64,000 nucleotides of DNA, taken from [Collinsella] massiliensis (GTDB lineage Bacteria; Actinomycetota; Coriobacteriia; Coriobacteriales; Coriobacteriaceae). Of the stretch, positions 1-64,000 are shown piece after piece (position 1 is the stretch's first letter; each line of letters starts with the position of its first letter). The position numbers were made by a program, and so were the translations under genes. The notes beneath the pieces are model-generated. The model was given only the letters and a program-made list of their open reading frames with translations, did not search any database and was not told the origin of the DNA. The stretch spans positions 1 through 64,000 of the forward strand of contig CAPI01000058.1 of NCBI GenBank assembly GCA_000333815.1, in the 5' to 3' direction.

Positions 1-1
1 C

Positions 2-22
2 GAACCCGTCCCCAATGACTCA
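2..22 (+). repeat. Dispersed repeat, copy 1 (21 bp)
   Basis: The 21-base string starting GAACCCGTCCCC and ending TGACTCA occurs here and again, identically, at 39038-39058. Its core GGGGACGGGTTCG appears once more on the other strand at 18302-18314. All three copies are intergenic. GGGACGG(G)TTC-type repeats are common in gut Firmicutes and Actinobacteria and are usually read as REP-like elements; that assignment is background knowledge, not shown here. The copy may be cut by the window edge. Confidence 0.7.
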
Positions 23-78
23 TGTGGAGATTCTGCGATAATCGCAAAAAATAGGGAAACGCCCGGGCGCGTGGTGTG

Positions 79-107
79 TTGACATCCCCGGTACGCGCGC
101 GTAAAGT
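79..107 (+). promoter_or_regulatory. Sigma-A-type promoter of the str operon
   Basis: A perfect -35 box TTGACA at 79-84 is followed after exactly 17 bp by TAAAGT at 102-107, a good -10 box. Transcription would start near 114, leaving a leader of about 90 nt before rpsL. This is the best consensus promoter in the window, as expected for a ribosomal protein operon. Confidence 0.8.
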
Positions 108-201
108 TCAATCCTGCGTGTTTCGAAGGTGGATGCTGACGCCTCGATTCAAGCCGTTGCACCAAGTATAGAGCTGGAATCATCAGAAGAAGGAGTACGC
201 T

Positions 202-579
202 TTGCCTACAATTAACCAGCTGGTCCTTCACGGCCGCAAGTCCAAGCCCGCGAAGTCCAAGAACGCGGCTCTTCAGCACAACCCGCAGAAGCGCGGCGTG
301 TGCACCCGCGTGTTCACCACCTCCCCCAAGAAGCCGAACTCGGCTCTTCGTAAGGTGGCCCGTGTTCGCCTGGTCAACGGTATCGAGGTCACGGCCTACA
401 TCCCCGGTGAGGGTCACAACCTGCAGGAGCACTCCATCGTGCTCGTGCGCGGCGGCCGCGTGCGCGACCTCCCTGGCGTGCGTTACAAGATCATCCGTGG
501 CGCCTACGACTGCGCAGCGGTGAACAACCGTATGCAGTCCCGCTCGCGCTACGGTGCCAAGCGCCCGAAGAAGAAGTAA
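202..579 (+). CDS. rpsL: 30S ribosomal protein S12
   Basis: 125-residue S12, first gene of the str operon, acting in decoding at the ribosomal A site. The conserved blocks [10 protein letters not shown] and [12 protein letters not shown] are present. The start is TTG at 202, six bases after AGGAG at 191-195; the length matches the family. Residue 88, which is Lys in most bacteria (GGRVKDLPG), is Arg here (codon CGC at 463-465). The same substitution in E. coli or Mycobacterium numbering (K88R) is a classical streptomycin-resistance change, so this protein may confer intrinsic low sensitivity. Followed by rpsG after 75 bp. Confidence 0.98.
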
Positions 580-654
580 CTGACCCGAATCGCTTGCGCG
601 CCGCCCGCCACGCGCGGGAAGCGCGATCGAAATCCACGCTAGAGGAGATTTATC

Positions 655-1128
655 ATGCCGCGTCGTGCATCTAAGACTCATCGTCGCGAGGTTATGCCGG
701 ATGCCGTGTATAACAACCGTCTCGTGACGCAGCTCATCAACAAGGTCCTTCTTGACGGCAAGAAGTCCACCGCCGAGCGCATCGTCTACAGCGCCTTCGA
801 AATGGTGGCCGAGAAGTCCGGCCAGGACGCCCTCGCCGTGTTCAAGAAGGCCATGGAGAACGTCAAGCCCACGCTCGAGCTCAAGCCCCGTCGTGTGGGC
901 GGCGCCACCTACCAGGTGCCGGTCGAGGTCAACTCCCGTCGCTCCACGCAGCTCGCGATCCGCTGGATCGTGAACTTCAGCCGTGCCCGCAAGGAGAAGA
1001 CCATGGCCGAGCGTCTTGCCAACGAGATCCTCGACGCCTCCAACGGCGTCGGCGCCTCCATCAAGCGCCGCGAGGACCTCTTCAAGATGGCCGAGGCCAA
1101 CCGCGCCTTCGCCCACTACCGCTGGTAA
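655..1128 (+). CDS. rpsG: 30S ribosomal protein S7
   Basis: 157-residue S7, the primary assembly protein of the 30S head that binds the 3' major domain of 16S rRNA. The N-terminus [16 protein letters not shown] and the block [10 protein letters not shown] are typical. ATG at 655 is preceded by GAGGAG at 642-647. It lies between rpsL and fusA, 18 bp before fusA, and is presumably cotranscribed. In other bacteria S7 represses the str mRNA; no S7-binding leader could be identified by eye. Confidence 0.98.
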
Positions 1129-1146
1129 TTCCGGGGAGGAATTGAA

Positions 1147-3270
1147 TTGGCTAAGAAGAAGTACAATCTTGCCGATACCCGCAACATCGGCATCATGGCG
1201 CACATCGATGCTGGCAAGACCACCACGACCGAGCGCATCCTGTACTACACCGGCAAGACCCACAAGATCGGCGAGGTGCACGAGGGCGCCGCTACCATGG
1301 ACTGGATGATCCAGGAGCAGGAGCGCGGCGTGACCATCACCTCCGCCGCCACCACGTGCTTCTGGCACAAGGGCGGCGACGTGAACAACGGTCCCGCCTA
1401 CCGCATCCAGATCATCGACACCCCCGGCCACGTGGACTTCACGGCCGAGGTCGAGCGCTCGCTCCGCGTCCTCGACGGCGCTGTGGCCGTGTTCGACGCC
1501 GTCGCCGGCGTGCAGCCGCAGTCCGAGACCGTGTGGCGCCAGGCCCGCAACTTCAACGTCCCCCGCATCGCCTTCATCAACAAGTACGACCGCGTGGGCG
1601 CCGACTTCTTCCATGCGATCGATACCATGAAGGAGCGCCTGCACGCCAACGCCGTGGCCATCCAGGTTCCCATGGGTGCCGAGGATAACTTCTGGGGCAT
1701 CATCGACCTCGTGACCATGACCGCGTGGGACTTCAAGGCCGACGACAAGGGCATGACCTACCCCGAGGCCATGGACGCGATCCCGGCCGAGTTCGAGGAC
1801 ATCGCCGCCGAGAAGCGCGAGGAGCTCCTCGACGCCGCCGCCAACTTCGACGACGAGCTCATGGAGATGATCCTCGAGGAGGCCGAGATCCCGGTCGAGA
1901 AGCTCAAGGCCGCCATCCGCGCCGGCGTGCTCGCCAACGAGCTCAACCCCGTGCTCGTGGGCTCCGCCTACAAGAACAAGGGCGTCCAGGAGCTGCTCGA
2001 CGCCGTCGTCGACTACCTTCCGAGCCCGCTCGACGTGCCCCCCGTGGAGGGCATCAACCCCGAGACCGGCGAGACCGACACCCGCAAGGCCAGCGACGAC
2101 GAGCCCTTCAGCGCCCTCGCCTTCAAGATCGCGACCGACCCCTACGTGGGCAAGCTCACGTTCTTCCGCGTGTACTCCGGTCACGTGGACGCCGGCTCCT
2201 ACGTGGTGAATGCCACGAACGGCCAGCGCGAGCGCTTCGGCCGCATCCTCGAGATGAACGCCAACGACCGCGTTGACGTTGACGGCGCCTCCACCGGCGA
2301 CATCCTCGCCGCCGTGGGTCTCAAGAACACCACCACCGGCGACACCCTGTGCGCCGAGGGCCACGAGATCATCCTCGAGTCCATGGAGTTCCCCGACCCC
2401 GTCATCGACGTCGCCGTGGAGCCCAAGACCAAGGCCGAGCAGGACAAGATGAGCATCGCGCTCACCAAGCTCGCCGAGGAGGACCCGACCTTCCAGGTGC
2501 GCACCAACCACGAGACCGGCCAGACCATCATCGCCGGCATGGGCGAGCTGCACCTCGAGATCATCGTCGACCGTCTGCTCCGCGAGTTCAAGGTCGAGGC
2601 GAACGTCGGTAAGCCGCAGGTCGCTTACCGTGAGGCTCCCGGCCACGACGTCGAGCGCGCCCAGGGCAAGTTCGTCCGCCAGTCCGGCGGCCGCGGCCAG
2701 TACGGCGACGCCGTCATCAAGCTCGAGAAGATGGAAGAGGGCTTCGGCTACGAGTTCGTCAACGGCATCGTGGGCGGCGTCGTGCCGAAGGAGTACATCC
2801 CCTCCATCGACAAGGGCATCCAGGAGGCGCTGCAGACGGGCGTCATCGCCGGCTACCCGGTGGTCGACGTCAAGGTGACGCTCTTCGACGGTTCCTACCA
2901 CGAGGTCGACTCCTCCGAGGCCGCCTTCAAGATCGCCGGCTCCATGGCCATCAAGGAGGCCCTGCGCCAGTCCGACCCCATCCTGCTCGAGCCCGTCATG
3001 GCCGTCGAGGTCGAGACCCCCGAGCAGTACATGGGCGACGTCATGGGCAACCTCTCCGGCCGTCGCGGCAAGATCGAGGGCATGGACGATCGCTCCGGCA
3101 ACAAGGTCATCCGCGCCAAGGTGCCGCTGGGCGAGATGTTCGGCTACGCGACCGACCTGCGTTCGCAGACCCAGGGCCGCGCGTCCTACACCATGCAGTT
3201 CGACTCCTACGAGCCGGCGCCGAAGTCCGTCGCCGACGAGGTCATCAGCAAGTCTGGTGCCAACGCGTAA
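1147..3270 (+). CDS. fusA: Translation elongation factor G
   Basis: 707-residue EF-G, the GTPase driving ribosomal translocation. The G1 motif [10 protein letters not shown] is near residues 19-28, DTPGHVDF near 91-98 and NKYD near 145-148; the C-terminal domains IV and V are intact through the end. The start is TTG at 1147 with GGGGAGGA at 1133-1140. In many bacteria tuf follows fusA; here the next gene is rpsJ, so EF-Tu must be encoded elsewhere. The reading frame is uninterrupted and of normal length. Confidence 0.98.
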
Positions 3271-3333
3271 TCACTCGCGATCGCTGAGTAGGTATCAATC
3301 GCGAGGATGACCTCGCACATCAAGGAGGTAACG

Positions 3334-3642
3334 TTGTCTAGCCAGAAGATCAGGATCCGCCTCAAGGGTTACGATCACGAGGTCGTGGATCAGTCGGCGA
3401 AGCTCATCGTCGAGACCGCCCAGAAGACCGGCGCCCGCGTCTCCGGCCCCGTGCCGCTGCCCACCGAGCGCAACCTGTACACGGTCATCAAGGGACCGCA
3501 CGTCGATAAGGACTCGCGTGAGCAGTTCGAGATGCGCACGCACAAGCGCCTCATCGACATCCTCGACCCCACGAGCGGCACCGTCGATTCGCTCATGCGC
3601 CTCGACCTCCCCGCCGGCGTCGACATCGAGATCAAGCTCTAA
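3334..3642 (+). CDS. rpsJ: 30S ribosomal protein S10
   Basis: 102-residue S10 (NusE), part of the 30S head and of the antitermination complex. An upstream in-frame ATG at 3307 would add nine residues, but TTG at 3334 has the AAGGAGG at 3322-3328 at ideal spacing and gives the usual family length (product begins [12 protein letters not shown]). Blocks [16 protein letters not shown] and THKRLIDI are conserved. It is the last gene of the operon: a strong terminator follows 30 bp later and the usual S10-operon partners (rplC, rplD) are absent. Confidence 0.97.
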
Positions 3643-3671
3643 GCTTCGCCTAGAGTCTCGAAGGCTTTGAG

Positions 3672-3707
3672 AGCCCCCTCGGGTACGTGCTACCCGAGGG
3701 GGCTTTT
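3672..3707 (+). terminator. Rho-independent terminator after rpsJ
   Basis: A perfect 14-bp stem AGCCCCCTCGGGTA/TACCCGAGGGGGCT with a 5-nt loop is followed by a T run. It closes the rpsL-rpsG-fusA-rpsJ transcription unit. Confidence 0.9.
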
Positions 3708-3745
3708 GCGTTCGGGTCACCGGAAGCGGGGGGGTGTGCCGCCCC

Positions 3746-3776
3746 ATGTAAAATAACCCCTGGGGTAATTTTACAT
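3746..3776. repeat. 31-bp palindromic repeat, copy 1
   Basis: The palindrome ATGTAAAAT...ACCCC/GGGGTAATTTTACAT spans 31 bp and recurs almost identically at 13896-13926. It lies between the rpsJ terminator and the next gene. It could be a dispersed hairpin (REP-like), a bidirectional terminator or an operator; the sequence alone does not decide. Confidence 0.7.
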
Positions 3777-3847
3777 GCGCGCGGGCACCTCTCCCGTATT
3801 GGGTACGATGGTATAGAGGCGGCCTTTCATGTGGGGTGTGAGCGAGC

Positions 3848-5914
3848 GTGGCGGACGGGTGCAAGGGCAAGGGCGGCAAGCTCGCGGCGAGGGTGCAGCA
3901 CCTCGAGAGCGCGTGGACGACGTGGCGCACTGACACACTGTCCAAGCTCTCCGCCAAGCTCTTCTCCGTAATCCCCATCTCCATCTTCTTCATCGTGCTG
4001 TTCTGGATGATCGTGCCGATCTTCGGCATCCGCCACGTGATGCCCGTCTCGTGCTACACAGTCCTCTTCAGGATGCGCTATCGCAAGTACAACCCGCCCA
4101 GCCAGTACCTGCGGTTCTTTACCATGAGCTTCATCGCGCTCGGGGCGGCGCGCGTGGCCACGTTCAATTGGATGACGAGCATCGTGGTGAACATCGTGAT
4201 GTCCTTCGCGTTCGTGTTCATGCGGTCCTCGCAGCTCAATCCCCGCCGCTACATCCCCTATACGATGCTCTTCGTCTTCTTCCAGCTGCGCCCGGAGCTC
4301 CTCGACGACATGGCGCTCGAGGCTGCGCTCGTGGTGGCATGCTGCACGACGCTCTCCGTCGCGATCGCGGTCATGAACATCGCGACCAAAGCTGGCGAGG
4401 CGAACCTGGCCAAGCTGCATGGGATGGTCGAGCGCCTGGCCGATGCGCTCGACCATATGGCGGATATCGGCATCACCGCCGATACGCGGAAGGAGCTGCT
4501 CAGCCTGCGCTCCGATTACTCCAAGCTCGCGTATACGGTGCGCGAGAACGCGAGCGTCCAGCCCGCCGTCGCGAACCTCTATGACATGTTCGCCATGCTC
4601 GCCCAGCGCACGGCGTACCTCGTGGGGCGGCTCGAGTGCCGCGAGCAGCAGACCTGCCCGCACCCGCCCTACCTGCATGAGCTCGCGGGCCTGACGCGTC
4701 AAGCGGGCGGCGTCTTGGATAAGAAGGGCGGCGACGAGGCAGCCGCACGCGCCCAAGCGCTCTTGGCCAAAGCGGATACCATCGACAACGAGCGCTACCG
4801 CCTGTTCTTCCGGAGCTACCTCCATATGATCCTGCTCGTGCTGCGCGACGCGCGCCATCCCCGGAGCCACGCCTGGCGCGTCTCACCGCTTACAAGGCTG
4901 CGCCTCATGTCCTTCCGCAAGCACCTCACCCTCGACTCCTTCGAGCTGCGCTTCGCGGTGCGCTGCGCAGCCGTGCTCGCCATCACGTGCACGACGAGCC
5001 TGCTTTCGCCCGTCAACCACCTGTACTGGTTCCCGCTCACCTCGTTCATGCTCCTGCGGCCCAGCCCGGACGAGACCGTCCGCCGCATGCGCAACCGTAC
5101 CGTGGGCACGGTGCTCGGCTGCCTGGTCGTGCACGGCATCTCGATGCTCAAGCTGCCGCTCGCGGCGGTCATCGTCGTGGACATGCTGTTCGTCGCGGGC
5201 CGGTACATGGGCACGCCGGGGAGCGCGCCCACGTCCTTCTTCGGGACTGCCTACGCGATTTCGATGGCCTCGATGTCCATCGGCGACCACTACGCCATAC
5301 GGATGCGCCTCATCTGCCTCGCGGCGGGCGTGCTGCTCGTGTTCGTGATCAACCGCCTCGTCATGCCCACGAGCGACCGCACGCTCTTCCTCGCGAACGT
5401 GCACGAGGGTTTCGCCCTCATCGCGCGCTACTGGGGGCTGCTGCGCTTCGCCCTGCATGAGCGGGTGGACACGGTGACGTCGAGCGAGGAGCTGCTCCAT
5501 ATCCAGATGATCCATACGCAGGCGATGGCCTACGCGCGGGCGCTGCCCGAGGACACGCCCGCGGAGCGCGAGCAGCGCAAGGACATCGTACGCGTGCTCT
5601 TCTGCCAATGGGGGCTCGTATGCGAGATGGAGCAGCTGAGCTTCCTCATCCGCCTGCACGCGTTCGGCGCGGACACGTGCCCGAAGCTCGAGCAGTTCAT
5701 GCAGGCCGCGCAGGAGAGCTGCGACCCCTTCGTGGTGGACGGGCCGCTCGATGCGGCGAAGGAGCTCGTGGCGGGCATTGCCGAGGAGGACCTGCGCTAC
5801 GTGCTCGAGCAGTACCTCAAGCGCGCGGACACGCTCGCGGTGGCTGCGGCGAAGGTGCCCGAGCTCGTATCCGGGCGGCCTGGCTACCGCGAGGAGGTCG
5901 CCGAGGTGAAGTAG
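3848..5914 (+). CDS. FUSC-family membrane protein, putative exporter
   Basis: 688-residue integral membrane protein. Hydrophobic segments cluster at about residues 38-60, 85-145 and again at 370-500, separated by a long soluble stretch, the two-block architecture of FUSC/aromatic-acid-exporter proteins. The second block contains RCAAVLAITC and WFPLTSFMLLRP, typical of the FUSC_2 region. Start GTG at 3848 is the first possible start after an in-frame stop at 3839; its ribosome site is weak. Substrate unknown; family members export aromatic carboxylates or related toxic compounds. A TetR regulator follows 139 bp downstream and may control it. Confidence 0.75.
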   Translation: MADGCKGKGGKLAARVQHLESAWTTWRTDTLSKLSAKLFSVIPISIFFIVLFWMIVPIFGIRHVMPVSCYTVLFRMRYRKYNPPSQYLRFFTMSFIALGAARVATFNWMTSIVVNIVMSFAFVFMRSSQLNPRRYIPYTMLFVFFQLRPELLDDMALEAALVVACCTTLSVAIAVMNIATKAGEANLAKLHGMVERLADALDHMADIGITADTRKELLSLRSDYSKLAYTVRENASVQPAVANLYDMFAMLAQRTAYLVGRLECREQQTCPHPPYLHELAGLTRQAGGVLDKKGGDEAAARAQALLAKADTIDNERYRLFFRSYLHMILLVLRDARHPRSHAWRVSPLTRLRLMSFRKHLTLDSFELRFAVRCAAVLAITCTTSLLSPVNHLYWFPLTSFMLLRPSPDETVRRMRNRTVGTVLGCLVVHGISMLKLPLAAVIVVDMLFVAGRYMGTPGSAPTSFFGTAYAISMASMSIGDHYAIRMRLICLAAGVLLVFVINRLVMPTSDRTLFLANVHEGFALIARYWGLLRFALHERVDTVTSSEELLHIQMIHTQAMAYARALPEDTPAEREQRKDIVRVLFCQWGLVCEMEQLSFLIRLHAFGADTCPKLEQFMQAAQESCDPFVVDGPLDAAKELVAGIAEEDLRYVLEQYLKRADTLAVAAAKVPELVSGRPGYREEVAEVK

Positions 5915-6053
5915 GGCGAGGCTACTCCCCATAGAATCGAGCATTTTGCTAAATCCGCCGCGTTTTGGCAGAATCTAGGGCGGTGGCGCGCCCGACACGA
6001 TTCCGCGTTCCGTGCGCGCTGAATAGCAGCCCGCAGTCGATGGGGGAGACCCG

Positions 6054-6617
6054 ATGGACAAGGCCGAGACGCGCATGGCGATACGCCACGCGGTGATTGC
6101 CGAGATGCAGACGACGGACATTCCCGATATCAGCATCACGAGCCTGTGCGCCCGTGCAAAGGTGTCGCGCTCGACGTTCTATCGGTACTACGATTCGGTC
6201 GACGCGGTGGTGAAGCAGACCGAGAACGAGCTCATCGAGTCCCTGCGCCGGACATCGCGCTTCGATGCCGCGCCCTTCGCGGCGGGCGACCCAGCACCCT
6301 TGCAGGTGAGCGCGGGCGACCTCTTGCGCGCCGAGATCCTGTACGAGGCTCGCGAGTTCATCGTCGCGGTGACCGGTATCCACGGTGATCCCTCCTTCGC
6401 CACGAAGGCAGCGAACCTCGTCTTCGACAACATTCAAGTGACGCTGAGCCCCCGCTTCTCCGCGCTTCCCAACAGCGACTTCCTCTTTGAGTTCCTCAAG
6501 GCGGGCATGTTCAGCATCGTGAGTCACTGGCTCAACCGCCGCCCCGACCTCACGCCGCAGGAGATGTGCGGGGTCATGGAGGAGTTCTACGCGAACATCC
6601 GCAAGATGCTCTCCTGA
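6054..6617 (+). CDS. TetR/AcrR-family transcriptional regulator
   Basis: 187 residues. The N-terminal helix-turn-helix is at about residues 20-52, with ISITSLCARAKVSRSTFYRY as the recognition region; the rest is a helical ligand/dimerisation domain ending in a Phe/Trp-rich segment. ATG at 6054 follows GGGGGAG. It sits between the FUSC-like exporter and the pta gene in the same orientation, so either could be its target. Ligand unknown. Confidence 0.85.
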   Translation: MDKAETRMAIRHAVIAEMQTTDIPDISITSLCARAKVSRSTFYRYYDSVDAVVKQTENELIESLRRTSRFDAAPFAAGDPAPLQVSAGDLLRAEILYEAREFIVAVTGIHGDPSFATKAANLVFDNIQVTLSPRFSALPNSDFLFEFLKAGMFSIVSHWLNRRPDLTPQEMCGVMEEFYANIRKMLS

Positions 6618-6768
6618 GCGTGCCGGGTGCGCCGCGTCACGGCGGCCAACGCTGGCCGCCCCGCGCGACGGTGACACAGACCGCGCCTAAGTGTCGCAGC
6701 CCTCGCAACACATCGGCGGGGGCTGCTCTGTATCCGCCACCCTCCCGGAAATACCTTGGAATCACGTT

Positions 6769-6783
6769 CAAACGCCGTGTTTG
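6769..6783. promoter_or_regulatory. Possible operator upstream of pta
   Basis: The 15-bp inverted repeat CAAACgccgtGTTTG lies 26 bp upstream of the phosphotransacetylase start. Its position fits a regulator site for the pta-buk pair, perhaps for the preceding TetR protein. Short repeats of this size arise by chance, so this is tentative. Confidence 0.3.
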
Positions 6784-6809
6784 GCACGTGACCCAAGGGG
6801 AGGACAGCC

Positions 6810-7820
6810 GTGGCAGATTTCATGTCAGACATTATCGCGCGGGCGGCGGAGACGCCGCGCCGCATCGGGCTTTCCGAGGTGGAGAGCCCGGACGTGCTGC
6901 GCCTGGCGCAGCGCATCGTGGAGACCGAGATCGGCGTCCCGGTGCTCGTGGGCGACGCCGCCGCATCGCGTGCGGTCGCCGCGGAGGCGGGCGTCTCCAC
7001 CGAGGGCTTCGAGTACGTCGATAACGCCGACGAGGCGGTCGTGAGCGCCATCGTCGAGCGCTACACGGCGGCGTACGACGATTTCTCCCAGAAGGCGTGC
7101 ACGCGCCGGGCGAAGGACAACCTGCTCTGCGCCATGCTCCTGCTCAAGCTCGGCGACGTGGACGGCGTCGCGTCGGGCAAGGAGTGCCCCACGGGCGATG
7201 TCGTCGCAGCCGCCATGGGCATCGTGGGCCTCGCGGAGGGCGTCGCCTCGCCCTCGAGCTTGGGCATCGCCGAGATCCCCGGGTTCGAGGGGCCGCAGGG
7301 GGAGTTCCTCGGCCTCGCCGACTGCGCCATCACCGTGCAGCCGGGCGTCGAGGAGCTCGCGGGCATCGCGATCGCCTCGGCCGACACCGCCGCGACCCTC
7401 CTGGGCTGGGAGCCCCGCGTCGCGCTCCTCTCGTTCTCCACGATGGGCAGCGCGCAGCACGAGTCGCTCGAGACGGTGCGCGCTGCGGTCGAGCGCGTGC
7501 ATGAGCTCCGCCCGGACCTCAAGTGCGACGGCGAGCTCCAGCTCGATGCCGCCATCATGCCCGCGGTGGCGGAGCACAAGGTGAAGCGCCCGAGCGAGGT
7601 CGCCGGGCGGGCGAACATCCTCATCTTCCCCAACCTCCATGCCGGCAACATCGGCGTCAAGCTCGTGCAGATCTTCGGCCATGCGAACGCCTACGGCCCG
7701 GTGCTCCAGGGCTTCGCCAAGCCCGTGTGCGACTTCTCGCGCAGCGCCCCCGTGGACGAGATGCTCGGCAACGTCGCCATGCTCGTCGTGCGCGCGGCGG
7801 CGCAGGAAGCGGGTGAGTAG
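6810..7820 (+). CDS. Phosphate acetyl/butyryltransferase (PTA_PTB family)
   Basis: 336 residues; interconverts acyl-CoA plus phosphate with acyl-phosphate plus CoA. The C-terminal block GRANILIFPNLHAGNIG followed by GPVLQGFAKPVCDFSR is the classic Pta signature, so by sequence it is closer to acetyl- than butyryl-transferases. The next gene, one base downstream, is a butyrate kinase rather than acetate kinase, which argues for a broader or butyryl/branched-chain acyl substrate. Start GTG at 6810 with GGGGAGGA at 6798-6805. Together the pair would make ATP from acyl-CoA. Confidence 0.85.
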   Translation: MADFMSDIIARAAETPRRIGLSEVESPDVLRLAQRIVETEIGVPVLVGDAAASRAVAAEAGVSTEGFEYVDNADEAVVSAIVERYTAAYDDFSQKACTRRAKDNLLCAMLLLKLGDVDGVASGKECPTGDVVAAAMGIVGLAEGVASPSSLGIAEIPGFEGPQGEFLGLADCAITVQPGVEELAGIAIASADTAATLLGWEPRVALLSFSTMGSAQHESLETVRAAVERVHELRPDLKCDGELQLDAAIMPAVAEHKVKRPSEVAGRANILIFPNLHAGNIGVKLVQIFGHANAYGPVLQGFAKPVCDFSRSAPVDEMLGNVAMLVVRAAAQEAGE

Positions 7821-7821
7821 C

Positions 7822-8928
7822 ATGGAGCGGGCATATCGCATCCTGGTCATCAACCCCGGTTCCACCTCCACGAAGGTGGGCGTGTTCGAGGGCGACCGCT
7901 CGGTCTTCACCAAGACCGTCGACCACGACGCCGCCAAGCTGGCGGAGTTCCCGGACGTCTCCTCCCAGCTCCCGTACCGCCGCGAGACGATCCTCGCTGC
8001 GCTCGAGGAGAACGACATCGACCTTGCGACCATCGACGCCTTCGTGGGGCGCGGCGGCGGCCTCATGCCCGTCGAGGGCGGCACCTACGAGGTGAACGAG
8101 ACGATGCTCGAGCACGCGCGCGCCGGCGCGAACGGCGTGCAGCACCCCGCGCAGCTCGGCAGCCAGCTTGCGCACGAGCTCGCGAGCGCCTACGGCAAGC
8201 GGGCGTTCGTGGTCAACCCGCCGGACACGGACGAGCTGTGCGACGAGGCGCGCATGACGGGCATCAAGGGCGTCTACCGCCACGTGCACCTGCATGCGCT
8301 CAACCTCAAGGAGACGGCCATCCGCCATGCGGCCTCCCAGGGGAAGCGCTACGAGGACTGCAACTTCATCGTGTGCCATATCGGCGGCGGCATCTCCATT
8401 TCCGCGCACCGTGCCGGCAAGATGATCGACGGCTACGACATCGTGGGCGGCGAGGGCATGATGGCGCCCACGCGCTGCGGCGGCGTGCCCGTGGTGGAGG
8501 TGCTTGACTACCTCGAGGCCGGCCACAGCGTGGACGAGGTGCGGCGCCTGTGCATGAAGTCGGGCGGGTTCGTGAGCCTGCTCGGCACCTCGGACGCCCG
8601 CGAGGTGACCGCGCGCGCCCAGGCGGGCGACGCGGCGGCCGAGCGCGCGTGGAGCACCATGCTCTACCAGATCACCCGGAGCATCGCCGCGATGGCGGGC
8701 GTGCTCGAGGGGAAGGTCGACGGCATCCTGCTGGGCGGCGGGATGGTGCACGACGCCGGCCTCGTGGCGCACATCGAGCGCACGTGCGGCTGGATCGCCC
8801 CCGTGAGCGCGTATCCGGGCGAGTTCGAGCTCGAGGCCATGGCATCCGGCGCCGTGCGCGTGCTCGCAGGCGAGGAGGAGCCCAAGGTCTACACCGGGGT
8901 GCCGGTGTTCCAGGGCTTCGAGGGGTGA
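7822..8928 (+). CDS. buk: Butyrate kinase
   Basis: 368 residues, acetate/propionate/butyrate kinase superfamily (ASKHA fold). The N-terminal phosphate motif INPGSTSTKVGVFEG, the middle FVGRGGG and the C-terminal LLGGGMVHD blocks are present. It converts acyl-phosphate and ADP to carboxylate and ATP. ATG at 7822 lies one base after the pta stop, so the two are translationally coupled. Substrate range (butyrate, isobutyrate, valerate) cannot be read from sequence. Confidence 0.92.
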   Translation: MERAYRILVINPGSTSTKVGVFEGDRSVFTKTVDHDAAKLAEFPDVSSQLPYRRETILAALEENDIDLATIDAFVGRGGGLMPVEGGTYEVNETMLEHARAGANGVQHPAQLGSQLAHELASAYGKRAFVVNPPDTDELCDEARMTGIKGVYRHVHLHALNLKETAIRHAASQGKRYEDCNFIVCHIGGGISISAHRAGKMIDGYDIVGGEGMMAPTRCGGVPVVEVLDYLEAGHSVDEVRRLCMKSGGFVSLLGTSDAREVTARAQAGDAAAERAWSTMLYQITRSIAAMAGVLEGKVDGILLGGGMVHDAGLVAHIERTCGWIAPVSAYPGEFELEAMASGAVRVLAGEEEPKVYTGVPVFQGFEG

Positions 8929-9106
8929 GGCTCCGCGCCCACCCCTGGGACAGGGCGTCCCGCGCGGTGCGACACATGCGCCCGATGTGTTCCAGGCCAT
9001 GGCACAGGCAGCAGGGTTTCGCTCTTAAAGCGCTGGTAGCCAGCGCGTAACGTATCAATCAAGCAACGGGAAGGGTCCCGAGGCGAACAGGTAAGGAAGG
9101 TGGAAT

Positions 9107-10393
9107 ATGGTACACGGGAAGCTTGGCAAGCTCAGCCGGAGCGTCTCCATCATCGGTGTCGGCGCGACGCCGTTCATGAACATCAACGAGGATCCGGATC
9201 TGCTGGGCCTCACGGAGGGCGATTGCTTCGGCTACGCCGCCCTCAAGGCCATGGAGGACGCCGGCCTCGAGCCGCGCGACGTCGAGTACTTCTATCACGG
9301 CTCCGCGAACCCCAAGATGTTCAACGACGCGGTGACCCCCGCCATGCAGGTGGCCGAGTGGTTCGGCATGCGCGGCCGCGGTTCGGTGCACCACTCCGAG
9401 GCGTGCGCGACCGGCTACGTCGCCCTCGAGCAGGCCGTCATGGCGGTCGCTTCCGGCGCACACGACATCGTGCTCTCCGGCGGCGTGGAGATGGCCACGG
9501 GCCTGCCCGACGGCAAGAAGCCCGCGTGCTTCCGTCGCCCCATGACCACCGAGGACATCTGGCCCGACCTCGACGCCATCATCGACCGCGCCTACACGCG
9601 CTACCTCGGCGGCGGCGCCATCGGCCAGGACGACTGGATCGACGTGTACCGCAAGGAGTACGGCCTCACCGCCGAGCAGGTGGACGACGTGCTCAACATG
9701 ATGTCCTACCAGGGACGCCGCGCCGCGGCGCTCAACCCGCTCGCCCTCGAGCGCGAGCCCTTCGAGGACATCGCCAAGCGCTTCGGCTTCGATGACCCCA
9801 TGGATTACCTGCGCTCGCCGTTCAACCCGCACACCACGCAGTACCTGCGCGTGACCGGCAACGCCCCCAGCGCGGACGGCGCGGCGTGCTTCATCGTCTG
9901 CCCGACCGAGATGGCCAAGCAGTTCAACAAGACCCCCATCGAGGTGCTCGGCGTCTCCGCCTCCTGCCTCGAGAGCGCCCGCCCGCACCTCGAGCGCGAC
10001 GCCACCGCCGAGGCGGCCAAGCAGATCTACGAGCTCACGGGCATCAAGCCCGAGGACATCGACCTGCTCCTCGTGAACGACTTCATCCTCTCCTCGCAGC
10101 TGCTCGCGGCCGAGGAAGTGGGCTACCTGCCGCGCGGCGAGGGCTGGAAGTACGTCATGGAGGGCCGCACCGCCTTCGACGGCGACCGTCCCATCAACAC
10201 GAACGGCGGCCGCACCTCCTATGGCCACGCCTTCGGCGCCTCGGGTGCCGCCGACGTCTACGAGGCCGTCATCCAGATGCGCGGCGAGGCTGGCGCGCAC
10301 CAGGTCAAGAAGCTTCCGAAGACCGCCATGCTGCGCGGCTTCGGCGGCGGCCAGAACGTCCGCATCGCTGTCCTCCGCACCGTCGACGAGTAA
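9107..10393 (+). CDS. SCP2-type thiolase-like enzyme
   Basis: 428 residues. The thiolase nucleophile region is EACATGY with Cys100; the late active-site His lies in SYGHAFGASG. The canonical second catalytic Cys motif (CxGGGQG) is replaced by GFGGGQNV, as in SCP2/Ltp2-type homologues. Family members with an adjacent DUF35 gene act as thiolases, aldolases or acyltransferases in complex with it; that pairing is present here 15 bp downstream. ATG at 9107 has GGAAGG upstream. The acyl carrier protein two genes on suggests an ACP- or CoA-bound acyl substrate. Exact reaction unknown. Confidence 0.85.
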   Translation: MVHGKLGKLSRSVSIIGVGATPFMNINEDPDLLGLTEGDCFGYAALKAMEDAGLEPRDVEYFYHGSANPKMFNDAVTPAMQVAEWFGMRGRGSVHHSEACATGYVALEQAVMAVASGAHDIVLSGGVEMATGLPDGKKPACFRRPMTTEDIWPDLDAIIDRAYTRYLGGGAIGQDDWIDVYRKEYGLTAEQVDDVLNMMSYQGRRAAALNPLALEREPFEDIAKRFGFDDPMDYLRSPFNPHTTQYLRVTGNAPSADGAACFIVCPTEMAKQFNKTPIEVLGVSASCLESARPHLERDATAEAAKQIYELTGIKPEDIDLLLVNDFILSSQLLAAEEVGYLPRGEGWKYVMEGRTAFDGDRPINTNGGRTSYGHAFGASGAADVYEAVIQMRGEAGAHQVKKLPKTAMLRGFGGGQNVRIAVLRTVDE

Positions 10394-10408
10394 AGGAGTG
10401 TTGTACAA

Positions 10409-10825
10409 ATGGCGCTTACGCTTGAACGCAACGTCCTCAAGTTCTACCAGGGGCTTGAGCAGGGCATCATCTATGGCCGCAAGTGCACCGAGTGCGGTGC
10501 CGTGGAGTTCCCGCCGCATTACGCGTGCAACGAGTGCGGCTATCACGAGACGGAGTGGGTCGAGCTTTCCGGCAAGGGCGTGCTCAAGAGCGTGATCCTT
10601 CCCGTGTCGCTCAACGCCGACAACAAGCTCGCCGCCATCGGCGACTACTGCTTCGGCATCGTCCAGCTCGAGGAGGGCTGCGAGTTCAACTCCACGATCT
10701 TCGGCGTGAATGCCGAGAACGCGGACGCCATCCGCGCGAAGCTCCCCGTGCCCGTGCATGCGAAGTTCGTGCCCATGGACGGCTACACGACGCTCCTCTT
10801 CGAGGTCGACAAGGACGCGCTGTAA
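10409..10825 (+). CDS. DUF35 OB-fold / zinc-ribbon protein, thiolase partner
   Basis: 138 residues. An N-terminal rubredoxin-like zinc ribbon (C26xxC29 and C40xxC43) precedes an OB-fold beginning near ELSGKGVLKS. DUF35 proteins form obligate complexes with SCP2-type thiolase-like enzymes in archaeal mevalonate synthesis, sterol side-chain cleavage and phloroglucinol acylation. The immediately preceding gene is such an enzyme, so a complex is expected. ATG at 10409 with AAAGGAG at 10393-10399. Confidence 0.88.
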   Translation: MALTLERNVLKFYQGLEQGIIYGRKCTECGAVEFPPHYACNECGYHETEWVELSGKGVLKSVILPVSLNADNKLAAIGDYCFGIVQLEEGCEFNSTIFGVNAENADAIRAKLPVPVHAKFVPMDGYTTLLFEVDKDAL

Positions 10826-10955
10826 GCCTTCGGCCCCACCGATCACCCCGTTGCGCGGGGGCGCGTCCCGTCTCCTCTCGCACCCCCGCGCCCATCTCGC
10901 GGCAGCGTTGCCGCACCGACCACATCGCAAACCTTCTTCCAGATAGGAGTACATC

Positions 10956-11198
10956 ATGACCAAGGACGAGATCATCGCCAAGCTCATCGAGGACGCCGCC
11001 ATCGTCTACAAGGCCGACGCCTCCACGCTCGCCGCCGACACCGACATCTCCGCGACCCTCGGCACCAACTCGCTCAACCGCATGGGCATGTGCGCCATGA
11101 TCGAGAATCACTTCGACGTGGTGATCCCGCTCGCCGAGTTCGGCACGTACAAGACGTTCCAGGACCTCGCCGACATGATCGCCGAGCAGGACGCGTAA
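10956..11198 (+). CDS. Acyl carrier protein
   Basis: 80 residues, acidic and helical, with the phosphopantetheine attachment Ser39 in GTNSLNRM (the usual DSL is NSL here). ATG at 10956 follows AGGAG at 10945-10949. It is not in a fatty-acid synthesis operon; it follows the thiolase/DUF35 pair after a 130-bp gap and precedes an MFS transporter by 25 bp. This suggests a dedicated carrier for the local acyl pathway. A phosphopantetheinyl transferase is not encoded nearby. Confidence 0.88.
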   Translation: MTKDEIIAKLIEDAAIVYKADASTLAADTDISATLGTNSLNRMGMCAMIENHFDVVIPLAEFGTYKTFQDLADMIAEQDA

Positions 11199-11223
11199 GC
11201 GCGCGTTTTCGAAAGGGACTACC

Positions 11224-12423
11224 ATGGCTCTCAAGATCTCGAAGGAGCAGGTCCGCGCGCTCGTGGGCTTCTACTCCGGCACGTTCACCATCATGAGCAT
11301 CCTCGTCCCGGTGCCGATCCTCGGCGCCGTGGCCCAGGCGTTCCCCGACACGCCCGCCATGCTCATCCAGATGCTCGTCTCCTGCTCGTCGTTCGCCGCC
11401 ATTGCGGGCAGCTTCGTGTTCGCCCGCCTCGCGCGCTACATGTACCGCCGCACGGGCATGCTCATCTCCACGGCGATCTACCTCGTGGGCCTGCTGCCCG
11501 TCGCGTTCCATGACAGCATCTACCCGGCGCTCTTCGCCGCCATCGCCGTCGGCTTCGCCATGGGCGGCGTGCAGAACACCGTCGGCGCCATGATCACCGA
11601 CTACTTCGAGGGCGACTCGCGCGGCCTGCTCTTCGGCCTGTGCTCGGTGTTCGTCGGCCTCGGCGGCACGCTCTACACCATGGTGGCCGGGCGCCTGGGC
11701 GCCGAGAACTGGTGGATGGCTTACTACACCTATCTCATCATCGCGGTCGTGCTCGTGGTCATGTTCATCGTCCTGCCCAAGGGCAAGAAGGAGGTCGCCG
11801 AGACCGGTAAGACCCAGCGCGCCCGCATCCCGCGCGAGGTCATCGTCGTCTCCCTCATGGTGTTCTTCTACTTCTCCTGCAACCAGGTTTTCAGCAACAA
11901 CATCTCGATGTTCCTGGCTCAGACCGGCTTGGGCGACACGGTCATGTCCGGTAACGTCTCGTCGGTCAACACGCTCGTGGGCGCCATCGGCGGCCTGCTC
12001 GTGATCCCCGTGCACCGTCTCTTCAAGCGCCAGACGCTCACGGTGAACGCCATCCTCGGCGCCATCGGCGCGGTGCTCATCTTCACCGCGGGCAGCATCA
12101 TGCCCGTCTTCGCCGGCGCGTTCGCGATGTCGTTCGCCTATGCCGTGTACAACGCGATCAGCTCGCAGTACGTCTCCGAGGCGTCCGACACCGTGGGCAT
12201 GGCGTTCAACCTCGCCATCCTGAACTCCTCCGGCTCGCTCGGCAATTTCTTCTCGCCCATGATGATCGGCGGCGTGGCGGGCGCCTTCGGTGGCACCGCG
12301 GCCGATTCCTTCATGGTGTGCGCTGGGCTCGCCGCGATCGTCGGTGTTGTCTCTGCCGTGTACTTTGCTAAGGTGAAGAGCCCCAAGGCTGCTTCCACCG
12401 AGACCGAGGTTCAGGCCGGATAG
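11224..12423 (+). CDS. MFS transporter
   Basis: 399 residues with about 12 hydrophobic segments and a central basic loop near PKGKKEVAE (around residue 180-200). ATG at 11224 follows GAAAGGGA. It is the fifth gene of the thiolase/DUF35/ACP cluster and ends in front of a strong terminator, so it likely moves the pathway's substrate or product. Substrate not predictable. Confidence 0.85.
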   Translation: MALKISKEQVRALVGFYSGTFTIMSILVPVPILGAVAQAFPDTPAMLIQMLVSCSSFAAIAGSFVFARLARYMYRRTGMLISTAIYLVGLLPVAFHDSIYPALFAAIAVGFAMGGVQNTVGAMITDYFEGDSRGLLFGLCSVFVGLGGTLYTMVAGRLGAENWWMAYYTYLIIAVVLVVMFIVLPKGKKEVAETGKTQRARIPREVIVVSLMVFFYFSCNQVFSNNISMFLAQTGLGDTVMSGNVSSVNTLVGAIGGLLVIPVHRLFKRQTLTVNAILGAIGAVLIFTAGSIMPVFAGAFAMSFAYAVYNAISSQYVSEASDTVGMAFNLAILNSSGSLGNFFSPMMIGGVAGAFGGTAADSFMVCAGLAAIVGVVSAVYFAKVKSPKAASTETEVQAG

Positions 12424-12462
12424 GCTGTGAGCTGCGCAAATGGTACGCTAATGTGAAATAAG

Positions 12463-12500
12463 AGTCGGCGGGGGTACATGCATGCCCCGCCGACTTTTTT
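12463..12500 (+). terminator. Rho-independent terminator after the first MFS gene
   Basis: An 11-bp perfect stem AGTCGGCGGGG/CCCCGCCGACT is followed by six T residues. It ends the thiolase/DUF35/ACP/MFS unit. The next gene begins only 21 bp after it. Confidence 0.9.
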
Positions 12501-12520
12501 GATTGGTGTTGATTATCTTG

Positions 12521-13918
12521 ATGGATGCACAGAACAAGCCGGCTGTCACCTATCGCTACTGGCGCGCCTGGCCGCTCATCCTCTGCTCACTCATGTGCTA
12601 CGTCCTCACCGGCGTGGTGTCGAGCATCGTGAACGTGGCCTCCGTGCTCTTCGAGGCGGACCGCGGCTGGGATGCCGCGCTGCTCACGGGCGGGATGTCC
12701 GTCGCGTCGTTCATCAACGTCGTTACCGGCTACATCGCCGGGCGCATGGCGTCGCGCCGCTCGGCCAAGCCGGTCTGCATCGCCTGGGGCGTGATGTTCA
12801 TCGCCGGCGTGCTCGCCATGGGTATATCGACGCAGGTGGGCGTGTTCGTGGTGGCAATGTGCCTCGCGAACGCCGCCGCGTCCGCGTGGGGCTACAACAC
12901 CATGCCCGTGCCCATCACGCGATGGTTCCCCACCCGCAAGGGGACGGTGCAGGGCTTCGCGTCCATGGGCATCTTGCTGGGGTCCGTGTCCTCGATGGTG
13001 TATACCTGGGCGTATCGCACCCTGGGGCCCGCGCTCTCCACGGTGCCGTTCGTGGTCTTCGCGCTCGTGGCGCTCGTGCTGCTCATGGCGCTCATCTCCG
13101 ACTGGCCGGAGCAGCGCGGGTTCGCGCCCGACACGATGGAGCGCTGCGCGCCGGTGGCGGATCCCGCGAGCGCGGAGCTTGCGGAGGATGCGGAGCTGGC
13201 GGCGGAGGCGGGCGCGACGGAAGCTGCGGAGGCGGGCGCGCCTGCCGCGACGGCGGAGCTCGAGGAGGCGGACGCCGCACGGCACGCCCCCGCGGCGAGC
13301 GAGATCAGGCGCTTCTTCGCGAACCCCGTGTTCGTGCTGCTCACCATCGTGCTCGGCCTGCAGCTCGTGTTCTCCGGCGGCATCATGGTGCAGCTCGTGC
13401 CGCGGCTCATCGAGGTGGGCTTCACGCTCGACCAGAGCACGCTCATCATGACGTTCACGTCGTTCCTCGCCTGCGCGGGCAGCTTCGGGGCGGGCATCAT
13501 CGGCGACCGCTTCGGCGCGAAGGCGGGCGTGGTGCTCACGTTCATCCTGGGCGCGGTCGGCGTCGTGCTCAACCTCGTGCCCAACGAGGCCGTCGCCATC
13601 CTCGGCGTGGTCTGCATCGGCTGCGTGGTGGGCAGCGCGGACAACTGGCCGGTCAACATCTGCGCCGAGCTCTTCGACCGCAGGATGTTCTCCCAGGTGT
13701 TCGGCGTGATGTTCCCCACGATCCAGCTGGTGGGGGCGATAGGTCCCGCGCTCGTCGCGCAAGTGGCGCAGGCCTTCGGCGGCTACCAAGCGGCGTACGT
13801 GCTGCTTGCCGTGCTCATGGTGGTCGGCGCGGTCGCGTTCCCGCCGCTCATGCGAATCGTCCAGAACCGCGCGTGCGCGGATAACCCGCGGCGCGATGTA
13901 AAAACACCCCAGGGGTAA
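12521..13918 (+). CDS. MFS transporter, OFA/oxalate-formate antiporter-like
   Basis: 465 residues, 12 predicted membrane segments with a long Glu/Ala-rich central loop (about residues 195-265). The segment ITRWFPTRKGTVQGFASMG is typical of monocarboxylate MFS carriers of the OFA type. ATG at 12521 is preferred over TTG 12503. Neither has a Shine-Dalgarno and the terminator of the previous gene ends at 12500, so the mRNA may be leaderless or depend on read-through. The last codons and stop lie inside a dispersed palindrome (13896-13926), which therefore encodes the C-terminal tail. Confidence 0.8.
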   Translation: MDAQNKPAVTYRYWRAWPLILCSLMCYVLTGVVSSIVNVASVLFEADRGWDAALLTGGMSVASFINVVTGYIAGRMASRRSAKPVCIAWGVMFIAGVLAMGISTQVGVFVVAMCLANAAASAWGYNTMPVPITRWFPTRKGTVQGFASMGILLGSVSSMVYTWAYRTLGPALSTVPFVVFALVALVLLMALISDWPEQRGFAPDTMERCAPVADPASAELAEDAELAAEAGATEAAEAGAPAATAELEEADAARHAPAASEIRRFFANPVFVLLTIVLGLQLVFSGGIMVQLVPRLIEVGFTLDQSTLIMTFTSFLACAGSFGAGIIGDRFGAKAGVVLTFILGAVGVVLNLVPNEAVAILGVVCIGCVVGSADNWPVNICAELFDRRMFSQVFGVMFPTIQLVGAIGPALVAQVAQAFGGYQAAYVLLAVLMVVGAVAFPPLMRIVQNRACADNPRRDVKTPQG

Positions 13919-13926
13919 TTTTACAT
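13896..13926. repeat. 31-bp palindromic repeat, copy 2
   Basis: This copy matches 3746-3776 at all but a few positions, keeping GGGGTAATTTTACAT in the right arm. It overlaps the 3' end of the upstream MFS gene and supplies its TAA stop at 13916-13918. Position at a gene end suggests a terminator or REP-like role. Confidence 0.7.
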
Positions 13927-13998
13927 GTGCCTTCCCCTTGATTTCGAACATATGTTCTAGTATGCTGATGCCAGCAGACGCAAGGGGAGGGCTCGCTC

Positions 13999-14745
13999 AT
14001 GGCATACGATTTCAAGCGCGCGTTTCGCGACCTGTACCAGCCCAAAGAGCAACCGGCGATCATCGATGTCCCGGCGATGAGCTTCGTCGCCGTCGCGGGG
14101 ACGGGCGATCCCAACGAGCAGGATGGTGCCTACCAAGCGGCGCTCGCCCTGCTCTATGCGTTTTCGTATACCGTGAAGATGACCAAGAAGGGCGCGTGGC
14201 AGCCCGAGGGATATTTCGACTTCGTGGTGCCCCCGCTCGAGGGATTGTGGTGGACGGGTGTCGGCGCGTTCGACGGTGCGCGCATCGGCAACAAGCAGGC
14301 GCTCTCGTGGGTGTCGCTCATCCGGCAGCCGGATTTCGTCACGCCCGAGGTGTTCGGACGCGTGTGCGAGCTGGTCGCCCAGAAGAAGCCGGAGCTGGCG
14401 GGCGCGCTCGAAGCGGGGCGGCTGCGCCTGGTCCGGTTTGCCGAGGGGCGCTGCGCCCAGGTTTTGCATAAGGGATCGTACGACAGCGAGTCGGCGACGA
14501 TCGAGAAGCTCTCCGCGTTCGTCGAAGGGGAAGGGTTCGTACCCGACATCGCATCGGGCGGGGAATCACCCGCAGGCCACGCCGCGACGGAGGCGTTCGA
14601 TGCCAAGACGATGCTCGATGCGCTCGATGTGGACGGGGCGGTTCCCGCGGTGCGCCTTCATCACGAGATCTATCTCGGTGACCCGCGGCGCACCAAGCCC
14701 GAGCAGCTCAAAACGGTGATTCGGCACCCCGTGCGCGAACCCTAG
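13999..14745 (+). CDS. GyrI-like small-molecule-binding protein
   Basis: 248 residues without a DNA-binding domain. The order of motifs (VPAMSFVAVAGTGDPN near the N-terminus, PPLEGLWW, HKGSYDSE and LHHEIYLGDPRR at the end) is that of stand-alone GyrI/AraC-effector-domain proteins, which bind or hydrolyse small toxic compounds. ATG at 13999 with AGGGGAGGG. Monocistronic between the MFS gene and tex. Confidence 0.85.
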   Translation: MAYDFKRAFRDLYQPKEQPAIIDVPAMSFVAVAGTGDPNEQDGAYQAALALLYAFSYTVKMTKKGAWQPEGYFDFVVPPLEGLWWTGVGAFDGARIGNKQALSWVSLIRQPDFVTPEVFGRVCELVAQKKPELAGALEAGRLRLVRFAEGRCAQVLHKGSYDSESATIEKLSAFVEGEGFVPDIASGGESPAGHAATEAFDAKTMLDALDVDGAVPAVRLHHEIYLGDPRRTKPEQLKTVIRHPVREP

Positions 14746-14902
14746 CGGGGTGCGGCGCTACGCCTCACCCGGGTGCGACCCGGTGCAATCGGGCGCGCGT
14801 TGCGCTAAGCTAGTGCACCTTGCACGGATGATCGCCGGGCGCCGTGCGCGCCCGCGCTGCCCGGGCTCGCGCCCGGATCTCAAACCAGAAAGGCACCGCC
14901 TC

Positions 14903-17065
14903 ATGGACATCATCGCCACGCTCGCCGCTGAGCTCGGCCTCAAGCCGACTGCCGTCCAAGCCGCCGTCGAGCTCATCGACGAGGGCAACACCATCCCGTT
15001 CATCGCCCGCTACCGCAAGGAGGCCACGGGCGGCATGGACGACGTCGCGCTGCGCGCCCTCGATGACCGCCTGACCTACCTGCGCAACCTCGAGCAGCGC
15101 AAGGAGGACGTCATCCTGCTCATCGGCGCGCAGGGCAAGCTCACGCCGGAGCTCGAGGCCGAGATCCGCGCCGCCACGCAGCTCCAGCGCGTGGAGGACC
15201 TCTACAAGCCGTATCGCAAGAAGCGCCAGACGCGTGCGCAGAAGGCGCGGGAGGCGGGGCTCGAGCCGCTCGCGAACATGATCATCATGCAGATCGCGCC
15301 CAAGGACGCCCAGACCCCGCTCGACATCGCCGCGGCCTACGTCACGCCCGAGGCCGCCGATGCCGGTTACAACACGCCCGAGAAGGCACTCGCCGGCGCG
15401 CAGGACATCGTGGCCGAGACGGTGGCGGAGGACGCCGAGAACGTCGCCGACCTGCGCTCCTTCACCGAGGGCACGGGCGAGATCGTGTCGGTTGCCGTGG
15501 ATGCGACGGAGAAGACCCCGTATGAGCCCTACTATGACTTCTCCGAGCCGGCGCGCAAGATCCCCAACCACCGCGTCCTCGCCATCGACCGCGGCGAGCG
15601 CGAGGGGAAGCTCCGCGTGCGCGTCGGGGTGGATACGGAGGCGGCCGTCGCCCGCCTGGGGAGCCGCTGGCCGCGCCGGCAGGGCCCCTTCGCGCCGGTG
15701 CTCGACGCCGCCATCGCCGACGGCTACAAGCGCCTCATGGCGCCTTCGCTCGAGCGCGAGCTGCGCGCTAAGCTCACCGTGCGCGCGCAGACGGAGGCGA
15801 TCAAGGTGTTTGGCAAGAACCTGGAGAGCCTGCTCTCGGCCCGTCCGGTGCGCGGCGCCCGCGTCATCGCGCTCGACCCGGGCTACCGCACGGGCTGCAA
15901 GGTGGCGGTGCTCGACGAGACGGGCAAGCTGCTCGACCATGGCGTCGTGTACCCCACGCCGCCGCGCCGCGATGTCGCGGGCACGAAGCGCGAGCTCGCG
16001 CGTCTCGTCAAGCGCTACGACATCAACACCATCGTCATCGGCAACGGCACGGCGAGCCGCGAGACGGAGGAGGTCGTGTCCGAGTTCATCGCGGAGCAGG
16101 CGCCGGAGCTGCGCTACACCATCGTGAACGAGGCGGGTGCGTCCGTGTACTCGGCAAGCGAGCTCGCAAGCCGGGAGTACCCGGACCTCGATGTGACCAC
16201 GCGCGGCGCCATGAGCCTGGGGCGCCGACTGCAAGATCCGCTCGCGGAGCTCGTGAAGATCCCGCCCCAGTCCATCGGCGTGGGCCAGTACCAGCATGAC
16301 CTGGATCAGGCAGAGCTCGCGCGCACGCTCGGGCACGTGGTGGAGGACGTCGTGAACCGCGTGGGCGTGGATGCGAACACGGCGAGCGCGAGCCTGCTGG
16401 GCTACGTTTCCGGCATCACGCCCACCGTGGCGCGCAACATCGTGGCGTATCGCGAGGAGCACGGCGCGTTCACCGACCGCAAGCAGCTCAAGGAGGTGCC
16501 CAAGCTGGGGCCGAAGGCATATGAGCAGTGCGCGGGGTTCCTCCGCATCGCGGGCGGCAAGAACCCGCTCGACGCGACGGCGGTGCATCCGGAGAGCTAC
16601 GAGGTGGCCATGGGCGTGCTCGACCGTGCCGGGGTGACGGCGAAGGATCTCGCGGCGGGCGGCATCCCGGACATCGACCGCCGCGTGGGCAGCGTCTCGG
16701 CGCTCGCGGGCGAGCTCGGATGCGGCCTCATGACGCTCTTCGACATCATCGACGAGCTCAAGAAGCCCGGACGCGACCCGCGCGACGACGCGCCGGAGGT
16801 GGTGTTCAGCCGCGCGGCACTTTCCATTGACGATCTGCAACCCGGCATGGAGCTCACGGGCACCGTGCGCAACGTGGTCGATTTCGGCGCGTTCGTGGAT
16901 GTGGGCGTGCACCAGGATGGCCTCGTGCACATCTCCAAGCTCGCGCGCCGCTTCGTGAAGCACCCGAGCGACGTGGTCGCCGTGGGCGATACCGTGAAGG
17001 TGTGGGTCGAGAAGGTCGATCGCGAACGCGGGAAGATCTCGCTCACCATGGTGGAGGGCAAGTAG
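14903..17065 (+). CDS. tex: Tex-family RNA-binding transcription accessory protein
   Basis: 720 residues. Domains in order: N-terminal Tex helical region, YqgF/RNase H-like domain (ALDPGYRTGCKVAVLD near residue 325), helix-hairpin-helix region (VARNIVAYREEHGAF) and a C-terminal S1 domain (GTVRNVVDFGAFVDVGVH). ATG at 14903 with AGAAAGG is chosen; upstream in-frame extension to 14750 lacks Tex homology. Acts on nucleic acids in transcription/ribosome stress. Followed after 55 bp by an RF-1-domain gene. Confidence 0.95.
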   Translation: MDIIATLAAELGLKPTAVQAAVELIDEGNTIPFIARYRKEATGGMDDVALRALDDRLTYLRNLEQRKEDVILLIGAQGKLTPELEAEIRAATQLQRVEDLYKPYRKKRQTRAQKAREAGLEPLANMIIMQIAPKDAQTPLDIAAAYVTPEAADAGYNTPEKALAGAQDIVAETVAEDAENVADLRSFTEGTGEIVSVAVDATEKTPYEPYYDFSEPARKIPNHRVLAIDRGEREGKLRVRVGVDTEAAVARLGSRWPRRQGPFAPVLDAAIADGYKRLMAPSLERELRAKLTVRAQTEAIKVFGKNLESLLSARPVRGARVIALDPGYRTGCKVAVLDETGKLLDHGVVYPTPPRRDVAGTKRELARLVKRYDINTIVIGNGTASRETEEVVSEFIAEQAPELRYTIVNEAGASVYSASELASREYPDLDVTTRGAMSLGRRLQDPLAELVKIPPQSIGVGQYQHDLDQAELARTLGHVVEDVVNRVGVDANTASASLLGYVSGITPTVARNIVAYREEHGAFTDRKQLKEVPKLGPKAYEQCAGFLRIAGGKNPLDATAVHPESYEVAMGVLDRAGVTAKDLAAGGIPDIDRRVGSVSALAGELGCGLMTLFDIIDELKKPGRDPRDDAPEVVFSRAALSIDDLQPGMELTGTVRNVVDFGAFVDVGVHQDGLVHISKLARRFVKHPSDVVAVGDTVKVWVEKVDRERGKISLTMVEGK

Positions 17066-17120
17066 GCACGCGGCGCTGGCTTCGCGCGTGGAGCGATGAG
17101 GCGACGGGGGAGGAGTAGCC

Positions 17121-17486
17121 ATGACGTGGCGTGAGTATGCACGGTATGCGCAGATGAGCGCCGAGGAACTCGCGCACGATTGCGAGGTCCAGGTGTTTCG
17201 CGCGAAGGGCCCGGGCGGGCAGGGCGTGAACACCACGGACTCCGCGGTGCGCATGACGCATGTCCCCACGGGCATCACCGTGACCGCGCGCGAGACGCGC
17301 AGCCAGTTTCAGAACCGCCAGCTCTGCCTGCAGAAGCTCGTGCGGATCATCAAGGGCCGCGCCCAGCCCCCGCGTGTGCGCAAGAAGACGAAGGTGCCCA
17401 AGGCCGCCCGCGAGCGCCGGCTCGCCGACAAGCGCCATCGCTCCGAGCTCAAGCGCTCGCGGGGTGCGTGCGGCGGCGAGTGGTAG
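17121..17486 (+). CDS. RF-1-domain peptidyl-tRNA hydrolase-like rescue factor
   Basis: 121 residues. The catalytic GGQ lies in [18 protein letters not shown] near residues 30-36, and the tail after residue 80 is very basic (Lys/Arg-rich), resembling ArfB/ICT1-type factors whose tail enters the empty mRNA channel of stalled ribosomes. It lacks the codon-recognition domain of RF1/RF2. Annotated homologues are usually called peptide chain release factor family protein. ATG at 17121 with GGGGGAGGAG at 17106-17115. Confidence 0.85.
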
Positions 17487-17527
17487 CCTGGGGTGAGTTG
17501 TAGGGCTACCGTTTGCGAGGTGGAGCC

Positions 17528-18145
17528 ATGTGCATGAGGATGTGCGCGCTGACGGCGGACGAAGCGCAGGAGGTGCTCGACGCGCGCCTGACGCCGGGTT
17601 CCCATGCGCTTGATGAGGTTGATGATTTCGCTGATGTGGCCGACGCGTATCCTGGCTCGACGGTTGCGGCCTATGAGCGCGCGGAGGATGGCGCGCTGGT
17701 GACCGTGTCGCTCACCTGGGGATTTCCCTTGAAGGATAAGCCGCATGCGGTGTTCAACACGCGCCTGGAGACCGCGCTGCAGCAGGCGCGCGAGGGGCGG
17801 GACATGTGGAGCTCCGCCATCCTGCATGGCCGGTGCGTGGTACCGGTGCGCGCGTTCTACGAGACGCATGGCAGCGAGCGCGTGAAAAGCGAGCGCACGG
17901 GTAAGATGGTGCGCAGGCAGTACCGGTTCCGTTTGCCCGGCGCGCGGGCGTTTTTGCTCGCGGGGATCTATGAGGACGGATGCCTCTCGATCGTCACCGT
18001 CGAGCCGAACGCCAGCGTGGCCCCGGTGCACAACCGCATGCCGCTCGTGCTCGGCCCGGGCGAGTCGAGCGTATGGCTCGGCCCGGACTTCGAGCGCCTC
18101 GCGAATCGCGACGGGATCGACCTGCAGGTGGAGCCGGAGCGGTAG
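17528..18145 (+). CDS. SRAP (SOS response-associated) peptidase, HMCES/YedK family
   Basis: 205 residues. Start ATG at 17528 (GGTGGAG just upstream) puts Cys at position 2, the residue that crosslinks abasic sites in this family; a start 15 bases earlier would bury it. The other active-site motifs are present: NTRLET, the Glu of RAFYE, and the His of APVHNRMP. Protects abasic sites in single-stranded DNA. Next gene is on the other strand after a 400-bp gap. Confidence 0.93.
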   Translation: MCMRMCALTADEAQEVLDARLTPGSHALDEVDDFADVADAYPGSTVAAYERAEDGALVTVSLTWGFPLKDKPHAVFNTRLETALQQAREGRDMWSSAILHGRCVVPVRAFYETHGSERVKSERTGKMVRRQYRFRLPGARAFLLAGIYEDGCLSIVTVEPNASVAPVHNRMPLVLGPGESSVWLGPDFERLANRDGIDLQVEPER

Positions 18146-18548
18146 GGGCTGCACGGCGGAAATGGCGCGCATCGCTCGGGCCTGAGGTAACGCGGCCGAC
18201 TTTGATGTGATTTCTTGTGCAGCGGTGCCTTCTCCGAGGCGCTATCTGAAACCGTGCCCTTCCTACTCGAGCCACCAGTCAACATCCACCGAGGGTTGGT
18301 TGGGGACGGGTTCGTTTCAACCCATTCTGACAACAACGATCAGGCTTCATTGTCGTATCGTCGAGCCACTCTTGGTTCTGCCAGGGGCGGTTTTTTCAAG
18401 GAGCAAGCTATGGCAAGCACGCCTATCGTAGCCCGCGCACGTGGCGCCCACGGTACAGAAACGCATGGTGGGCACGAGCCCGACGGATGTGATGGGCGCT
18501 CGGGGTGACTGTAAAATGTGAGAAGGGCGTCGAGCTCTGCTTGGGTTG
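18146..18548. other. Intergenic region, no convincing gene
   Basis: Short open frames exist on both strands but none has a ribosome site or recognisable product. The region contains the core of the dispersed repeat (GGGGACGGGTTCG at 18302-18314, inverted relative to position 1). It marks the left edge of the accessory island. Confidence 0.5.
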
Positions 18549-19070
18549 TTACCCGTCAAGTTCAGCGAGTAGTTCGAGCCCTTCCTCAGCGGTTATGCAG
18601 AAATCCCCCGCGTGCTTTTTGAGCATGTCGTCGTGGGTCATGAGGAAGCTCGCGCCAACGGCGTCGAGCGCCGCGAGGACGAGATCATCCTCGAAATCGT
18701 CGTGGACGCGCTTGTAGGTGAACGCGCCAAGCACCTCCGTGTGGCCGATGGGTGCGACGAGGGCTTTTTCGAGCACACTGCGTACACATCCCCAAGATAC
18801 CTCGCGCGCCGCAGCGGCGATGTCGGGCGTGATGTCCTTCCCGGCGCGCCGTGCATCGAGCTTCATGAGACTTGCCAGCTGATACGCCAGATCCTTGAGT
18901 GAGAGCGATGGGACATAGAGCGCGATGTCCTCGCGCCCGTACGCCATCGCTATAAATGTACTCACCGCATGGTGATGCGCGCCGCGCGCGAGGAAGTAGT
19001 CAAGCCAGATGTTGGTGTCGACGAGGATCTTGATAGGGGAGCGCACGTCCTTGCGCGGGGATCTTGTCAT
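18549..19070 (-). CDS. PIN-domain toxin
   Basis: 173 residues from ATG at 19070. PIN acidic residues are visible: D in ILVDTNIWLDYF (about residues 16-27), a central Glu/Asp (DFEDDLVLAAL) and TTHDDM-like FLMTHDDML near the end. PIN toxins are Mg-dependent RNases cutting tRNA or mRNA. The start overlaps the antitoxin stop by ATGA and has GGGGGA upstream; a longer start at 19082 is less likely. Cotranscribed with the antitoxin. Confidence 0.88.
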   Translation of the reverse strand: MTRSPRKDVRSPIKILVDTNIWLDYFLARGAHHHAVSTFIAMAYGREDIALYVPSLSLKDLAYQLASLMKLDARRAGKDITPDIAAAAREVSWGCVRSVLEKALVAPIGHTEVLGAFTYKRVHDDFEDDLVLAALDAVGASFLMTHDDMLKKHAGDFCITAEEGLELLAELDG

Positions 19071-19414
19071 GCGATCCCCCATTTCTCAAGCTGCTCGGCT
19101 GCGGCAAGCTCGCGAAGCTCGTCGTAATCGATGTCACCGCCCACTGGTTCCTCGATGCCGACCTTCTGATAGAAGGACGAAACGATCAAGGCGCCCTTGG
19201 ATGCGCGGTCGAGTGTGCCGCTGTCCGTCGCACCGGCATCTTGATCAGCGCGCAGCAGATGCGTCAAGGCGGGCGGGAGCGTGCCCTGCACGGTGGCGTA
19301 TTCCCACAGCGCGCGCACGACCTGCGACGGCGTGTATCCAAGCTCGGCGATAACGGCGTTGCCGGATGCCTTGAGAGCGTAATCCATCCGGATGTTCATC
19401 TGCACGGCAGACAT
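19067..19414 (-). CDS. RelB/DinJ-family antitoxin
   Basis: 115 residues. The N-terminus SAVQMNIRMDYALKASGNAV followed by LGYTPSQVVRALWEY is a ribbon-helix-helix DNA-binding domain of the RelB/DinJ type; the acidic C-terminus would neutralise the toxin. It precedes the PIN gene with a 4-bp overlap. AGGAGG (minus strand, about 19419-19424) precedes the ATG at 19414. Pairing of a RelB-type antitoxin with a PIN toxin is a known mix-and-match arrangement. Confidence 0.85.
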   Translation of the reverse strand: MSAVQMNIRMDYALKASGNAVIAELGYTPSQVVRALWEYATVQGTLPPALTHLLRADQDAGATDSGTLDRASKGALIVSSFYQKVGIEEPVGGDIDYDELRELAAAEQLEKWGIA

Positions 19415-19425
19415 GTCAGCCTCCT

Positions 19426-19453
19426 GCTATACGAATCCTGAAATAAGTATAGC
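19426..19453 (-). promoter_or_regulatory. Toxin-antitoxin promoter with inverted-repeat operator
   Basis: GCTATAC (19426-19432) and GTATAGC (19447-19453) form a 7-bp inverted repeat. On the minus strand the right arm contains TATACT, a good -10 box about 32-37 nt upstream of the antitoxin start. The overlap of operator and -10 is what autoregulated RelB-type pairs show; binding itself is inferred. Confidence 0.55.
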
Positions 19454-19668
19454 ATGACAAAAGAGCTGTCACCGTTCTCGCATTTGAGAAGGAATGGTGC
19501 CAGATGCCTTTTATCATTCCTAGTTATCGACGATGCCGTGCATGCCAGGTGCTGGTGTGCAGGCATGCAAGCTGCTCAAGATTATTCAAAAGAGCAATCT
19601 AATTATGTCCGCACGGAGGGATATGGTTTCCTCAGTGACGATTTCCATTGGAAACGGAGGTGCGGAAT

Positions 19669-20511
19669 ATGGGGCTTGATGCGACTGTACGTTGCCGGTG
19701 TTTTGAAGAGGGAAAGCTCAAGCCAGGGCCGGTGCCCTATGATGACCTCTATATCGACGGAGAGGGCTATATCGCGTCTCGGAGGCTTGATGCGAGGCGC
19801 GCAGAGCTTGGACGCCGTCGCTTCGCCGCCCGCTATGGCGAACTTGAGAAGGCGTTCTACGACTGGTCCGATCATTGTTGCGAACACGAAAACGGTGACT
19901 ATGTAGCTGAATGGGTGAGCAACTGGGCGGGTGTTGCGGAGTTTGAGTCACGGGTCGAGGAAGTCGGTGGTGAGGCGGAGTTTCCTCTGCTGAGTCACAT
20001 GCTCCCCCACGGAAATGGTGGCGTCTATCCGGTAGAGCTCGCGGAGGCAATACTCAAGGAACTCGATCGTTTTCTAGAGATAATCACCAACGTTGATGAG
20101 TAGGTGCTCGTTGATGCGGAGACCGAAGAAAAGATTTGGACGTCGACGCCAGGAAGCACATTCGCTTGGATGCGCGGTCCCTATGATGAGGTCGGCATGG
20201 CGGGCGGAAGGGTGTATTTCGAGCACGCTGGCGTTCCACGTGTTGAAACGACGCATTTCAAGCAGCGCCCTGTGGGCAAACCCGCTCCCAATGGCTACCA
20301 GCAGGTGTATATCACGTGCCTCGATACGGGAAAAGAGACGCTGACATTCGACGGTATCGGCGTTGAGGAGGGGAAGCGAGCGGAGCGCGAGTTCTACGTT
20401 ACGTCGGAGAAAGCCCCCTTCCTGCGGGAGGGAAAGTACGGGACGGCGGAGCGGATCCGGCGACTGCTTCTCGCTTCGCTCGAGACCGGTAACCCCATAA
20501 GGTGGTGCTAG
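19669..20511 (+). pseudogene. Unknown protein interrupted by an in-frame amber codon
   Basis: An open frame of 281 codons begins at ATG 19669 (GGAGG at 19656-19660) and is broken once, by TAG at 20101-20103, after NVDE and before VLVDAETEEKIW in the same frame. The second half has no ribosome site of its own (GTG follows the stop directly). A single TGG-to-TAG change is the simplest explanation. N-terminal part begins MGLDATVRCRCFEEGKL. No family recognised; two unknown genes follow tightly, so this is the first of a three-gene cluster. Confidence 0.65.
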
Positions 20512-20513
20512 GG

Positions 20514-21278
20514 ATGAAAGAGCCTCATATCGTTCCCGACAAGCCGTCGGTTCTCGTCCCATACCTGCACTATGAAGACAAGGATGCGTTCAATCGTCTT
20601 ACGGCGTATAACAGGACAGTTCTTGGTAAGCGTCACGCTCGCCAGTGTGGTTGTTTCCACTGTGGGAGTCGGTTTCGAGCGGATGAGATCTCCGAGTGGA
20701 TGCATGAGGAGGACGGTGATGACACGGCTCTGTGTCCATATTGCGGAACGGACGCTGTGGTTTACGGCACGGCGAAGTTCCCACTTTCTACCGCGTTGCT
20801 GTCGCAGCTGTATATGAGCTGGTTTGAAGAGGAGTATAGGGAGCGGCAGAAGCGCGCGTTGCTTATTCCGGATTATTCAAGCGAGAAGGCATTTCTCCAA
20901 AAAGGCATTCCGTTCTTGCTGAAAGACGAGCGATTCGTCCAGTTCGTCGACGAGATTGAGCTCAAGCCGGCGAAGATCTGGTATTACCTTCAAGGCTATC
21001 ATGCTTTTGCCGGCGCACTTGCTAATTGTGCCGCCAAGTTCGAGGATAAGAACGATCGATGTCTTGTTAAGTTGCGCGCTTTCACAGATGTGGATGGCTG
21101 CCCCCGTGTTGATTTCACAAATACCAAGGAGGGCCATCTTCCTTTTGAGCCAAGCACAGAGGATGAGCTTCGGCGCGTGTGCACACTTATACAACAATAT
21201 GGCAAAGAGTTGCACGGGGTGATAGAAGACCGAGCAACGAGGAAGATGAAGCTTTATGTCGCACGAGAAAAAGTATGA
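20514..21278 (+). CDS. Unknown protein with paired CxxC zinc ribbon
   Basis: 254 residues from ATG 20514 (AAGGTGG at 20499-20505); a GTG at 20502 overlapping the previous gene is also possible. Residues about 44-80 contain CGCFHCG and CPYCG pairs separated by EISEWMHEEDGDD, a zinc-ribbon seen in uncharacterised cytoplasmic proteins. The rest is mixed alpha/beta with no motif I recognise. It is the middle gene of the cluster and overlaps the next by 23 bp. Confidence 0.7.
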   Translation: MKEPHIVPDKPSVLVPYLHYEDKDAFNRLTAYNRTVLGKRHARQCGCFHCGSRFRADEISEWMHEEDGDDTALCPYCGTDAVVYGTAKFPLSTALLSQLYMSWFEEEYRERQKRALLIPDYSSEKAFLQKGIPFLLKDERFVQFVDEIELKPAKIWYYLQGYHAFAGALANCAAKFEDKNDRCLVKLRAFTDVDGCPRVDFTNTKEGHLPFEPSTEDELRRVCTLIQQYGKELHGVIEDRATRKMKLYVAREKV

Positions 21279-21702
21279 TTTGCCCTACTGTTTTTGGGGC
21301 GTGGTGGCGAACGTGGTTGATGAAAACCCCTATGGGGAGAGTAAGGTTATACGCCACGGAGTAAAGTATTTCCGTGCCAATCAGCATGTATATTGCTTTC
21401 CGCCCGGTTGGGGTGACGGATTTGAACGATTGTATGTTCTCGGAAGAAGACGTGGTCGACACGGGCTCATATGCGTGATAATGCCCGCCTCTCAGCTTAA
21501 GAACTTCCGGGCTGAGAAGATATATTCACCACCCGTGATTAAAAAGATATTAGAGGCCAGTCGTGCGGGCAAGCTGAGCTATATGGCGCCTTGGTATATG
21601 AGGAACGTTGACCGCAGGGAGGTAGAATGGCTCGCCGCGGTCCTCAATGAAAAGGGTGCGAACAGCACGTGCTCGCACCCCGCGCCCCATCAGACCGCCT
21701 GA
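21256..21702 (+). CDS. Unknown protein
   Basis: 148 residues from ATG 21256, overlapping the preceding gene by 23 bp, so translationally coupled. The sequence is rich in aromatic residues (FWGVVANVV, RANQHVYCFPPGW) and carries no known motif. Tandem small unknown genes of this kind in accessory regions are often immunity proteins of toxin systems; that is inference and no toxin is adjacent. Confidence 0.65.
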   Translation: MSHEKKYDLPYCFWGVVANVVDENPYGESKVIRHGVKYFRANQHVYCFPPGWGDGFERLYVLGRRRGRHGLICVIMPASQLKNFRAEKIYSPPVIKKILEASRAGKLSYMAPWYMRNVDRREVEWLAAVLNEKGANSTCSHPAPHQTA

Positions 21703-21709
21703 CTGACGC

Positions 21710-21760
21710 TCCGCTAGCGCGGTTGACCATAACGGCCACCGGCTCCTAACCGGCAAAGAA
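21710..21760 (+). other. tRNA-Arg(CCU)-like fragment
   Basis: An anticodon-arm-like hairpin CCGG-CTCCTAA-CCGG (21739-21753) has a seven-base loop with the CCT anticodon in the right register, preceded by a D-arm-like GTTGACCATAAC. No T-arm or acceptor closure follows. It could be a remnant of an integration site, since tRNA-Arg(CCU) genes are frequent phage targets, or chance. No functional tRNA is claimed. Confidence 0.3.
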
Positions 21761-21815
21761 CTGTAATCAGTATACACATACCCTATGGCCGAAGAGCTCG
21801 CGGAGTTATTACGAC

Positions 21816-21986
21816 ATGCTCGAGTGGTACGTCACCGCCGTCGAACCCACTGACCCGCGGCTTACGCGCGATACTCGCGCGCTCGAGAACCTCATGAAGC
21901 TTATGAACGCAAAAGAGGAATGGTCGATTGCGCGTGGGTGGATCATAACATACGGCGTGCTGGATAGAGAGGGGTTGCTGAGCTAG
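21816..21986 (+). CDS. Small open frame or gene fragment, unknown
   Basis: 56 codons from ATG 21816 to TAG 21984-21986. The peptide MLEWYVTAVEPTDPRLTRD and following residues have a natural composition. The frame stays open upstream to 21750 without a start or ribosome site, suggesting the 3' remnant of a larger gene. Function unknown. Confidence 0.3.
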   Translation: MLEWYVTAVEPTDPRLTRDTRALENLMKLMNAKEEWSIARGWIITYGVLDREGLLS

Positions 21987-22057
21987 GGGGCGCGGTGAAG
22001 GCACGCCATAGTGATGTGGCGACATGAGAGACTCGCGGGAATCCTCTTGATACCAAA

Positions 22058-22094
22058 GATTATTCTGAATAGAATAATTCTAGATAGAATAATC
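22058..22094. promoter_or_regulatory. Palindromic operator upstream of the DUF234 ATPase
   Basis: GATTATTCT (22058-22066) and AGAATAATC (22086-22094) are perfect inverted repeats and enclose a third palindrome AGAATAATTCT (22071-22081). So ATTATTCT-type half-sites occur four times in 37 bp, 36 bp before the ATPase start. The AT-rich stretch also offers promoter elements. No regulator gene is adjacent, so the binder is unknown. Confidence 0.6.
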
Positions 22095-22129
22095 TATGTG
22101 AAATTGATTCATTGTGACGGGAGGCAACA

Positions 22130-23527
22130 ATGCGCGCCTTTGTAGATCGAGAACGTGAACTACAGACCCTTGAGCGCGAATACGCCCGGAGGGAAGCTTC
22201 CTTCGTGGTGGTTTATGGCAGGCGCCGTGTGGGAAAGACTGAGCTCATCTCGCGTTTCATTCAGGACAAGCTTGCACTGTACTACCTCGCGACGGAGGAG
22301 CCCGAGCTCCAAAACCTCGAGAGCTTCCAAGCACTTGCGGCGGATTTCTTAGGGAGCGACTTGTTGCGTTCTGCTCACATCAAGCGTTGGGAAGACATCT
22401 TCCGAGAGCTTGTCCGCACGCACGATGCGACGCGCGAGCGCGCGGTGATCGTTATCGACGAGTTTCAGTATCTCGGCAAGGCAAACCCGGCCTACCCCTC
22501 GATATTCCAGCGCATTTGGGACACGATGCTCAAAGATGCAAACGTCATGCTCATCCTCTGCGGGTCGCTCATCTCGCTCATGAAAGATCAGGTGTTGTCC
22601 GAGGAAAGCCCGTTGTACGGGCGTCGGACGGCGCAGATCCGGATGGGGCAGATCACATTTTCGCATTACCGAGAGTTCCTTCCGGGGCACACGATGCGCG
22701 AGCTTGTGGAACGCTATGCCGTGACCGGTGGGGTGCCCAAGTACATCGAGCTGTTCGAAGACCAAGATGATGTCTTCGCGGCGATTTCTGAGAACGTGCT
22801 CGACCGCAACGGGTTTCTCTATGACGAGCCGAACTTCCTGTTGAGCCGTGAAGTCCCCGATGTGGGCACGTACTTTGCGCTCATCCGCGCGATCGCGGGC
22901 GGCGCGCGCCGGCCGAGTGAGATATCGCGCGCATTCGGCATGAAGCAGACGAGCCTGAACAAGTATCTCAAGACGCTCATCGACCTGGATGTTTTGGAGC
23001 GTGAAGTGCCGGTAACGGAGAGTAACCCTGGTAAGAGCAAGAAGAGCCTGTACAACATCAAGGACAACTTCCTCCAGTTCTGGTTCAAGTTCGTGCTGCC
23101 CAATCTGAGTTACCTGGAAACTGGGCGAACAGCTGCGGTCGAGCGACGCATCCGTGAGCATTTCATCGATAGTCACGTTGCGTTCGTGTACGAGGGTGTT
23201 TGTCGGGAGCGACTATGGGACATGGCCGATTCCGGGGTGTTGGGATTCGTGCCCGAGCGCGTCGGCCGCTGGTGGTCGGGCGGCGACGAGATCGATGTTG
23301 TCGGCTTGAGTGCCGCCGAGAAGTGTGCCGTATGGGGTGAGTGCAAGTTCTGGAAGGATCCGGCGGGTGCCAACGTCCTGCGCGATCTTGAGAACAAGGT
23401 GGCACGTGTGCCGTGGGAGCGGGACGGCCGAACGGACATATTTGTGCTTTTCAGCGTGAGCGGGTTCACCGATGGCCTGCATGAGCTTGCAAGCACTAGG
23501 GATGACGTGCTGTTGGTGGGGGACTGA
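22130..23527 (+). CDS. AAA ATPase with DUF234 nuclease-like C-terminal domain
   Basis: 465 residues. Walker A GRRRVGKTE at about residues 29-37, Walker B VIVIDEFQYL near residue 105, and an archaeal-ATPase/winged-helix region (RRPSEISRAFGMKQTSLNKYLKTL) around 265-290. The C-terminal DUF234 region shows EIDVVGL and GECKFW, the Asp and ExK spacing of a PD-(D/E)xK fold. ATG 22130 with GGGAGG. The family is widespread in gut bacteria; biological role unproven, defence or mobile-element functions have been suggested. Confidence 0.88.
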   Translation: MRAFVDRERELQTLEREYARREASFVVVYGRRRVGKTELISRFIQDKLALYYLATEEPELQNLESFQALAADFLGSDLLRSAHIKRWEDIFRELVRTHDATRERAVIVIDEFQYLGKANPAYPSIFQRIWDTMLKDANVMLILCGSLISLMKDQVLSEESPLYGRRTAQIRMGQITFSHYREFLPGHTMRELVERYAVTGGVPKYIELFEDQDDVFAAISENVLDRNGFLYDEPNFLLSREVPDVGTYFALIRAIAGGARRPSEISRAFGMKQTSLNKYLKTLIDLDVLEREVPVTESNPGKSKKSLYNIKDNFLQFWFKFVLPNLSYLETGRTAAVERRIREHFIDSHVAFVYEGVCRERLWDMADSGVLGFVPERVGRWWSGGDEIDVVGLSAAEKCAVWGECKFWKDPAGANVLRDLENKVARVPWERDGRTDIFVLFSVSGFTDGLHELASTRDDVLLVGD

Positions 23528-23555
23528 TAATCTGGTGTCAGGCACCAAATTATCA
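23525..23555. terminator. Bidirectional hairpin between convergent genes
   Basis: TGATAAT.TGGTG-tcagg-CACCA.ATTATCA forms a 12-bp stem with two mismatched bases. Its left end contains the stop of the ATPase gene and its right end the stop of the convergent pseudogene. TGGTGTCAGGCACCA-like cores are frequent dispersed hairpins in gut bacteria. Confidence 0.7.
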
Positions 23556-24063
23556 AGTTGTTCTTTGGAACGGAATGTGCACATCGAAAATGATCTCATT
23601 GCAGTAATTGCGTTTGAGCATTCGTTTTCGATGTAGCTCCTGCGCGACAACGCAGGGTTCGCGCCCTCTCCGACATGCCTTCATTTCGATATCGCGCGCA
23701 CGGGTCACGCCCCGATATTCGCGTTTGCCTCCGTCGAATAGCCAATATCGTGCAAATTGGTCGGCGGTCGCTTCTTCGTCCCTGTGTTTGCTGGATGATT
23801 TGTTGAGCTTGAGCTGCGTCGTGGGAGCTCCATCGTTCAGGATATTCGGCGGGACACATATATCGCGTTACGTGCAGGCCGCCGTCGTCAAAGAAGATGA
23901 TGCGTCCGCATTCGTTGCAAAGACAGGTCTTCGCTTTTTCGTCGGGGAGATAGGGTAGGCTGAAGAGCACCTCGCTCTCCATGCATTCATTCATGAGGTC
24001 GTCAGATACAAAGTAATGGATGGTTTCGATATCGTTGCCGCGGACGCAGCAAATAAGTGCCAT
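23553..24063 (-). pseudogene. Frameshifted unknown protein with zinc-binding CxxC
   Basis: Reading on the minus strand from ATG 24063 gives MALICCVRGNDIETIHYFVS and a CLCNECGRIIFFDDGG zinc motif. Near 23865 the natural-looking continuation moves by one base to a frame reading NILNDGAPTTQLKLNKSS through ARYWLFDGGKREYRG to the stop at 23553-23555, which sits in the convergent hairpin. The total of 511 bases is 3n+1, consistent with one inserted base. Homology unknown; frameshift could be decay or an assembly indel. Confidence 0.6.
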
Positions 24064-24298
24064 GAGAGCTCCTTGAGGGCGATGAGCGCGTGTGCCGATC
24101 ATTGTCTGTCATTACTTTACGGCTTGGGCTAGCGTTGCCTGCGGTAGGTTGGATGAGGCTCGTGATTGTTGTAATGCGTATGGAAAGGCATAGCAAGTTG
24201 CAGGGTTGTAGCAATGGATTTGTTGCCCCGAGTGGGTTGAAGACATATTGATTAAGTTATGTTAGAGCGAAAAACACGTTTGCAGAAGGCCTCTACAG

Positions 24299-24928
24299 AT
24301 GAATGGCGTGTTTAAAGAGCATACGTTTCCGAAGTACAACGATGCGGACGTTATGAAGCCTCAGATGAACGGGCTTGATGATCCTACGATGCGCGACTTT
24401 ACACTTCTTGACATATCTGCATTCGCGAAGGCCGAGTTTAAGGGGGAACGGTTCGAGGAAGAGTTCATCAATTCTTTTCTTAATGCTGCCATGGAACTTG
24501 CCAGAGCTGGCAGAAAGGCGGCTGACAAACCCGGGGTGTACGTATTCTATATGCATTCCTATGCATTACCAGTTCTTTACCTGGCAAGACATTGCATGGA
24601 GCTATCAATTAAGAGGGCAATTCGAAAATGTGGCTTCGAGCCGAAAAAGATTCACGGACTTAAGGAGCTCTGGAATTCTCTCGTGTCGAGATTTCCTAGG
24701 CAGAGGAATCGTGAGGATAGGAGAGTAATTAAAAACATGGGCAACTTCGTTGCCGCAATGGCGTCCGTAGACAACAACGGGATAAGCCTACGATATCCAA
24801 AAAACAAATCAGGGAGCTTTACGCAAGATAGGATGCATTTTGTGAACGGCGAGCAAGTCGCATCATATCTTGAGATGTTCGTTAGCCAACTAGAACTAGT
24901 TGATTTTGATTCAATAAGGCAAAGCTGA
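24299..24928 (+). CDS. HEPN-like helical protein, unknown
   Basis: 209 residues, AT-rich codon use unlike the flanking core genes. The middle contains YALPVLYLARHCMELSIKRA and KIHGLKELWNSL, the RHxxEL...HxLxxLW pattern typical of HEPN-like helical proteins in accessory regions. The RNase motif Rx4-6H is not clear. No good Shine-Dalgarno precedes ATG 24299. It lies between the frameshifted gene and the retron and may be a stand-alone defence gene. Confidence 0.6.
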   Translation: MNGVFKEHTFPKYNDADVMKPQMNGLDDPTMRDFTLLDISAFAKAEFKGERFEEEFINSFLNAAMELARAGRKAADKPGVYVFYMHSYALPVLYLARHCMELSIKRAIRKCGFEPKKIHGLKELWNSLVSRFPRQRNREDRRVIKNMGNFVAAMASVDNNGISLRYPKNKSGSFTQDRMHFVNGEQVASYLEMFVSQLELVDFDSIRQS

Positions 24929-25030
24929 TTTCAGCCATGGCGAGACGCATCGGGCAACTGATGCGTGCTCACGCAGTGAATATTAGTACGCGTTTTGGAC
25001 TCGGAGTGATGTGCTGTGGGAACTGTGAAG

Positions 25031-25080
25031 TTTGCTAATAGCGAATTTTCTTCTCTATTAGCAAACTTTTGTGCTATACT
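25031..25080 (+). promoter_or_regulatory. Retron promoter with two operator half-palindromes
   Basis: TTTGCTAATAGCGAA (25031-25045) and its inverted relative TTCTCTATTAGCAAA (25051-25065) form an inverted pair and each is itself nearly palindromic. An extended -10 TGCTATACT (25072-25080, TG then TATACT) follows directly. Transcription would start near 25087, exactly where the retron a1 repeat begins. The XRE protein encoded downstream is the obvious candidate to bind these sites. Confidence 0.65.
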
Positions 25081-25086
25081 CTGATC

Positions 25087-25318
25087 ACGGTAACACCGAG
25101 CAACGCTCGGAGGTCCTATCCCAGACTTGGGTGGCAAGCAATTGCTGCCGTGGGACGCAGCTTGCTGAGTCCTATTTTACCTCGGTACACGGGGGCGCCC
25201 GCGCTGGGAAGCGCGGGCGCACAAGACGGGTGGATGCCTCTCAGATGCACCTCTCCTTTCTTTGGGACGTTGCATGTGCAACGGGAAAGGAGGTGTCGCA
25301 ATGACGTTTTTGTTACCG
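25087..25318 (+). ncRNA. Retron msr-msd RNA (hybrid with small mRNA)
   Basis: Candidate a1 CGGTAACA (25088-25095) and a2 TGTTACCG (25311-25318) are exact complements and flank four hairpins: CCGAGC/GCTCGG (25096-25110), CCCA/TGGG (25120-25131), GCAAGC/GCTTGC (25134-25165) and a perfect 10-bp GCGCCCGCGC stem (25195-25220), then a long hairpin 25248-25295 capped by CGTTGC-ATGT-GCAACG. The 3' arm of the last hairpin contains AAGGAGGTG, the ribosome site of the small ORF at 25301, and a2 lies inside that ORF. Branching G and exact msd limits cannot be fixed by eye. Confidence 0.7.
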
Positions 25319-25474
25319 CCGTCTGGAGGCAAACGTTCCGCCTCGCACCAGCGGGTGCGAGTGACGAACAAGAAGATGAAGCTCGTTGTTTTTCGAGCGC
25401 TTTTCAAGTTCGTCGAGTTTCTAGGCATGGTTCTTAAGGTCTTAATTGAGGCCAGGGACTTGTTTGAAAACTAG
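25301..25474 (+). CDS. 57-residue hydrophobic/basic peptide, candidate retron toxin
   Basis: ATG 25301 is seven bases after AGGAGG (25288-25293), the strongest ribosome site of the island. The N-terminal half is basic (SGGKRSASHQRVRVTNKK); residues about 27-52 form a hydrophobic or amphipathic helix (LVVFRALFKFVEFLGMVLKV). This layout resembles small membrane-active toxins. The ribosome site pairs with CACCT..CCTTTC (25248-25260) in the retron RNA hairpin, so translation should be blocked when the RNA is folded or reverse transcribed. XRE and RT genes follow. Toxicity is inference; no homologue is recognised. Confidence 0.6.
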   Translation: MTFLLPPSGGKRSASHQRVRVTNKKMKLVVFRALFKFVEFLGMVLKVLIEARDLFEN

Positions 25475-25542
25475 CGGTGCGGGAAATCCACCCGAACTTG
25501 AAGTATCGTCCCAAATGGGACTATCTGATATGGAGGGCGTGC

Positions 25543-25818
25543 ATGATTGGCGAGACGCTTAGGCGGTTAAGGGGGATTTACGGTTATTCTGCACGGGAGA
25601 TGAGCTCTTTACTTGGCATTTCAAGCAGTTATCTATCTGAAATAGAGAAAGGTAAGAAGGAGCCGTCGCTTGAGATCGTTAATCACTATGCTGAGATTTT
25701 TGGAATGCGCCCCTCATCTCTATTGCGTTTTTCCGAAGAGTATGATCGTGCGGAGTTCCACGAAGGGGGCCAAGAGTTTATTTCTAAGCTCATGGCAAAG
25801 CTTATCGATTCATTTTAG
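25543..25818 (+). CDS. XRE-family regulator of the retron
   Basis: 91 residues from ATG 25543 (GGAGGG at 25532-25537); upstream in-frame extension lacks a ribosome site. The Cro/CI helix-turn-helix spans residues 1-60 (LRRLRGIYGYSAREMSSLLG, then SSSYLSEIEKGKKEPS). The C-terminal 30 residues are acidic and may contact a partner. It lies 68 bp after the small ORF and 8 bp before the RT. HTH-associated retrons form their own class (type VI in the published retron scheme as I recall it). Confidence 0.88.
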   Translation: MIGETLRRLRGIYGYSAREMSSLLGISSSYLSEIEKGKKEPSLEIVNHYAEIFGMRPSSLLRFSEEYDRAEFHEGGQEFISKLMAKLIDSF

Positions 25819-25826
25819 GTGGAAGA

Positions 25827-26753
25827 ATGAGACCTTCAATTCCCCTCAATCAGTGCATGTTCTATAAGTGCAGGAGCAAAAAAGCTCTTGCAAGATGCCT
25901 GCTGCTTGATCTTCATCAACTCCAACGGCGTAGCGAATGGATACAATATCGAGTTCATGCCGAGCAAAAGGCCTCTGGCGGATTGAGGGTTATTTACGCT
26001 CCAGCCGACGAGCTGAAGTCGGTTCAAAAGGTAATCAAGTCTCGACTTCATCGAATCGAAGTTCCTTCTTGGGTTTATTCCGGGGTTAAAGGCCGCTGCC
26101 ACATTGACAACGCCAAGCATCATGCGGGTAGTCGTTATTTTGTATTGTCGGATATTTCCTCATTTTATGAGAACTGCACAAGAGACGCCGTTTACCGCTT
26201 TTTTCGCGATGACCTTCTCTGCTCTCCTGATGTGGCATCTTTGTTGGCTGATTTGACAACTGTGAGAAACGCAGAGGGTAAGACCGTTAATCCAACTGGC
26301 AGCCCATGCAGCCAATTAATCGCATACTTCTCCTATCGGTCTATGTTTCACGAGATTGCCTCTATCGCAGATCGCTACGGCTGTAAATTCAGCCTCTATG
26401 TTGATGACCTAACCATTTCAAGTGAATCGCCAATTTCGAATCCAAGAAACCTCATGAAACAAGTTGCCAAATCCCTAAGGGCGTATGGACATAGGGTCAA
26501 ATGGGAAAAGACCGGATACTTCGGAAAAAATCAGTTTAAGCTTGTCACGGGAGTTGCGATAGATCAGCAGGGCGAGTTAAACATTCCGAATCATTTGGGT
26601 GAGGCCGTAATCACCGGACTAAAGGAGACGCTCTCGGGCGATAGGAGTGAAATCGCCCCAACATTAGGACGAATTAACGCGGCTAGGCAAATTGACGGAA
26701 GGGTTTTTTCGGAAGCGAGGCGTCTTGTTGAGAATGCGCAGCGCTGTTTTTAA
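25827..26753 (+). CDS. Retron reverse transcriptase
   Basis: 308 residues. Retron hallmarks are all present: NAxxH (NAKHH, residues 95-99), motif A with D109 (LSDISSFYEN), motif B (PTGSPCSQ, 156-163), catalytic YVDD (191-194) and VTG (240-242). There is no maturase or endonuclease domain, which excludes group II introns. The enzyme would use the upstream RNA as primer and template to make msDNA. ATG 27 nt after the regulator start of translation end; AGGTGGA precedes it. Codon use is AT-richer than the core genome, suggesting transfer. Confidence 0.93.
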   Translation: MRPSIPLNQCMFYKCRSKKALARCLLLDLHQLQRRSEWIQYRVHAEQKASGGLRVIYAPADELKSVQKVIKSRLHRIEVPSWVYSGVKGRCHIDNAKHHAGSRYFVLSDISSFYENCTRDAVYRFFRDDLLCSPDVASLLADLTTVRNAEGKTVNPTGSPCSQLIAYFSYRSMFHEIASIADRYGCKFSLYVDDLTISSESPISNPRNLMKQVAKSLRAYGHRVKWEKTGYFGKNQFKLVTGVAIDQQGELNIPNHLGEAVITGLKETLSGDRSEIAPTLGRINAARQIDGRVFSEARRLVENAQRCF

Positions 26754-26894
26754 GAATGGACGATAGCGTTCAGGCTTTGACTACAAGGCAGTGGTGGTTG
26801 GCGGCGTCATAGTCCGAGTCTATGTGCCGTGCGATAATACAAAATGTTCATGGTGTGATTCGCTTAAGCTGCTAATTTGATTGGATGTGCGCAT

Positions 26895-28496
26895 ATGCCG
26901 ACTCTCAACTGGATGGGCAAGGAGAAGGTGGTAAATCACCACCGTGACGTCCCATATCGCGTGCTTGAACGCGTGCCTGAGAAGGGCGTGCTCGACAGTC
27001 GTGGCTCGGACTGCGGGAACATGATCATCCACGGAGATAATCTCGAGGCGCTGAAGGCGCTGCTGCCCGAATACGAGGGCAGGGTCGACTGCATCTACAT
27101 CGATCCACCGTACAACACCGGCAACGAGGGCTGGGTCTACAACGACAACGTGAACGACCCGCGCATAAGGAAGTGGCTTGGACAAGTTGTCGGTAAGGAG
27201 GGCGAGGACTTCTCCCGTCACGACAAGTGGCTGTGCATGATGTACCCAAGGCTTCAGCTGCTGAGGAGAATGCTGTCATCCACCGGTCTTATATTCATCA
27301 GCATTGACGATAATGAACAGGCAAATTTGAAGAGTGCATGTGATGAGATCTTCGGCGCTGATAACTTTCAGGGATGCATTCACTGGCGTCGGCGGCATAA
27401 TCAGCCCAACGATAAGACTAAGTTAATTGGGTTGGTTGCAGAGTACATCCTGTGCTACTCAAAGTCTAAAAGGGCTCTCAAACAACTTATGGGATCCGAG
27501 AGCTACGGTAAAGTGGAAGTCACTGGCAAGTTTTCAAATCCAGATAACGATCCGCGTGGAGATTGGGCGTCAAAGCCTTGGAAGGCCGCTACGGGGCAGG
27601 GTGGCACAGCCTATGAAATTGTGGCGCCAGATGGCACCACGTTCAACGAGGTTTGGCTCGGCGGTAGAGACACCTTTGAGAACCTTCTTGAAGATAAGCG
27701 AATTTATTTTCCCAGGTCGCGCGGTGGCAAAGCGGGGTCTCCTCGCAAGAAGTACTATAAGAGCGAGCGAGTGGACGAGGGGCAGTGTGCGACAAATTGG
27801 TGGCCAAATGATGTCGCAGGCAGCAATCAAAATGCGACCGATGAGCTTGCGTCAATATTTCCCGAGCTTGATGGGAAAGCTTTCGACAATCCCAAGCCAG
27901 CCGAATTGATTTCAAGAATTGTCGGAATGTCGACACATAGAAATTCGATAGTACTTGACGCTTTTGCCGGCTCCGGTACGACGGGAGAGGCAGTGCTGAG
28001 GCAGAACCGCTCGGATGCTGGTAGTCGTAGTTTCATTCTGATTGAAATGGGCGATTACGCCGACGAGGTCACCGCCGAACGGGTGCGCCGCGTTATCACG
28101 GGATATGGTGAGGGCGCCAACGCCACCGAGCCAGTTGACTCCGGTTTCTCTTACCATAAGCTCGGTTCTGCGTTATTCCAGGGGGATGGGATGTTGAATC
28201 CTAAAGTAACACGCTCAGACCTGGCGCGTTACGTGTGGGCGACCGAGACGCGCAAGCCCTACGAGGATCTAACCTCTGAGCACCCCTATCTTCTTGGCGA
28301 GCATGCTCAGACTGTCTACTACCTTGCCTACGATCCTGGTGAGGAGACGACGCTCACCTACGATCTGCTGCGCGAACTCCCTCGAAAGGGCTCGCCGACC
28401 GTGATCTACGCCGACCGGTGCGCCATCGCGCCCGAGCGCCTGGACGAGATGGGCATCGTTTTCAAGCGCGTGCCCGATCAGATAGCGAGGATCTAG
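26895..28496 (+). CDS. mod: Type III restriction system DNA methyltransferase (Mod)
   Basis: 533 residues from ATG 26895. Motif IV DPPY (residues 70-73, YIDPPYNTG) precedes the SAM-binding motif FAGSGTT (about 358-364): the beta-class N6-adenine order of type III Mod proteins. The C-terminal part after residue 420 is variable. GC content falls inside the central third (about 27.3-28.0 kb), the expected place of the target recognition domain, suggesting recombination of specificity. Two bases separate its stop from res. Confidence 0.93.
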   Translation: MPTLNWMGKEKVVNHHRDVPYRVLERVPEKGVLDSRGSDCGNMIIHGDNLEALKALLPEYEGRVDCIYIDPPYNTGNEGWVYNDNVNDPRIRKWLGQVVGKEGEDFSRHDKWLCMMYPRLQLLRRMLSSTGLIFISIDDNEQANLKSACDEIFGADNFQGCIHWRRRHNQPNDKTKLIGLVAEYILCYSKSKRALKQLMGSESYGKVEVTGKFSNPDNDPRGDWASKPWKAATGQGGTAYEIVAPDGTTFNEVWLGGRDTFENLLEDKRIYFPRSRGGKAGSPRKKYYKSERVDEGQCATNWWPNDVAGSNQNATDELASIFPELDGKAFDNPKPAELISRIVGMSTHRNSIVLDAFAGSGTTGEAVLRQNRSDAGSRSFILIEMGDYADEVTAERVRRVITGYGEGANATEPVDSGFSYHKLGSALFQGDGMLNPKVTRSDLARYVWATETRKPYEDLTSEHPYLLGEHAQTVYYLAYDPGEETTLTYDLLRELPRKGSPTVIYADRCAIAPERLDEMGIVFKRVPDQIARI

Positions 28497-28498
28497 TC

Positions 28499-31123
28499 AT
28501 GGAGCTCAAGCAGTACCAGAAGGACGTGCTCAAAGAGGTTGGGCGCTTCACCCATACTTACGCGCTGATGGGGGATGCCGCTACCGCATACGACGACTTC
28601 ATGAACGCCATTGGCCTCACTCCGGGGAAGGACGGCGTCGCCCGCTACAGCGACGATCTCGGCGGCGCTCCGAAGGTATGCGTAAAGGTGCCGACGGGCG
28701 GTGGAAAGACCTTTATCGGCGCGTGCGCCATTGATGTGCTTTCCGAGGCACTGCCCTCGCACGACGATGTGGTGGTGTGGCTCGTACCGCGCCGAGAGAT
28801 TCTAGCGCAGACGTTGCGAAACTTCCGGGATCCCGGGCACTTTCTGCGCATGCGGCTCGACCGTGATTTCGCTGGACGTGTGGAGGTGCTCGACAAGGAG
28901 GACGGCCTGCGCGGGCGCGGCTTTTCCGCTGCGACCGTGGGCGACCAGCTTACGCTCTTCGTGCTCTCATATGACTCGTTCAAGAACAAAGATGGAAGGC
29001 GGGCCTACGCGGAGAACTCCTCGCTCGCCGGCCTCACGGAGTGGCAGCATGCCGCCGGTACGTCTGTGGATGTGGAGGGCGCAGATGACACCGCGCTCAT
29101 ATCCGCGCTCGCCGGAACGAACCCAATCGTGATTGTGGACGAGAGCCACCATGCCAAATCAAAGCTCTCGCTCGACATGCTGCGCAATCTCAACCCGCGC
29201 TTCGTACTGGAGCTTACAGCGACGCCCGGCAAGGGCGCGAACGTTATCGCTCAGGCGACAGCGCGCCAGCTCAAGCGTGAGGAAATGGTGAAGCTGCCCG
29301 TGGTGGTCTACCGACGCCCTGACAAGCGGACGACCATTACCGATGCGGTAATGCTTCAGCGAAGGCTTGAGGCCATCGCTGAGCAGGACGAGAAGAGAAC
29401 CGGGCGCTACATACGTCCCATCGTACTTTTCCAAGCAGAGCGACGCGGTGTTGAGGGCGCCGAGACCTACGCGAAGCTCAAGCAAAAGCTCGTTGAGGGC
29501 GGCATCCCCGAGGAGCAGATAGCCGTGCGTACGGGTGACGTCGACGAGATCGGCGGAGTCGACCTCATGAGCAGGGAGTGCCCCGTCCGCTTCATCATTA
29601 CCGTGGAGGCGCTTGCGGAGGGCTGGGACTGCCCCTTCGCCTACGTGCTTGCTACCGTTGCCAACAAGAGCTCGCAGGTGAGCGTTGAACAGATCGTGGG
29701 TCGTGTGTTGAGGCAGCCGTACGCTACGCGCGCTGGAGCTCGCAGCCTCAACATTGCCTATGTGCTTACGGCGTCTGCGGATTTTGACGCAACGCTTGAA
29801 CAGGTTGTGCGCGGTCTCAACGGCGTCGGCTTCTCACAGGAGGACGTAGAGGTAGCAGATGTTGATTCCGCCACAGGGCAGGGGCGGATTGACTTTTCGG
29901 CATCGGATGTTGAGAGCGGCAGTGAGGACGAAGGCGTACGTGATGATCTCAACCTCGACGGGTTAGACCTGCGCAGCGCTGCGGGCGGTTCCTGGCATGA
30001 AGCCGTTGAAGACATGCCTTCGATTGACAAAATCTTGGATGAGTCCGGCTCTCTCGAGGAGCGCTTTGAGCATGAGGTCGGCTCGCAGTCCGGTGAGATG
30101 CTTGGCGGCGGTTTAGGAGGAGGTGCCAACGTGTACCACATGCGTGCAAGCGTCGCGGAATCAGCCGAATCGATTTCGATTCCGCAGTTCTTTATCCATG
30201 TTGACGGAGGACTCTTCACCGACGATGACGTTTGGAAGCCGCTTGACCGCGAGGACCTGCTTGCGGACTTCAAGCTTTCGAAATATGGCATCGATGGGGT
30301 GAGCATCAATGCGACGGCGTTCTCTGACGCTCGCTCTATTGACCTCGCAGATGATTCGGATGAATACCGGATTCGCTGGCTTAGTGAAAGAGACAGGAAG
30401 AGCATGCGCGTGCTCTTCTCCACGATGAGCGACGAAGGGCAGCGCGAGAGCTTGCGGGCGATGGCGATCAAGATGATGTCGCCCCAGTTCAAGAACACCT
30501 TTGGAGAGGCTCAGATTTCCGCCTTCACTGCTCGTGTCATTGAGGACATGGATCAGCCGACCGTTGAGGCGTGCTTCGACAGCATTGCCAACACCGCGCG
30601 TGCCATCATGGATGCAATCAGGGGGATTGCAGACGAGTTCTGCGAGGATCGCTTCGATAAGATGCTCTCTTCTGGGGCTATCGAACTGCGCCCGGGCTAC
30701 CACTTTCCGGAGGGGTTTGTACAGTCAAACCCCCTTACGAGTTACGACAAGCCGCTGTATGAGGCAGAGGACGGTAAGATTGACGGCTTCGAGCGGAGAA
30801 TGGTGGAGTTGCTTGCCAATAGCCAGCGTATCGTGTGGTGGCATCGAGTGATTGAGCGCCGCAAAGGTGAGTTCAGCATCAACGGGTTTATCAACCACTA
30901 TCCGGACTTCCTTGCCCTGCGCGATGATGGAGTGCTTATGGCTGTTGAGACCAAGGGCGAGCACCTAAAGAGCGAAGATGCCCTCCGGAAGCTTCGTTTG
31001 GGCACGCGCTGGGCAGACATGGCGGGCAACAGGTTCAAGTACTTCATGGTGTTCGATCGTGAGGCGCTGGATGAGCCCAACGCATTCACGCTGGCAGAGT
31101 TCGGGTCGGAGATACTGGGGTAA
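28499..31123 (+). CDS. res: Type III restriction endonuclease subunit (Res)
   Basis: 874 residues from ATG 28499, two bases after mod. SF2 helicase motifs: Walker A VPTGGGKT (residues 64-71), DESHH near 217, and the C-terminal helicase block ALAEGWDCPFAYVLA with QIVGRVLRQP. The nuclease site is at the C-terminus: PDF near 802 and VETKG (ExK) about 16 residues later. Works with Mod to cleave DNA after translocating between two unmethylated sites. Intact length. Confidence 0.93.
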   Translation: MELKQYQKDVLKEVGRFTHTYALMGDAATAYDDFMNAIGLTPGKDGVARYSDDLGGAPKVCVKVPTGGGKTFIGACAIDVLSEALPSHDDVVVWLVPRREILAQTLRNFRDPGHFLRMRLDRDFAGRVEVLDKEDGLRGRGFSAATVGDQLTLFVLSYDSFKNKDGRRAYAENSSLAGLTEWQHAAGTSVDVEGADDTALISALAGTNPIVIVDESHHAKSKLSLDMLRNLNPRFVLELTATPGKGANVIAQATARQLKREEMVKLPVVVYRRPDKRTTITDAVMLQRRLEAIAEQDEKRTGRYIRPIVLFQAERRGVEGAETYAKLKQKLVEGGIPEEQIAVRTGDVDEIGGVDLMSRECPVRFIITVEALAEGWDCPFAYVLATVANKSSQVSVEQIVGRVLRQPYATRAGARSLNIAYVLTASADFDATLEQVVRGLNGVGFSQEDVEVADVDSATGQGRIDFSASDVESGSEDEGVRDDLNLDGLDLRSAAGGSWHEAVEDMPSIDKILDESGSLEERFEHEVGSQSGEMLGGGLGGGANVYHMRASVAESAESISIPQFFIHVDGGLFTDDDVWKPLDREDLLADFKLSKYGIDGVSINATAFSDARSIDLADDSDEYRIRWLSERDRKSMRVLFSTMSDEGQRESLRAMAIKMMSPQFKNTFGEAQISAFTARVIEDMDQPTVEACFDSIANTARAIMDAIRGIADEFCEDRFDKMLSSGAIELRPGYHFPEGFVQSNPLTSYDKPLYEAEDGKIDGFERRMVELLANSQRIVWWHRVIERRKGEFSINGFINHYPDFLALRDDGVLMAVETKGEHLKSEDALRKLRLGTRWADMAGNRFKYFMVFDREALDEPNAFTLAEFGSEILG

Positions 31124-31139
31124 GGGAGGCGCTTGCCCA

Positions 31140-32756
31140 TTGACTGCGCTTAAGGACGACAAGGAATTCCGGTCCCTTGATGATGCTCGCTGGGAAGACC
31201 TCTGTTATCTGCTATTCAAAGAGGAGTACGGGGGACTTCGTCGCGTCAATGGCAGTGGGGGTGACGATGGCATCGACGCCTATGTGGGCGACTTCGTAAA
31301 CCCCAGCATTGTGTTCCAGTTCAAATTCTTCCCTAACGGGCTCGGAAAGAAGCAAGTCAGGCAAATTAAGAGCTCCCTAGAAACGGTACTCGAAAAACGA
31401 CCTGGTATAGATAGGTGGATTCTGGTGAGCTCTGCTGATCCAACGCCTGACGCGCAACTCGCGTTGGACGGCCTCTTTGCCGAGCATTCGGGAGTTGAAA
31501 TAGATTTCTTCGGCGAAAGTGAAATGAGGCACAAACTAATCAGGCGTCCAGCCGTGCGGAGGACATTCTACGACGATGGAATGGAGACTCTTAAAGGCGT
31601 TCTCTCCCTAGAGGGCATGGATCCTCTCAAGCGGGCTTCCGAAGGGGTGAGGATTTACAACGAGGCTGTCGTAGACGAGCGCCTCGTTGCCACCGTTACC
31701 ACTGATGGGAAAACCACGATAATCGCCTATTCCCTCCATCCGGACTTTGCTGATTCGCCGCTCAAGTTCACAATGCGCCTTAAATCGAAGAAGGGTGTCG
31801 AAGCTTATAACAGCCTTGTGCGTCGCGGAATGCCTGCCGAATTGTCCGCCGAAGATGTAGAACTTGACATTTCCGACCTTCCTGGAGTCGGGGCGGACGA
31901 GGGCGAGCTCCAGCGGCTTGAGATTATTCCGCAGATTAATCCCCGGCCCTCTATGCTTCGGTTCTACGCATCTGAGGAGCTGGGCAATAGTCAGGCTCTG
32001 TTCGTGGAGCTCAGAACGACAAGCGAGGGAAGCGCGCATGTTGTCAGGTCGAATGCGATTCAGAAGAACGCTCCCGTCCGATTTGAAATAAATATACCCC
32101 TCGCAACGCGAGAAGACGGTGCTACTGGGACGCGGATCATCAACATCACGCCTCAGCTCATTGGGAATAAGGTGAGCGTCGCCCTCAAAGGGGCTAGATT
32201 TCTCGCACAGCTTTCCCAAACCAAAAGGCTTGGCATCTCCAACCCCGACGAAGAAGTTACCGACGCCATCTTTGCCACTCTTGGAGGCATTGACGAGGAT
32301 GGTATTTGGGCGCATCAGCTTGAATACATTGAGGCGGTGGAGAGGGTCTGCCGATTCTTCGACATCGATCCCGCGATTGACGACAACCTGAATGACGAAG
32401 AGTTCTTCCTTTTCGTAATGCGCACTGCCGAGAGGATACGCACGCAGGGATCCGAACTTGATGGAACGACAACCTTTAGTCTCAGCGAGCTAAATCCCAA
32501 CTTTATTCGCTCGGTAAATGGTAAGGAGGCAATCAGTCTTGTAGCGGACATGGATTGGTCGGGGTCTATGTTCGGAACCGAAGTCAACGCGAGAATTCGC
32601 ATTGTAGCGAGCGGAGTCCCGACTGTCGAAAACGTCGGCGGCGACAAGTGGACCCTCGCCGTCAAGGGCAGCTATCGGTGTTTTATCGGAAAGAGCGAGG
32701 ATGATTCGAAGACGGGGGGAGCGCCTCCTATCTTTCCGCACTTGGTTCGAGATTAA
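31140..32756 (+). CDS. Mrr-like PD-(D/E)xK protein in the type III operon
   Basis: 538 residues from TTG 31140 (AGGGAGG at 31124-31130), 16 bp after res. The N-terminal 120 residues match Mrr-type nucleases: E19 in WEDLCYLL, GGDDGID with D46, and QFK at 60-62. The remaining 400 residues are a large region of unknown fold, possibly a sensor. Type III systems normally need only Mod and Res, so this is an accessory nuclease; it could attack modified DNA or act when the system is inhibited. Its stop overlaps a convergent pseudogene. Confidence 0.7.
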   Translation: MTALKDDKEFRSLDDARWEDLCYLLFKEEYGGLRRVNGSGGDDGIDAYVGDFVNPSIVFQFKFFPNGLGKKQVRQIKSSLETVLEKRPGIDRWILVSSADPTPDAQLALDGLFAEHSGVEIDFFGESEMRHKLIRRPAVRRTFYDDGMETLKGVLSLEGMDPLKRASEGVRIYNEAVVDERLVATVTTDGKTTIIAYSLHPDFADSPLKFTMRLKSKKGVEAYNSLVRRGMPAELSAEDVELDISDLPGVGADEGELQRLEIIPQINPRPSMLRFYASEELGNSQALFVELRTTSEGSAHVVRSNAIQKNAPVRFEINIPLATREDGATGTRIINITPQLIGNKVSVALKGARFLAQLSQTKRLGISNPDEEVTDAIFATLGGIDEDGIWAHQLEYIEAVERVCRFFDIDPAIDDNLNDEEFFLFVMRTAERIRTQGSELDGTTTFSLSELNPNFIRSVNGKEAISLVADMDWSGSMFGTEVNARIRIVASGVPTVENVGGDKWTLAVKGSYRCFIGKSEDDSKTGGAPPIFPHLVRD

Positions 32757-33345
32757 TTGCGCTCCGATTGGTTGGGCGGGCGGTCTCCCCGCTCTTGTGC
32801 TGTGGCTCTTTCGGTCGTAGGGGGTTCACAGAAGGCGCGCGCGGGAACGAGGCGGCGACCTAGGGCGATTTCCTTCGCTCGCATATCGCGCTTGCTCAGG
32901 CGGAGCTGCTCAAGCACGGGCTAGATACGCGTGCTTGAAGACGGTGGGGTTTTCGTCGAGCGGTAAGCCCCATTCGAGCATGGCCGTTCGAATGTCGCCT
33001 GCACCGCTCGGGATGAAGGGCAAGGTCTGTGAGTCAGGGCGCGCGTTGTACAGCGGGTTGGGTGTCTTTATGTAGTGGATGGCGTGGCGATCCGTGCCAC
33101 GCACGAAGTGCACCGGGCTTTCTCCGTCGTGAGCGAGCCGATTCTCGCGCACATACCTCGTCTTCTTTCCCTTGTCTGGCGCAGCCATTGTCCCATGCAT
33201 ACACTTTGTGACGCGCTGATAGCCTGCGCCCATATGTGAAATGCCCTCCATCACAGGGTTTTCCAATCCAAGAAACGAGGGACAATTCAAAATCTATTCC
33301 CGCGCCGATGAGGTATGCTTCAGTCGCGAAAGGAATCGCCGCCAT
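32753..33345 (-). pseudogene. Degraded unknown gene with two likely frameshifts
   Basis: On the minus strand three frames join naturally: MAAIPFATEAYLIGAGIDF (from 33345), then NCPSFLGLENPVMEGISHM through KTPNPLYNARPDSQT to FKHAYLAR (about 33287-32915), then VLEQLRLSKRDMRAKEIALG to a stop at 32753-32755. Each joint needs a one-base indel. The central frame alone is an open frame of 126 codons (32910-33290) that could be misread as a gene. Product not recognised; boundaries approximate. Confidence 0.4.
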
Positions 33346-33410
33346 TCCAGTCAGTTCTTTTCTCAAGGTAGAATGTCGCCATCGGTCATCTCGCTCTTAG
33401 GGGGAGCATC

Positions 33411-35486
33411 GTGTCCCAAGCAAAGTTCACCTGGATTCAGGCATATTCCGAAATCGCAAAAGCAATTAATAACTTGAATCGGGGCGAAGCCGAGCTCATC
33501 GATATTTTCTTGCGTGTGTTCAATGAGGAAGCGAACGGGTTAAAGTTCTCGTATAAAGATGGGGAGCCAGGCAAGGAGTCCGGCATCGACCCATTTACGT
33601 TCTTTGCCGCCTTCAATCGTGGATTGTCGAAAGTCAATCGCATTAAAGCAATTCGCCTTGTAATGGAGGAACTGGGCATAGGTGCTTCGCTCCCCTCGGA
33701 TTTCGAAGGTGTTCCCACGGTCTACAACAAGAAGTCGTGGTTCTTTGCCGGAAAGGGAGAACGAGGGGCTAGCGATATTAACAATCTCTGGCTTCTATTC
33801 AAATCCGCGGCGGAGTTTGCCATTGAGTCCAACCAGAGTCACCGCTCTGCGTTTGTCGCAGCGTTCGATGTTGTGCGCGCGCAAAAATGCGTCACATGGA
33901 ATATCACCATCGGTTTATTTTGGATGTTTCCAGATCAGTTCCTGTCGCTAGACAACAACAGTAGGGATTATCTCGCCACTAAGTATGGCATAAAGGTGCC
34001 GGGCGGATTGCACACCGGTGAGGAGTACCTCTCCCTCACGGATGCCGTAAGAGCTGCGACGAGCAAACCGTTTTATGAGATTTCCGCCGATGCCTACCAT
34101 TGGAAACCCGCGACCGAGGAAGCACTGAAATCCGGCGATTTGAGCAATGCGTCGTCTCACGCGGAGCAAAACACTGACGAGGATTCCTCCATCCCAAGCG
34201 CACCAAAACAATACTGGTGGCTCACTGCCAACAGAAAGATTTGGTCGTTCTCTGAGATCACCGCAGGGGAGGAACAGAGCTACACTATTTACAACGAAAA
34301 GGGCAACCCCCGACGCATCTACAAGAACTTCCTGGATGCCCGCGCGGGCGATGTGGTCGTTGGCTATGAAGCTGCGCCGGTAAAGAAGGTCGTTGCCTTA
34401 TGCGAGGTCTCAAGGCCTCAAGACGGCGAGCGCTTGTACTTCAAAAAGATCAGGGATCTCGATGCCCCAATTGCGCTCTCCGACATCAAGGCAGATCCCG
34501 TTCTCTCGCAGTGCGAGTTTTGCAAGAATCCCAATGGCAGCTTCTTCAAGTTGACGGAGGATGAATACCTACGGCTAGAAGAGATGTTTGACGAGGACGA
34601 CGTGTCTCCGGTCCAAGCCTCGGCAAAGAGCTCCTACGATGATGACGAATTCCTCCATGATGTCTTCGTGTCCGAAGCTGATCTCACCTCTATGAAAGGC
34701 CTGCTTGAGCGTAAGAAGAACCTTATCTTGCAGGGTGCACCGGGCACCGGCAAGACCTTCGCCGCCAAACGCCTCGCATACGCCATGATGGGCGAGGAGG
34801 ATGACTCGCGCATCGGCTTAGTGCAATTCCATCAGTCCTATACCTACGAGGACTTCGTTATCGGGTACCGTCCCAACGGCGAGGGCGGCTTCGATGTACA
34901 ACCGGGCATCTTTGCGGACTTTTGCTCGCGCGCAGCGCGTGACAGCGGACGTAAATACTTTTTCATCATCGATGAGATCAACCGCGCGAACATCTCCAAA
35001 GTGTTTGGCGAGCTGCTCATGCCCATCGAGGCCGACCATCGTGGGGACTCCATCGAGCTCCCCATCGATCGCCGCCGGCTCGCCGTGCCGGACAATCTGT
35101 ATATCATCGGCATGATGAACACGGCGGATCGCGGGTTAGCGCTCATCGACTACGCCCTTCGTCGACGTTTTGCGTTCTTCGACATGAAGCCCGCGCTCGA
35201 TGCGCCCGGCTTCCAGGCGATGCTTCAAAAGACTAACAATAAGAAGCTCAGCGCGTTGGTCGACAAGGTGCGCGAGATTAACAAGGAGATAGAAAAGGAC
35301 CCGGCGCTCGGAAAAGGATTCTGCATCGGGCATAGCTACTTCTGCGTGTCTGAAAGTATCACGGACGCGGACGTCCATGGCATCGCCCGCTTCGAGATCG
35401 AGCCGCTCATCGCCGAGTACTGGTTCGATGACCAGCAAAGAGTTCGCACGCTCACCGATAAGCTCGAGGGTGTGTTTAACGCATGA
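33411..35486 (+). CDS. mcrB: McrB-type AAA+ restriction protein with EVE domain
   Basis: 691 residues. An N-terminal helical region (1-255) is followed by a PUA-like EVE domain (about 265-390: QYWWLTANRKIWSF, then DVVVGYEAAPVKKVVALCEV), which in relatives reads modified cytosines. The AAA+ GTPase motor has GAPGTGKT (442-449), IIDEINRA with D521, and MNTADR near 569. GTG start 33411 after AGGGGGAG. Together with McrC it restricts DNA carrying modified bases. Overlaps mcrC by ATGA. Confidence 0.9.
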   Translation: MSQAKFTWIQAYSEIAKAINNLNRGEAELIDIFLRVFNEEANGLKFSYKDGEPGKESGIDPFTFFAAFNRGLSKVNRIKAIRLVMEELGIGASLPSDFEGVPTVYNKKSWFFAGKGERGASDINNLWLLFKSAAEFAIESNQSHRSAFVAAFDVVRAQKCVTWNITIGLFWMFPDQFLSLDNNSRDYLATKYGIKVPGGLHTGEEYLSLTDAVRAATSKPFYEISADAYHWKPATEEALKSGDLSNASSHAEQNTDEDSSIPSAPKQYWWLTANRKIWSFSEITAGEEQSYTIYNEKGNPRRIYKNFLDARAGDVVVGYEAAPVKKVVALCEVSRPQDGERLYFKKIRDLDAPIALSDIKADPVLSQCEFCKNPNGSFFKLTEDEYLRLEEMFDEDDVSPVQASAKSSYDDDEFLHDVFVSEADLTSMKGLLERKKNLILQGAPGTGKTFAAKRLAYAMMGEEDDSRIGLVQFHQSYTYEDFVIGYRPNGEGGFDVQPGIFADFCSRAARDSGRKYFFIIDEINRANISKVFGELLMPIEADHRGDSIELPIDRRRLAVPDNLYIIGMMNTADRGLALIDYALRRRFAFFDMKPALDAPGFQAMLQKTNNKKLSALVDKVREINKEIEKDPALGKGFCIGHSYFCVSESITDADVHGIARFEIEPLIAEYWFDDQQRVRTLTDKLEGVFNA

Positions 35487-36526
35487 GCCGCGCCGAGGAT
35501 GCGGTGGTCGTCAAGAACATCTACTACATGATGGCCTATGCCTTCAGAGCGATAGACATCGCCGATTTCAAGCGACTTGAAGTCGAGTCGTTCGGCAACG
35601 TGCTTGACCTGCTTGCGGCTATTCTGGCGGCTGGCTTGGATGCCCAGCGCCGCCGTGGGTTTGAACGTGAGTACCAATTGCGCGAAGAAGACCTTATGCG
35701 TGTGAGAGGGCGCATTGGCATGACGGAAACAATGCGGCTCCGTATGCGCCAGCGCCGGGAACTACATTGCGTTTTCGATGAGCGCACCGAGGATACCTAT
35801 AAGAATCGGGTGTTGAGGACCACCGCGCTGTACCTGCTTCGTGCGCCGGAGGTGGATACGAGCCGCAAGCGGGATCTCAAGCGTTCGCTGGGGCTCATGC
35901 AAGACGTGTGCTTGCTCGACCCGCAGCGTATCGCTTGGGGATCGATGAGATACCACCGCAACAACCGGTCATACCAGTTTTTAATGAGCGTGTGCTATCT
36001 GGTGCTCCATGAGCTGCTGCTCAGAGACGAGGAGGGAAACGCGCGGCTTGCTGACGTTCTGAATGGCGAAGCGCTGCATCGGCTGTATGAAAAGTTCATC
36101 CTCGAGTACTTTCGCAAACACTGGAACTGGTTGGATCCTGCGGCGCGCGAGATCGACCGTGGAATCGGCGATACAGAGCCGGATTTTCTGCCGCGCATGC
36201 TTACGGACGTGACGCTAACCAACGGGGGCAAACGCCTGATCATCGATGCGAAATGCTATGGAACGATTCTGGGAACCCATTTCGATAAGGAGATTCTCTC
36301 TCCCGGAAATGTGAACCAGATCTTTTCGTACGTCATGCATGCGGCAGCTTCATTTGGCGGAGAGGTCTCGGGCATGCTGCTCTATGCGAAAACGGAGGGT
36401 GCGGAGCTCGAAAGCGAAAGCTGGTCTGAGCTGGGGCATGCCTACCACGTACGAACGCTCGATTTGAACCAGGATTGTGCTGGTATCGCCGCACAGCTTG
36501 ACGCAGTTGCGGGGCTGCTTGGCTAA
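35483..36526 (+). CDS. mcrC: McrC-type nuclease subunit
   Basis: 347 residues, starting at ATG 35483 inside the mcrB stop (4-bp overlap). The N-terminus VVVKNIYYMMAYAFRAI and the central TYKNRVLRTTALYLL blocks are typical of McrC-like proteins; the nuclease site is D234 (PDF) followed by IIDAKC about 20 residues later. It stimulates the McrB GTPase and cuts DNA. A long terminator hairpin follows. Confidence 0.92.
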   Translation: MSRAEDAVVVKNIYYMMAYAFRAIDIADFKRLEVESFGNVLDLLAAILAAGLDAQRRRGFEREYQLREEDLMRVRGRIGMTETMRLRMRQRRELHCVFDERTEDTYKNRVLRTTALYLLRAPEVDTSRKRDLKRSLGLMQDVCLLDPQRIAWGSMRYHRNNRSYQFLMSVCYLVLHELLLRDEEGNARLADVLNGEALHRLYEKFILEYFRKHWNWLDPAAREIDRGIGDTEPDFLPRMLTDVTLTNGGKRLIIDAKCYGTILGTHFDKEILSPGNVNQIFSYVMHAAASFGGEVSGMLLYAKTEGAELESESWSELGHAYHVRTLDLNQDCAGIAAQLDAVAGLLG

Positions 36527-36540
36527 GGGGTAGACTCCAA

Positions 36541-36582
36541 AGCCCTCTCAAATCCGGAATGCGCTTCGGATTTGAGAGGGCT
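36541..36582. terminator. Terminator hairpin between mcrC and convergent gene
   Basis: A perfect 16-bp stem AGCCCTCTCAAATCCG/CGGATTTGAGAGGGCT with a 10-nt loop lies 14 bp after mcrC. There is no strong T run on either side, but its location between converging genes and its stability fit a bidirectional terminator. It also marks the right edge of the defence island. Confidence 0.75.
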
Positions 36583-36611
36583 CTACAAAACGGGACGGCT
36601 CGCGTAGCCCC

Positions 36612-36938
36612 TTACCTATACATCACCAGCGTATGGAACCCCTCCATGCTGCCGGAGAGTCCCTGACCTTGGATTGAGTTGAACTTCACGTCCAGAATCT
36701 CGTAGCCGTCGTCCTGCATGGCGGAAATGATCGCGTCGATTTGCCCGGTGTACTTGTTCTCGCATTCGAACGTCTGGTTCAGGAACTTCGAGAAGCTGTT
36801 CAGCATCACAACGTGCACCTTGCCGTCCTTGGGCGCGAGGCTCGCGCGCACGGTGTCGTTGTATTGGAATATGCCATCGTTCCGATACTGCTGCGCCTTG
36901 TTTTCAAGCTTTTCCTCACGCGATCCGAAGATTCCCAT
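36612..36938 (-). CDS. Small unknown protein
   Basis: 108 residues from ATG 36938 (AAAGGA upstream on the minus strand). Starts MGIFGSREEKLENKAQQYRN; the rest alternates short strands and helices (GKVHVVMLNSFSKFLN, DAIISAMQDDGYEILDV), resembling a small alpha/beta domain. No signal peptide or membrane segment. Lies 55 bp downstream of the metallo-hydrolase in the same orientation and may be cotranscribed. Function unknown. Confidence 0.7.
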   Translation of the reverse strand: MGIFGSREEKLENKAQQYRNDGIFQYNDTVRASLAPKDGKVHVVMLNSFSKFLNQTFECENKYTGQIDAIISAMQDDGYEILDVKFNSIQGQGLSGSMEGFHTLVMYR

Positions 36939-36993
36939 GCCGTATCCTTTCGAACTACATGCGATAACGCGACGAAGCAACTTGTTCGTTTGT

Positions 36994-37662
36994 CTACCGC
37001 TCCAGCTTCCGCACAACCCTGATAGCGGGATCAACTTCGGCAGCGAACGCATCGAAATCTGACATCGAGCCGACGATGCTGCCGTAGTGGATGGGTACCA
37101 CGGCCTGCGGGTGAAGCGTGTTCACAAACGCGGCAGCCTGATGCGGGTCGCATGTGTACGTTCCGCCGATGGGCACGAACGCCACATCGCACGCCACGCG
37201 CTCGTTATCCGGGTTCTGGTCGGTGTCGCCGGCTGCGTAGTAGCGCATGCTATTGACGGTGAGCACATATCCCAACCAGCCGTTTGCCCGCGGATGCATC
37301 CCCAGGCGCTCAGGCTCCACGTTGTAGGCACCCAACGCGTCGATCGCGATGCCCCGCAGTTCAAGATGCCCGCCAGCCTGCATAAAGTGCAAACCCGCTG
37401 CCTCGATCGTATTTGCGATGCCCGAGACCTCAGGCTCCATGCTCTTCGGAGCTACAAGCACGGTGTGCTTGCCGGCGACACGCGCGATGTCGTCCGGTGA
37501 GCAGTGGTCGTAGTGCGCGTGGGTGATGAGCACGATGTCCGCGTCGTGCGCCGCCTCATCACCGGTAAGGTGAAACGGATCGAGGTATATGGCGATGCCA
37601 CTTTCGCTTTGGATGCGAATGGCGCTCTGCGTGAACACGCGAACATTCTCAAGATCGGCCAT
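36994..37662 (-). CDS. Metallo-beta-lactamase-fold hydrolase (UlaG-like)
   Basis: 222 residues from ATG 37662 (AAAGGAGG upstream on the minus strand). The zinc motif THAHYDHCSPDD is near residue 47, a further metal ligand is in YYAAGDTDQ, and VPIHYG lies near the C-terminus. The size and lack of extra domains fit UlaG/YtnP-like metal-dependent hydrolases. Substrate unknown. Two MITE-like elements lie in its upstream region. Confidence 0.87.
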   Translation of the reverse strand: MADLENVRVFTQSAIRIQSESGIAIYLDPFHLTGDEAAHDADIVLITHAHYDHCSPDDIARVAGKHTVLVAPKSMEPEVSGIANTIEAAGLHFMQAGGHLELRGIAIDALGAYNVEPERLGMHPRANGWLGYVLTVNSMRYYAAGDTDQNPDNERVACDVAFVPIGGTYTCDPHQAAAFVNTLHPQAVVPIHYGSIVGSMSDFDAFAAEVDPAIRVVRKLER

Positions 37663-37760
37663 GGTGCCCTCCTTTGGAAGCGTTTTCTCATTCATACCCG
37701 CTTTGCGCGCGGCGTTGTGGGGCGGTCGCTTCGCGTTTTTGGGAAGTTGGACGCAAAATG

Positions 37761-37953
37761 TGGTGGTGGAATTCAGATATGCGCGATTGCCGCTCGCCGA
37801 CGGTGCTTCTGAGCGAGGTCGCGGCGCGCAAAGGCCGACAAATTCCCGTAAAAGCGGCGCGATTTGGCTCAATGAGACGTTTTTGCGGGAGGAACGGTGC
37901 GTCAGGGTGATCTTGAGGCGTCTCCAATCGTGCATATCTGAACTGCACCACCA
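37761..37953. repeat. MITE-like inverted-repeat element 1
   Basis: Left arm TGGTGGTGGAATTCAGATAT... (37761-37789) and right arm ...ATATCTGAACTGCACCACCA (37925-37953) are near-perfect inverted repeats of 29 bp enclosing 135 bp without a gene. A related element follows 8 bp later. Size, terminal repeats and lack of coding capacity fit a MITE or a large structured intergenic repeat. Confidence 0.7.
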
Positions 37954-37961
37954 TTTTTTAA

Positions 37962-38162
37962 GTAAGTTAGTTCAGAAATGCGCGACTGGCGGCCGCCGAA
38001 ATTGTTTTTCGGAGGTTGCAGGTCGGCATCCGGACAGCGGTGATCAGTGGAATCCTGCGGAAACACCGCGGCCATCGTCCCGCCGGGCTGCAAACACGCG
38101 TCACGCCGACCCCGCGTGCATCCCACAGTGCCGTCCAATCGTGCATATCTGAAATAAGTTAC
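37962..38162. repeat. MITE-like inverted-repeat element 2
   Basis: Left arm GTAAGTTAGTTCAGAAATGC... (37962-37989) and right arm ...GCATATCTGAAATAAGTTAC (38135-38162) match over 28 bp with about five mismatches. The inner parts of both arms (TTCAGATATGCxCGATTG) are shared with element 1, but the interior differs and is rich in GC hairpins. The region from 37663 to 38297 holds no gene. Confidence 0.7.
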
Positions 38163-38297
38163 TAGATTTTGCACCCAATCATGCGAAAACGAAGCGGCGG
38201 CATCGCGTGAAGTCGAATCATGCGATAATCGAGCGGGAAAAGCCACTATCAGATGCCGTGCGCCCCGCGAGCGCCGTGTCATACGAGGGGAGAACCC

Positions 38298-38966
38298 ATG
38301 CGTATCGAATCCATCTACGACGAGTCGTTCCGCAGCTACGGCCGCGTGTGGTCGGATGTTCCGGCTGCGTTTACCGCGCCCGTCGCCCACACGCTCGCCG
38401 AGCATGCCCCCTGCCCGGAAGACGGCACGAAGTACGAGGCGAGCGCCGCTGCGCTTGAGGAGCTCGCGATCGCGCCCGCGCTCAAGGGCTTGCTCTTCGG
38501 CGGACGCCCGGCGCAGCTCGGCTGGTGCTGCGGGCACAACACGCACCTCAACTGCCTCGAGTATCACCGTTCGAGCGAATTCAACCTCGGCGCCAACGAC
38601 TTCATCCTGCTGCTCGCAAAGCAAAGCCAGGTGAAGGGCATGGGCGCGGATGCCACGCTCGACACCTCGCTCGTGCGCGCCTTCCGCGTGCCGGCCGGCG
38701 TGCTCATCGAGGTTTTCGCAGATACGCTGCATTTCGCGCCCTGCCAGGCGGGCGACGAAGGTTTCCGCACGCTCATCGCGCTACCGGCGGGCACGAACGG
38801 CCCCCTGCCGGAGCTCGACCCCGAGCTCGCCGTCGCGGGCGACGCGCCGCTCCTCTGGGCTGCCGACAAGTGGCTCATCGCGCATGCAGAAAGCAAGCAG
38901 GCGGCAGCGGGCGCGCACGTCGGGCTCGTGGGCGAGAACATCGACATCGCCTCGGACATCGCCTAA
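38298..38966 (+). CDS. DUF4867-family protein
   Basis: 222 residues from ATG 38298 (AGGGGAGA upstream). The core WCCGHNTHLNCLEYHRSSEFN and the cupin-like VPAGVLIEVFADTLHFAPC match DUF4867 proteins, which are found near sugar-phosphate metabolism genes and look like cupins binding a small ligand or metal. It stands alone upstream of prfC. Biochemical role not established. Confidence 0.8.
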   Translation: MRIESIYDESFRSYGRVWSDVPAAFTAPVAHTLAEHAPCPEDGTKYEASAAALEELAIAPALKGLLFGGRPAQLGWCCGHNTHLNCLEYHRSSEFNLGANDFILLLAKQSQVKGMGADATLDTSLVRAFRVPAGVLIEVFADTLHFAPCQAGDEGFRTLIALPAGTNGPLPELDPELAVAGDAPLLWAADKWLIAHAESKQAAAGAHVGLVGENIDIASDIA

Positions 38967-39037
38967 GCGCTCCGAACGCGACGCGGCGCCGCCCGGCCGG
39001 CCCGCCCCGCGCCTCACGCTTCGTGCGTGAGTCAAAT

Positions 39038-39058
39038 GAACCCGTCCCCAATGACTCA
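39038..39058 (+). repeat. Dispersed repeat, copy 2 (21 bp)
   Basis: Identical to bases 2-22. Here it is flanked by TGAGTCA on the left and ends in TGACTCA, making a short inverted repeat. It ends 12 bp before the prfC start, so it forms part of that gene's leader. Confidence 0.75.
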
Positions 39059-39070
39059 GAAGGGAAATAC

Positions 39071-40684
39071 ATGCCAAGCCTTGCGGAGGAAGTGGCCTCG
39101 CGCCGCACGTTCGCCATCATCTCGCACCCGGACGCGGGCAAGACCACGCTCACCGAGAAACTGCTGCTCTACACCGGCACCATCCAGAGCGCCGGCTCGG
39201 TGAAGGGCAAGTCGAGCGCCAAGCACGCGGTCTCGGACTGGATGGACATCGAGAAGCAGCGCGGCATCTCCGTCACCTCGTCGGTGCTGCAGTTCACCTA
39301 CGACGGCTGCTGCGTGAACATCCTCGACACCCCGGGCCACCAGGACTTCTCCGAGGACACGTACCGCACGCTCATGGCGGCGGACGCGGCGGTCATGGTC
39401 ATCGACGGCGCCAAGGGCGTCGAGGCGCAGACCGAGAAGCTCTTCAAGGTCTGCGCCCTGCGCGGCATCCCCATCTTCACGTTCGTGAACAAGCTCGACC
39501 GCGAGATCCGCGACCCCTTCGAGCTCATGGACGAGATCGAGACGGTGCTCGGCATCGGCACCTACCCCATGAACTGGCCGATCGGCTGCGGGCGCAACTT
39601 CCGCGGCGTCTTCGACCGCGCGAGCCGCCACGTGCTCGCCTTCGAGGGCGACGGCCACGCGAACGCCACGAAGAAGGTCGGCGAGATCGAGGCCGAGCTG
39701 GGCGCGCCCGAGCTGGACGAGCTCATCGGCCAGGAGAACCACCATGCACTCATGGATGACATCGAGCTCCTCGACGGCGCGGACCACGAGTTCGACCTCG
39801 AGGCCGTGCGCACGGGCAAGCTCTCGCCGGTGTTCTTCGGCTCGGCGCTCACGAACTTCGGCGTGGAGCCGTTCCTGAAGGACTTCCTGCGCCTCGCGCC
39901 CGCGCCGAGCGCCCACACCGACGCGCTCACGGGCGAGCCGGTCGACCCGGTGGAGCACCCGTTCTCGGGCTTCGTGTTCAAGATCCAGGCCAACATGGAC
40001 AAGAACCACCGCGACCGCATCGCCTTCCTGCGCATCTGCTCGGGCAAGTTCGAGCGCGGCATGGACGCGCTGCACGTGCAGGGCGGGCGGAAGATCAAGC
40101 TCGCGACGGGCACCGCCATGATGGCGGACGACCGCGCCACGGTGGATGAGGCGTACGCCGGCGACATCGTGGGGCTCTTCGATCCGGGCATGTTCTCCAT
40201 CGGCGACACGCTCTGCGTCCCCTCCGCGCGCGTGCAGTTCGCGGGCATCCCCACCTTCGCGCCCGAGCACTTCGCGCGCGTCTCCCAGGTGGACACCATG
40301 AAGCGTAAGCAGTTCGTGAAGGGCATGGAGGAGCTCGCGCAGGAGGGCGCTATCCAGATCTTCCGCGAGATCGGCGCCGGCATGGAGAGCGTCATCGTGG
40401 GCGTAGTGGGCGTGCTGCAGTTCGACGTGCTCGAGCAGCGCCTGAAGAGCGAGTACCACGTGGGCGTGCGGCGCCAGCCCCTCGGCTACACGGACATCCG
40501 CTGGATCGCGAACGAGCCGGGCTCCATCGACGTGGCGGAGCTCAACCTCACGCGCGACACCCTGCGCGTGGAGGACATGCGCGGCGGAAAGCTCCTGCTG
40601 TTCACGAGCCCGTGGAACGTCGATTGGGCGGTCGAGCACAACCCGGGGCTGCGCCTCTCCGAGTTCGGCAACGTCACGTTCTAG
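39071..40684 (+). CDS. prfC: Peptide chain release factor 3
   Basis: 537 residues from ATG 39071 (AGAAGGGA upstream). GTPase motifs SHPDAGKTTLTEK (19-31), DTPGHQDF (about 86-93) and NKLDRE (about 141-146) are present, and the RF3-specific C-terminal blocks VGVVGVLQFDVLEQRLKSEY are intact. RF3 recycles RF1/RF2 after termination. A dispersed repeat sits in the leader. Confidence 0.97.
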   Translation: MPSLAEEVASRRTFAIISHPDAGKTTLTEKLLLYTGTIQSAGSVKGKSSAKHAVSDWMDIEKQRGISVTSSVLQFTYDGCCVNILDTPGHQDFSEDTYRTLMAADAAVMVIDGAKGVEAQTEKLFKVCALRGIPIFTFVNKLDREIRDPFELMDEIETVLGIGTYPMNWPIGCGRNFRGVFDRASRHVLAFEGDGHANATKKVGEIEAELGAPELDELIGQENHHALMDDIELLDGADHEFDLEAVRTGKLSPVFFGSALTNFGVEPFLKDFLRLAPAPSAHTDALTGEPVDPVEHPFSGFVFKIQANMDKNHRDRIAFLRICSGKFERGMDALHVQGGRKIKLATGTAMMADDRATVDEAYAGDIVGLFDPGMFSIGDTLCVPSARVQFAGIPTFAPEHFARVSQVDTMKRKQFVKGMEELAQEGAIQIFREIGAGMESVIVGVVGVLQFDVLEQRLKSEYHVGVRRQPLGYTDIRWIANEPGSIDVAELNLTRDTLRVEDMRGGKLLLFTSPWNVDWAVEHNPGLRLSEFGNVTF

Positions 40685-40770
40685 GTTGTGCGACGGGTCG
40701 CGCGGGCGCAGAGGTGGAGCACCCGGCGCGCCCGCGGCAGCGCGCCGCGAGCGAAAGGGTTAGGTGACCG

Positions 40771-41760
40771 GTGAAGGGCATCCAGGGGACGAGGATGAAC
40801 GACGAGGCGTCGCGCAAGCGCCGGAGCCTTGCGTGGCTGCGCGCGCTGGCGTGCTCGCTCGCGCTTGCACTTACGCTGGCGGGCGTCGCGGGCTGCGGGA
40901 GCGGTTCCGCGGCAACGGGCAGCGCCCTGTCCGCCACGCCGGCTGCATCGAGCGTGCAGGCAGCGCCCGACGGCACCCTCGACGCCTCGGAGCTGCCTGC
41001 ATACGACGGCGCGGCATCGATCGAGGTCGACGGCAACGTGCCCGACTTCACCGAGGAGGACCTCGATGCCCCCGCCGAAACGTATGCGGAACTCGACGAC
41101 CTCGGCCGCTGCGGCCAGGCGACGGCCATCGTGGGGGAGGAGACCATGCCCACGGAGGACCGCGAGTCGATCGGTATGGTCAAGCCGAGCGGCTGGCACA
41201 CCGTGCGCTACGACGACCTCGTGGACGGGCGCTACCTCTACAACCGCTGCCACCTCATCGGCTACCAGCTCTCCGGCGAGAACGCCAACGAGCGGAACCT
41301 CATCACGGGCACGCGCTACATGAACGTCGAGGGCATGCTTCCCTACGAGAACGAGGTGGCGGACTACGTCCAAGAAACGGGCAATCACGTGCTCTACCGC
41401 GTGACGCCCGTCTTCGAGGGGGACGAGCTCGTCGCGCGCGGCGTGCACGTCGAGGCCGAGTCGGTCGAGGACGACGGCGCGGGCGTGTCGTTCAACGTGT
41501 TCTGCTACAACGTGCAGCCCGGCGTCGAGATCGATTACGAGACGGGCGAGAGCCGGCGCGCGCCCAGCGCGGATGGGGACGGTGAGGCGTCGTCTGCGGA
41601 CGAGACCACCTACGTCCTGAACGTGAACACGGGGAAGTTCCACCGCCCCGACTGCTCTTCGGTGGACGACATGAGCGCGCACAACAAGCGGGAGTACACG
41701 GGCGCGCGCGACGCACTCATCGACCAAGGGTACGAGCCCTGCAGCAGGTGCAACCCCTGA
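40771..41760 (+). CDS. Secreted lipoprotein DNA/RNA non-specific endonuclease
   Basis: 329 residues from GTG 40771; ATG 40795 with AGGGGA is an alternative giving a shorter signal peptide. The signal peptide ends in a lipobox LAGVAGC. The nuclease domain (about 100-265) has YNRCHLIGYQLSGENANERN, the catalytic His and downstream Asn of EndA/NucA-like betabeta-alpha-Me nucleases (NS_2). The C-terminal 45 residues (TGKFHRPDC...CSRC) form an Ada-like Cys-rich module. Probably surface-anchored for DNA scavenging. Confidence 0.85.
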   Translation: MKGIQGTRMNDEASRKRRSLAWLRALACSLALALTLAGVAGCGSGSAATGSALSATPAASSVQAAPDGTLDASELPAYDGAASIEVDGNVPDFTEEDLDAPAETYAELDDLGRCGQATAIVGEETMPTEDRESIGMVKPSGWHTVRYDDLVDGRYLYNRCHLIGYQLSGENANERNLITGTRYMNVEGMLPYENEVADYVQETGNHVLYRVTPVFEGDELVARGVHVEAESVEDDGAGVSFNVFCYNVQPGVEIDYETGESRRAPSADGDGEASSADETTYVLNVNTGKFHRPDCSSVDDMSAHNKREYTGARDALIDQGYEPCSRCNP

Positions 41761-41876
41761 GCTCGCGCCCTGCGGCGGCTCGTCAGATTTCATCCGAGAT
41801 ATCCCGCAGCTCTAGGCTTCCGCTGTAGTACCATGGGCGCGTGTTTCGACCCATGCGCGCAGGGAAGGGGCCCGCT

Positions 41877-43463
41877 ATGAGCAGTTGGTTGGATGACGCC
41901 GTCTTCTACGAGATCTACCCGCAGAGCTTCCTCGATACGAACAGCGATGGCATCGGCGACCTGCCGGGCATCATCGCGCGCCTCGACTACGTGCGCGAGC
42001 TGGGCTGCAACGCCCTTTGGCTGAACCCCTGCTTCGTTTCGCCCTTCGGCGACGCGGGCTACGACGTGGCGGATTACTGCCAGGTGGCCCCGCGCTACGG
42101 CACGAACGACGACCTCGTGCGGCTCTTCGACGAGGCGCACGCGCGCGGCATGCACGTCCTGCTCGACCTCGTGCCCGGGCACACCTCCATCGAGCACCCG
42201 TGGTTTCGGGAATCGGCCAAGGCGGCGCCGAACGAGCTCTCCGGCCGCTACGTGTGGACGGACAGCGTGTGGACGCCGGTGGGGGATGTCCCCGGGGTGA
42301 ACGGCGTGCTGCGCGGCGTCTCTGAGCGCGACGGCGCGGTCGCGGTGAACTTCTACGCCTTCCAGCCCGCGCTCAATTACGGCTTCGCGGAAGTCACTGA
42401 GCCCTGGCAAAGCGCCATGGACGCGCCCGAGGCGCTCGCCACGCGCCAGGCCATGAAGGACGTCATGGCGTTCTGGCTCGAGCGCGGTTGCGACGGCTTC
42501 CGCTGCGACATGGCCGGCTCGCTCGTGAAGAACGACCCCGGCCAGGAGGGCACCATCAAGGTCTGGCAGGACATCCGCGCGTTCCTCGACGACGCCTACC
42601 CGGACGCCGTGCTCATCTCGGAATGGGGCGAGCCGGACAAGACCATCCGCGCGGGCTTTCACATGGACTTCCTGCTGCAGTTCGGCACCTCGCACTACCT
42701 CGACCTCTTCCGCTGCGAGCACCCGTGGTTCGCGCGCGAGGGGGCGGGCGACGCAAGCGCGTTCGTGGCCACCTACCAACGCAACCTCGATCTCACCGAC
42801 GGTCGCGGCCTCATGTGCATCCCCTCGGGCAACCACGACATGGAGCGCTTGCGGCGCTTCCTCGACCCGGAGGAGATGAAGCTCGCCTTCGCGTTCATCA
42901 TGTCCATGCCGGGTTGCCCCTTCGTGTACTACGGCGACGAGATCGGCATGCGCCACCTGGACGTGACGTCGGTGGAGGGCGGCTACATCCGCACGGGCGC
43001 GCGCTCGCCCATGCAGTGGGGCGCCGGCGGGAACCTCGGGTTCTCGAACGCGCCGGCGAGCGAGCTCTACATCAGGCAGGATGATGCGCCCGATGCTCCG
43101 ACCGTCGAGGCGGAGATGTCCGACGAGCAGTCGCTCTGGCATGAGGTGCAGCGGCTCATCGCGGTGCGCCGCGCGAACCCGGCGCTCGGCGCGAAGGGAG
43201 CCATCGAGTTCTCGTACTGCGAGCAGGGCGCATACCCGCTCGTGTACGTGCGGAGCGAGCGCGACGCGTCCGGCGAGGTCGTGCCGGGCGGTCAGCGCGT
43301 GCTCGTGGCGCTGAACCCTGCGGCGCGCCCGGTCGAGATTCCGTGCCCTTACGAGGCGGCGCGCGTACTCTACGCGCTCGGCGCGGGCGAGGGGTGCCAG
43401 CTTGCGGACGGCCGCCTGCGCATGCCCGGCGCGAGCGCCGCGTTCTTCGAGCTCGTGGGGTAG
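41877..43463 (+). CDS. GH13 alpha-glucosidase / oligo-1,6-glucosidase-like
   Basis: 528 residues from ATG 41877 (AGGGAAGGGG at 41861-41870). Starts directly with the (beta/alpha)8 barrel (DDAVFYEIYPQSFLDTNSDG). Catalytic residues: nucleophile Asp in DGFRCDMA, acid/base Glu in LISEWGE and the third Asp in SGNHDMER. No signal peptide, so it is cytoplasmic and hydrolyses imported malto- or isomalto-oligosaccharides. Ends at a terminator. Confidence 0.9.
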   Translation: MSSWLDDAVFYEIYPQSFLDTNSDGIGDLPGIIARLDYVRELGCNALWLNPCFVSPFGDAGYDVADYCQVAPRYGTNDDLVRLFDEAHARGMHVLLDLVPGHTSIEHPWFRESAKAAPNELSGRYVWTDSVWTPVGDVPGVNGVLRGVSERDGAVAVNFYAFQPALNYGFAEVTEPWQSAMDAPEALATRQAMKDVMAFWLERGCDGFRCDMAGSLVKNDPGQEGTIKVWQDIRAFLDDAYPDAVLISEWGEPDKTIRAGFHMDFLLQFGTSHYLDLFRCEHPWFAREGAGDASAFVATYQRNLDLTDGRGLMCIPSGNHDMERLRRFLDPEEMKLAFAFIMSMPGCPFVYYGDEIGMRHLDVTSVEGGYIRTGARSPMQWGAGGNLGFSNAPASELYIRQDDAPDAPTVEAEMSDEQSLWHEVQRLIAVRRANPALGAKGAIEFSYCEQGAYPLVYVRSERDASGEVVPGGQRVLVALNPAARPVEIPCPYEAARVLYALGAGEGCQLADGRLRMPGASAAFFELVG

Positions 43464-43500
43464 CGCGCCCGGCGCGTTCTGCCGCACCTCGCCCTACGAA

Positions 43501-43532
43501 AACGCCCCGCCGACCTCGGTCGACGGGGCGTT
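43501..43532 (+). terminator. Terminator after the GH13 gene
   Basis: AACGCCCCG.CGA-cctcgg-TCG.CGGGGCGTT forms a stable, nearly perfect 12-bp stem between the convergent GH13 and permease genes. It ends in only two T residues. Confidence 0.7.
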
Positions 43533-43604
43533 CGCATACCCGGTGCGGCAGCGCCCGGCGCGCGGGGCTCAAAGGCACCGCCCCGCGCCCGGGCATCGCG
43601 CCGC

Positions 43605-44891
43605 TTACGAGGAGGTCTTCACACGGCCGGAGTGCTCGGGCGTGATCTCCATGGTCTGGAAGCGGTGCTGCATGTAGGCGTTATCGAAGTTCTTGGCGTA
43701 GAACGTCTGGACGGGGGTGGTGTCCGGGACGCCCGAGAGCCGCTCGAACCAGCAGTCGAGCGCCTGGAGCGTCATGACGCCGTTCACGAGCATGAGGATG
43801 AAGCAAACCGTGGTGAGCGAGTAGCGCAGCTTCCAGGGGATGAGGTTGATGAGCTTGAGGAGCCGCGGCAGGCAGAACTTGATCCACACGAAGCCGAGCG
43901 TGCCCCACATGCACATGAAGAGCGTCGAGGTGCGCCCGCCCGTGATGACGGCGATGGGGTCGGGGAAGAGGCCGAAGATGGTGGAGCCGCTGTAGTTCCA
44001 CGCCGTGGCGCCGAAGCCCACCTGCATGAACCACGCGGTGGCCGCCTCGAAGAGGCCGCCGATGACGGCGCTCACCAGGAAGATGATGATGGGGTTGGCG
44101 CGGTAGAAGCGGTTGAGCGCGACGGTCATGAGCAGCGCGCCGAAGCCGTAGATGGGCGAGAAGGGGCCGAAGAGCAGGCCCGCGCGGTCCTGGTAGACGC
44201 CCGGGTCGACGACGACCATGTGGTAGACGGTCTCGATGATGAGGCCGAGCACGCTGCACACCACGAAGACCCAGAATAGGTTGAAGAAGTTGAGCTCGAT
44301 GAAGCCCTTGCCCTCGGGGTCGCGCCCGAGCATGCCCTCCTTGGCTGCCTCGCGGTCGGCCAGGTCGCGGAGGTCGCGCTGCAGCTGGCGCTCCTGGCGC
44401 AGGGCTGGGTCGACCGTGACGGAGAGCGCGACGAGGATCACGAGCTGGATGGCCGGCTGGATGAGGTGCGGCCCGATGCCCTGGAGCATGACGTCGAGGA
44501 TGATCTGTGCCACGGTGAGCGCGATGAGCACATGCGACCAGCGGCCCGCGTTGCGCCGGCGGTTCCGGATCAGCGAGATGCCGAAGAAGACGAGGCAGGC
44601 ACCGTTCACGACGGCGACGACGCCCGAGAGCACCATGGTGATGACGGCGAGCGTGATGTCTCGGCTGCCGACCGAGACCTCGCTGCTGCCGGACGCGATG
44701 ACGAGCGCGATAAGGGTGATGAGCAGGGCGGTCAGCCCGACGGTGATGAGGCCGCTCAGGGTGCAGAGCAGACCGTACACCTTGACGATGAGCGGGAGCT
44801 TGCGCTGCTCCTGCGTCGTGGGCACGTTGGGGTCGAGGTCGTTTCCGGGTAGGTCGAGGTCGGGTAGCGGGTGCTTGGTGGGTTCGCTCAT
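43605..44891 (-). CDS. CmpB-type (PF06541) membrane protein, annotated ABC permease
   Basis: 428 residues. An N-terminal half with about four hydrophobic segments (starting KVYGLLCTLSGLITVGLTAL) is joined to a C-terminal domain with FFNLFWVFVVCSVLGLIIET and FGPFSPIYGFGALLM, the hallmark of the putative ABC-transporter type IV/CmpB family. No ATPase is adjacent. Function uncertain. ATG at 44891. Confidence 0.8.
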   Translation of the reverse strand: MSEPTKHPLPDLDLPGNDLDPNVPTTQEQRKLPLIVKVYGLLCTLSGLITVGLTALLITLIALVIASGSSEVSVGSRDITLAVITMVLSGVVAVVNGACLVFFGISLIRNRRRNAGRWSHVLIALTVAQIILDVMLQGIGPHLIQPAIQLVILVALSVTVDPALRQERQLQRDLRDLADREAAKEGMLGRDPEGKGFIELNFFNLFWVFVVCSVLGLIIETVYHMVVVDPGVYQDRAGLLFGPFSPIYGFGALLMTVALNRFYRANPIIIFLVSAVIGGLFEAATAWFMQVGFGATAWNYSGSTIFGLFPDPIAVITGGRTSTLFMCMWGTLGFVWIKFCLPRLLKLINLIPWKLRYSLTTVCFILMLVNGVMTLQALDCWFERLSGVPDTTPVQTFYAKNFDNAYMQHRFQTMEITPEHSGRVKTSS

Positions 44892-45092
44892 GGTGTGTCC
44901 CTTGTCTCAGAGCTAGAATCGAGTGGTATATACCCGTTATTCACGTGCGCGGGACGGATGCGTGCCCGTAGCTCGCGCGCGATGGCGTCATCGGATGGTT
45001 TATCGTGTTGACGGACGCGCCCGTTGGCCGATAATCATAAGACGTTTCATGCGTTGCAAGGTGGACGCCGTCCGCCTGGCGAAAGGGGTTCT

Positions 45093-45497
45093 ATGTCAAC
45101 CAACTGCAAGATCGTGAAGGTTCTCTGCCTGGTGCTCATGGTGCTCGGCATCGCTGCGGTCGCCCTGGGTATCGCCTCGTTCCTGGGTGCCCCCGAGATC
45201 GGCTCCGCGGCGAACGAGGGAGTCGTTCCCATCCAGGTGGCGAGCGTGGTCATGGCCGTCGCCGGCGCGTTCGAGCTCGTCGCGGGCTTCCTCGGCGCGC
45301 GGGGGGCGAACAACCCGGCGCACCTCATGTCGTTCATCGTGCTCGGCACGGTGCTGGTGATCGTGAACGCGGGCGAGGTTGCGCTCTCGGTCATGGGCGG
45401 TTCCGGCCCCGTGTGGGTGAACGCCGCGTATGCCGTGCTCGTGCTCGTCGCCGTGCTGTTCGCGGGCCGCGCCCGCCGCGAGGCGCTCGACCGCTAG
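45093..45497 (+). CDS. Small four-helix membrane protein
   Basis: 134 residues from ATG 45093 (GAAAGGGG at 45081-45088). Four hydrophobic segments at about 10-32, 45-68, 80-100 and 105-125. No family motif recognised. Followed by a strong terminator; divergent from the CmpB-like gene across a 200-bp region in which I see no further gene. Confidence 0.75.
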   Translation: MSTNCKIVKVLCLVLMVLGIAAVALGIASFLGAPEIGSAANEGVVPIQVASVVMAVAGAFELVAGFLGARGANNPAHLMSFIVLGTVLVIVNAGEVALSVMGGSGPVWVNAAYAVLVLVAVLFAGRARREALDR

Positions 45498-45540
45498 CGA
45501 ATCGCCGCGCGCCGGTCGCGCCGAAGCGGCGTCAAAGCCT

Positions 45541-45590
45541 ATAGCGCGCGAAGCCCCCGGTTCCCTAGGGTTCCGGGGGCTTCGCGCTAT
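45541..45590. terminator. Bidirectional terminator between membrane protein and DAHP synthase
   Basis: ATAGCGCG[CG]AAGCCCCCGG pairs with CCGGGGGCTTCGCGCTAT: an 18-bp stem with one 2-nt bulge and a 12-nt loop. It lies between converging genes. T runs are weak. Confidence 0.75.
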
Positions 45591-45659
45591 CTCGGGTCGA
45601 TATGATGGGGCGCCTCGCGCCGCGCGGCGACGTGCACCAAGCGCCGCGCGGCCACCGCG

Positions 45660-46688
45660 CTACAGGCGCTCGGCGAGGTCGAGGATGAGGCGCTCGGTCT
45701 TCTCCCAGCCCAGGCACGGGTCGGTGATGGACTTGCCGTACACACCGCCGTCGATGGGCTGGTTGCCGTCCTCGAGGTAGCTCTCCACCATGAAGCCGCG
45801 CACGAGCCTGCGGATCTGGTCGGAGCGGCGCATGGAATCGGCGACCTCGTGGCTGATGCGGATCTGCTCGAGCGGGCGCTTGCCGGAGTTGTCGTGGTTG
45901 CAGTCCACGATCACCGCGGGGTTGGCGAAATCGGCCTCGGTGTACTTCTCGGCCAGGCGCTCGAGGTACTCGTAGTGGTAGTTGGGGTAGTTGAGCCCGT
46001 CATCGCCGATGTAGCCGCGCAGCACCGCGTGCGCGAGCGGGTTGCCCGTGGTCTCGACCTCCCAGTTGCGGAACAGGAAGGTCTGGGGCTGCTGCGCCGC
46101 GTAGATCGAGTTGAGCATGACGCTCGTGGAGCCGCCGGTGGGGTTCTTCATGCCCACGGGCATGGGGACGCCGCTCGCCACGAGGCGGTGCTCCTGGTTC
46201 TCGACGGAGCGCGCGCCCACGGCGATGTAGCCCAGCACGTCGATGAGGTACTGGTAGTTGGTGGGGTAGAGCATCTCGTCGGCGGTGAACATGCCGGTCT
46301 CCTCGGCCACGCGCAGGTGCATGCGGCGGATGGCCTTCACGCCGCCCAGGAGGTCGGAGGGGCCCTCGGGGTCGGGGTTGTGCAGGAGCCCCTTGTAGCC
46401 GGTGCCCTTCGTGCGCGGCTTGTTGGTGTAGACGCGCGGGATGATGAAGAGGCGGTCGCGCACGCGGTCGGCGAGCGCGGCGAGGCGCGTGACGTACTCG
46501 AGCACGGAGTCCTCGCGGTCGGCGGAACACGGGCCCACGATCACGAGGCGCCGGTCGTCCTCGCCGCGCAGGATGGCCGCGACCTGCTCGTCGAACGCCG
46601 GTTTCTTCGCGGCGGTCTCGGCCGAGAGGGGCATCTCCTGGCGGATCTCCTTGGGGATGGGCAGCAGGCGCTTGAATTTCATGGACAT
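45660..46688 (-). CDS. aroG: 3-deoxy-7-phosphoheptulonate synthase, class I
   Basis: 342 residues from ATG 46688 (AGGAAC upstream on the minus strand). Catalyses the first step of the shikimate pathway from erythrose-4-phosphate and PEP. Conserved blocks: VIVGPCSADRE, PRVYTNKPRTKGTGYKGL, GARSVENQEHR, GMKNPTGG and VDCNHDNSGK. The length and residues fit the AroF/G/H type I-alpha group; feedback specificity (Phe, Tyr or Trp) cannot be read safely. No T-box or attenuator seen upstream. Confidence 0.94.
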   Translation of the reverse strand: MSMKFKRLLPIPKEIRQEMPLSAETAAKKPAFDEQVAAILRGEDDRRLVIVGPCSADREDSVLEYVTRLAALADRVRDRLFIIPRVYTNKPRTKGTGYKGLLHNPDPEGPSDLLGGVKAIRRMHLRVAEETGMFTADEMLYPTNYQYLIDVLGYIAVGARSVENQEHRLVASGVPMPVGMKNPTGGSTSVMLNSIYAAQQPQTFLFRNWEVETTGNPLAHAVLRGYIGDDGLNYPNYHYEYLERLAEKYTEADFANPAVIVDCNHDNSGKRPLEQIRISHEVADSMRRSDQIRRLVRGFMVESYLEDGNQPIDGGVYGKSITDPCLGWEKTERLILDLAERL

Positions 46689-46982
46689 GTCGGTGTTCCT
46701 ATCTTCTCTTCTCCGGTCGGTGCGGCGGGGCTCCGTGCGAGCTGCGGTCGCGCCGGCCGATGGTGCGTGATGCATCATTATGCCGCCGTCTTGCATGGAG
46801 CGGGGCATCGCTGCGCGCTCGAAACCCACTTGTTACGCGGCGCGTGGGAGGGGCTCGGATTCCCGGAGCGGATAGGAGCGCGGCCATGGCCGGCCCGGCT
46901 CGCGCTATACTCGGTGTTCACCTAAGAATCGAGGCGAGAGATGGTACGTGATGCGCGCCGCGGACGGAGCGGCGGAGAGTAC

Positions 46983-47882
46983 ATGGTTTCGGATGTCGTC
47001 CCTGCGGCGGAGCGCCCACCGTTTTGTGCGCCGGCACACACGACGGGTGTGGTATTCGAGGGCGGCGGCTTCCGCGGCCTGTATACCGAGGGCGTCTACG
47101 ACACCTGGCTCGAGCAGGGCATCTCCGCCACGCACGTGATCGGCGTCTCGGCGGGCGCGACGTTCGGCTGCAACTACAAGTCCCGCCAGGTCGGCCGCGC
47201 GCTCAGGTACAACAAGCGCTTCTGCCGCGACCCGCGCTACATGGGGCTCAAGAGCCTCATCACCACGGGGAACTTCTTCAGCCGGGACTTCGCCTTCGGG
47301 CGGCTGCCTTGGGAGTTCGACGTGTTCGATACGCCCACGTACGCGGCGAACCCCATGCGCTTCACGGGCGTCGCGACGGACGTCGAGACCGGCGAGGCCG
47401 TCTACCATGGCCTGAACGCGGGCGATACGGTCGATGTCGAATGGATGCGCGCCTCCTCCGCGATCCCCGGGCTGTCGCGCCCGGTCGAGCTCGAGGGGCG
47501 GAAGCTCCTCGACGGCGGCATGGCGGATTCGATCCCCTTCCGCTGGATGCTCGACCAGGGGTACGAGCGCTGCGTGGTGGTGTGCACCCAGCCGGCGGGG
47601 TACCGCAAGGAGCCGAACGAGCTCATGCCCGTGCTTCGCGTGCTGCTGCGGCGCTACCCGGCGCTCGTGGAGCTGCTCGCCAACCGGCACGAGCGCTACA
47701 ACGCCCAGCTCGATGAGCTCGCGGAGCTCGAGCGCGCGGGCGCGGTGTTCGTGATCCGCCCGAGCGAGTCGGTGAAGGTGCCCATCACCATCAAGGACCC
47801 CGCCGAGCTCGATCGGGTGTACGAGGTCGGCCGCCGCGACGGCGCCGCGACGCTCGACGCGCTCCGCGCCTACCTCGCCTAG
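46983..47882 (+). CDS. Patatin-like phospholipase
   Basis: 299 residues from ATG 46983 (GGAGAG upstream); ATG 46941 is a possible longer start. The oxyanion loop GGGFRGLYTEGV, nucleophile GVSAG and catalytic DGGMAD (Ser-Asp dyad) are present. No signal peptide. YjjU/RssA-like bacterial patatins hydrolyse acyl esters or phospholipids; the physiological substrate is unknown. Ends in a dispersed hairpin. Confidence 0.9.
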   Translation: MVSDVVPAAERPPFCAPAHTTGVVFEGGGFRGLYTEGVYDTWLEQGISATHVIGVSAGATFGCNYKSRQVGRALRYNKRFCRDPRYMGLKSLITTGNFFSRDFAFGRLPWEFDVFDTPTYAANPMRFTGVATDVETGEAVYHGLNAGDTVDVEWMRASSAIPGLSRPVELEGRKLLDGGMADSIPFRWMLDQGYERCVVVCTQPAGYRKEPNELMPVLRVLLRRYPALVELLANRHERYNAQLDELAELERAGAVFVIRPSESVKVPITIKDPAELDRVYEVGRRDGAATLDALRAYLA

Positions 47883-47915
47883 ATGATAAAAAGCAGACAG
47901 GCTGGTTTTTATCAT
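47883..47915. repeat. 33-bp dispersed hairpin, copy 1
   Basis: ATGATAAAAAGCAG-acagg-CTGGTTTTTATCAT: 14-bp arms with one mismatch. The loop and whole right half recur identically at 59448-59466. It begins one base after the stop of the patatin gene and likely serves as its terminator. Confidence 0.8.
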
Positions 47916-47973
47916 CTCGCTTTTGTCCGGGCGGCGCGGTAGGCTACCTGTCGAGGCAAAAGGAGGCGTTGCG

Positions 47974-49629
47974 ATGAACGAGATCAAATGCCCCAAGTGC
48001 GGGACGGTGTTCCAGGTTGATGAGCGCGGCTATGCCGACATCGTGCGGCAGGTGCGCGACGAGGAGTTCAAGCGGCAGCTCGCCGAGCGCGAGGAGCTCA
48101 TGGCGCACGAGCGCGAGCAGGCGGTGGAGCTCGCCAAGCAGCAGGCGAAGCGCGAGCTCGACCAGCAGGTCTCCGAGCGCGAGACGCAGCTCGCGGACCT
48201 GCGCGCCCAGCTCGACGCCGCGCGGCACGAGCAGGAGCTCGCGAGCGATAAGGCGGCCGCGGAGGCGCGCGAGGCGGCGCAGCAGCAGGTCGCGGAGCTG
48301 CAGCGCACCTGCGACGCGCTCCGGCACCAGCTCGAGGAGGGGCAGGCGGCGGCCAAGCTCCAGGAGGCGAGTGCCCGCGCGGAGCTGCAGGAGGGCATCT
48401 CCGCGCGCGACGCCGAGATAGCGCAGCTCAAAGCGCAGCTCGAGGCGGCGGCGAACCAGCAGCAGATGGCGCTCGATCGGGCGGGGGCGCTCGCCGAGCA
48501 GCGCTTGCAGGAGGAGCTCTCCCAGGCGCGCGCCGACGCGGCCGAGCAGCAGGCGAAGCTCCAGCGCACCGCGGACGACCTGCGCGCCCAGCTCGAAGGC
48601 CAGAAGAAGGACGCGGAGCTCGCCACGACCCGTGCCGTGGCCGCGGTGGAACGCGAGCGCGACGAGGCGCGGTCCGCGCTCGCCAGCGAGCGGGCGCTGC
48701 GCGAGAGCGAGCGCCGGCAGCTCGAGGCGGCGCACGCCCTCGAGCTCGAGCAGGAGCACAAGACGCGCGACGAGATCGTGCGCCTGCGTGACGAGGAGAT
48801 CGAGCGCCTGCGCGACATGAAGGTGCGCCTCTCCACCAAGATGGTGGGCGAGTCGCTCGAGCAGCACTGCGAGGCCGAGTTCAACAAGGTGCGCATGGGC
48901 ATGTTCCCGAACGCGTACTTCGAGAAGGACAACAAGGCGGTCGCCACGGAGGACGACGCGCGCGCCACGAAGGGCGACTTCATCTTCCGCGACTACGCCG
49001 ACGACGGCACCGAGTTCATCTCCATCATGTTCGAGATGAAGAACGAGAACGACGCGACGGCCTCGAAGCACAAGAACGAGGACTTCTTCGCGAAGCTCGA
49101 CGCGGACCGCCGGAAGAAGGGCTGCGAGTACGCGGTGCTCGTGAGCCTGCTCGAGCCGGAGAGCGACCTCTATAACGAGGGCATCGTGGACGTGAGCTAC
49201 CGCTATCCCAAGATGTACGTCATCCGCCCGCAGTTCTTCATCCCGTTCATCACGCTTTTGCGCAACGCGGCGCAGAAGGCGATCGGCTACAAGCGGGAGC
49301 TTGCCGAGCTGCGCCAGCAGAACGTCGACGTCACGAACTTCGAGAAGAAGCTCGAGGAGTTCCAGTCGGGCTTCTCCACGAACTTCGAGCGTGCGAACCG
49401 CAAGTTCAACGAGGCGATCGAGGGCATCGACAAGACGATCGGCCAGCTGCAGAAGATCAAGGACGCGCTGCTCTCGAGCGACCGCAACCTGCGCCTGGCG
49501 AACGACAAGGCGCAAGGGCTCACCATCCGCAAGCTCACGTACAAGAACCCCACCATGAAGGCGGCGTTCGAGGAGGCGCGCGAGAAGCAGGCCGAGCTCG
49601 ATGGGACGGATGGCGAAGCCGACGCGTGA
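47974..49629 (+). CDS. DUF2130 coiled-coil protein
   Basis: 551 residues from ATG 47974 (AAAAGGAGG at 47959-47967). An N-terminal zinc-finger-like CPKCG (residues 6-9) is followed by a very long Glu/Gln/Ala/Arg coiled coil (about 25-290) and a C-terminal DUF2130 domain with FEMKNEND, the ExK of a PD-(D/E)xK-like fold. Family members are cytoplasmic, possibly DNA-associated; function unknown. Confidence 0.88.
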
Positions 49630-49694
49630 TGCGCGCCGATGCGTTCTGATACCATCCAGATGAACTGGTTGTATCGCTGTGATGGTGGTGGCAT

Positions 49695-50696
49695 ATGAAC
49701 CGGATACGACAGGTGCTGTTGGGCGGCGACCTTGACCCCAAGGTGCTCGAGCAGGCCGAGCGCTCCTCGTTCGTGCGCGTCGACAACCCGTTGCGCCAGT
49801 ACTCGTCCTTCTTCCTGCGCCTCATCATCTCCGCGGTCATCGCCACCGCCGGCGTCGCGGCGGACTCGGCGACGACGATCATCGGCGCGATGCTCGTGGC
49901 GCCGCTCATGTCGCCCATGCTGGGGACGGCGCTCGCCGTCGCCGTGGGGCGCCCGCGTCAGGCGTTCAGCACCTTCGTGCTCACGGTGCTCGGCATGGCC
50001 ATGGCGGTGATCGTGGCCATAGGCGTCACGGCGATCATCCCCGTCGATGTGGACATGAGCACGAACTCCCAGGTGCTCGCCCGCACGTCGCCTCGACTGG
50101 TCGACCTGATCATCGTGCTCGCCTCCGGTTTCGTGGCGGCGCTCGCCTCCATCCGCAGCGACATCCCCGACGCGGTGCCGGGCATCGCCATCTCGGCGTC
50201 CATCGTCCCGCCCCTCTGCGTGGTGGGCGCCGCGCTCTACGAGGGGTCGACGGCCTCCGCCCTGGGCGCCTTCCTGCTGTTCATCACGAACTACATCGCC
50301 ATCCAGGTCACGGGCGCCGCGGTGTACCTCGCGGCGGGCGTGGGCACGCGCGCGTTCTCCGTCATCGAGGGCAAGGCGCGGAACCTGTGGTATGGGGCGG
50401 TCGCACTCGGCGCCGTGATCGTGACCCTGTCGCTCGCCGCCACGAGCTTCTCGGTGGTGCACGAGGCCGATCAGCTGCGCACCGTGCAGGGCGTCGTGAC
50501 GGAATGGATCGACGGGACGGATTGGCGCATCTCGGGCTTCGACCTTGAGGACGGGGCGCTGCACGTGAGGATCGCCGGCACGGGCAGAGAGCCCAGCGTC
50601 GAGCGACTGAACCGCGAGCTTAAGGATGCCGGCGTCGAGCTCGACGAGGTCTCGCTCTCCGTGGAGGAGGAGCGTCGCGTCGTGAACAGCGACTGA
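49695..50696 (+). CDS. DUF389 (TIGR00341) membrane protein
   Basis: 333 residues. After 40 residues come about seven membrane segments, including DSATTIIGAMLVAPLMSPMLG, the family signature, and IPDAVPGIAISASIVPPLCVVG. A soluble alpha/beta domain (about 255-333) ends the protein. Probably a transporter of unknown substrate. ATG 49695. Confidence 0.88.
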   Translation: MNRIRQVLLGGDLDPKVLEQAERSSFVRVDNPLRQYSSFFLRLIISAVIATAGVAADSATTIIGAMLVAPLMSPMLGTALAVAVGRPRQAFSTFVLTVLGMAMAVIVAIGVTAIIPVDVDMSTNSQVLARTSPRLVDLIIVLASGFVAALASIRSDIPDAVPGIAISASIVPPLCVVGAALYEGSTASALGAFLLFITNYIAIQVTGAAVYLAAGVGTRAFSVIEGKARNLWYGAVALGAVIVTLSLAATSFSVVHEADQLRTVQGVVTEWIDGTDWRISGFDLEDGALHVRIAGTGREPSVERLNRELKDAGVELDEVSLSVEEERRVVNSD

Positions 50697-50825
50697 TGCC
50701 GACCGGCCGCCGGCCTTCATCGTGTTGATTGTCTACAACATGCCGCGTGACGCGGGGTGCATGCGACAATAGGCCGATCGATTCGCGCCGAGGGCCTCGG
50801 CTGCTTGAGATGGAAGGGCGTTGCC

Positions 50826-51440
50826 GTGGAATTCGTCATCCTGTACCTGCTGGTGAACATCGCGGCCGGCGCGCTCGCCTGCTTCATGGGAAAGCGCCTG
50901 TTCTACCTCATGCTCGGGGTGATCGTGTTCCTCGGCGTGTTCAACGTCGCGCTCTCCGCGACGGGCGGCGATTCGGTCGCGATCGGTGTGGCGGCGGCGC
51001 TCGGCTTGGTGGCCGCGCTGCTCTCCAAGTTCGCCTACAAGGCGGGCGTGTTCCTCGTGGGCTTCGCGGCCGGCGCGGCGCTCGGGTTCCTCGCGGGGAT
51101 GCTCGTGCCCGGGGCCGTCGCGTTCCTGTGGGCCATCATGCTCGCGGTGGGCGTGCTCGTGGGGCTTGCCGCGTTGCGGTGGTGCGACCTCTTCGTGCGC
51201 ATCGGCACGGCGTACACGGGCGCGACCTTCCTCGCCTCGAACGTGCTCGCTGCCATGCTGGCGTTCCCGCAGCTGATGGCCTGCGCCGTTCCCGGCGACG
51301 CGCTCGCGACGTTCGACGCGCTCTCGACCTACATCGGCGGCCCCTTCTCCGAGGCGTTCGCCCGCCCGATGCTCTTCGCAACGGTCATCCTGGCCATCAT
51401 CGGCGTCATCGTGCAGGGGCATACGAAGGTGAACGAGTAG
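50826..51440 (+). CDS. Polytopic membrane protein, unknown
   Basis: 204 residues from GTG 50826 (GGAAGGG upstream). Roughly seven hydrophobic segments rich in Gly/Ala/Val (VILYLLVNIAAGALACF, YLMLGVIVFLGVFNVAL), a layout like DUF4203/TMEM198 proteins. Monocistronic. No functional clue. Confidence 0.75.
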   Translation: MEFVILYLLVNIAAGALACFMGKRLFYLMLGVIVFLGVFNVALSATGGDSVAIGVAAALGLVAALLSKFAYKAGVFLVGFAAGAALGFLAGMLVPGAVAFLWAIMLAVGVLVGLAALRWCDLFVRIGTAYTGATFLASNVLAAMLAFPQLMACAVPGDALATFDALSTYIGGPFSEAFARPMLFATVILAIIGVIVQGHTKVNE

Positions 51441-51592
51441 GCAGGGCTCGCTTCACGCCCGCAGGAGACCTGCGGCACCGCGCACCCCGCCGTGCGCACG
51501 GTACCGCTCACCGCCCGAGCGCGTTCGCCCGATTGTTCCGTGCACCCTGCGGGTACGCTTCTCATACTTGTTCATACGGGGAAGGAGCTGCC

Positions 51593-52486
51593 ATGGCACA
51601 TGTCACCGAGACGTATGTGGATTACGCTGGATTCAAGACCTACTGCAAGACGTTCACGCCAGACGATCCGCAACCGGGCAAGAAACCGCTGCTCATGCTG
51701 CACGGCGGCCCCGGGGCGTGTCACAACTGCCTGCTCACGTATGCCGACATCGCGGATCGCTATGGACGCACGGTGGTGTTCTACGACCAGATCGGCTGCG
51801 GCAAGAGCGCGATCCCGCACCAGGAGGATGACTTCTACACCTGCGATCTGTGGGTGAACGAGTTCTACGCCGTGCGCGAGGCGCTCGGCCTCGACGACAT
51901 CCACCTCTTCGGCAATTCGTGGGGCGGCATGCTCGGGATGCTCTGCATGCTGCGCGACGACACGGGCGTGAACTCGTTCGTGATCAACAGCTCGCCGGTC
52001 TCCATCGATACGTGGCTCTCGGAGGCGCGGCGCCTCATCACGTTCCTCCCGCAGGAGATGCAGGATGCGCTCGAGGAGGCAGAGCGCACGGGCGACTACG
52101 AGGCGCCCGCGGCCGCGGCTGCGGCAGACGAGTACTACAAGCGCCACGTGACCGGCTGCTACGCCAAGGACCTGCCGCAGATCATGATCGATTCCAACGA
52201 GGGCACGGGCGAGTGCTACATGGTCATGCAGGGTGCGAGCGAGTTCGTGTGCACGGGCAAGCTCAAGGACTGGGACATCCGCGACGAGGTATCGCAGATC
52301 CGCGTGCCCTGCATGGCGCTGTCCGGTACGGATGACGAGGGCACGCCCTACACCATCAAGGAGCTCGTCGACCGCATTCCCGGGTGCGAATGGACGCTCA
52401 TCCAGGGCGCGCCGCACCTGGCGAACCTCACGCATCCGGACGCCTGCCTCGCCGCCGTCGAGGGATTCATCAGCAGGTTCGACTAA
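51593..52486 (+). CDS. Proline iminopeptidase-family hydrolase
   Basis: 297 residues from ATG 51593 (GAAGGAG at 51581-51587). Alpha/beta-hydrolase: oxyanion HGGPGACH (about 37-44), nucleophile GNSWGG near residue 106, Asp in SGTDDEGTP and His in GAPHLANL. The HGGPG motif and length fit the tricorn-factor F1/proline iminopeptidase group that removes N-terminal residues from peptides. No signal peptide. Confidence 0.87.
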   Translation: MAHVTETYVDYAGFKTYCKTFTPDDPQPGKKPLLMLHGGPGACHNCLLTYADIADRYGRTVVFYDQIGCGKSAIPHQEDDFYTCDLWVNEFYAVREALGLDDIHLFGNSWGGMLGMLCMLRDDTGVNSFVINSSPVSIDTWLSEARRLITFLPQEMQDALEEAERTGDYEAPAAAAAADEYYKRHVTGCYAKDLPQIMIDSNEGTGECYMVMQGASEFVCTGKLKDWDIRDEVSQIRVPCMALSGTDDEGTPYTIKELVDRIPGCEWTLIQGAPHLANLTHPDACLAAVEGFISRFD

Positions 52487-52566
52487 CCGGCGATGGTGCG
52501 GGGCGGAGCTGTGCGGCGGCGCGCGGGCCGGAGCGCGCGCAAGACATGCGAGAAAGGTGACATGTC

Positions 52567-52896
52567 ATGATCATCACCACGACGAATTCCATCGAGGGAT
52601 ACGAGATCGAGGAGTACCTGGGCATCGTTGCGGGCGAGGTCGTCGCAGGCATCAACATGTTCCGCGACATCGGTGCCGGCCTGCGCAACATGTTCGGTGG
52701 ACGTTCGGCGGGATACGAGGACGAGATGCAGCAGGCGCGCAACGAGTGCATCGCGGAGATGGGCCAGCGCGCCGAGGCGCTCGGGGCGAATGCGATCGTC
52801 GGCGCGTCGTTGGGCTACGAGACGTTCGAGGGCATGATCATGACCGTCGCCTCAGGCACCGCCGTGCGCATTCGCCAGGTGCCTACACAGCGTTGA
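52567..52896 (+). CDS. YbjQ/DUF74-family protein
   Basis: 109 residues. The pattern [20 protein letters not shown] and [14 protein letters not shown] is typical of the YbjQ (putative heavy-metal-binding) family, which forms ring-like oligomers. AGAAAGG precedes ATG 52567. Its last 14 bases overlap the convergent dehydrogenase gene. Confidence 0.9.
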
Positions 52897-53812
52897 TGAT
52901 AGGCTCGCCCGCGCTGAGACGACGGAGGTTCTCGGCGGCGATGCGCGCGATGTTGTCGAGCACCGTGTATAGATGAAACCCGCCGGCGGCGTGCGGCGTG
53001 ATGAGCAGGTTCGGCGCATCCCAGAGCGGGTCGTCGGCGGGGAGCGGCTCGGGCACGGTCACGTCGAGCGCCGCGCCAGCGAGTTGGCCGCGCCCGAGCG
53101 CTTCGGCGAGGTCGGCCTGCACCACGAGGTCGCCCCGGCCGCCGTTCGCGAAGTACGCGCCGCGCTTGCACCGGGCGAGGAAGGCGCTATCCACGATGCC
53201 GCGCGTGGCAGGCGTGCTCGGTAGGAACGAGGCGATCACATCCGCTTGGGGCAGCAGCTCGGGCAGCTCATCCATGGTGTGGATGCGCTCGAAGCCCTCG
53301 GGCACCGCGCCCGTATGGCGCCGCACGCCCGCCACGCGCGCCCCGTGCGCCTGCGCGAGCCGGGCGAAGTGCTGCCCGATGTCGCCTGCGCCGAGCACGA
53401 GCACCCGCGCGCCCGCCATCGTGGTCACCGCGCCGCGGTCGCCCCATGCGTGGTCGCGCTGGTCGTCGCGATACCCGTCGAGATGCTTCATGAGCATGAG
53501 CACCATGGCGTATAGGTGCTCCGCGACTGCCTGGCCGTACGCGCCGACGGCGCTCGCGAGCACGCAGCCCTCCGGCACGGTGCCCGGCGCGGCGTACGCG
53601 TCGTAGCCGGCGGAGTTGAGCTGCAGGAGGCGCACCCTGCGCGCGATCGCGAGCCGCTCGGGCGGGAGGTTTCCCACGATGACGTCGGCCGAGGAGACCT
53701 GCTCGTCGGTGGCCTCGGCCGGGGAGGTGTAGGTGAACACGGAGCCGGGCGCGCCCGCCTCGAGCACGCGGCACTGCGCTTCGGTGAAGGGTGGAAGGAC
53801 GAGGATGTTCAT
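52883..53812 (-). CDS. D-2-hydroxyacid dehydrogenase
   Basis: 309 residues from ATG 53812 (GGAG upstream on the minus strand). NAD-binding [17 protein letters not shown] is near residues 137-153; catalytic Arg in NGGRGDLV, Glu in [11 protein letters not shown] and His in TPHAAGG. Reduces 2-keto acids to D-2-hydroxy acids or the reverse; substrate unknown. 3' end overlaps the YbjQ gene. Confidence 0.92.
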
Positions 53813-53927
53813 GCGTGTAGCTCCCTGCATCCGCTTCGGGACGCCTCGTTGCCTGTGATGTTGTTGGGTGCGTTTCGGGCTGCTGCCGGTCGCGCAGGTG
53901 TACCGCTCGGCAGCAGCGTGCGCGACG

Positions 53928-54671
53928 CTAGGAAAGCACCTCGGACGCCGCCTTCTTGACGCCGCCCCACATGGCGAAGCCCCAAACGGGCGTGGTGTCC
54001 ATGAACTGCACCTGGCGGTCGACCGGGTCGACGACCACGGGCAGGGTGAACGCCGCGAACTTGGCCTTCGGCTTCTCCTTGACGAACTGGATGGCACCGG
54101 GGTTCATGGGGTGCTGCAGCATCACGGGGTAGATGGCGACGCCCTTCTGCAGGCCGCGCGGCACGCCGGCGTAGTTATGGAGCGCCCAGTCCGTGCACGC
54201 GGCGCTGTAATCGCGCATCTCGTTGTAGCCCACACCGTTGTTCTCGTAGATGAGGAAGTACTGGTGGATGTTCGCGAGCGCGGCGGAGAAGCGCTTCGTG
54301 ACGAAGAGGTACGTCTGGAGCTCGGGGATGAACTGCGCGGGCTCTCCCAGGCGCGCCGCGACCTGCTGCACGAAGGGATTGAGCAGGCCGCCCGCCGCTA
54401 CGGGCGCGGCCTGCACGCCGGGCACCGCCACAGGCGCGGGGGCGGCTGCGGCCACGGGGGCGGTAACGGGCGCAGGTGCGGGGGCGGGCGCAGCTACGGG
54501 AGCGGGCGTCGCAGCGGCTACGGGCTGGGGGCCGGGCGCGCTCGCCGGCTGGGGTGTGCTTGCCGGGGCTACCGGGGCCGATGGGGTCTCCGTCATCGTG
54601 GCCGGGGCACCGCACATGGCGCAGAAGCGCGCGCCGTCCGGGAGCTTCGCCCCGCATTTGGTGCAGAACAT
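53928..54671 (-). CDS. Zinc-ribbon protein with Ala/Pro linker
   Basis: 247 residues from ATG 54671 (AAAGGAGG upstream on the minus strand). N-terminal zinc ribbon CTKCG...CAMCG (residues 3-22), then about 75 residues of Ala/Pro/Val-rich low complexity, then a globular domain with NIHQYFLIYENNGVGYNEMRD. The globular part is not recognised. Cytoplasmic, no signal peptide. Confidence 0.75.
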   Translation of the reverse strand: MFCTKCGAKLPDGARFCAMCGAPATMTETPSAPVAPASTPQPASAPGPQPVAAATPAPVAAPAPAPAPVTAPVAAAAPAPVAVPGVQAAPVAAGGLLNPFVQQVAARLGEPAQFIPELQTYLFVTKRFSAALANIHQYFLIYENNGVGYNEMRDYSAACTDWALHNYAGVPRGLQKGVAIYPVMLQHPMNPGAIQFVKEKPKAKFAAFTLPVVVDPVDRQVQFMDTTPVWGFAMWGGVKKAASEVLS

Positions 54672-54801
54672 GGCATTCCTCCTTTGTAGGCAGCTGCCAC
54701 CATGATACCGCGCCGCATGGCGTTCTGCGTCACGCGGCGCGGCATACCGTGCGGAACTCAGCGCGGGCCGCGCTCCGTTGGCCGCCCGCCCCTGTGGCGC
54801 C

Positions 54802-55323
54802 CTATGCGATCCGGTAGATGTAATCCGCCTTGCGCGGCGCCGCCTCCTGCGCGGGCGCGGCGGCATAGCCCACGATGCAGTTGCCGATGCCCTCGTACTC
54901 GTCCACATCGATCCCGAGACGGCTGAGGATCGCGCGCCCCTCGGCCGTCTCGAACTCCTCCTTCGCGCGATGGATCCAGCAGCTGCCGAGCCCGAGCTCG
55001 TGGGCGGCGTTGAGCATGTTGCCCATCACGAGGCTGCCGTCGTAGACGTGCGTCCCCACGTCCTTGCGCGCGAGCACCACGAGCACCGCCGGCGCGCCGT
55101 AGAACGGGTCGTCCTCGCCGCCCATCACCGCGGCGTTGAGCCGGGAGAGCTCGTCGCGCACCTCCTTGTTCGTGATGGCGACGATGATGGGGGACTGCCG
55201 GCCCATGCCGGTGGGCGCGAACGTGCCCGCTTCGAGGATCTGGTCGATGAGATCGGCGGGCACGGGGTCGGGCAGGTAGCTCCTGCAGCTGCGGCGCGTG
55301 GTGAGTGCTTCGAGGGTGTTCAT
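54802..55323 (-). CDS. Nitroreductase-family FMN oxidoreductase
   Basis: 173 residues from ATG 55323 (AAAGGA upstream on the minus strand). FMN-binding N-terminus TTRRSCRSYLPDPVP, APTGMGRQSPIIVAI and the C-terminal ELGLGSCWIHRAKE with IGNCIVGYA are typical. Could reduce nitroaromatics or quinones with NAD(P)H. Divergent from the PurF-like gene across a 195-bp promoter region. Confidence 0.9.
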   Translation of the reverse strand: MNTLEALTTRRSCRSYLPDPVPADLIDQILEAGTFAPTGMGRQSPIIVAITNKEVRDELSRLNAAVMGGEDDPFYGAPAVLVVLARKDVGTHVYDGSLVMGNMLNAAHELGLGSCWIHRAKEEFETAEGRAILSRLGIDVDEYEGIGNCIVGYAAAPAQEAAPRKADYIYRIA

Positions 55324-55518
55324 AGGCGTCCTTTCTTCGTGGGATCCACGGTTTCGCGACACCACGTATGTACCCGCTTTGGCCGCGTCCGTCTGCGCGG
55401 GAGCGCCCCGCGGCGAACATGCCATCGTTCTAGGCGTTCGCGCCCGCGTGGGGACGCGCTCGCTTTATACTGGGTGCATGCGGAAAACGCAGGATGGACG
55501 CCGACAGAAAGGCAAGAT

Positions 55519-56949
55519 ATGGGCGGATTCTTTGGTGCGGCTTCGAAGCGCGACGTTGTTCTCGATGTCTTCTTCGGCGTCGACTATCACTCGCATCTCG
55601 GCACGCGCCGGGCCGGCATGGTGTTCTGCGACGGCACGGGCGGGTTCAACAAGGAGATCCACTCCATCGAGAACACGCCGTTCCGCTCGCGCTTCGACAA
55701 GGACCTCGAGCGCTTCCACGGCACGAGCGGCATCGGGTGCATCTCCGATACCGACCCGCAGCCGCTGCTCGTGCGCTCGCACCACGGCACGTTCGCCGTC
55801 ACCACCGTCGGCGCCATCAACAACGCCGACGAGCTCATCGACGAGTACTTCGAGCGCGGCGGCGCGCAGTTCATGGCGATGAGCTCCGGCGCGGTGAACC
55901 ACACCGAGCTCGTGGCGGCGCTCATCAACCAGAAGGACGACCTCGTCGAGGGCATCCTGTACGCGCAGCGCGCCATCAAGGGCTCGCTCACGCTGCTCGT
56001 CATGACCGAGGACGGCGTCATCTACGCCGCACGCGACCCGCGCGGCCGCCTGCCGGTGATCATCGGGCGCGACGTGAACGGCGACGGCTACTGCGTCTCG
56101 CTCGAGAGCTTCGTCTATCACAAGCTGGGCTACCAGGACGAATACGAGCTCGGCTCCGGCGAGGTCGTGCGCATCACGCCCGAGGGCTACGAGAGCGTGG
56201 CGCCGGCGAGCGGCGACATGAAGATCTGCGCGTTTCTGTGGGTGTACTACGGGTACCCCAATTCCAACTACGAGGGCGTGAACGTCGAGGTCATGCGCTA
56301 CCGCAACGGCCACATCATGGCGCGCGACGAGGCGATGGCCGGCACGCTGCCCGAGGTGGACTACGTGGCGGGCGTGCCGGATTCCGGCCTGCCGCACGCC
56401 ATCGGGTACGCCAACGAGTGCGGCGCCACGTTCGCGCGGCCGTTCATCAAGTACACGCCCACGTGGTCGCGGTCGTTCATGCCGTCGAACCAGACGGTGC
56501 GCGACCATATCGCCGAGATGAAGCAGATCCCCGTGCCGGAGCTCATCCGCGACAAGCGCCTGCTCTTCGTGGACGACTCCATCGTGCGCGGCACGCAGCT
56601 CGGCAAGACGGTCGACTTCCTCTACAGCGCCGGCGCGGCCGAGGTGCACATGCGCTCCGCGTGCCCGCCCATCATGTACAGCTGCAAGTACCTGAGCTTC
56701 TCGCGCGGCAAGTCCGACCAGGATCTCATCGCGCGCCGCGTGGTGCGCGAGCTCGAGGGGCCGGCGGGCGACGAGCACCTGGACGAGTACGCCGACAGCT
56801 CCACCGAGCGCGGCGGCTGCCTGCTCAAGCGCATCTGCGAGAAGCTCGGCTTCGACAGCCTGGGCTACCAGAGCCTGCCCGGCATGCTCGAGGCCATCGG
56901 CATCGATCCCACGAAGGTGTGCACCTACTGCTGGGACGGCCGGGAGTAG
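55519..56949 (+). CDS. PurF-like amidophosphoribosyltransferase lacking catalytic Cys
   Basis: 476 residues from ATG 55519. The N-terminal class II glutaminase fold is recognisable (DYHSHLGTRRAGM, GTSGIGCISDTDPQP, VTTVGAINNADEL) but the protein begins MGGFFGAA, so the N-terminal Cys needed for glutamine hydrolysis is missing. The PRPP motif LLFVDDSIVRGTQ is intact near residue 355. It may use ammonia, act as a paralogue with another function, or be regulatory. A TATACT -10 lies at 55466-55471. Ends at a strong terminator. Confidence 0.85.
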   Translation: MGGFFGAASKRDVVLDVFFGVDYHSHLGTRRAGMVFCDGTGGFNKEIHSIENTPFRSRFDKDLERFHGTSGIGCISDTDPQPLLVRSHHGTFAVTTVGAINNADELIDEYFERGGAQFMAMSSGAVNHTELVAALINQKDDLVEGILYAQRAIKGSLTLLVMTEDGVIYAARDPRGRLPVIIGRDVNGDGYCVSLESFVYHKLGYQDEYELGSGEVVRITPEGYESVAPASGDMKICAFLWVYYGYPNSNYEGVNVEVMRYRNGHIMARDEAMAGTLPEVDYVAGVPDSGLPHAIGYANECGATFARPFIKYTPTWSRSFMPSNQTVRDHIAEMKQIPVPELIRDKRLLFVDDSIVRGTQLGKTVDFLYSAGAAEVHMRSACPPIMYSCKYLSFSRGKSDQDLIARRVVRELEGPAGDEHLDEYADSSTERGGCLLKRICEKLGFDSLGYQSLPGMLEAIGIDPTKVCTYCWDGRE

Positions 56950-57005
56950 CGCTTCGAACGCGGTGTTGATCGCGGACGGTCGGCCGTGTCGGCTATGCTT
57001 GGTGG

Positions 57006-57047
57006 GCGCGGCGCCCCGATGCCCTTGGGCGCATCGGGGCGCCGCGC
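57006..57047 (+). terminator. Terminator after the PurF-like gene
   Basis: A perfect 17-bp stem GCGCGGCGCCCCGATGC/GCATCGGGGCGCCGCGC with an 8-nt loop is followed by TTATT and, 8 bases on, a T5 run. Confidence 0.85.
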
Positions 57048-57090
57048 TTATTCTAGGGTTTTTCGGGAAGACGACGGCGAGGTGGCGCGC

Positions 57091-57618
57091 ATGCGGACGT
57101 TCATTGCCCTTGAGCTGCCGGATCTGTTTGAAGACGAGGTCGCATCGCTCGCGCGGCAGCTGAGCAATGCGGTGGCGGGGCGCTTCATGCGCCGGGAGAC
57201 CTACCATGTGACGCTCGCGTTTCTGGGCGATGTGGACGAGATGGGCGCCCGCGCCGCCATGGCGGCGCTCGATGCGGCGTGCGCCGGCGCGGCCCCCGTC
57301 GAGCTCGCGCCCGAGGGGCTCGGGACATTCGGGCGCCCGCGCGACGCGACGCTCTGGTTGGGACTCCGCCCGACACCGGAGCTCACGGGGCTTGCCGAGG
57401 CGGTGCGCACACAACTCGATGCGCGCGGCTGCTCGTATGACCGCAAGGCCTTCCGCCCGCACATCACGCTCGCGCGTCGCGCGCGCTTGCCCGAGGGTGC
57501 CCTGCCCGGCCTGGCGTTTCCCCTGCCCGCGACGGCGCGACGCGTCACGCTCTTCAAGAGCACGCTCACGCAGGAGGGTGCGCGCTACAAGCCGCTCCAC
57601 ACCGTCGAGCTTGGGTAG
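57091..57618 (+). CDS. thpR: RNA 2',3'-cyclic phosphodiesterase (2'-5' RNA ligase family)
   Basis: 175 residues from ATG 57091. Two HxT/S-type catalytic motifs: YHVTLAFLG near residue 38 and RPHITLAR near residue 128, the 2H phosphoesterase arrangement. The MRTFIALELP start is typical. Opens 2',3'-cyclic phosphates on RNA; physiological role unclear. Confidence 0.93.
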   Translation: MRTFIALELPDLFEDEVASLARQLSNAVAGRFMRRETYHVTLAFLGDVDEMGARAAMAALDAACAGAAPVELAPEGLGTFGRPRDATLWLGLRPTPELTGLAEAVRTQLDARGCSYDRKAFRPHITLARRARLPEGALPGLAFPLPATARRVTLFKSTLTQEGARYKPLHTVELG

Positions 57619-57658
57619 GGCGACCGTGGGTTCAAAACGGCTCAGCGCCTCATCTGTG

Positions 57659-57755
57659 AGTTCAAAATAGTGACTAGAAAATTGAACTTTCCTATCGCGC
57701 CCGGCGTGCTATACTGCCTGAAATTGAACTTACCTTCAGATGGTTCAATTTCAGG
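57659..57755. promoter_or_regulatory. Promoter/operator of the HTH-aminotransferase gene
   Basis: A perfect 13-bp inverted repeat CCTGAAATTGAAC (57717-57729)/GTTCAATTTCAGG (57743-57755) lies just after an extended -10 TGCTATACT (57707-57715). A second pair of half-sites GTTCAA (57660-57665) and TTGAAC (57682-57687) lies upstream of it. The GTTCAA half-site thus occurs four times around the promoter. The downstream product has its own Cro/CI HTH, so autoregulation is the simple reading. Confidence 0.65.
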
Positions 57756-57838
57756 GAGCGCCACCCGGACGAATATCGCGTTTCGCTCGTCACGCGGCGC
57801 TTGAAGCCGGGTATGCGCCCATGCAGTAAGGGGGTCAG

Positions 57839-59437
57839 ATGGCAGACCAGGGATTCGCCGAACGGCTAGTCCAGGCGATGGCCGCCGCGGGCATGAAGCA
57901 GGCCGACCTCATCCAGGCGGCGGCACAGCGCGGCGCCAAGCTCGGAAAAAGCCAGGTGAGCCAGTACGTGAGCGGCAAGGTCATGCCGCGTCCCAAGGTG
58001 ATGGGCCTGCTCGCGGCCGTGTTGGACACCACCCCGGAATGGCTCGCGACGGGGGAGGGCGCCCCGCCCGTGCCCGCGCGCGCGTCCGCCCGCGCCGGCG
58101 CCCCGGAGCCCGTGCCTGCCTCCACGGCACCCACGCCCGACGCGCGAGCTGCCGCGCGGTCTGAGGCCGCCCGCACCACGTCCCCCCGCCAATCCGCGTC
58201 TTCCCAAAGGAGCACCCCCATGCGCCAGTTCACTAAGTCCTCCAAGCTCGACAACGTTCTCTACGACGTCCGCGGTCCCGTGGCCGACGAGGCTGCCCGG
58301 ATGGAATCCGAGGGCCTGCGTATCCTCAAATTGAACATCGGCAACCCCGCGCCCTTCGGCTTCCGCACGCCGGACGAGGTCGTGACCGACATGCGCCAGC
58401 AGCTGCCCGACTGCGAGGGCTACTCGGATTCGCGCGGCCTCTTCTCTGCGCGCAAGGCCATCATGCAGTACGCGCAGATCAAGGGGCTGCCGAACGTTTC
58501 CATGGACGGCATCTACACGGGCAACGGCGTCTCGGAGCTCATCCAGCTCACGCTCAACGCGCTGCTGGACAACGGCGACGAGATCCTCATCCCCAGCCCG
58601 GACTACCCGCTCTGGACCGCCTGCGCCACGCTCGCTGGCGGCGTCCCGGTACACTACATCTGCGATGAGCAGGCCGAATGGTGCCCCGACATCGCCGACA
58701 TGGAGGCGAAGATCACCGCGCGCACGAAGGCCATCGTCATCATCAACCCCAACAACCCTACGGGCGCGGTCTACCCGCGCGAGATCCTGGAGCAGATCGT
58801 CGAGGTCGCGCGCAAGCACCAGCTCATGATCCTTTCGGACGAGATCTACGACCGCCTGTGCATGGACGGCTATGAGCATATCTCCATCGCCTCGCTCGCG
58901 CCCGACCTGCCGTGCGTGACGTTCTCCGGCCTCTCGAAGAGCCACATGATCGCCGGCTACCGCATCGGGTGGATGATTCTCTCCGGCAACAAGCGCTGCA
59001 TGGCGGATTTCGTCTACGGCATCAACATGCTCTCGAACATGCGCCTGTGCTCGAACGTGCCGGCGCAGTCCATCGTGCAGACGGCGCTCGGCGGGCACCA
59101 GAGCGTGAAGGGCTACGTGGCACCCGGCGGCCGCGTGTACGAGCAGCGCAATTACGTGTACGAGGCGCTCAACGCCATCGACGGCATCACCGCGGTGAAG
59201 CCCAAGGCGGCGTTCTACATCTTCCCGAAGATGGACGTGAAGAAGTTCAACATCACCGATGACGAGCAGTTCGCGCTCGACCTGCTGCACGAGAAGCGCA
59301 TCCTCATCACGCGCGGCGGCGGCTTCAACTGGGGCGCGCCGGATCATTTCCGCATCGTGTACCTGCCGCGCATGGAGGTGCTGCACGAGGCCATGGACGA
59401 CCTCGCGGACTTCTTCGCCCATTACCGCCAGAGCTGA
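57839..59437 (+). CDS. HTH-aminotransferase fusion (class I/II PLP enzyme)
   Basis: 532 residues. N-terminal Cro/CI-type HTH (about 1-75: MKQADLIQAAAQRG, LGKSQVSQYVSGKVMPRP), an Ala/Pro-rich linker (80-127), then an AlaA/AspC-like aminotransferase with NPNNPTGA and the PLP lysine in SGLSKSHMIAGYR. An internal ATG at 58220 preceded by AAAGGAG (58206-58212) would give a free 405-residue enzyme beginning MRQFTKSSKLDN. Likely interconverts alanine/glutamate and keto acids and may sense substrate to regulate itself. Promoter palindromes lie upstream. Confidence 0.9.
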   Translation: MADQGFAERLVQAMAAAGMKQADLIQAAAQRGAKLGKSQVSQYVSGKVMPRPKVMGLLAAVLDTTPEWLATGEGAPPVPARASARAGAPEPVPASTAPTPDARAAARSEAARTTSPRQSASSQRSTPMRQFTKSSKLDNVLYDVRGPVADEAARMESEGLRILKLNIGNPAPFGFRTPDEVVTDMRQQLPDCEGYSDSRGLFSARKAIMQYAQIKGLPNVSMDGIYTGNGVSELIQLTLNALLDNGDEILIPSPDYPLWTACATLAGGVPVHYICDEQAEWCPDIADMEAKITARTKAIVIINPNNPTGAVYPREILEQIVEVARKHQLMILSDEIYDRLCMDGYEHISIASLAPDLPCVTFSGLSKSHMIAGYRIGWMILSGNKRCMADFVYGINMLSNMRLCSNVPAQSIVQTALGGHQSVKGYVAPGGRVYEQRNYVYEALNAIDGITAVKPKAAFYIFPKMDVKKFNITDDEQFALDLLHEKRILITRGGGFNWGAPDHFRIVYLPRMEVLHEAMDDLADFFAHYRQS

Positions 59438-59466
59438 TAAAATCCAGACAGGCTGGTTTTTATCAT
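59435..59466. repeat. 33-bp dispersed hairpin, copy 2
   Basis: TGATAAAATCCAG-acagg-CTGGTTTTTATCAT. The loop and right arm are identical to 47897-47915. Its first three bases are the TGA stop of the HTH-aminotransferase gene, so it is positioned as a terminator. The next gene starts 28 bp later. Confidence 0.8.
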
Positions 59467-59493
59467 TATCGCGGCAAGGGGATAGGAGCGCCC

Positions 59494-59964
59494 ATGTCCA
59501 AGAAGCGCAGCGACGTCATCTCGTGGGACGAGTTCTTCATGCGCGTGGCGCTGGCCGCGAGCATGCGCAGCAAGGATCCGAACACGCAGGTGGGGGCGTG
59601 CATCGCCGACACGAACCACCGCATCCTCTCCGTGGGGTACAACGGCACGCCCTCGGCGCTCAACGACGACGACTTCCCCTGGGGCGTGAGCGACGACCCG
59701 CTCGCCGACAAGCACAGCTACGTGGTGCATGCCGAGGCGAACGCCGTGCTCAACTACCGCGGCTCGCTCAAGGACATGAGCGGCGCGACCGTCTACGTGA
59801 CGCTCTTCCCCTGCAACGAGTGCGCCAAGATCCTGGCGCAGGTGGGCATCGGCGAGGTCGTGTACCTGAGCGACAAGTACGACGGCACGGAGGGCAACCT
59901 CATCTCCAAGCGCATCCTCACCTCGTGCGGTATCCGCTTCCGGGGGATGGAGCTCGCGGAGTAG
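59494..59964 (+). CDS. Deoxycytidylate deaminase
   Basis: 156 residues. Zinc motifs HAEANAVLNY and PCNECAK, with the dCMP-specific N-terminal region WDEFFMRVALAASMRSKDPNTQVGA. Converts dCMP to dUMP for dTMP synthesis. ATG 59494; GGGGATAGGAG precedes it. Ends at a terminator. Confidence 0.93.
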   Translation: MSKKRSDVISWDEFFMRVALAASMRSKDPNTQVGACIADTNHRILSVGYNGTPSALNDDDFPWGVSDDPLADKHSYVVHAEANAVLNYRGSLKDMSGATVYVTLFPCNECAKILAQVGIGEVVYLSDKYDGTEGNLISKRILTSCGIRFRGMELAE

Positions 59965-59987
59965 GGTGGCGATCGTTGAACTTTGTG

Positions 59988-60023
59988 TCGGGCGGCGCGC
60001 TTCGGTTTGGGCGCGCCGCCCGA
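59988..60023 (+). terminator. Terminator after dCMP deaminase
   Basis: A perfect 13-bp stem TCGGGCGGCGCGC/GCGCGCCGCCCGA with a 10-nt loop and a following TTTCTTCTT tract. From here to 60319 I see no gene; a GTAACagGTTAC inverted repeat at 60163-60174 could be a regulator site for the sugar locus. Confidence 0.85.
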
Positions 60024-60319
60024 TTTCTTCTTGCGAGATGCGAATAATCATAGTTCCGTGGATTCATCGCGCGCGAAGCCCGTCATCGTGCGCCCCACGC
60101 CGCATAGCCCTGGTGACTACTGCTCCCTTCGGGCGCAGCGGCTCCGCGCGTTTCCTCAGGGCGTAACAGGTTACAAATTTTGAATCACATCCCCATTTCA
60201 TTCATCTCCTTCGGCGGTGCCGCAGCTATCGATATGATTGACCGCATACCGGTATCGTAGGGAGGCCTCCAATTGAGGATGGGCTGGTGCTGCGCAAGCA
60301 GCGCCCTGAGGAGGTGCCA

Positions 60320-61726
60320 ATGAAGCGCTATTCGGTTGTGATCTGCGGCGGCGGGAGCACATATACGCCCGATATGATCGAGCTGCTCTGCCTGCTGCAG
60401 GATTCGTTCCCGCTGCGCAAGGTGAAGCTCTACGACATCGACGCCGAGCGCCAGGAGATCGTGGGCAAGTTCGGCGAGGTCATGTTCCGCGACTACTACG
60501 AGGGCCTTGAGTTCTCGTATACCACCGACCCGGCCGAAGCGTTCGAGGATATCGATTTCGCGCTCGTGCAGATTCGCGCGGGCGGCATGGGGCTGCGCAA
60601 CGCCGACGAGAAGATTCCCTACAAGTATGGGCGCATCGGTCAGGAGACATGCGGGCCGGGCGGGCTTGCCTACGGTATCCGCAGCGTGCCGGCCATGATT
60701 CAACTCGTGAAGGATATCCGCCGTTACTCGCCGGATGCGTGGATCATCAACTATGCGAACCCTGCGGCGATCGTGGCTGAGGCAACGAAGCGCGCGTTCC
60801 CCGGCGATACCCGTCTCGTGAACATCTGCGACATGCCGCCCGATGTGCTCAACCACTACCTGCCGTTCATCGGCAAGAAGCGCTCGGACATCTGGCCGGT
60901 GTATTTCGGGCTCAACCATTTCGGTTGGTTCACGCGCCTGCTCGACCGCAAGACCGGCGAGGACGTCCTGCCCGAGCTCATGGACTATATCCTGGGGCAC
61001 TACGATGAGATCCATGCGCAGTTCAAGGCGCGCATCACCGGGCCCACGGACCACTGGCCCATCACGTTCCTCGACCACCTGGAGATGATCCGCGACTTCC
61101 CCTACTCGCTGCCGAACACGTACAACCTGTATTACCTGTACCCGGATCGCACGTACGGGCACTACAGCATCGACCATACCCGCTACGACGAGGTGGTCGA
61201 AGGCCGCGAGCACGAGGTATTCGGCCTGTGCCGCAAGGTCGCGGAGCTCGGTCATATGATCGGCACGGAGTATGACCTCACGGACAAGATCGCCCAGAAG
61301 CGCGCGAGCATCCGCGACCTTGGCGTCGAGACCGTATACGCCGCGAACGATGTGCATGCCGCGTATCTCGTGGAGCTCGTGATCTCCATCATCAACAACG
61401 CGCACGAACCCACGCTCGTCATGACCGAGAACAAGGGTATCTGCCCGAATCTCGATCCGGGCATGATGCTCGAGGTCACGTGCCTCGCGGGGGCGCAGGA
61501 ACTCATGCCGCTCCAGGTGGGCGAGGTCCCGGCGTTCGAAAAGGGTCTGCTCGAGAACCAATATGCGTGCGAAAAGCTGCTCGTGGACGCCATTTTCGAG
61601 CATAGCGATATGAAGCTTCTGCAGGCGTTCACCGAGAACCGTCTCGTGCGCGACGCGGACGTGGCCAAGAAGATCATCGCCGACTTCAAGGCCGCCAACG
61701 GCTCCGAGTGGCCCGAGTTCCATTAG
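60320..61726 (+). CDS. GH4 6-phospho-glycosidase
   Basis: 468 residues from ATG 60320 (GAGGAGGTG at 60308-60316). NAD-binding GGGSTYTP (residues 10-17), Mn/NAD site Cys-Asp in NICDMPP and His in FGLNHFGW, as in GH4 enzymes, which cleave by a redox mechanism. Acts on a phosphorylated disaccharide delivered by the PTS. The next gene is a cellobiose/lactose-type EIIC, so 6-phospho-beta-glucoside or maltose-6-phosphate are candidates. Confidence 0.93.
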   Translation: MKRYSVVICGGGSTYTPDMIELLCLLQDSFPLRKVKLYDIDAERQEIVGKFGEVMFRDYYEGLEFSYTTDPAEAFEDIDFALVQIRAGGMGLRNADEKIPYKYGRIGQETCGPGGLAYGIRSVPAMIQLVKDIRRYSPDAWIINYANPAAIVAEATKRAFPGDTRLVNICDMPPDVLNHYLPFIGKKRSDIWPVYFGLNHFGWFTRLLDRKTGEDVLPELMDYILGHYDEIHAQFKARITGPTDHWPITFLDHLEMIRDFPYSLPNTYNLYYLYPDRTYGHYSIDHTRYDEVVEGREHEVFGLCRKVAELGHMIGTEYDLTDKIAQKRASIRDLGVETVYAANDVHAAYLVELVISIINNAHEPTLVMTENKGICPNLDPGMMLEVTCLAGAQELMPLQVGEVPAFEKGLLENQYACEKLLVDAIFEHSDMKLLQAFTENRLVRDADVAKKIIADFKAANGSEWPEFH

Positions 61727-61747
61727 TTAGAGGAGGGGGAACGAGAG

Positions 61748-63052
61748 ATGGATAAGCTAACCAATTGGCTGGAGAAACGCATTTACCCTGCTGCTGTGTT
61801 CTTCCAGGAAAACAAATACCTCGCATCGATTCAGTACGGCATGATGCTTAGCATCCCGCTGCTGCTCGTGGGTGCGTTCGCCTGCATCATCAGCGACTTC
61901 CCGATCGATGCGTTCCAGACGTTCATGGCGAACCTCGTGGGTGAGGAAGTTTGGGCTGAGTGGAACTGGAGCGTGCTCAACCCCGCGAGCATCGGTCTTC
62001 TGAGCCTCGTTGCCATGTGTGGCATGTCCTATGAGCTCGGACGTCGTAACGACGTGACCCCTATGCCCGGCGTGGCCATCTCGCTCATGAGCTTCTTCCT
62101 GCTCATCCATGCCGATGAGAACGGCATGATCTCGCAGAGCGAGTTCGGCGCGACGACGCTCTTCCTGAGCATCATCGTGGCGCTTGTTTCGGTCGAGATC
62201 TACTCGTTCTGCATCAAGCGCAAGATCACCATCAAGATGCCGGCTTCCGTGCCGGAGTTCGTGTCCTCGCAGTTCGCAGCGCTCATCCCTGCCGTGCTTT
62301 GCGCCGTGCTGTGGCTCGTGGTGCGCTACCTCATCCAGCTCACCCCGTACGAGACCGCCTCTAGCATGATCTACGGTCTGCTCCAAGCGCCGCTCACCGG
62401 CTTGGGCACGTCGCTCGTGGGAACGCTCATCGCTGAGTTCATCAACTCCGTGCTCTGGTTCTTCGGCATCCACGGAACCAACGTAGTCGCTTCCGTCATG
62501 GAGCCGCTCTGGTACGCCGCGCGTGACGCAAACTGGCAGGTGTACCTTGAGGATGCTCTTGCCGTGCGTCCCTACATCGCTACGATCGACTTCTCCAACA
62601 TGATCATGTACCTCACGGGTTCCGGCATCACGCTGCCGCTGTGCATCGAGATGGCCTTCATGTGCAAGTCGCAGCGCCTCAAGACCGTGGGCAAGGGCGC
62701 CATCATCCCGGGCATCTTCAATGTGAACGAGCCGGTCATCTTCGGCCTGCCCATCGTCATGAACCCCATGATGCTCATCCCGTTCATCGTGGCACCGCTC
62801 GTGTGCGTGCTCGTTGCCTTCGGTGCCATGTCGACGGGGATCGTGCCCACGCCCATCGGCGTACCGGTACCGTGGACGCTGCCTGCGCCCATCAGCGGTT
62901 GGATGATGTGCGGCGACTGGCGCGGCGGAGCGCTGCAGATCGTGAACCTCATCATCTCGGGCGTGATCTACTGGCCGTTCATCAAGGTGCTTGATCGCGA
63001 GTACACCAAGGAAGAGCTCGGCGAGCAGGTATCCGCCGAGGCGAGCGCGTAG
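61748..63052 (+). CDS. PTS sugar transporter EIIC, Lac/cellobiose family
   Basis: 434 residues, about ten membrane segments. Hallmarks: FGIHGTNVVASVMEPL and PGIFNVNEPVIFGLPIVMNP, the substrate-site block of CelB-type EIIC. The separate EIIA and EIIB proteins are not in the window. AGAGGAGGGGG precedes ATG 61748, 21 bp after the GH4 gene; one operon. Confidence 0.93.
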   Translation: MDKLTNWLEKRIYPAAVFFQENKYLASIQYGMMLSIPLLLVGAFACIISDFPIDAFQTFMANLVGEEVWAEWNWSVLNPASIGLLSLVAMCGMSYELGRRNDVTPMPGVAISLMSFFLLIHADENGMISQSEFGATTLFLSIIVALVSVEIYSFCIKRKITIKMPASVPEFVSSQFAALIPAVLCAVLWLVVRYLIQLTPYETASSMIYGLLQAPLTGLGTSLVGTLIAEFINSVLWFFGIHGTNVVASVMEPLWYAARDANWQVYLEDALAVRPYIATIDFSNMIMYLTGSGITLPLCIEMAFMCKSQRLKTVGKGAIIPGIFNVNEPVIFGLPIVMNPMMLIPFIVAPLVCVLVAFGAMSTGIVPTPIGVPVPWTLPAPISGWMMCGDWRGGALQIVNLIISGVIYWPFIKVLDREYTKEELGEQVSAEASA

Positions 63053-63067
63053 TAGGGCGGGCTCGGT

Positions 63068-63700
63068 ATGTTCGTGCGCAGGCTGGTGGCATACGCCATC
63101 GACTGGTATCTCATCTCGTTTGCGATGAACCTCGTGCTCGTTATCGCGGCGTACCAGCTTTTGGGTGTGGTGTTCGCGGGCATGGTGCCGCTCACCGCGT
63201 TCGACGGCGGCCTCCGGCTTGCGCTCTTCTGCGTCCTCGCGGTGCTCGACGCGCTCTATTTCTGCGTGCTTCCGCGCTACGCGCTCAAGGGGCAGACGCT
63301 CGGCAAGCGCCTGCTGCGTCTGCGCGTGGAACGCGCTTCGGGCGGCGATGCGACGCTCGCCTGCTTCCTGCGGCGTGAGCTGTTGGGCATCGTCGTGATT
63401 GAAGGATGCTTCTCGCCGCTCAGTAACTATCTGCGAAACGTACTGCTCCTCTGGGTGCCGCGCGACGTTGTGCAGGGTATCGTGTGGGCTGGTATCGTGA
63501 TTGGCGCGGTATCCGTGGGACTCATGGTGCTCACCGCGCAGCGGCGCATGATCCATGATTTCGTGGGTGGCACCCGTGTCGTGCTGGTCGAACGTGTGCA
63601 GGGAGGTGAAGGCGATGGACATCGACGCGATGGAGCGCTGGAACAGCCTGAGCTCGATAGAGATGGGCATCCTGCGCGCGATCAAGCATCGGATCGATGA
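63068..63700 (+). CDS. RDD-family membrane protein
   Basis: 210 residues. N-terminal RRLVAYAIDWYLISF (Arg-Asp of the RDD fold), ALKGQTLGKRLLRLRVER and QRRMIHDFVGGTRVV are the family's signature. Three to four membrane segments. The last 28 codons overlap the RpiR gene in another frame and encode a polar tail unlike RDD proteins. Odd in a PTS operon; function unknown. Confidence 0.88.
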   Translation: MFVRRLVAYAIDWYLISFAMNLVLVIAAYQLLGVVFAGMVPLTAFDGGLRLALFCVLAVLDALYFCVLPRYALKGQTLGKRLLRLRVERASGGDATLACFLRRELLGIVVIEGCFSPLSNYLRNVLLLWVPRDVVQGIVWAGIVIGAVSVGLMVLTAQRRMIHDFVGGTRVVLVERVQGGEGDGHRRDGALEQPELDRDGHPARDQASDR

Positions 63701-64000
63701 CGGGGAGGAAAAGATTCCCATCCGCGCCGTCGCGGCAGATGCCTACACCTCGACGACGAGCGTGATGCGGCTTGCGAAGAAGCTCGGATACCCCGGCTTT
63801 TCGGCCATGCTTTACGAGATGCGCGCGGATCGCACGCGCTCGGGCGGGGCGGCAGATACGGGCGCCGCGCGCGTGTTCGCCACCGACGATTCGTTCCAAC
63901 AGGCGTGCGTTTTGATTGATGCGCTTTCTTCGGGAACCTACGCTCGGGTGAACATCGTGGGAACTGGTTATTCAGGGTATGTGGCCGGGTACTTCTGCCA
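63615..64000 (+). CDS. RpiR/MurR-family regulator, truncated by window end
   Basis: ATG 63615 follows GGGAGGTGAAGG; the frame is open for at least 128 codons to the end of the window. The N-terminal HTH_6 (about 10-75) reads IPIRAVAADAYTSTTSVMRL then AKKLGYPGFSAMLYEMR, and the start of a sugar-phosphate-binding SIS domain is visible (VNIVGTGYSGYVAGYF). It overlaps the RDD gene by 86 bp. Presumably controls the GH4/PTS operon in response to a phosphosugar. Confidence 0.9.
   Translation, partial: MDIDAMERWNSLSSIEMGILRAIKHRIDDGEEKIPIRAVAADAYTSTTSVMRLAKKLGYPGFSAMLYEMRADRTRSGGAADTGAARVFATDDSFQQACVLIDALSSGTYARVNIVGTGYSGYVAGYFC

Follow-up and report, generated by a model that had tools for sequence, protein, structure and literature searches.

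Does the run of thiolase-like, DUF35, acyl carrier protein (ACP), and transporter genes in [Collinsella] massiliensis encode a single pathway, and if so, does that pathway make or break its acyl product? We addressed this question in a stretch of 64,000 nucleotides (GCA_000333815.1 CAPI01000058.1:1-64000, hereafter the window), assigning its proteins to families with Pfam and NCBIfam profile searches.

Gene content and layout of the cassette

Four intact, colinear open reading frames occupy plus-strand positions 9107-12423, and the family profiles bear out the cassette that a first-pass annotation had read there. They encode an SCP2-type thiolase-like acyltransferase (THL; 9107-10393, 428 aa; Thiolase_C_1, PF22691, 110.9 bits against a cut-off of 28), a DUF35/ChsH2 zinc-ribbon OB-fold partner (10409-10825, 138 aa; zf-ChsH2, 28.6 bits, cut-off 23.2, with the OB part below threshold), an ACP with a phosphopantetheine site at Ser39 (10956-11198, 80 aa; PP-binding, PF00550, 37.7 bits, cut-off 20.8), and an MFS transporter (11224-12423, 399 aa; MFS_1, 109 bits), with successive gaps of 15, 130, and 25 bp. 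Upstream on the same strand, a single base separates the genes for a phosphotransacylase of the Pta/EutD-like subfamily (PTA; 6810-7820; PF01515 (PTA_PTB), 284 bits; PRK09653, 263 bits) and a butyrate-kinase-family acyl kinase (BUK; 7822-8928; TIGR02707, 374 bits, above the curated butyrate kinase cut-off of 289). A TetR-family regulator (TetR_C_8; 6054-6617, plus strand; PF14278, 33.5 bits) precedes them, and directly 5' of its gene lies one for a FUSC-family membrane protein of the aromatic acid efflux type (3848-5914).

The operon ends at an intrinsic terminator, a hairpin with a T run (12460-12498, plus strand; MFE -28 kcal/mol, z -4.15); since this terminator is strong, a second MFS gene beyond it (12524-13918) probably lies outside the operon. 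A search of the whole window against Rfam returned zero matches, and a promoter scan yielded no more than chance. The cassette's own MFS protein had been taken for an exporter. The MFS assignment holds, but export of a product does not follow, as the similarities are weak and the matched families are symporters, so that import is equally possible.

Conservation and co-occurrence

The THL family is present in 32 of 300 Coriobacteriia genomes, spanning 14 of 125 genera and three families, and was also found in some Clostridia (including 3 of 394 Oscillospirales genomes). Across the 34 neighbourhoods compared, the order TetR-THL-DUF35-ACP-PTA-BUK, with or without a following MFS gene, recurs with minor variations; TetR homologues with 30-40% identity lie 5' of THL in many cassettes, and MFS genes 30-35% identical to that of the window close cassettes at other loci. 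BUK occurs in every THL-positive Coriobacteriia genome (32/32) as against 16 of the 268 without THL (Fisher p 2e-31), and the association persists by genus (14/14 versus 9/111, p 7e-13), a count that removes relatedness incompletely. All five clostridial THL-positive genomes likewise encode BUK. Even where pta-buk is not adjacent to the THL cassette (G1022, G1087, and G1008), BUK is found elsewhere in the genome.

One could suppose that a fatty-acid ACP has simply come to lie among unrelated thiolase, kinase, and transporter genes, and THL was indeed found only in [Collinsella] massiliensis among five congeners searched, and in 7 of 67 genomes of its family. We give chance adjacency almost no credence and reject it: because it is kept in three Coriobacteriia families and Clostridia, the linkage is not accidental, and an order retained across many genera, gene fusions, the THL-BUK association, and the location of the fatty acid synthesis ACPs elsewhere in the genome all speak against it. 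THL, DUF35, and ACP with PTA and BUK are a real functional unit, and pta-buk is a component of the THL system beyond mere adjacency. A link to pta-buk, only hinted at by the first-pass annotation, is thus supported by conserved cassettes and BUK co-occurrence, and the triad, whose confinement to one strain that annotation had named as refuting its reading, is conserved well outside it.

The window copy itself looks chimeric. Its THL (74% identity) and ACP (52%) are nearest to those of rumen Oscillospiraceae/Ruminococcaceae metagenome-assembled genomes, and in the tree this THL falls outside the coriobacterial clade, whereas its BUK is nearest to coriobacterial cassettes (63-77% identity to their BUKs, 77% to the nearest). 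Together with the gene order, which is unusual among cassettes in having pta-buk first, this points to an imported triad placed beside a coriobacterial energy pair.

The thiolase-like enzyme and its DUF35 partner

The predicted structure of THL (pLDDT 83.6, pTM 0.89) retrieved thiolase-DUF35 enzymes as its top Foldseek matches (E 8e-31), and fold and family profile together place the protein in the SCP2-type thiolase/thiolase-DUF35 superfamily. We aligned 32 family members with PhlC (a reference sequence identical to PDB 5M3K), archaeal acetoacetyl-CoA thiolase, BbsB, and SCP2 thiolase. The thiolase nucleophile Cys100 and the GH-motif histidine His374 are invariant (32/32). In place of the HDCF motif of SCP2-type CoA thiolases, THL has N324-D325-F326, with Asn in 31 of 32 members. 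A further invariant residue, His64, aligns with PhlC His56 at a position where CoA thiolases carry Ile or Val. Three other PhlC residues, Tyr298, Ser349, and Asp352, are replaced in the family by Asn, Phe/His, and Ser, respectively, so the chemistry of THL is not identical to that of PhlC, a point against the reaction proposed below. A distant thiolase-DUF35 pair (L005:876-2623) apparently serves another pathway; its neighbours are an FdrA-like protein and a cyclase-family hydrolase.

In the DUF35 protein, the four cysteines of the C4 zinc ribbon (Cys26, 29, 40, and 43) are invariant in 22 of 22 homologues. Foldseek matched its AlphaFold model (pLDDT 92.7) significantly (E down to 3e-9) to DUF35 proteins and the related Trf only, and the model resembles the DUF35 partners of known thiolase/aldolase complexes. 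These matches settle, at the level of a predicted fold, the OB part that was sub-threshold in Pfam, and the protein thus combines zinc ribbon and OB fold as a DUF35 partner would.

A dedicated ACP and a second PTA-BUK pair

The window ACP has the PP-binding fold and a modifiable serine, Ser39, which all 27 homologues share; in the family alignment, the serine is not preceded by Asp. It scores at most 27 bits against AcpP equivalog profiles (cut-offs 66-84), and the genome encodes two further PP-binding proteins, one by FabK/FabD and one by rnc, the fatty-acid-synthesis-linked ACP being located on another contig. We therefore reject a fatty acid synthesis identity for this ACP, an identity that the first-pass annotation had named as fatal to its reading. 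DUF35 is fused to PP-binding (ACP) domains in four genomes—to one at L080 and to two at L024, L030, and L031—and phosphopantetheinyl transferases lie beside or within several cassettes, Sfp-like at L004, L015, L016, and L017 and AcpS-like at L014, L030, and L031. As these fusions and neighbours support, the ACP is dedicated to the THL cassette and is the third of its genome; with the conserved triad, they also uphold the earlier suggestion that thiolase and DUF35 perform ACP-linked acyl chemistry.

The acyl kinase pair is likewise an extra copy, since a housekeeping Pta (412 bits) and acetate kinase AckA are encoded on other contigs; the cassette pta-buk is a second, dedicated pair. PTA is conserved among homologous cassettes. 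It falls below the cut-offs for both phosphate acetyltransferase (TIGR00651; 237 bits, cut-off 311) and phosphate butyryltransferase (TIGR02706; 68 bits, cut-off 410), and is, judged by its profile scores, a PTA_PTB member with no equivalog-level specificity assignment.

Cassette variants and neighbouring modules

One locus (L029:2335-8303) reads THL-DUF35-Ptb-Buk-MFS, with no ACP and with a phosphate-butyryltransferase-like enzyme beside Buk. We regard it as a natural CoA-type counterpart, built on the same logic with another phosphotransacylase and carrier. In another operon, a CocE/NonD hydrolase stands with ACP, PTA, BUK, and MFS genes (L092:4448-10208, L093:11947-17846, and L094:6580-13806, the last with AcpS); in several Coriobacteriia, 7-26 kb separate this operon from the thiolase cassette, and CocE-ACP pairs occur in seven further loci. 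A hydrolase in the slot of THL argues for breakdown over synthesis. One CocE-type ACP copy (L091:4452-4706) has lost the phosphopantetheine serine (GMTLLQT).

In operons of the clostridial type, genes for a fumarate-reductase-like flavoprotein, a ferredoxin, and an [FeFe]-hydrogenase join the set. At L030:447-13293 and L080:3028-11273, these three accompany THL, a DUF35-ACP fusion, PTA, and BUK, and the L030 operon additionally encodes AcpS and an acyl-ACP thioesterase; the THLs of these two loci are close kin in different phyla, which suggests transfer. Elsewhere (L072:293-5149, L014:12218-17072, and L093:3855-8750), a flavoprotein with NuoG/GltD-like and NuoF-like Fe-S proteins lies beside the cassette. 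The best NCBIfam match of this flavoprotein is vinyl phenol reductase, below cut-off, and the set may act on the same substrate as the cassette. We set aside guesses at the substrate drawn from the vinylphenol-reductase-like flavoprotein or CocE, which occur in some genera only and are absent near the window cassette; our main claim rests elsewhere.

Proposed reaction and alternatives

From these patterns we infer a reaction, its direction, the use of ACP by PTA, and a type of substrate. We propose, with a confidence close to evenly balanced, that the cassette works catabolically, as an acyl-capture module in which retro-Claisen cleavage would deliver an acyl group to ACP and PTA and BUK would convert it to ATP. 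A beta-dicarbonyl or C-acyl substrate, probably imported by the MFS protein, would be attacked at its ketone by Cys100 of THL, and cleavage of the C-C bond would leave the acyl group on that cysteine. DUF35, bound to THL, would dock holo-ACP, whose phosphopantetheine thiol would replace CoA as the acyl acceptor. PTA would then turn acyl-ACP into acyl-phosphate, presumably taking ACP rather than CoA as its substrate, and BUK would use this to phosphorylate ADP, yielding ATP along with a short acid. More tentatively, and with somewhat less than even confidence, we describe the whole as ACP-dependent phosphoroclastic C-C cleavage by a CoA-free THL/DUF35 enzyme, with acyl transfer to a dedicated ACP, ATP formation by a specialised PTA and BUK, and the CocE operon as a second branch. 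As a guess, a polyphenol, a beta-diketone, or a C-acyl type compound would fit as substrate.

We saw no acyl-CoA ligase or beta-oxidation enzyme in the cassettes examined, so either a free acid must be activated by BUK and PTA, or the thioester comes from C-C cleavage; their absence favours a thioester made by the cleavage itself. Pta/Ack-type pairs work reversibly, however, and this gene set could instead serve synthesis by activating an acid, which counts against the catabolic reading. BUK and PTA would in that case spend ATP to convert the acid through acyl-phosphate to acyl-ACP, THL-DUF35 would perform a Claisen or Friedel-Crafts C-acylation, and the MFS protein would export the product. 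This would agree with the closest CoA-independent relatives, PhlABC and MucABC, which are biosynthetic C-acyltransferases, and with the muc cluster, which likewise holds TetR and MFS genes. We nonetheless consider synthesis unlikely: the cassettes examined lack genes for assembly lines, tailoring, or any other biosynthetic step, the PhlA/MucA-type subunit is absent, and such neighbours as occur encode redox enzymes of fermentation and a CocE hydrolase that has an ACP-PTA-BUK set of its own.

A different objection concerns the carrier. THL could be an ordinary SCP2/DUF35 thiolase acting on a beta-ketoacyl-CoA in CoA thiolysis or beta-oxidation, with PTA and BUK harvesting the acyl-CoA and ACP in a side role, given that the nearest structures are archaeal acetoacetyl-CoA thiolase and BbsAB and that L029 operates without any ACP. 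Yet ACP is almost always present and in four genomes fused to DUF35, phosphopantetheinyl transferases accompany cassettes, the conserved genes of the cassette include no CoA ligase, dehydrogenase, or hydratase, and THL has His64 and Asn324 where CoA thiolases have Ile/Val and His. CoA thiolysis accordingly seems to us rather improbable. The catabolic, ACP-based capture of an acyl group remains our preferred account.

Comparison with known systems

The protein families are each known, and their combination is apparently undescribed: in open-access full texts, we found no published description of THL with DUF35, ACP, PTA, and BUK, of the DUF35-ACP fusions, or of the CocE module. In the textbook view, fermenters that conserve energy from acyl thioesters do so with CoA as the carrier. 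If our proposal is correct, a dedicated carrier protein would take that role in a novel arrangement, with parallels in the ACPs that serve citrate lyase and malonate decarboxylase. The proposal would also assign a role to genes found together in roughly one in ten of the genomes sampled from the Coriobacteriia, which are common in the gut, and would point to an undescribed substrate fermented by these bacteria.

The nearest CoA-independent parallel is PhlABC (as well as MucABC and CsATase), in which the thiolase-fold PhlC forms a covalent acyl-enzyme at Cys88 and, like THL, is paired with a DUF35 protein (PhlB). PhlC His56, Cys88, and His347 align with the invariant THL His64, Cys100, and His374, and His56 is essential and binds a phloroglucinol hydroxyl (PMC6392133). 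Identity between THL and PhlABC-type relatives is, however, about 21-22%, and the KAS III-like PhlA is absent from the window and the homologous cassettes examined, which have ACP and PTA-BUK instead. The missing PhlA and the changes at Tyr298, Ser349, and Asp352 exclude direct membership, and we retain PhlABC as a working analogy.

Anaerobic phloroglucinol degradation in Clostridium scatologenes also feeds the products of a retro-Claisen cleavage to acetate and butyrate kinases (PMC10470551). The cluster, in the portion of that account available to us, comprises DPGC, TAL (BKACE family), and a CoA thiolase, and DUF35 and ACP are not described there; with different enzymes on this description, we rule the pathway out as the identity of the cassette.

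Among CoA-based systems, the archaeal acetoacetyl-CoA thiolase/DUF35/HMG-CoA synthase complex (6ESQ) shares the thiolase and DUF35 architecture, the Cys nucleophile, and the GH motif, but has HMG-CoA synthase as partner, HDCF where THL has NDF, and no ACP. Benzoylsuccinyl-CoA thiolase BbsAB (7PXP), a C-C-cleaving thiolase with DUF35, is among the best structural relatives of THL; it performs CoA thiolysis in toluene degradation, and THL reaches 128 bits against its curated cut-off of 750. Finally, substrate-level phosphorylation by Ptb-Buk and Pta-Ack employs homologous enzymes to pass from acyl thioester through acyl phosphate to ATP; those pairs are normally CoA-linked, whereas the cassette pair is tied to a dedicated ACP and THL, in a genome that has a separate housekeeping Pta and AckA.

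Follow-up and report, generated by a model that had tools for sequence, protein, structure and literature searches.

A single open reading frame in the window, i.e., the whole 64,000-nucleotide stretch of [Collinsella] massiliensis DNA that was analysed, joins an HTH domain of the Cro/CI type to an aminotransferase of the AlaA type, and an array of hexameric half-sites lies upstream of it (Table 1). The arrangement proposed in the preliminary description, with an HTH domain and a linker ahead of a full aminotransferase, was evident from the reading frame and from Pfam matches of the long form to HTH_3 (residues 19-69, E 1.7e-6, above cut-off) and Aminotran_1_2 (residues 162-514, E 3e-53). Mean top-residue frequencies across relatives were 0.86 for the enzyme, 0.66 for the HTH and 0.20 for the linker, and the HTH was predicted in a structure model as five confident helices with a pLDDT of about 95. 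To judge by these domains, annotation of the gene as a plain aminotransferase overlooks a predicted regulator.

Table 1. Features of the fused gene and its upstream region (positions within the window)
Feature	Positions	Strand	Basis or remark
GTTCAA half-site	57630..57635	-	Hexamer match
GTTCAA half-site	57660..57665	-	Hexamer match
TTGAAC half-site	57682..57687	+	42 bp ahead of the 57724 half-site
Extended -10, TGCTATACT	57707..57715	+	By reading and pattern; flanked by half-sites 57682 and 57724
Inverted repeat with perfect arms, CCTGAAATTGAAC-N13-GTTCAATTTCAGG; putative main operator	57717..57755	.	Candidate, sequence only
Long-form Shine-Dalgarno, AAGGGGG	57828..57834	+	Read from sequence
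Fused gene, long form: Cro/CI HTH, linker and AlaA-type aminotransferase	57839..59437	+	532 aa, ATG start; ORF and Pfam
HTH domain, residues about 6-72	57854..58054	+	Recognition-helix region KLGKSQVSQYVSGK kept among relatives
Ala/Pro-rich linker, residues about 75-124	58061..58210	+	Non-conserved; low-confidence/disordered in model
Internal Shine-Dalgarno, AAAGGAG	58206..58212	+	Ahead of in-frame ATG 58220
Short form: aminotransferase alone	58220..59437	+	405 aa; in-frame ATG 58220
Codon of predicted Schiff-base lysine K367 (in SGLSKSH)	58937..58939	+	Invariant among relatives; PLP-lysine role by homology

Residues 4-404 of the short form matched E. coli AlaA (PDB 4cvq) with 56% identity over ~400 residues (E 1e-161), and the AlaA active-site motifs SGLSKSH, INPNNPTG, KLNIGNPAPFG and YPLWTA were kept at or near 100% in relatives. 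The score of the window protein against the NCBIfam alanine aminotransferase model PRK08363 was 352 bits, which is below the 534-bit cut-off. By sequence, the enzyme part is an AlaA-type (glutamate-pyruvate) aminotransferase with intact catalytic residues and a predicted alanine-forming activity. Compared with the 4cvq chain, which has no HTH, the fused gene adds both an HTH and a half-site array. The enzyme part of the structure model, which was built from a thin alignment of 39 rows, was poor (mean pLDDT 68, pTM 0.50) and was set aside.

The best 80 of 164 matches in one scan of genome contigs came from Enorma, Collinsella, Olsenella, Slackia, Parvibacter, Bifidobacterium and Lachnospiraceae and, together with same-genus and same-family matches, made up the set of loci that was compared. 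Matching ORFs of at least 500 bits were kept, and the resulting 111 rows represented 98 distinct ORFs. One locus (L105), N-masked in the HTH, was removed to leave 97 for upstream counts, and filters for redundancy left 76 loci for hexamer counts, 71 for analysis of the Shine-Dalgarno sequence (SD), 73 for spacing and the -10 pattern, and 36 distant loci. Twelve further regions were read as a check only and are outside the statistics.

The fusion was found in Coriobacteriales, Bifidobacterium and Lachnospiraceae, i.e., in Actinomycetota as well as Bacillota, and among 39 aligned members the enzyme domain was present in every one and HTH_3 in 37. On these sequences the gene is a member of a widespread family, not an isolated case. 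Of 65 genomes in the same family, 62 had a high-scoring match whose open frame spanned at least 489 codons; the three genomes that lacked one were 72% (G041), 89% (G059) and 99% (G061) complete. Within the class, where unfetched matches were judged by frame length only, 87 of 197 genomes matched at E 1e-80 or better and such a gene was absent at this threshold from the other 110. The matches comprised 82 genomes of the same order, where open frames ranged from 441 to 587 codons and the shortest (in G194) is probably cut by a contig end, and five genomes outside the order, with four frames of 414-434 codons and one of 514 that holds a stop, all five of which read as stand-alone AlaA. In a tree of 45 enzyme sequences, one branch (97/97) separated 39 fused from 6 stand-alone rows, and because of this one branch, a single origin of the fusion, with later spread between phyla, is possible.

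A Blautia genome (G070) carries a stand-alone AlaA gene (L165), which has no half-site array, beside the fused gene; its product is 68% identical to the enzyme in the window. A conserved operon with a dCMP deaminase or LigT gene was considered and rejected, as these genes were present at only 4 and 11 of 80 loci, respectively, and neighbours were not conserved. Elsewhere in the window, an island of lower GC (22130-35486; GC 0.49-0.58 over 20-36 kb) resembles a defence island. Its genes include those for an ATPase_2/DUF234 protein, a reverse transcriptase (25827-26753), an N6/N4 DNA methylase (26877-28496), a ResIII helicase like those of type III R-M systems (28418-31123) and an AAA_5 protein (33411-35486) that we take to be McrB-like.

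Five hexamers, rather than the four GTTCAA-type half-sites counted earlier, were found upstream of the gene, at 57630, 57660, 57682, 57724 and 57743. The palindrome of the preliminary description was present with perfect arms of 13 bp each (57717-57729 and 57743-57755) separated by a 13-nt spacer, the cores of the arms being the hexamers at 57724 and 57743. Among relatives, 76 non-redundant upstream stretches contained 304 TTGAAC/GTTCAA hexamers as opposed to a mean of 9.6 and a maximum of 20 after shuffling, and the 97 upstream stretches of 250 bp contained 391 (16.1 per kb), compared with densities of 0.41 per kb in other flanks and 1.14 per kb within genes. At least two hexamers preceded 90 of 97 fused relatives and at least three preceded 85, whereas none occurred in the 250 bp ahead of any of six stand-alone AlaA genes (L165 and L169-L173), one of which (L170) had a single hexamer at -415. 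Distances between hexamers clustered near 20, 31, 41, 52 and 62 bp, with a period of 10.5-10.7 bp in three orientation classes; among the 36 distant loci the period was 10.4 bp, with an R of 0.47 that was reached in none of 1000 random sets. This array, present with the fused gene and absent at the six stand-alone relatives, provides strong comparative support for the earlier suggestion that the gene controls its own transcription.

Seven of the 97 fused loci carried one hexamer or none, and six of these showed near variants (ATGAAC, ATAAAC or GTAAAC) while L111 showed none; two of the variant loci carried KLSKSQMSQYLSGR. Variant half-sites of the forms ATGAACT, ATAAACT and GTAAACT were noted upstream at L102, L107, L110, L112, L118 and L128, and altered recognition-helix flanks (KLSKSQ.SQYLSG) at some loci with variant half-sites. 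These cases, too few for a claim, hint that the HTH and the half-site change together. A further, intragenic operator, suggested by AAATTGAAC at 58328 within the LKLN codons, was considered and rejected; Coriobacteriales relatives mostly have AAGCTCAAC, and the sequence is ascribed to chance or codon use because only some loci share it.

An extended -10 pattern was present upstream at 46 of 73 loci compared with 16.7 expected, while a generic sigma-70 scan returned no promoter above threshold at the window gene. The placement of half-sites around this element bears on the sign of the predicted control. In Coriobacteriales, half-sites lay mostly 25-29 or 18-19 nt ahead of the -10 and 14-16 nt after it, and in several Lachnospiraceae a TTGAAC 23 nt ahead of the -10 could double as the -35. 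The half-sites well upstream of the -10 would suit activation by the long form, through help in recruiting RNA polymerase in one ligand state, and GabR, a MocR protein, is an activator of transcription according to PMC6917764. Activation is nevertheless unlikely, as the half-sites located 14-16 nt past the -10 start at many loci and those at the -35 place in several Lachnospiraceae both suit occlusion of the promoter.

The closest solved relative of the HTH was evident from PDB matches, the best of which (E 8e-5) has KLSKSTLSQYV where the window protein has KLGKSQVSQYV, a near identity in the recognition-helix region. At a threshold of E 0.001 there were four PDB matches, all of them named CI; presumably, these entries are CI of the lactococcal phage TP901-1. 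The operator half-site of TP901-1 CI is given as the consensus AGTTCAYR in PMC8516035 and as AGTTCACG in PMC7250872. Flank frequencies in the upstream stretches gave the half-site of the fused gene as AGTTCAATTT on the other strand, i.e., AGTTCAA as compared with AGTTCAYR. This likeness supports, without proving, that the HTH of the fused protein reads TTGAAC half-sites. In contrast with the fused protein, TP901-1 CI has an oligomerisation region, not an enzyme, as its C-terminal part, as described in PMC4941734.

The internal SD and in-frame ATG described previously were both present, and the reading frame from this ATG encodes 405 aa. The internal ATG coincided with the start position of stand-alone AlaA. 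An ATG was found no more than 13 codons ahead of the KSSKLDNVLYDVRGP motif in 96 of 98 distinct fused ORFs, the exceptions being L111 and L115, and a junction ATG was found in 69 of 71 non-redundant loci. Mean SD energy at these 69 internal starts was -8.4, as opposed to -4.5 after synonymous recoding (p 3e-12) and -3.5 at 944 other in-frame Met codons (p 1e-33), p-values that overstate independence since the loci are related. Energies of -6 or stronger were noted at 61 of the 69 internal starts compared with about 17% of other Met codons. In the window gene, none of 200 synonymous recodings matched the observed SD strength; this single-gene test is weak in Lachnospiraceae, where A/G-rich codons often yield a fair SD upon recoding. 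A 120-nt fold prediction for the window gene placed the GGAG of the internal SD mostly in paired positions.

The SD occupied all three codon phases among the 69 loci (31, 22 and 16, respectively), and the peptide it encodes was mostly RST after Q, K, P or A in Coriobacteriales and often GG in Lachnospiraceae. The Arg codon that overlaps the SD was AGG in each of the 54 genes that carry this motif, many of which are from close Collinsella strains, as opposed to 40 of 1785 (2%) other Arg codons. Because the SD is kept in three phases within a non-conserved linker, nucleotides rather than peptide appear to be under selection, and the internal SD and ATG look to be retained for their role in RNA. 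Thus, the internal SD and ATG were kept beyond chance across relatives, and the idea that one gene specifies a DNA-binding enzyme and a free enzyme gains strong comparative support from their conservation.

Exceptions to this pattern were L111 and L115, which lacked the ATG, L130, which had a weak site, and L164, which had a weak SD. The first three are Eggerthellaceae-type loci with a Pro-rich junction (PLPPI). No second AlaA of high identity was found in the genomes of L111, L115 and L130, and for this reason the short form appears dispensable there. These three loci, together with the match between the internal ATG and the start of stand-alone AlaA, are what might be expected if the internal SD and ATG were a vestige of an older stand-alone alaA that became joined to an HTH gene, with only the fused protein made or of consequence. 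A vestige should erode, however, and the SD has instead persisted in a non-conserved linker in three phases, over different peptides and in both Actinomycetota and Bacillota, with AGG at every one of the 54 Arg codons noted above; a vestigial start is therefore distinctly unlikely.

The reach of the predicted regulator beyond its own promoter was assessed from paired hexamers. In the 2.33-Mb genome from which the window derives, the pattern TTGAAC N3-33 GTTCAA occurred once, at the fused gene. In ten other genomes there were 2-12 inverted pairs per genome, mostly near the number for a reversed-pattern control; in several of these genomes the pairs included the promoter of the fused gene, and outside that gene they were near background. 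Direct pairs with a Y-T flank, searched for in seven genomes, were at the fused gene in 3 of 3 cases in G070, 3 of 5 in G068, 2 of 3 in G010 and 0 of 1 in G071, and there were none in G002, G007 and G069. Dense half-site arrays thus seem to mark mainly the fused gene, and a few outside targets may exist. It is very unlikely that the fused protein mainly regulates other genes, such as those of amino-acid or B6 metabolism, and binds its own promoter incidentally; any genome contains many single hexamers, and targets of low affinity would escape these searches, but the inverted pair of its own genome is only at the fused gene and the Y-T-flanked direct pairs of G070, G068 and G010 are mostly there as well. 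A wide regulon in the genome of the window was likewise unsupported; 7 of 18 direct TTGAAC pairs belonged to a dispersed repeat (TTGAACCCGTCCC..TGACTC..) and not to an array. This repeat, which continues as TTGAACCCGTCCC..TGACTC..TGAGTCA..TTGAAC in at least seven places of the genome (L140-L142 and L151-L154), has an inner TGACTC palindrome and is unrelated to the operator.

Enzymes fused to DNA-binding domains are known, and MocR proteins, which offer the nearest comparison in build, have mostly given up catalysis. The enzyme part of the fused protein instead closely resembles true AlaA and retains every motif, and its gene has a conserved and, by prediction, functional internal start for the enzyme alone. 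Like MocR, GabR and PdxR, the fused protein has an HTH linked to a fold-type I PLP domain (Aminotran_1_2), and candidate direct and inverted boxes lie near its own promoter, as in MocR operators, for which PMC5320631 describes several boxes of both kinds. An ordinary MocR/GabR regulator is almost certainly not what the gene encodes, as the HTH is of the Cro/CI (XRE) type rather than a GntR wHTH, with matches to HTH_3 and other Cro/CI models only, HTH_3 in 37 of 39 members and no GntR model listed or N-terminal GntR domain found, and as the enzyme part shares 56% identity with E. coli AlaA. By its sequence, therefore, HTH-AlaA is built like MocR but is not MocR by descent. No account of a Cro/CI-AlaA fusion or of its internal start was found in searches of open-licence PMC papers.

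Taken together with the above, it is probable that the locus is a self-contained, self-regulating alanine aminotransferase unit, in which HTH-AlaA and free AlaA are both produced and the former binds the half-sites, most likely to repress. One mRNA would offer two ribosome entry points, the first for HTH-AlaA and the second for AlaA alone, and both proteins would thus be made from the fused gene. HTH-AlaA, in the form of an aminotransferase dimer or a larger oligomer, would bind several TTGAAC half-sites aligned along the same face of the DNA. Each AlaA dimer would carry two HTH heads on flexible linkers and could bridge same-face half-sites at varied distance, an arrangement that fits both the variable, whole-turn spacing of the half-sites and a linker that is free to vary. 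Since half-sites flank or overlap the core promoter, bound HTH-AlaA would block polymerase, and repression rather than activation is the more likely sign of control. Free AlaA, we would guess, supplies most of the activity.

Since every AlaA active-site motif is retained, metabolite feedback through PLP or alanine, as envisaged in the preliminary description, is plausible. Binding might be tuned by alanine, by its amino or keto partners or by the PLP/PMP state, the candidate ligands being alanine, pyruvate, glutamate and the PLP/PMP state itself. The short form may also pair with the long form. In the Tn5 transposase and its inhibitor, the long form may be partnered by a shorter one that is devoid of the N-terminal DNA-binding part; these proteins are unrelated to HTH-AlaA and serve as a precedent for mixed dimers only. 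As a more tentative extension, which we regard as possible rather than likely, free AlaA and HTH-AlaA would mix to form one-headed dimers with a poor hold on phased half-sites, and repression would be set by the relative amounts of the two products, themselves tuned by the ligand state of the shared active site. If so, an active enzyme would be its own transcription factor and set its own dose, and beside MocR there would be a second route, independent of the first, to transcription factors derived from PLP enzymes.

Across two phyla of gut bacteria, one gene, accompanied by its proposed operator, seems to maintain an apparently fully active enzyme in both a free and a DNA-bound form. If the proposed self-regulation is true, the locus would represent a feedback unit for metabolism that is both minimal and portable, and a clean system in which to ask how catalytic cycling might switch DNA binding. 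It would also point to the way in which Collinsella, Bifidobacterium and Lachnospiraceae set their alanine synthesis.
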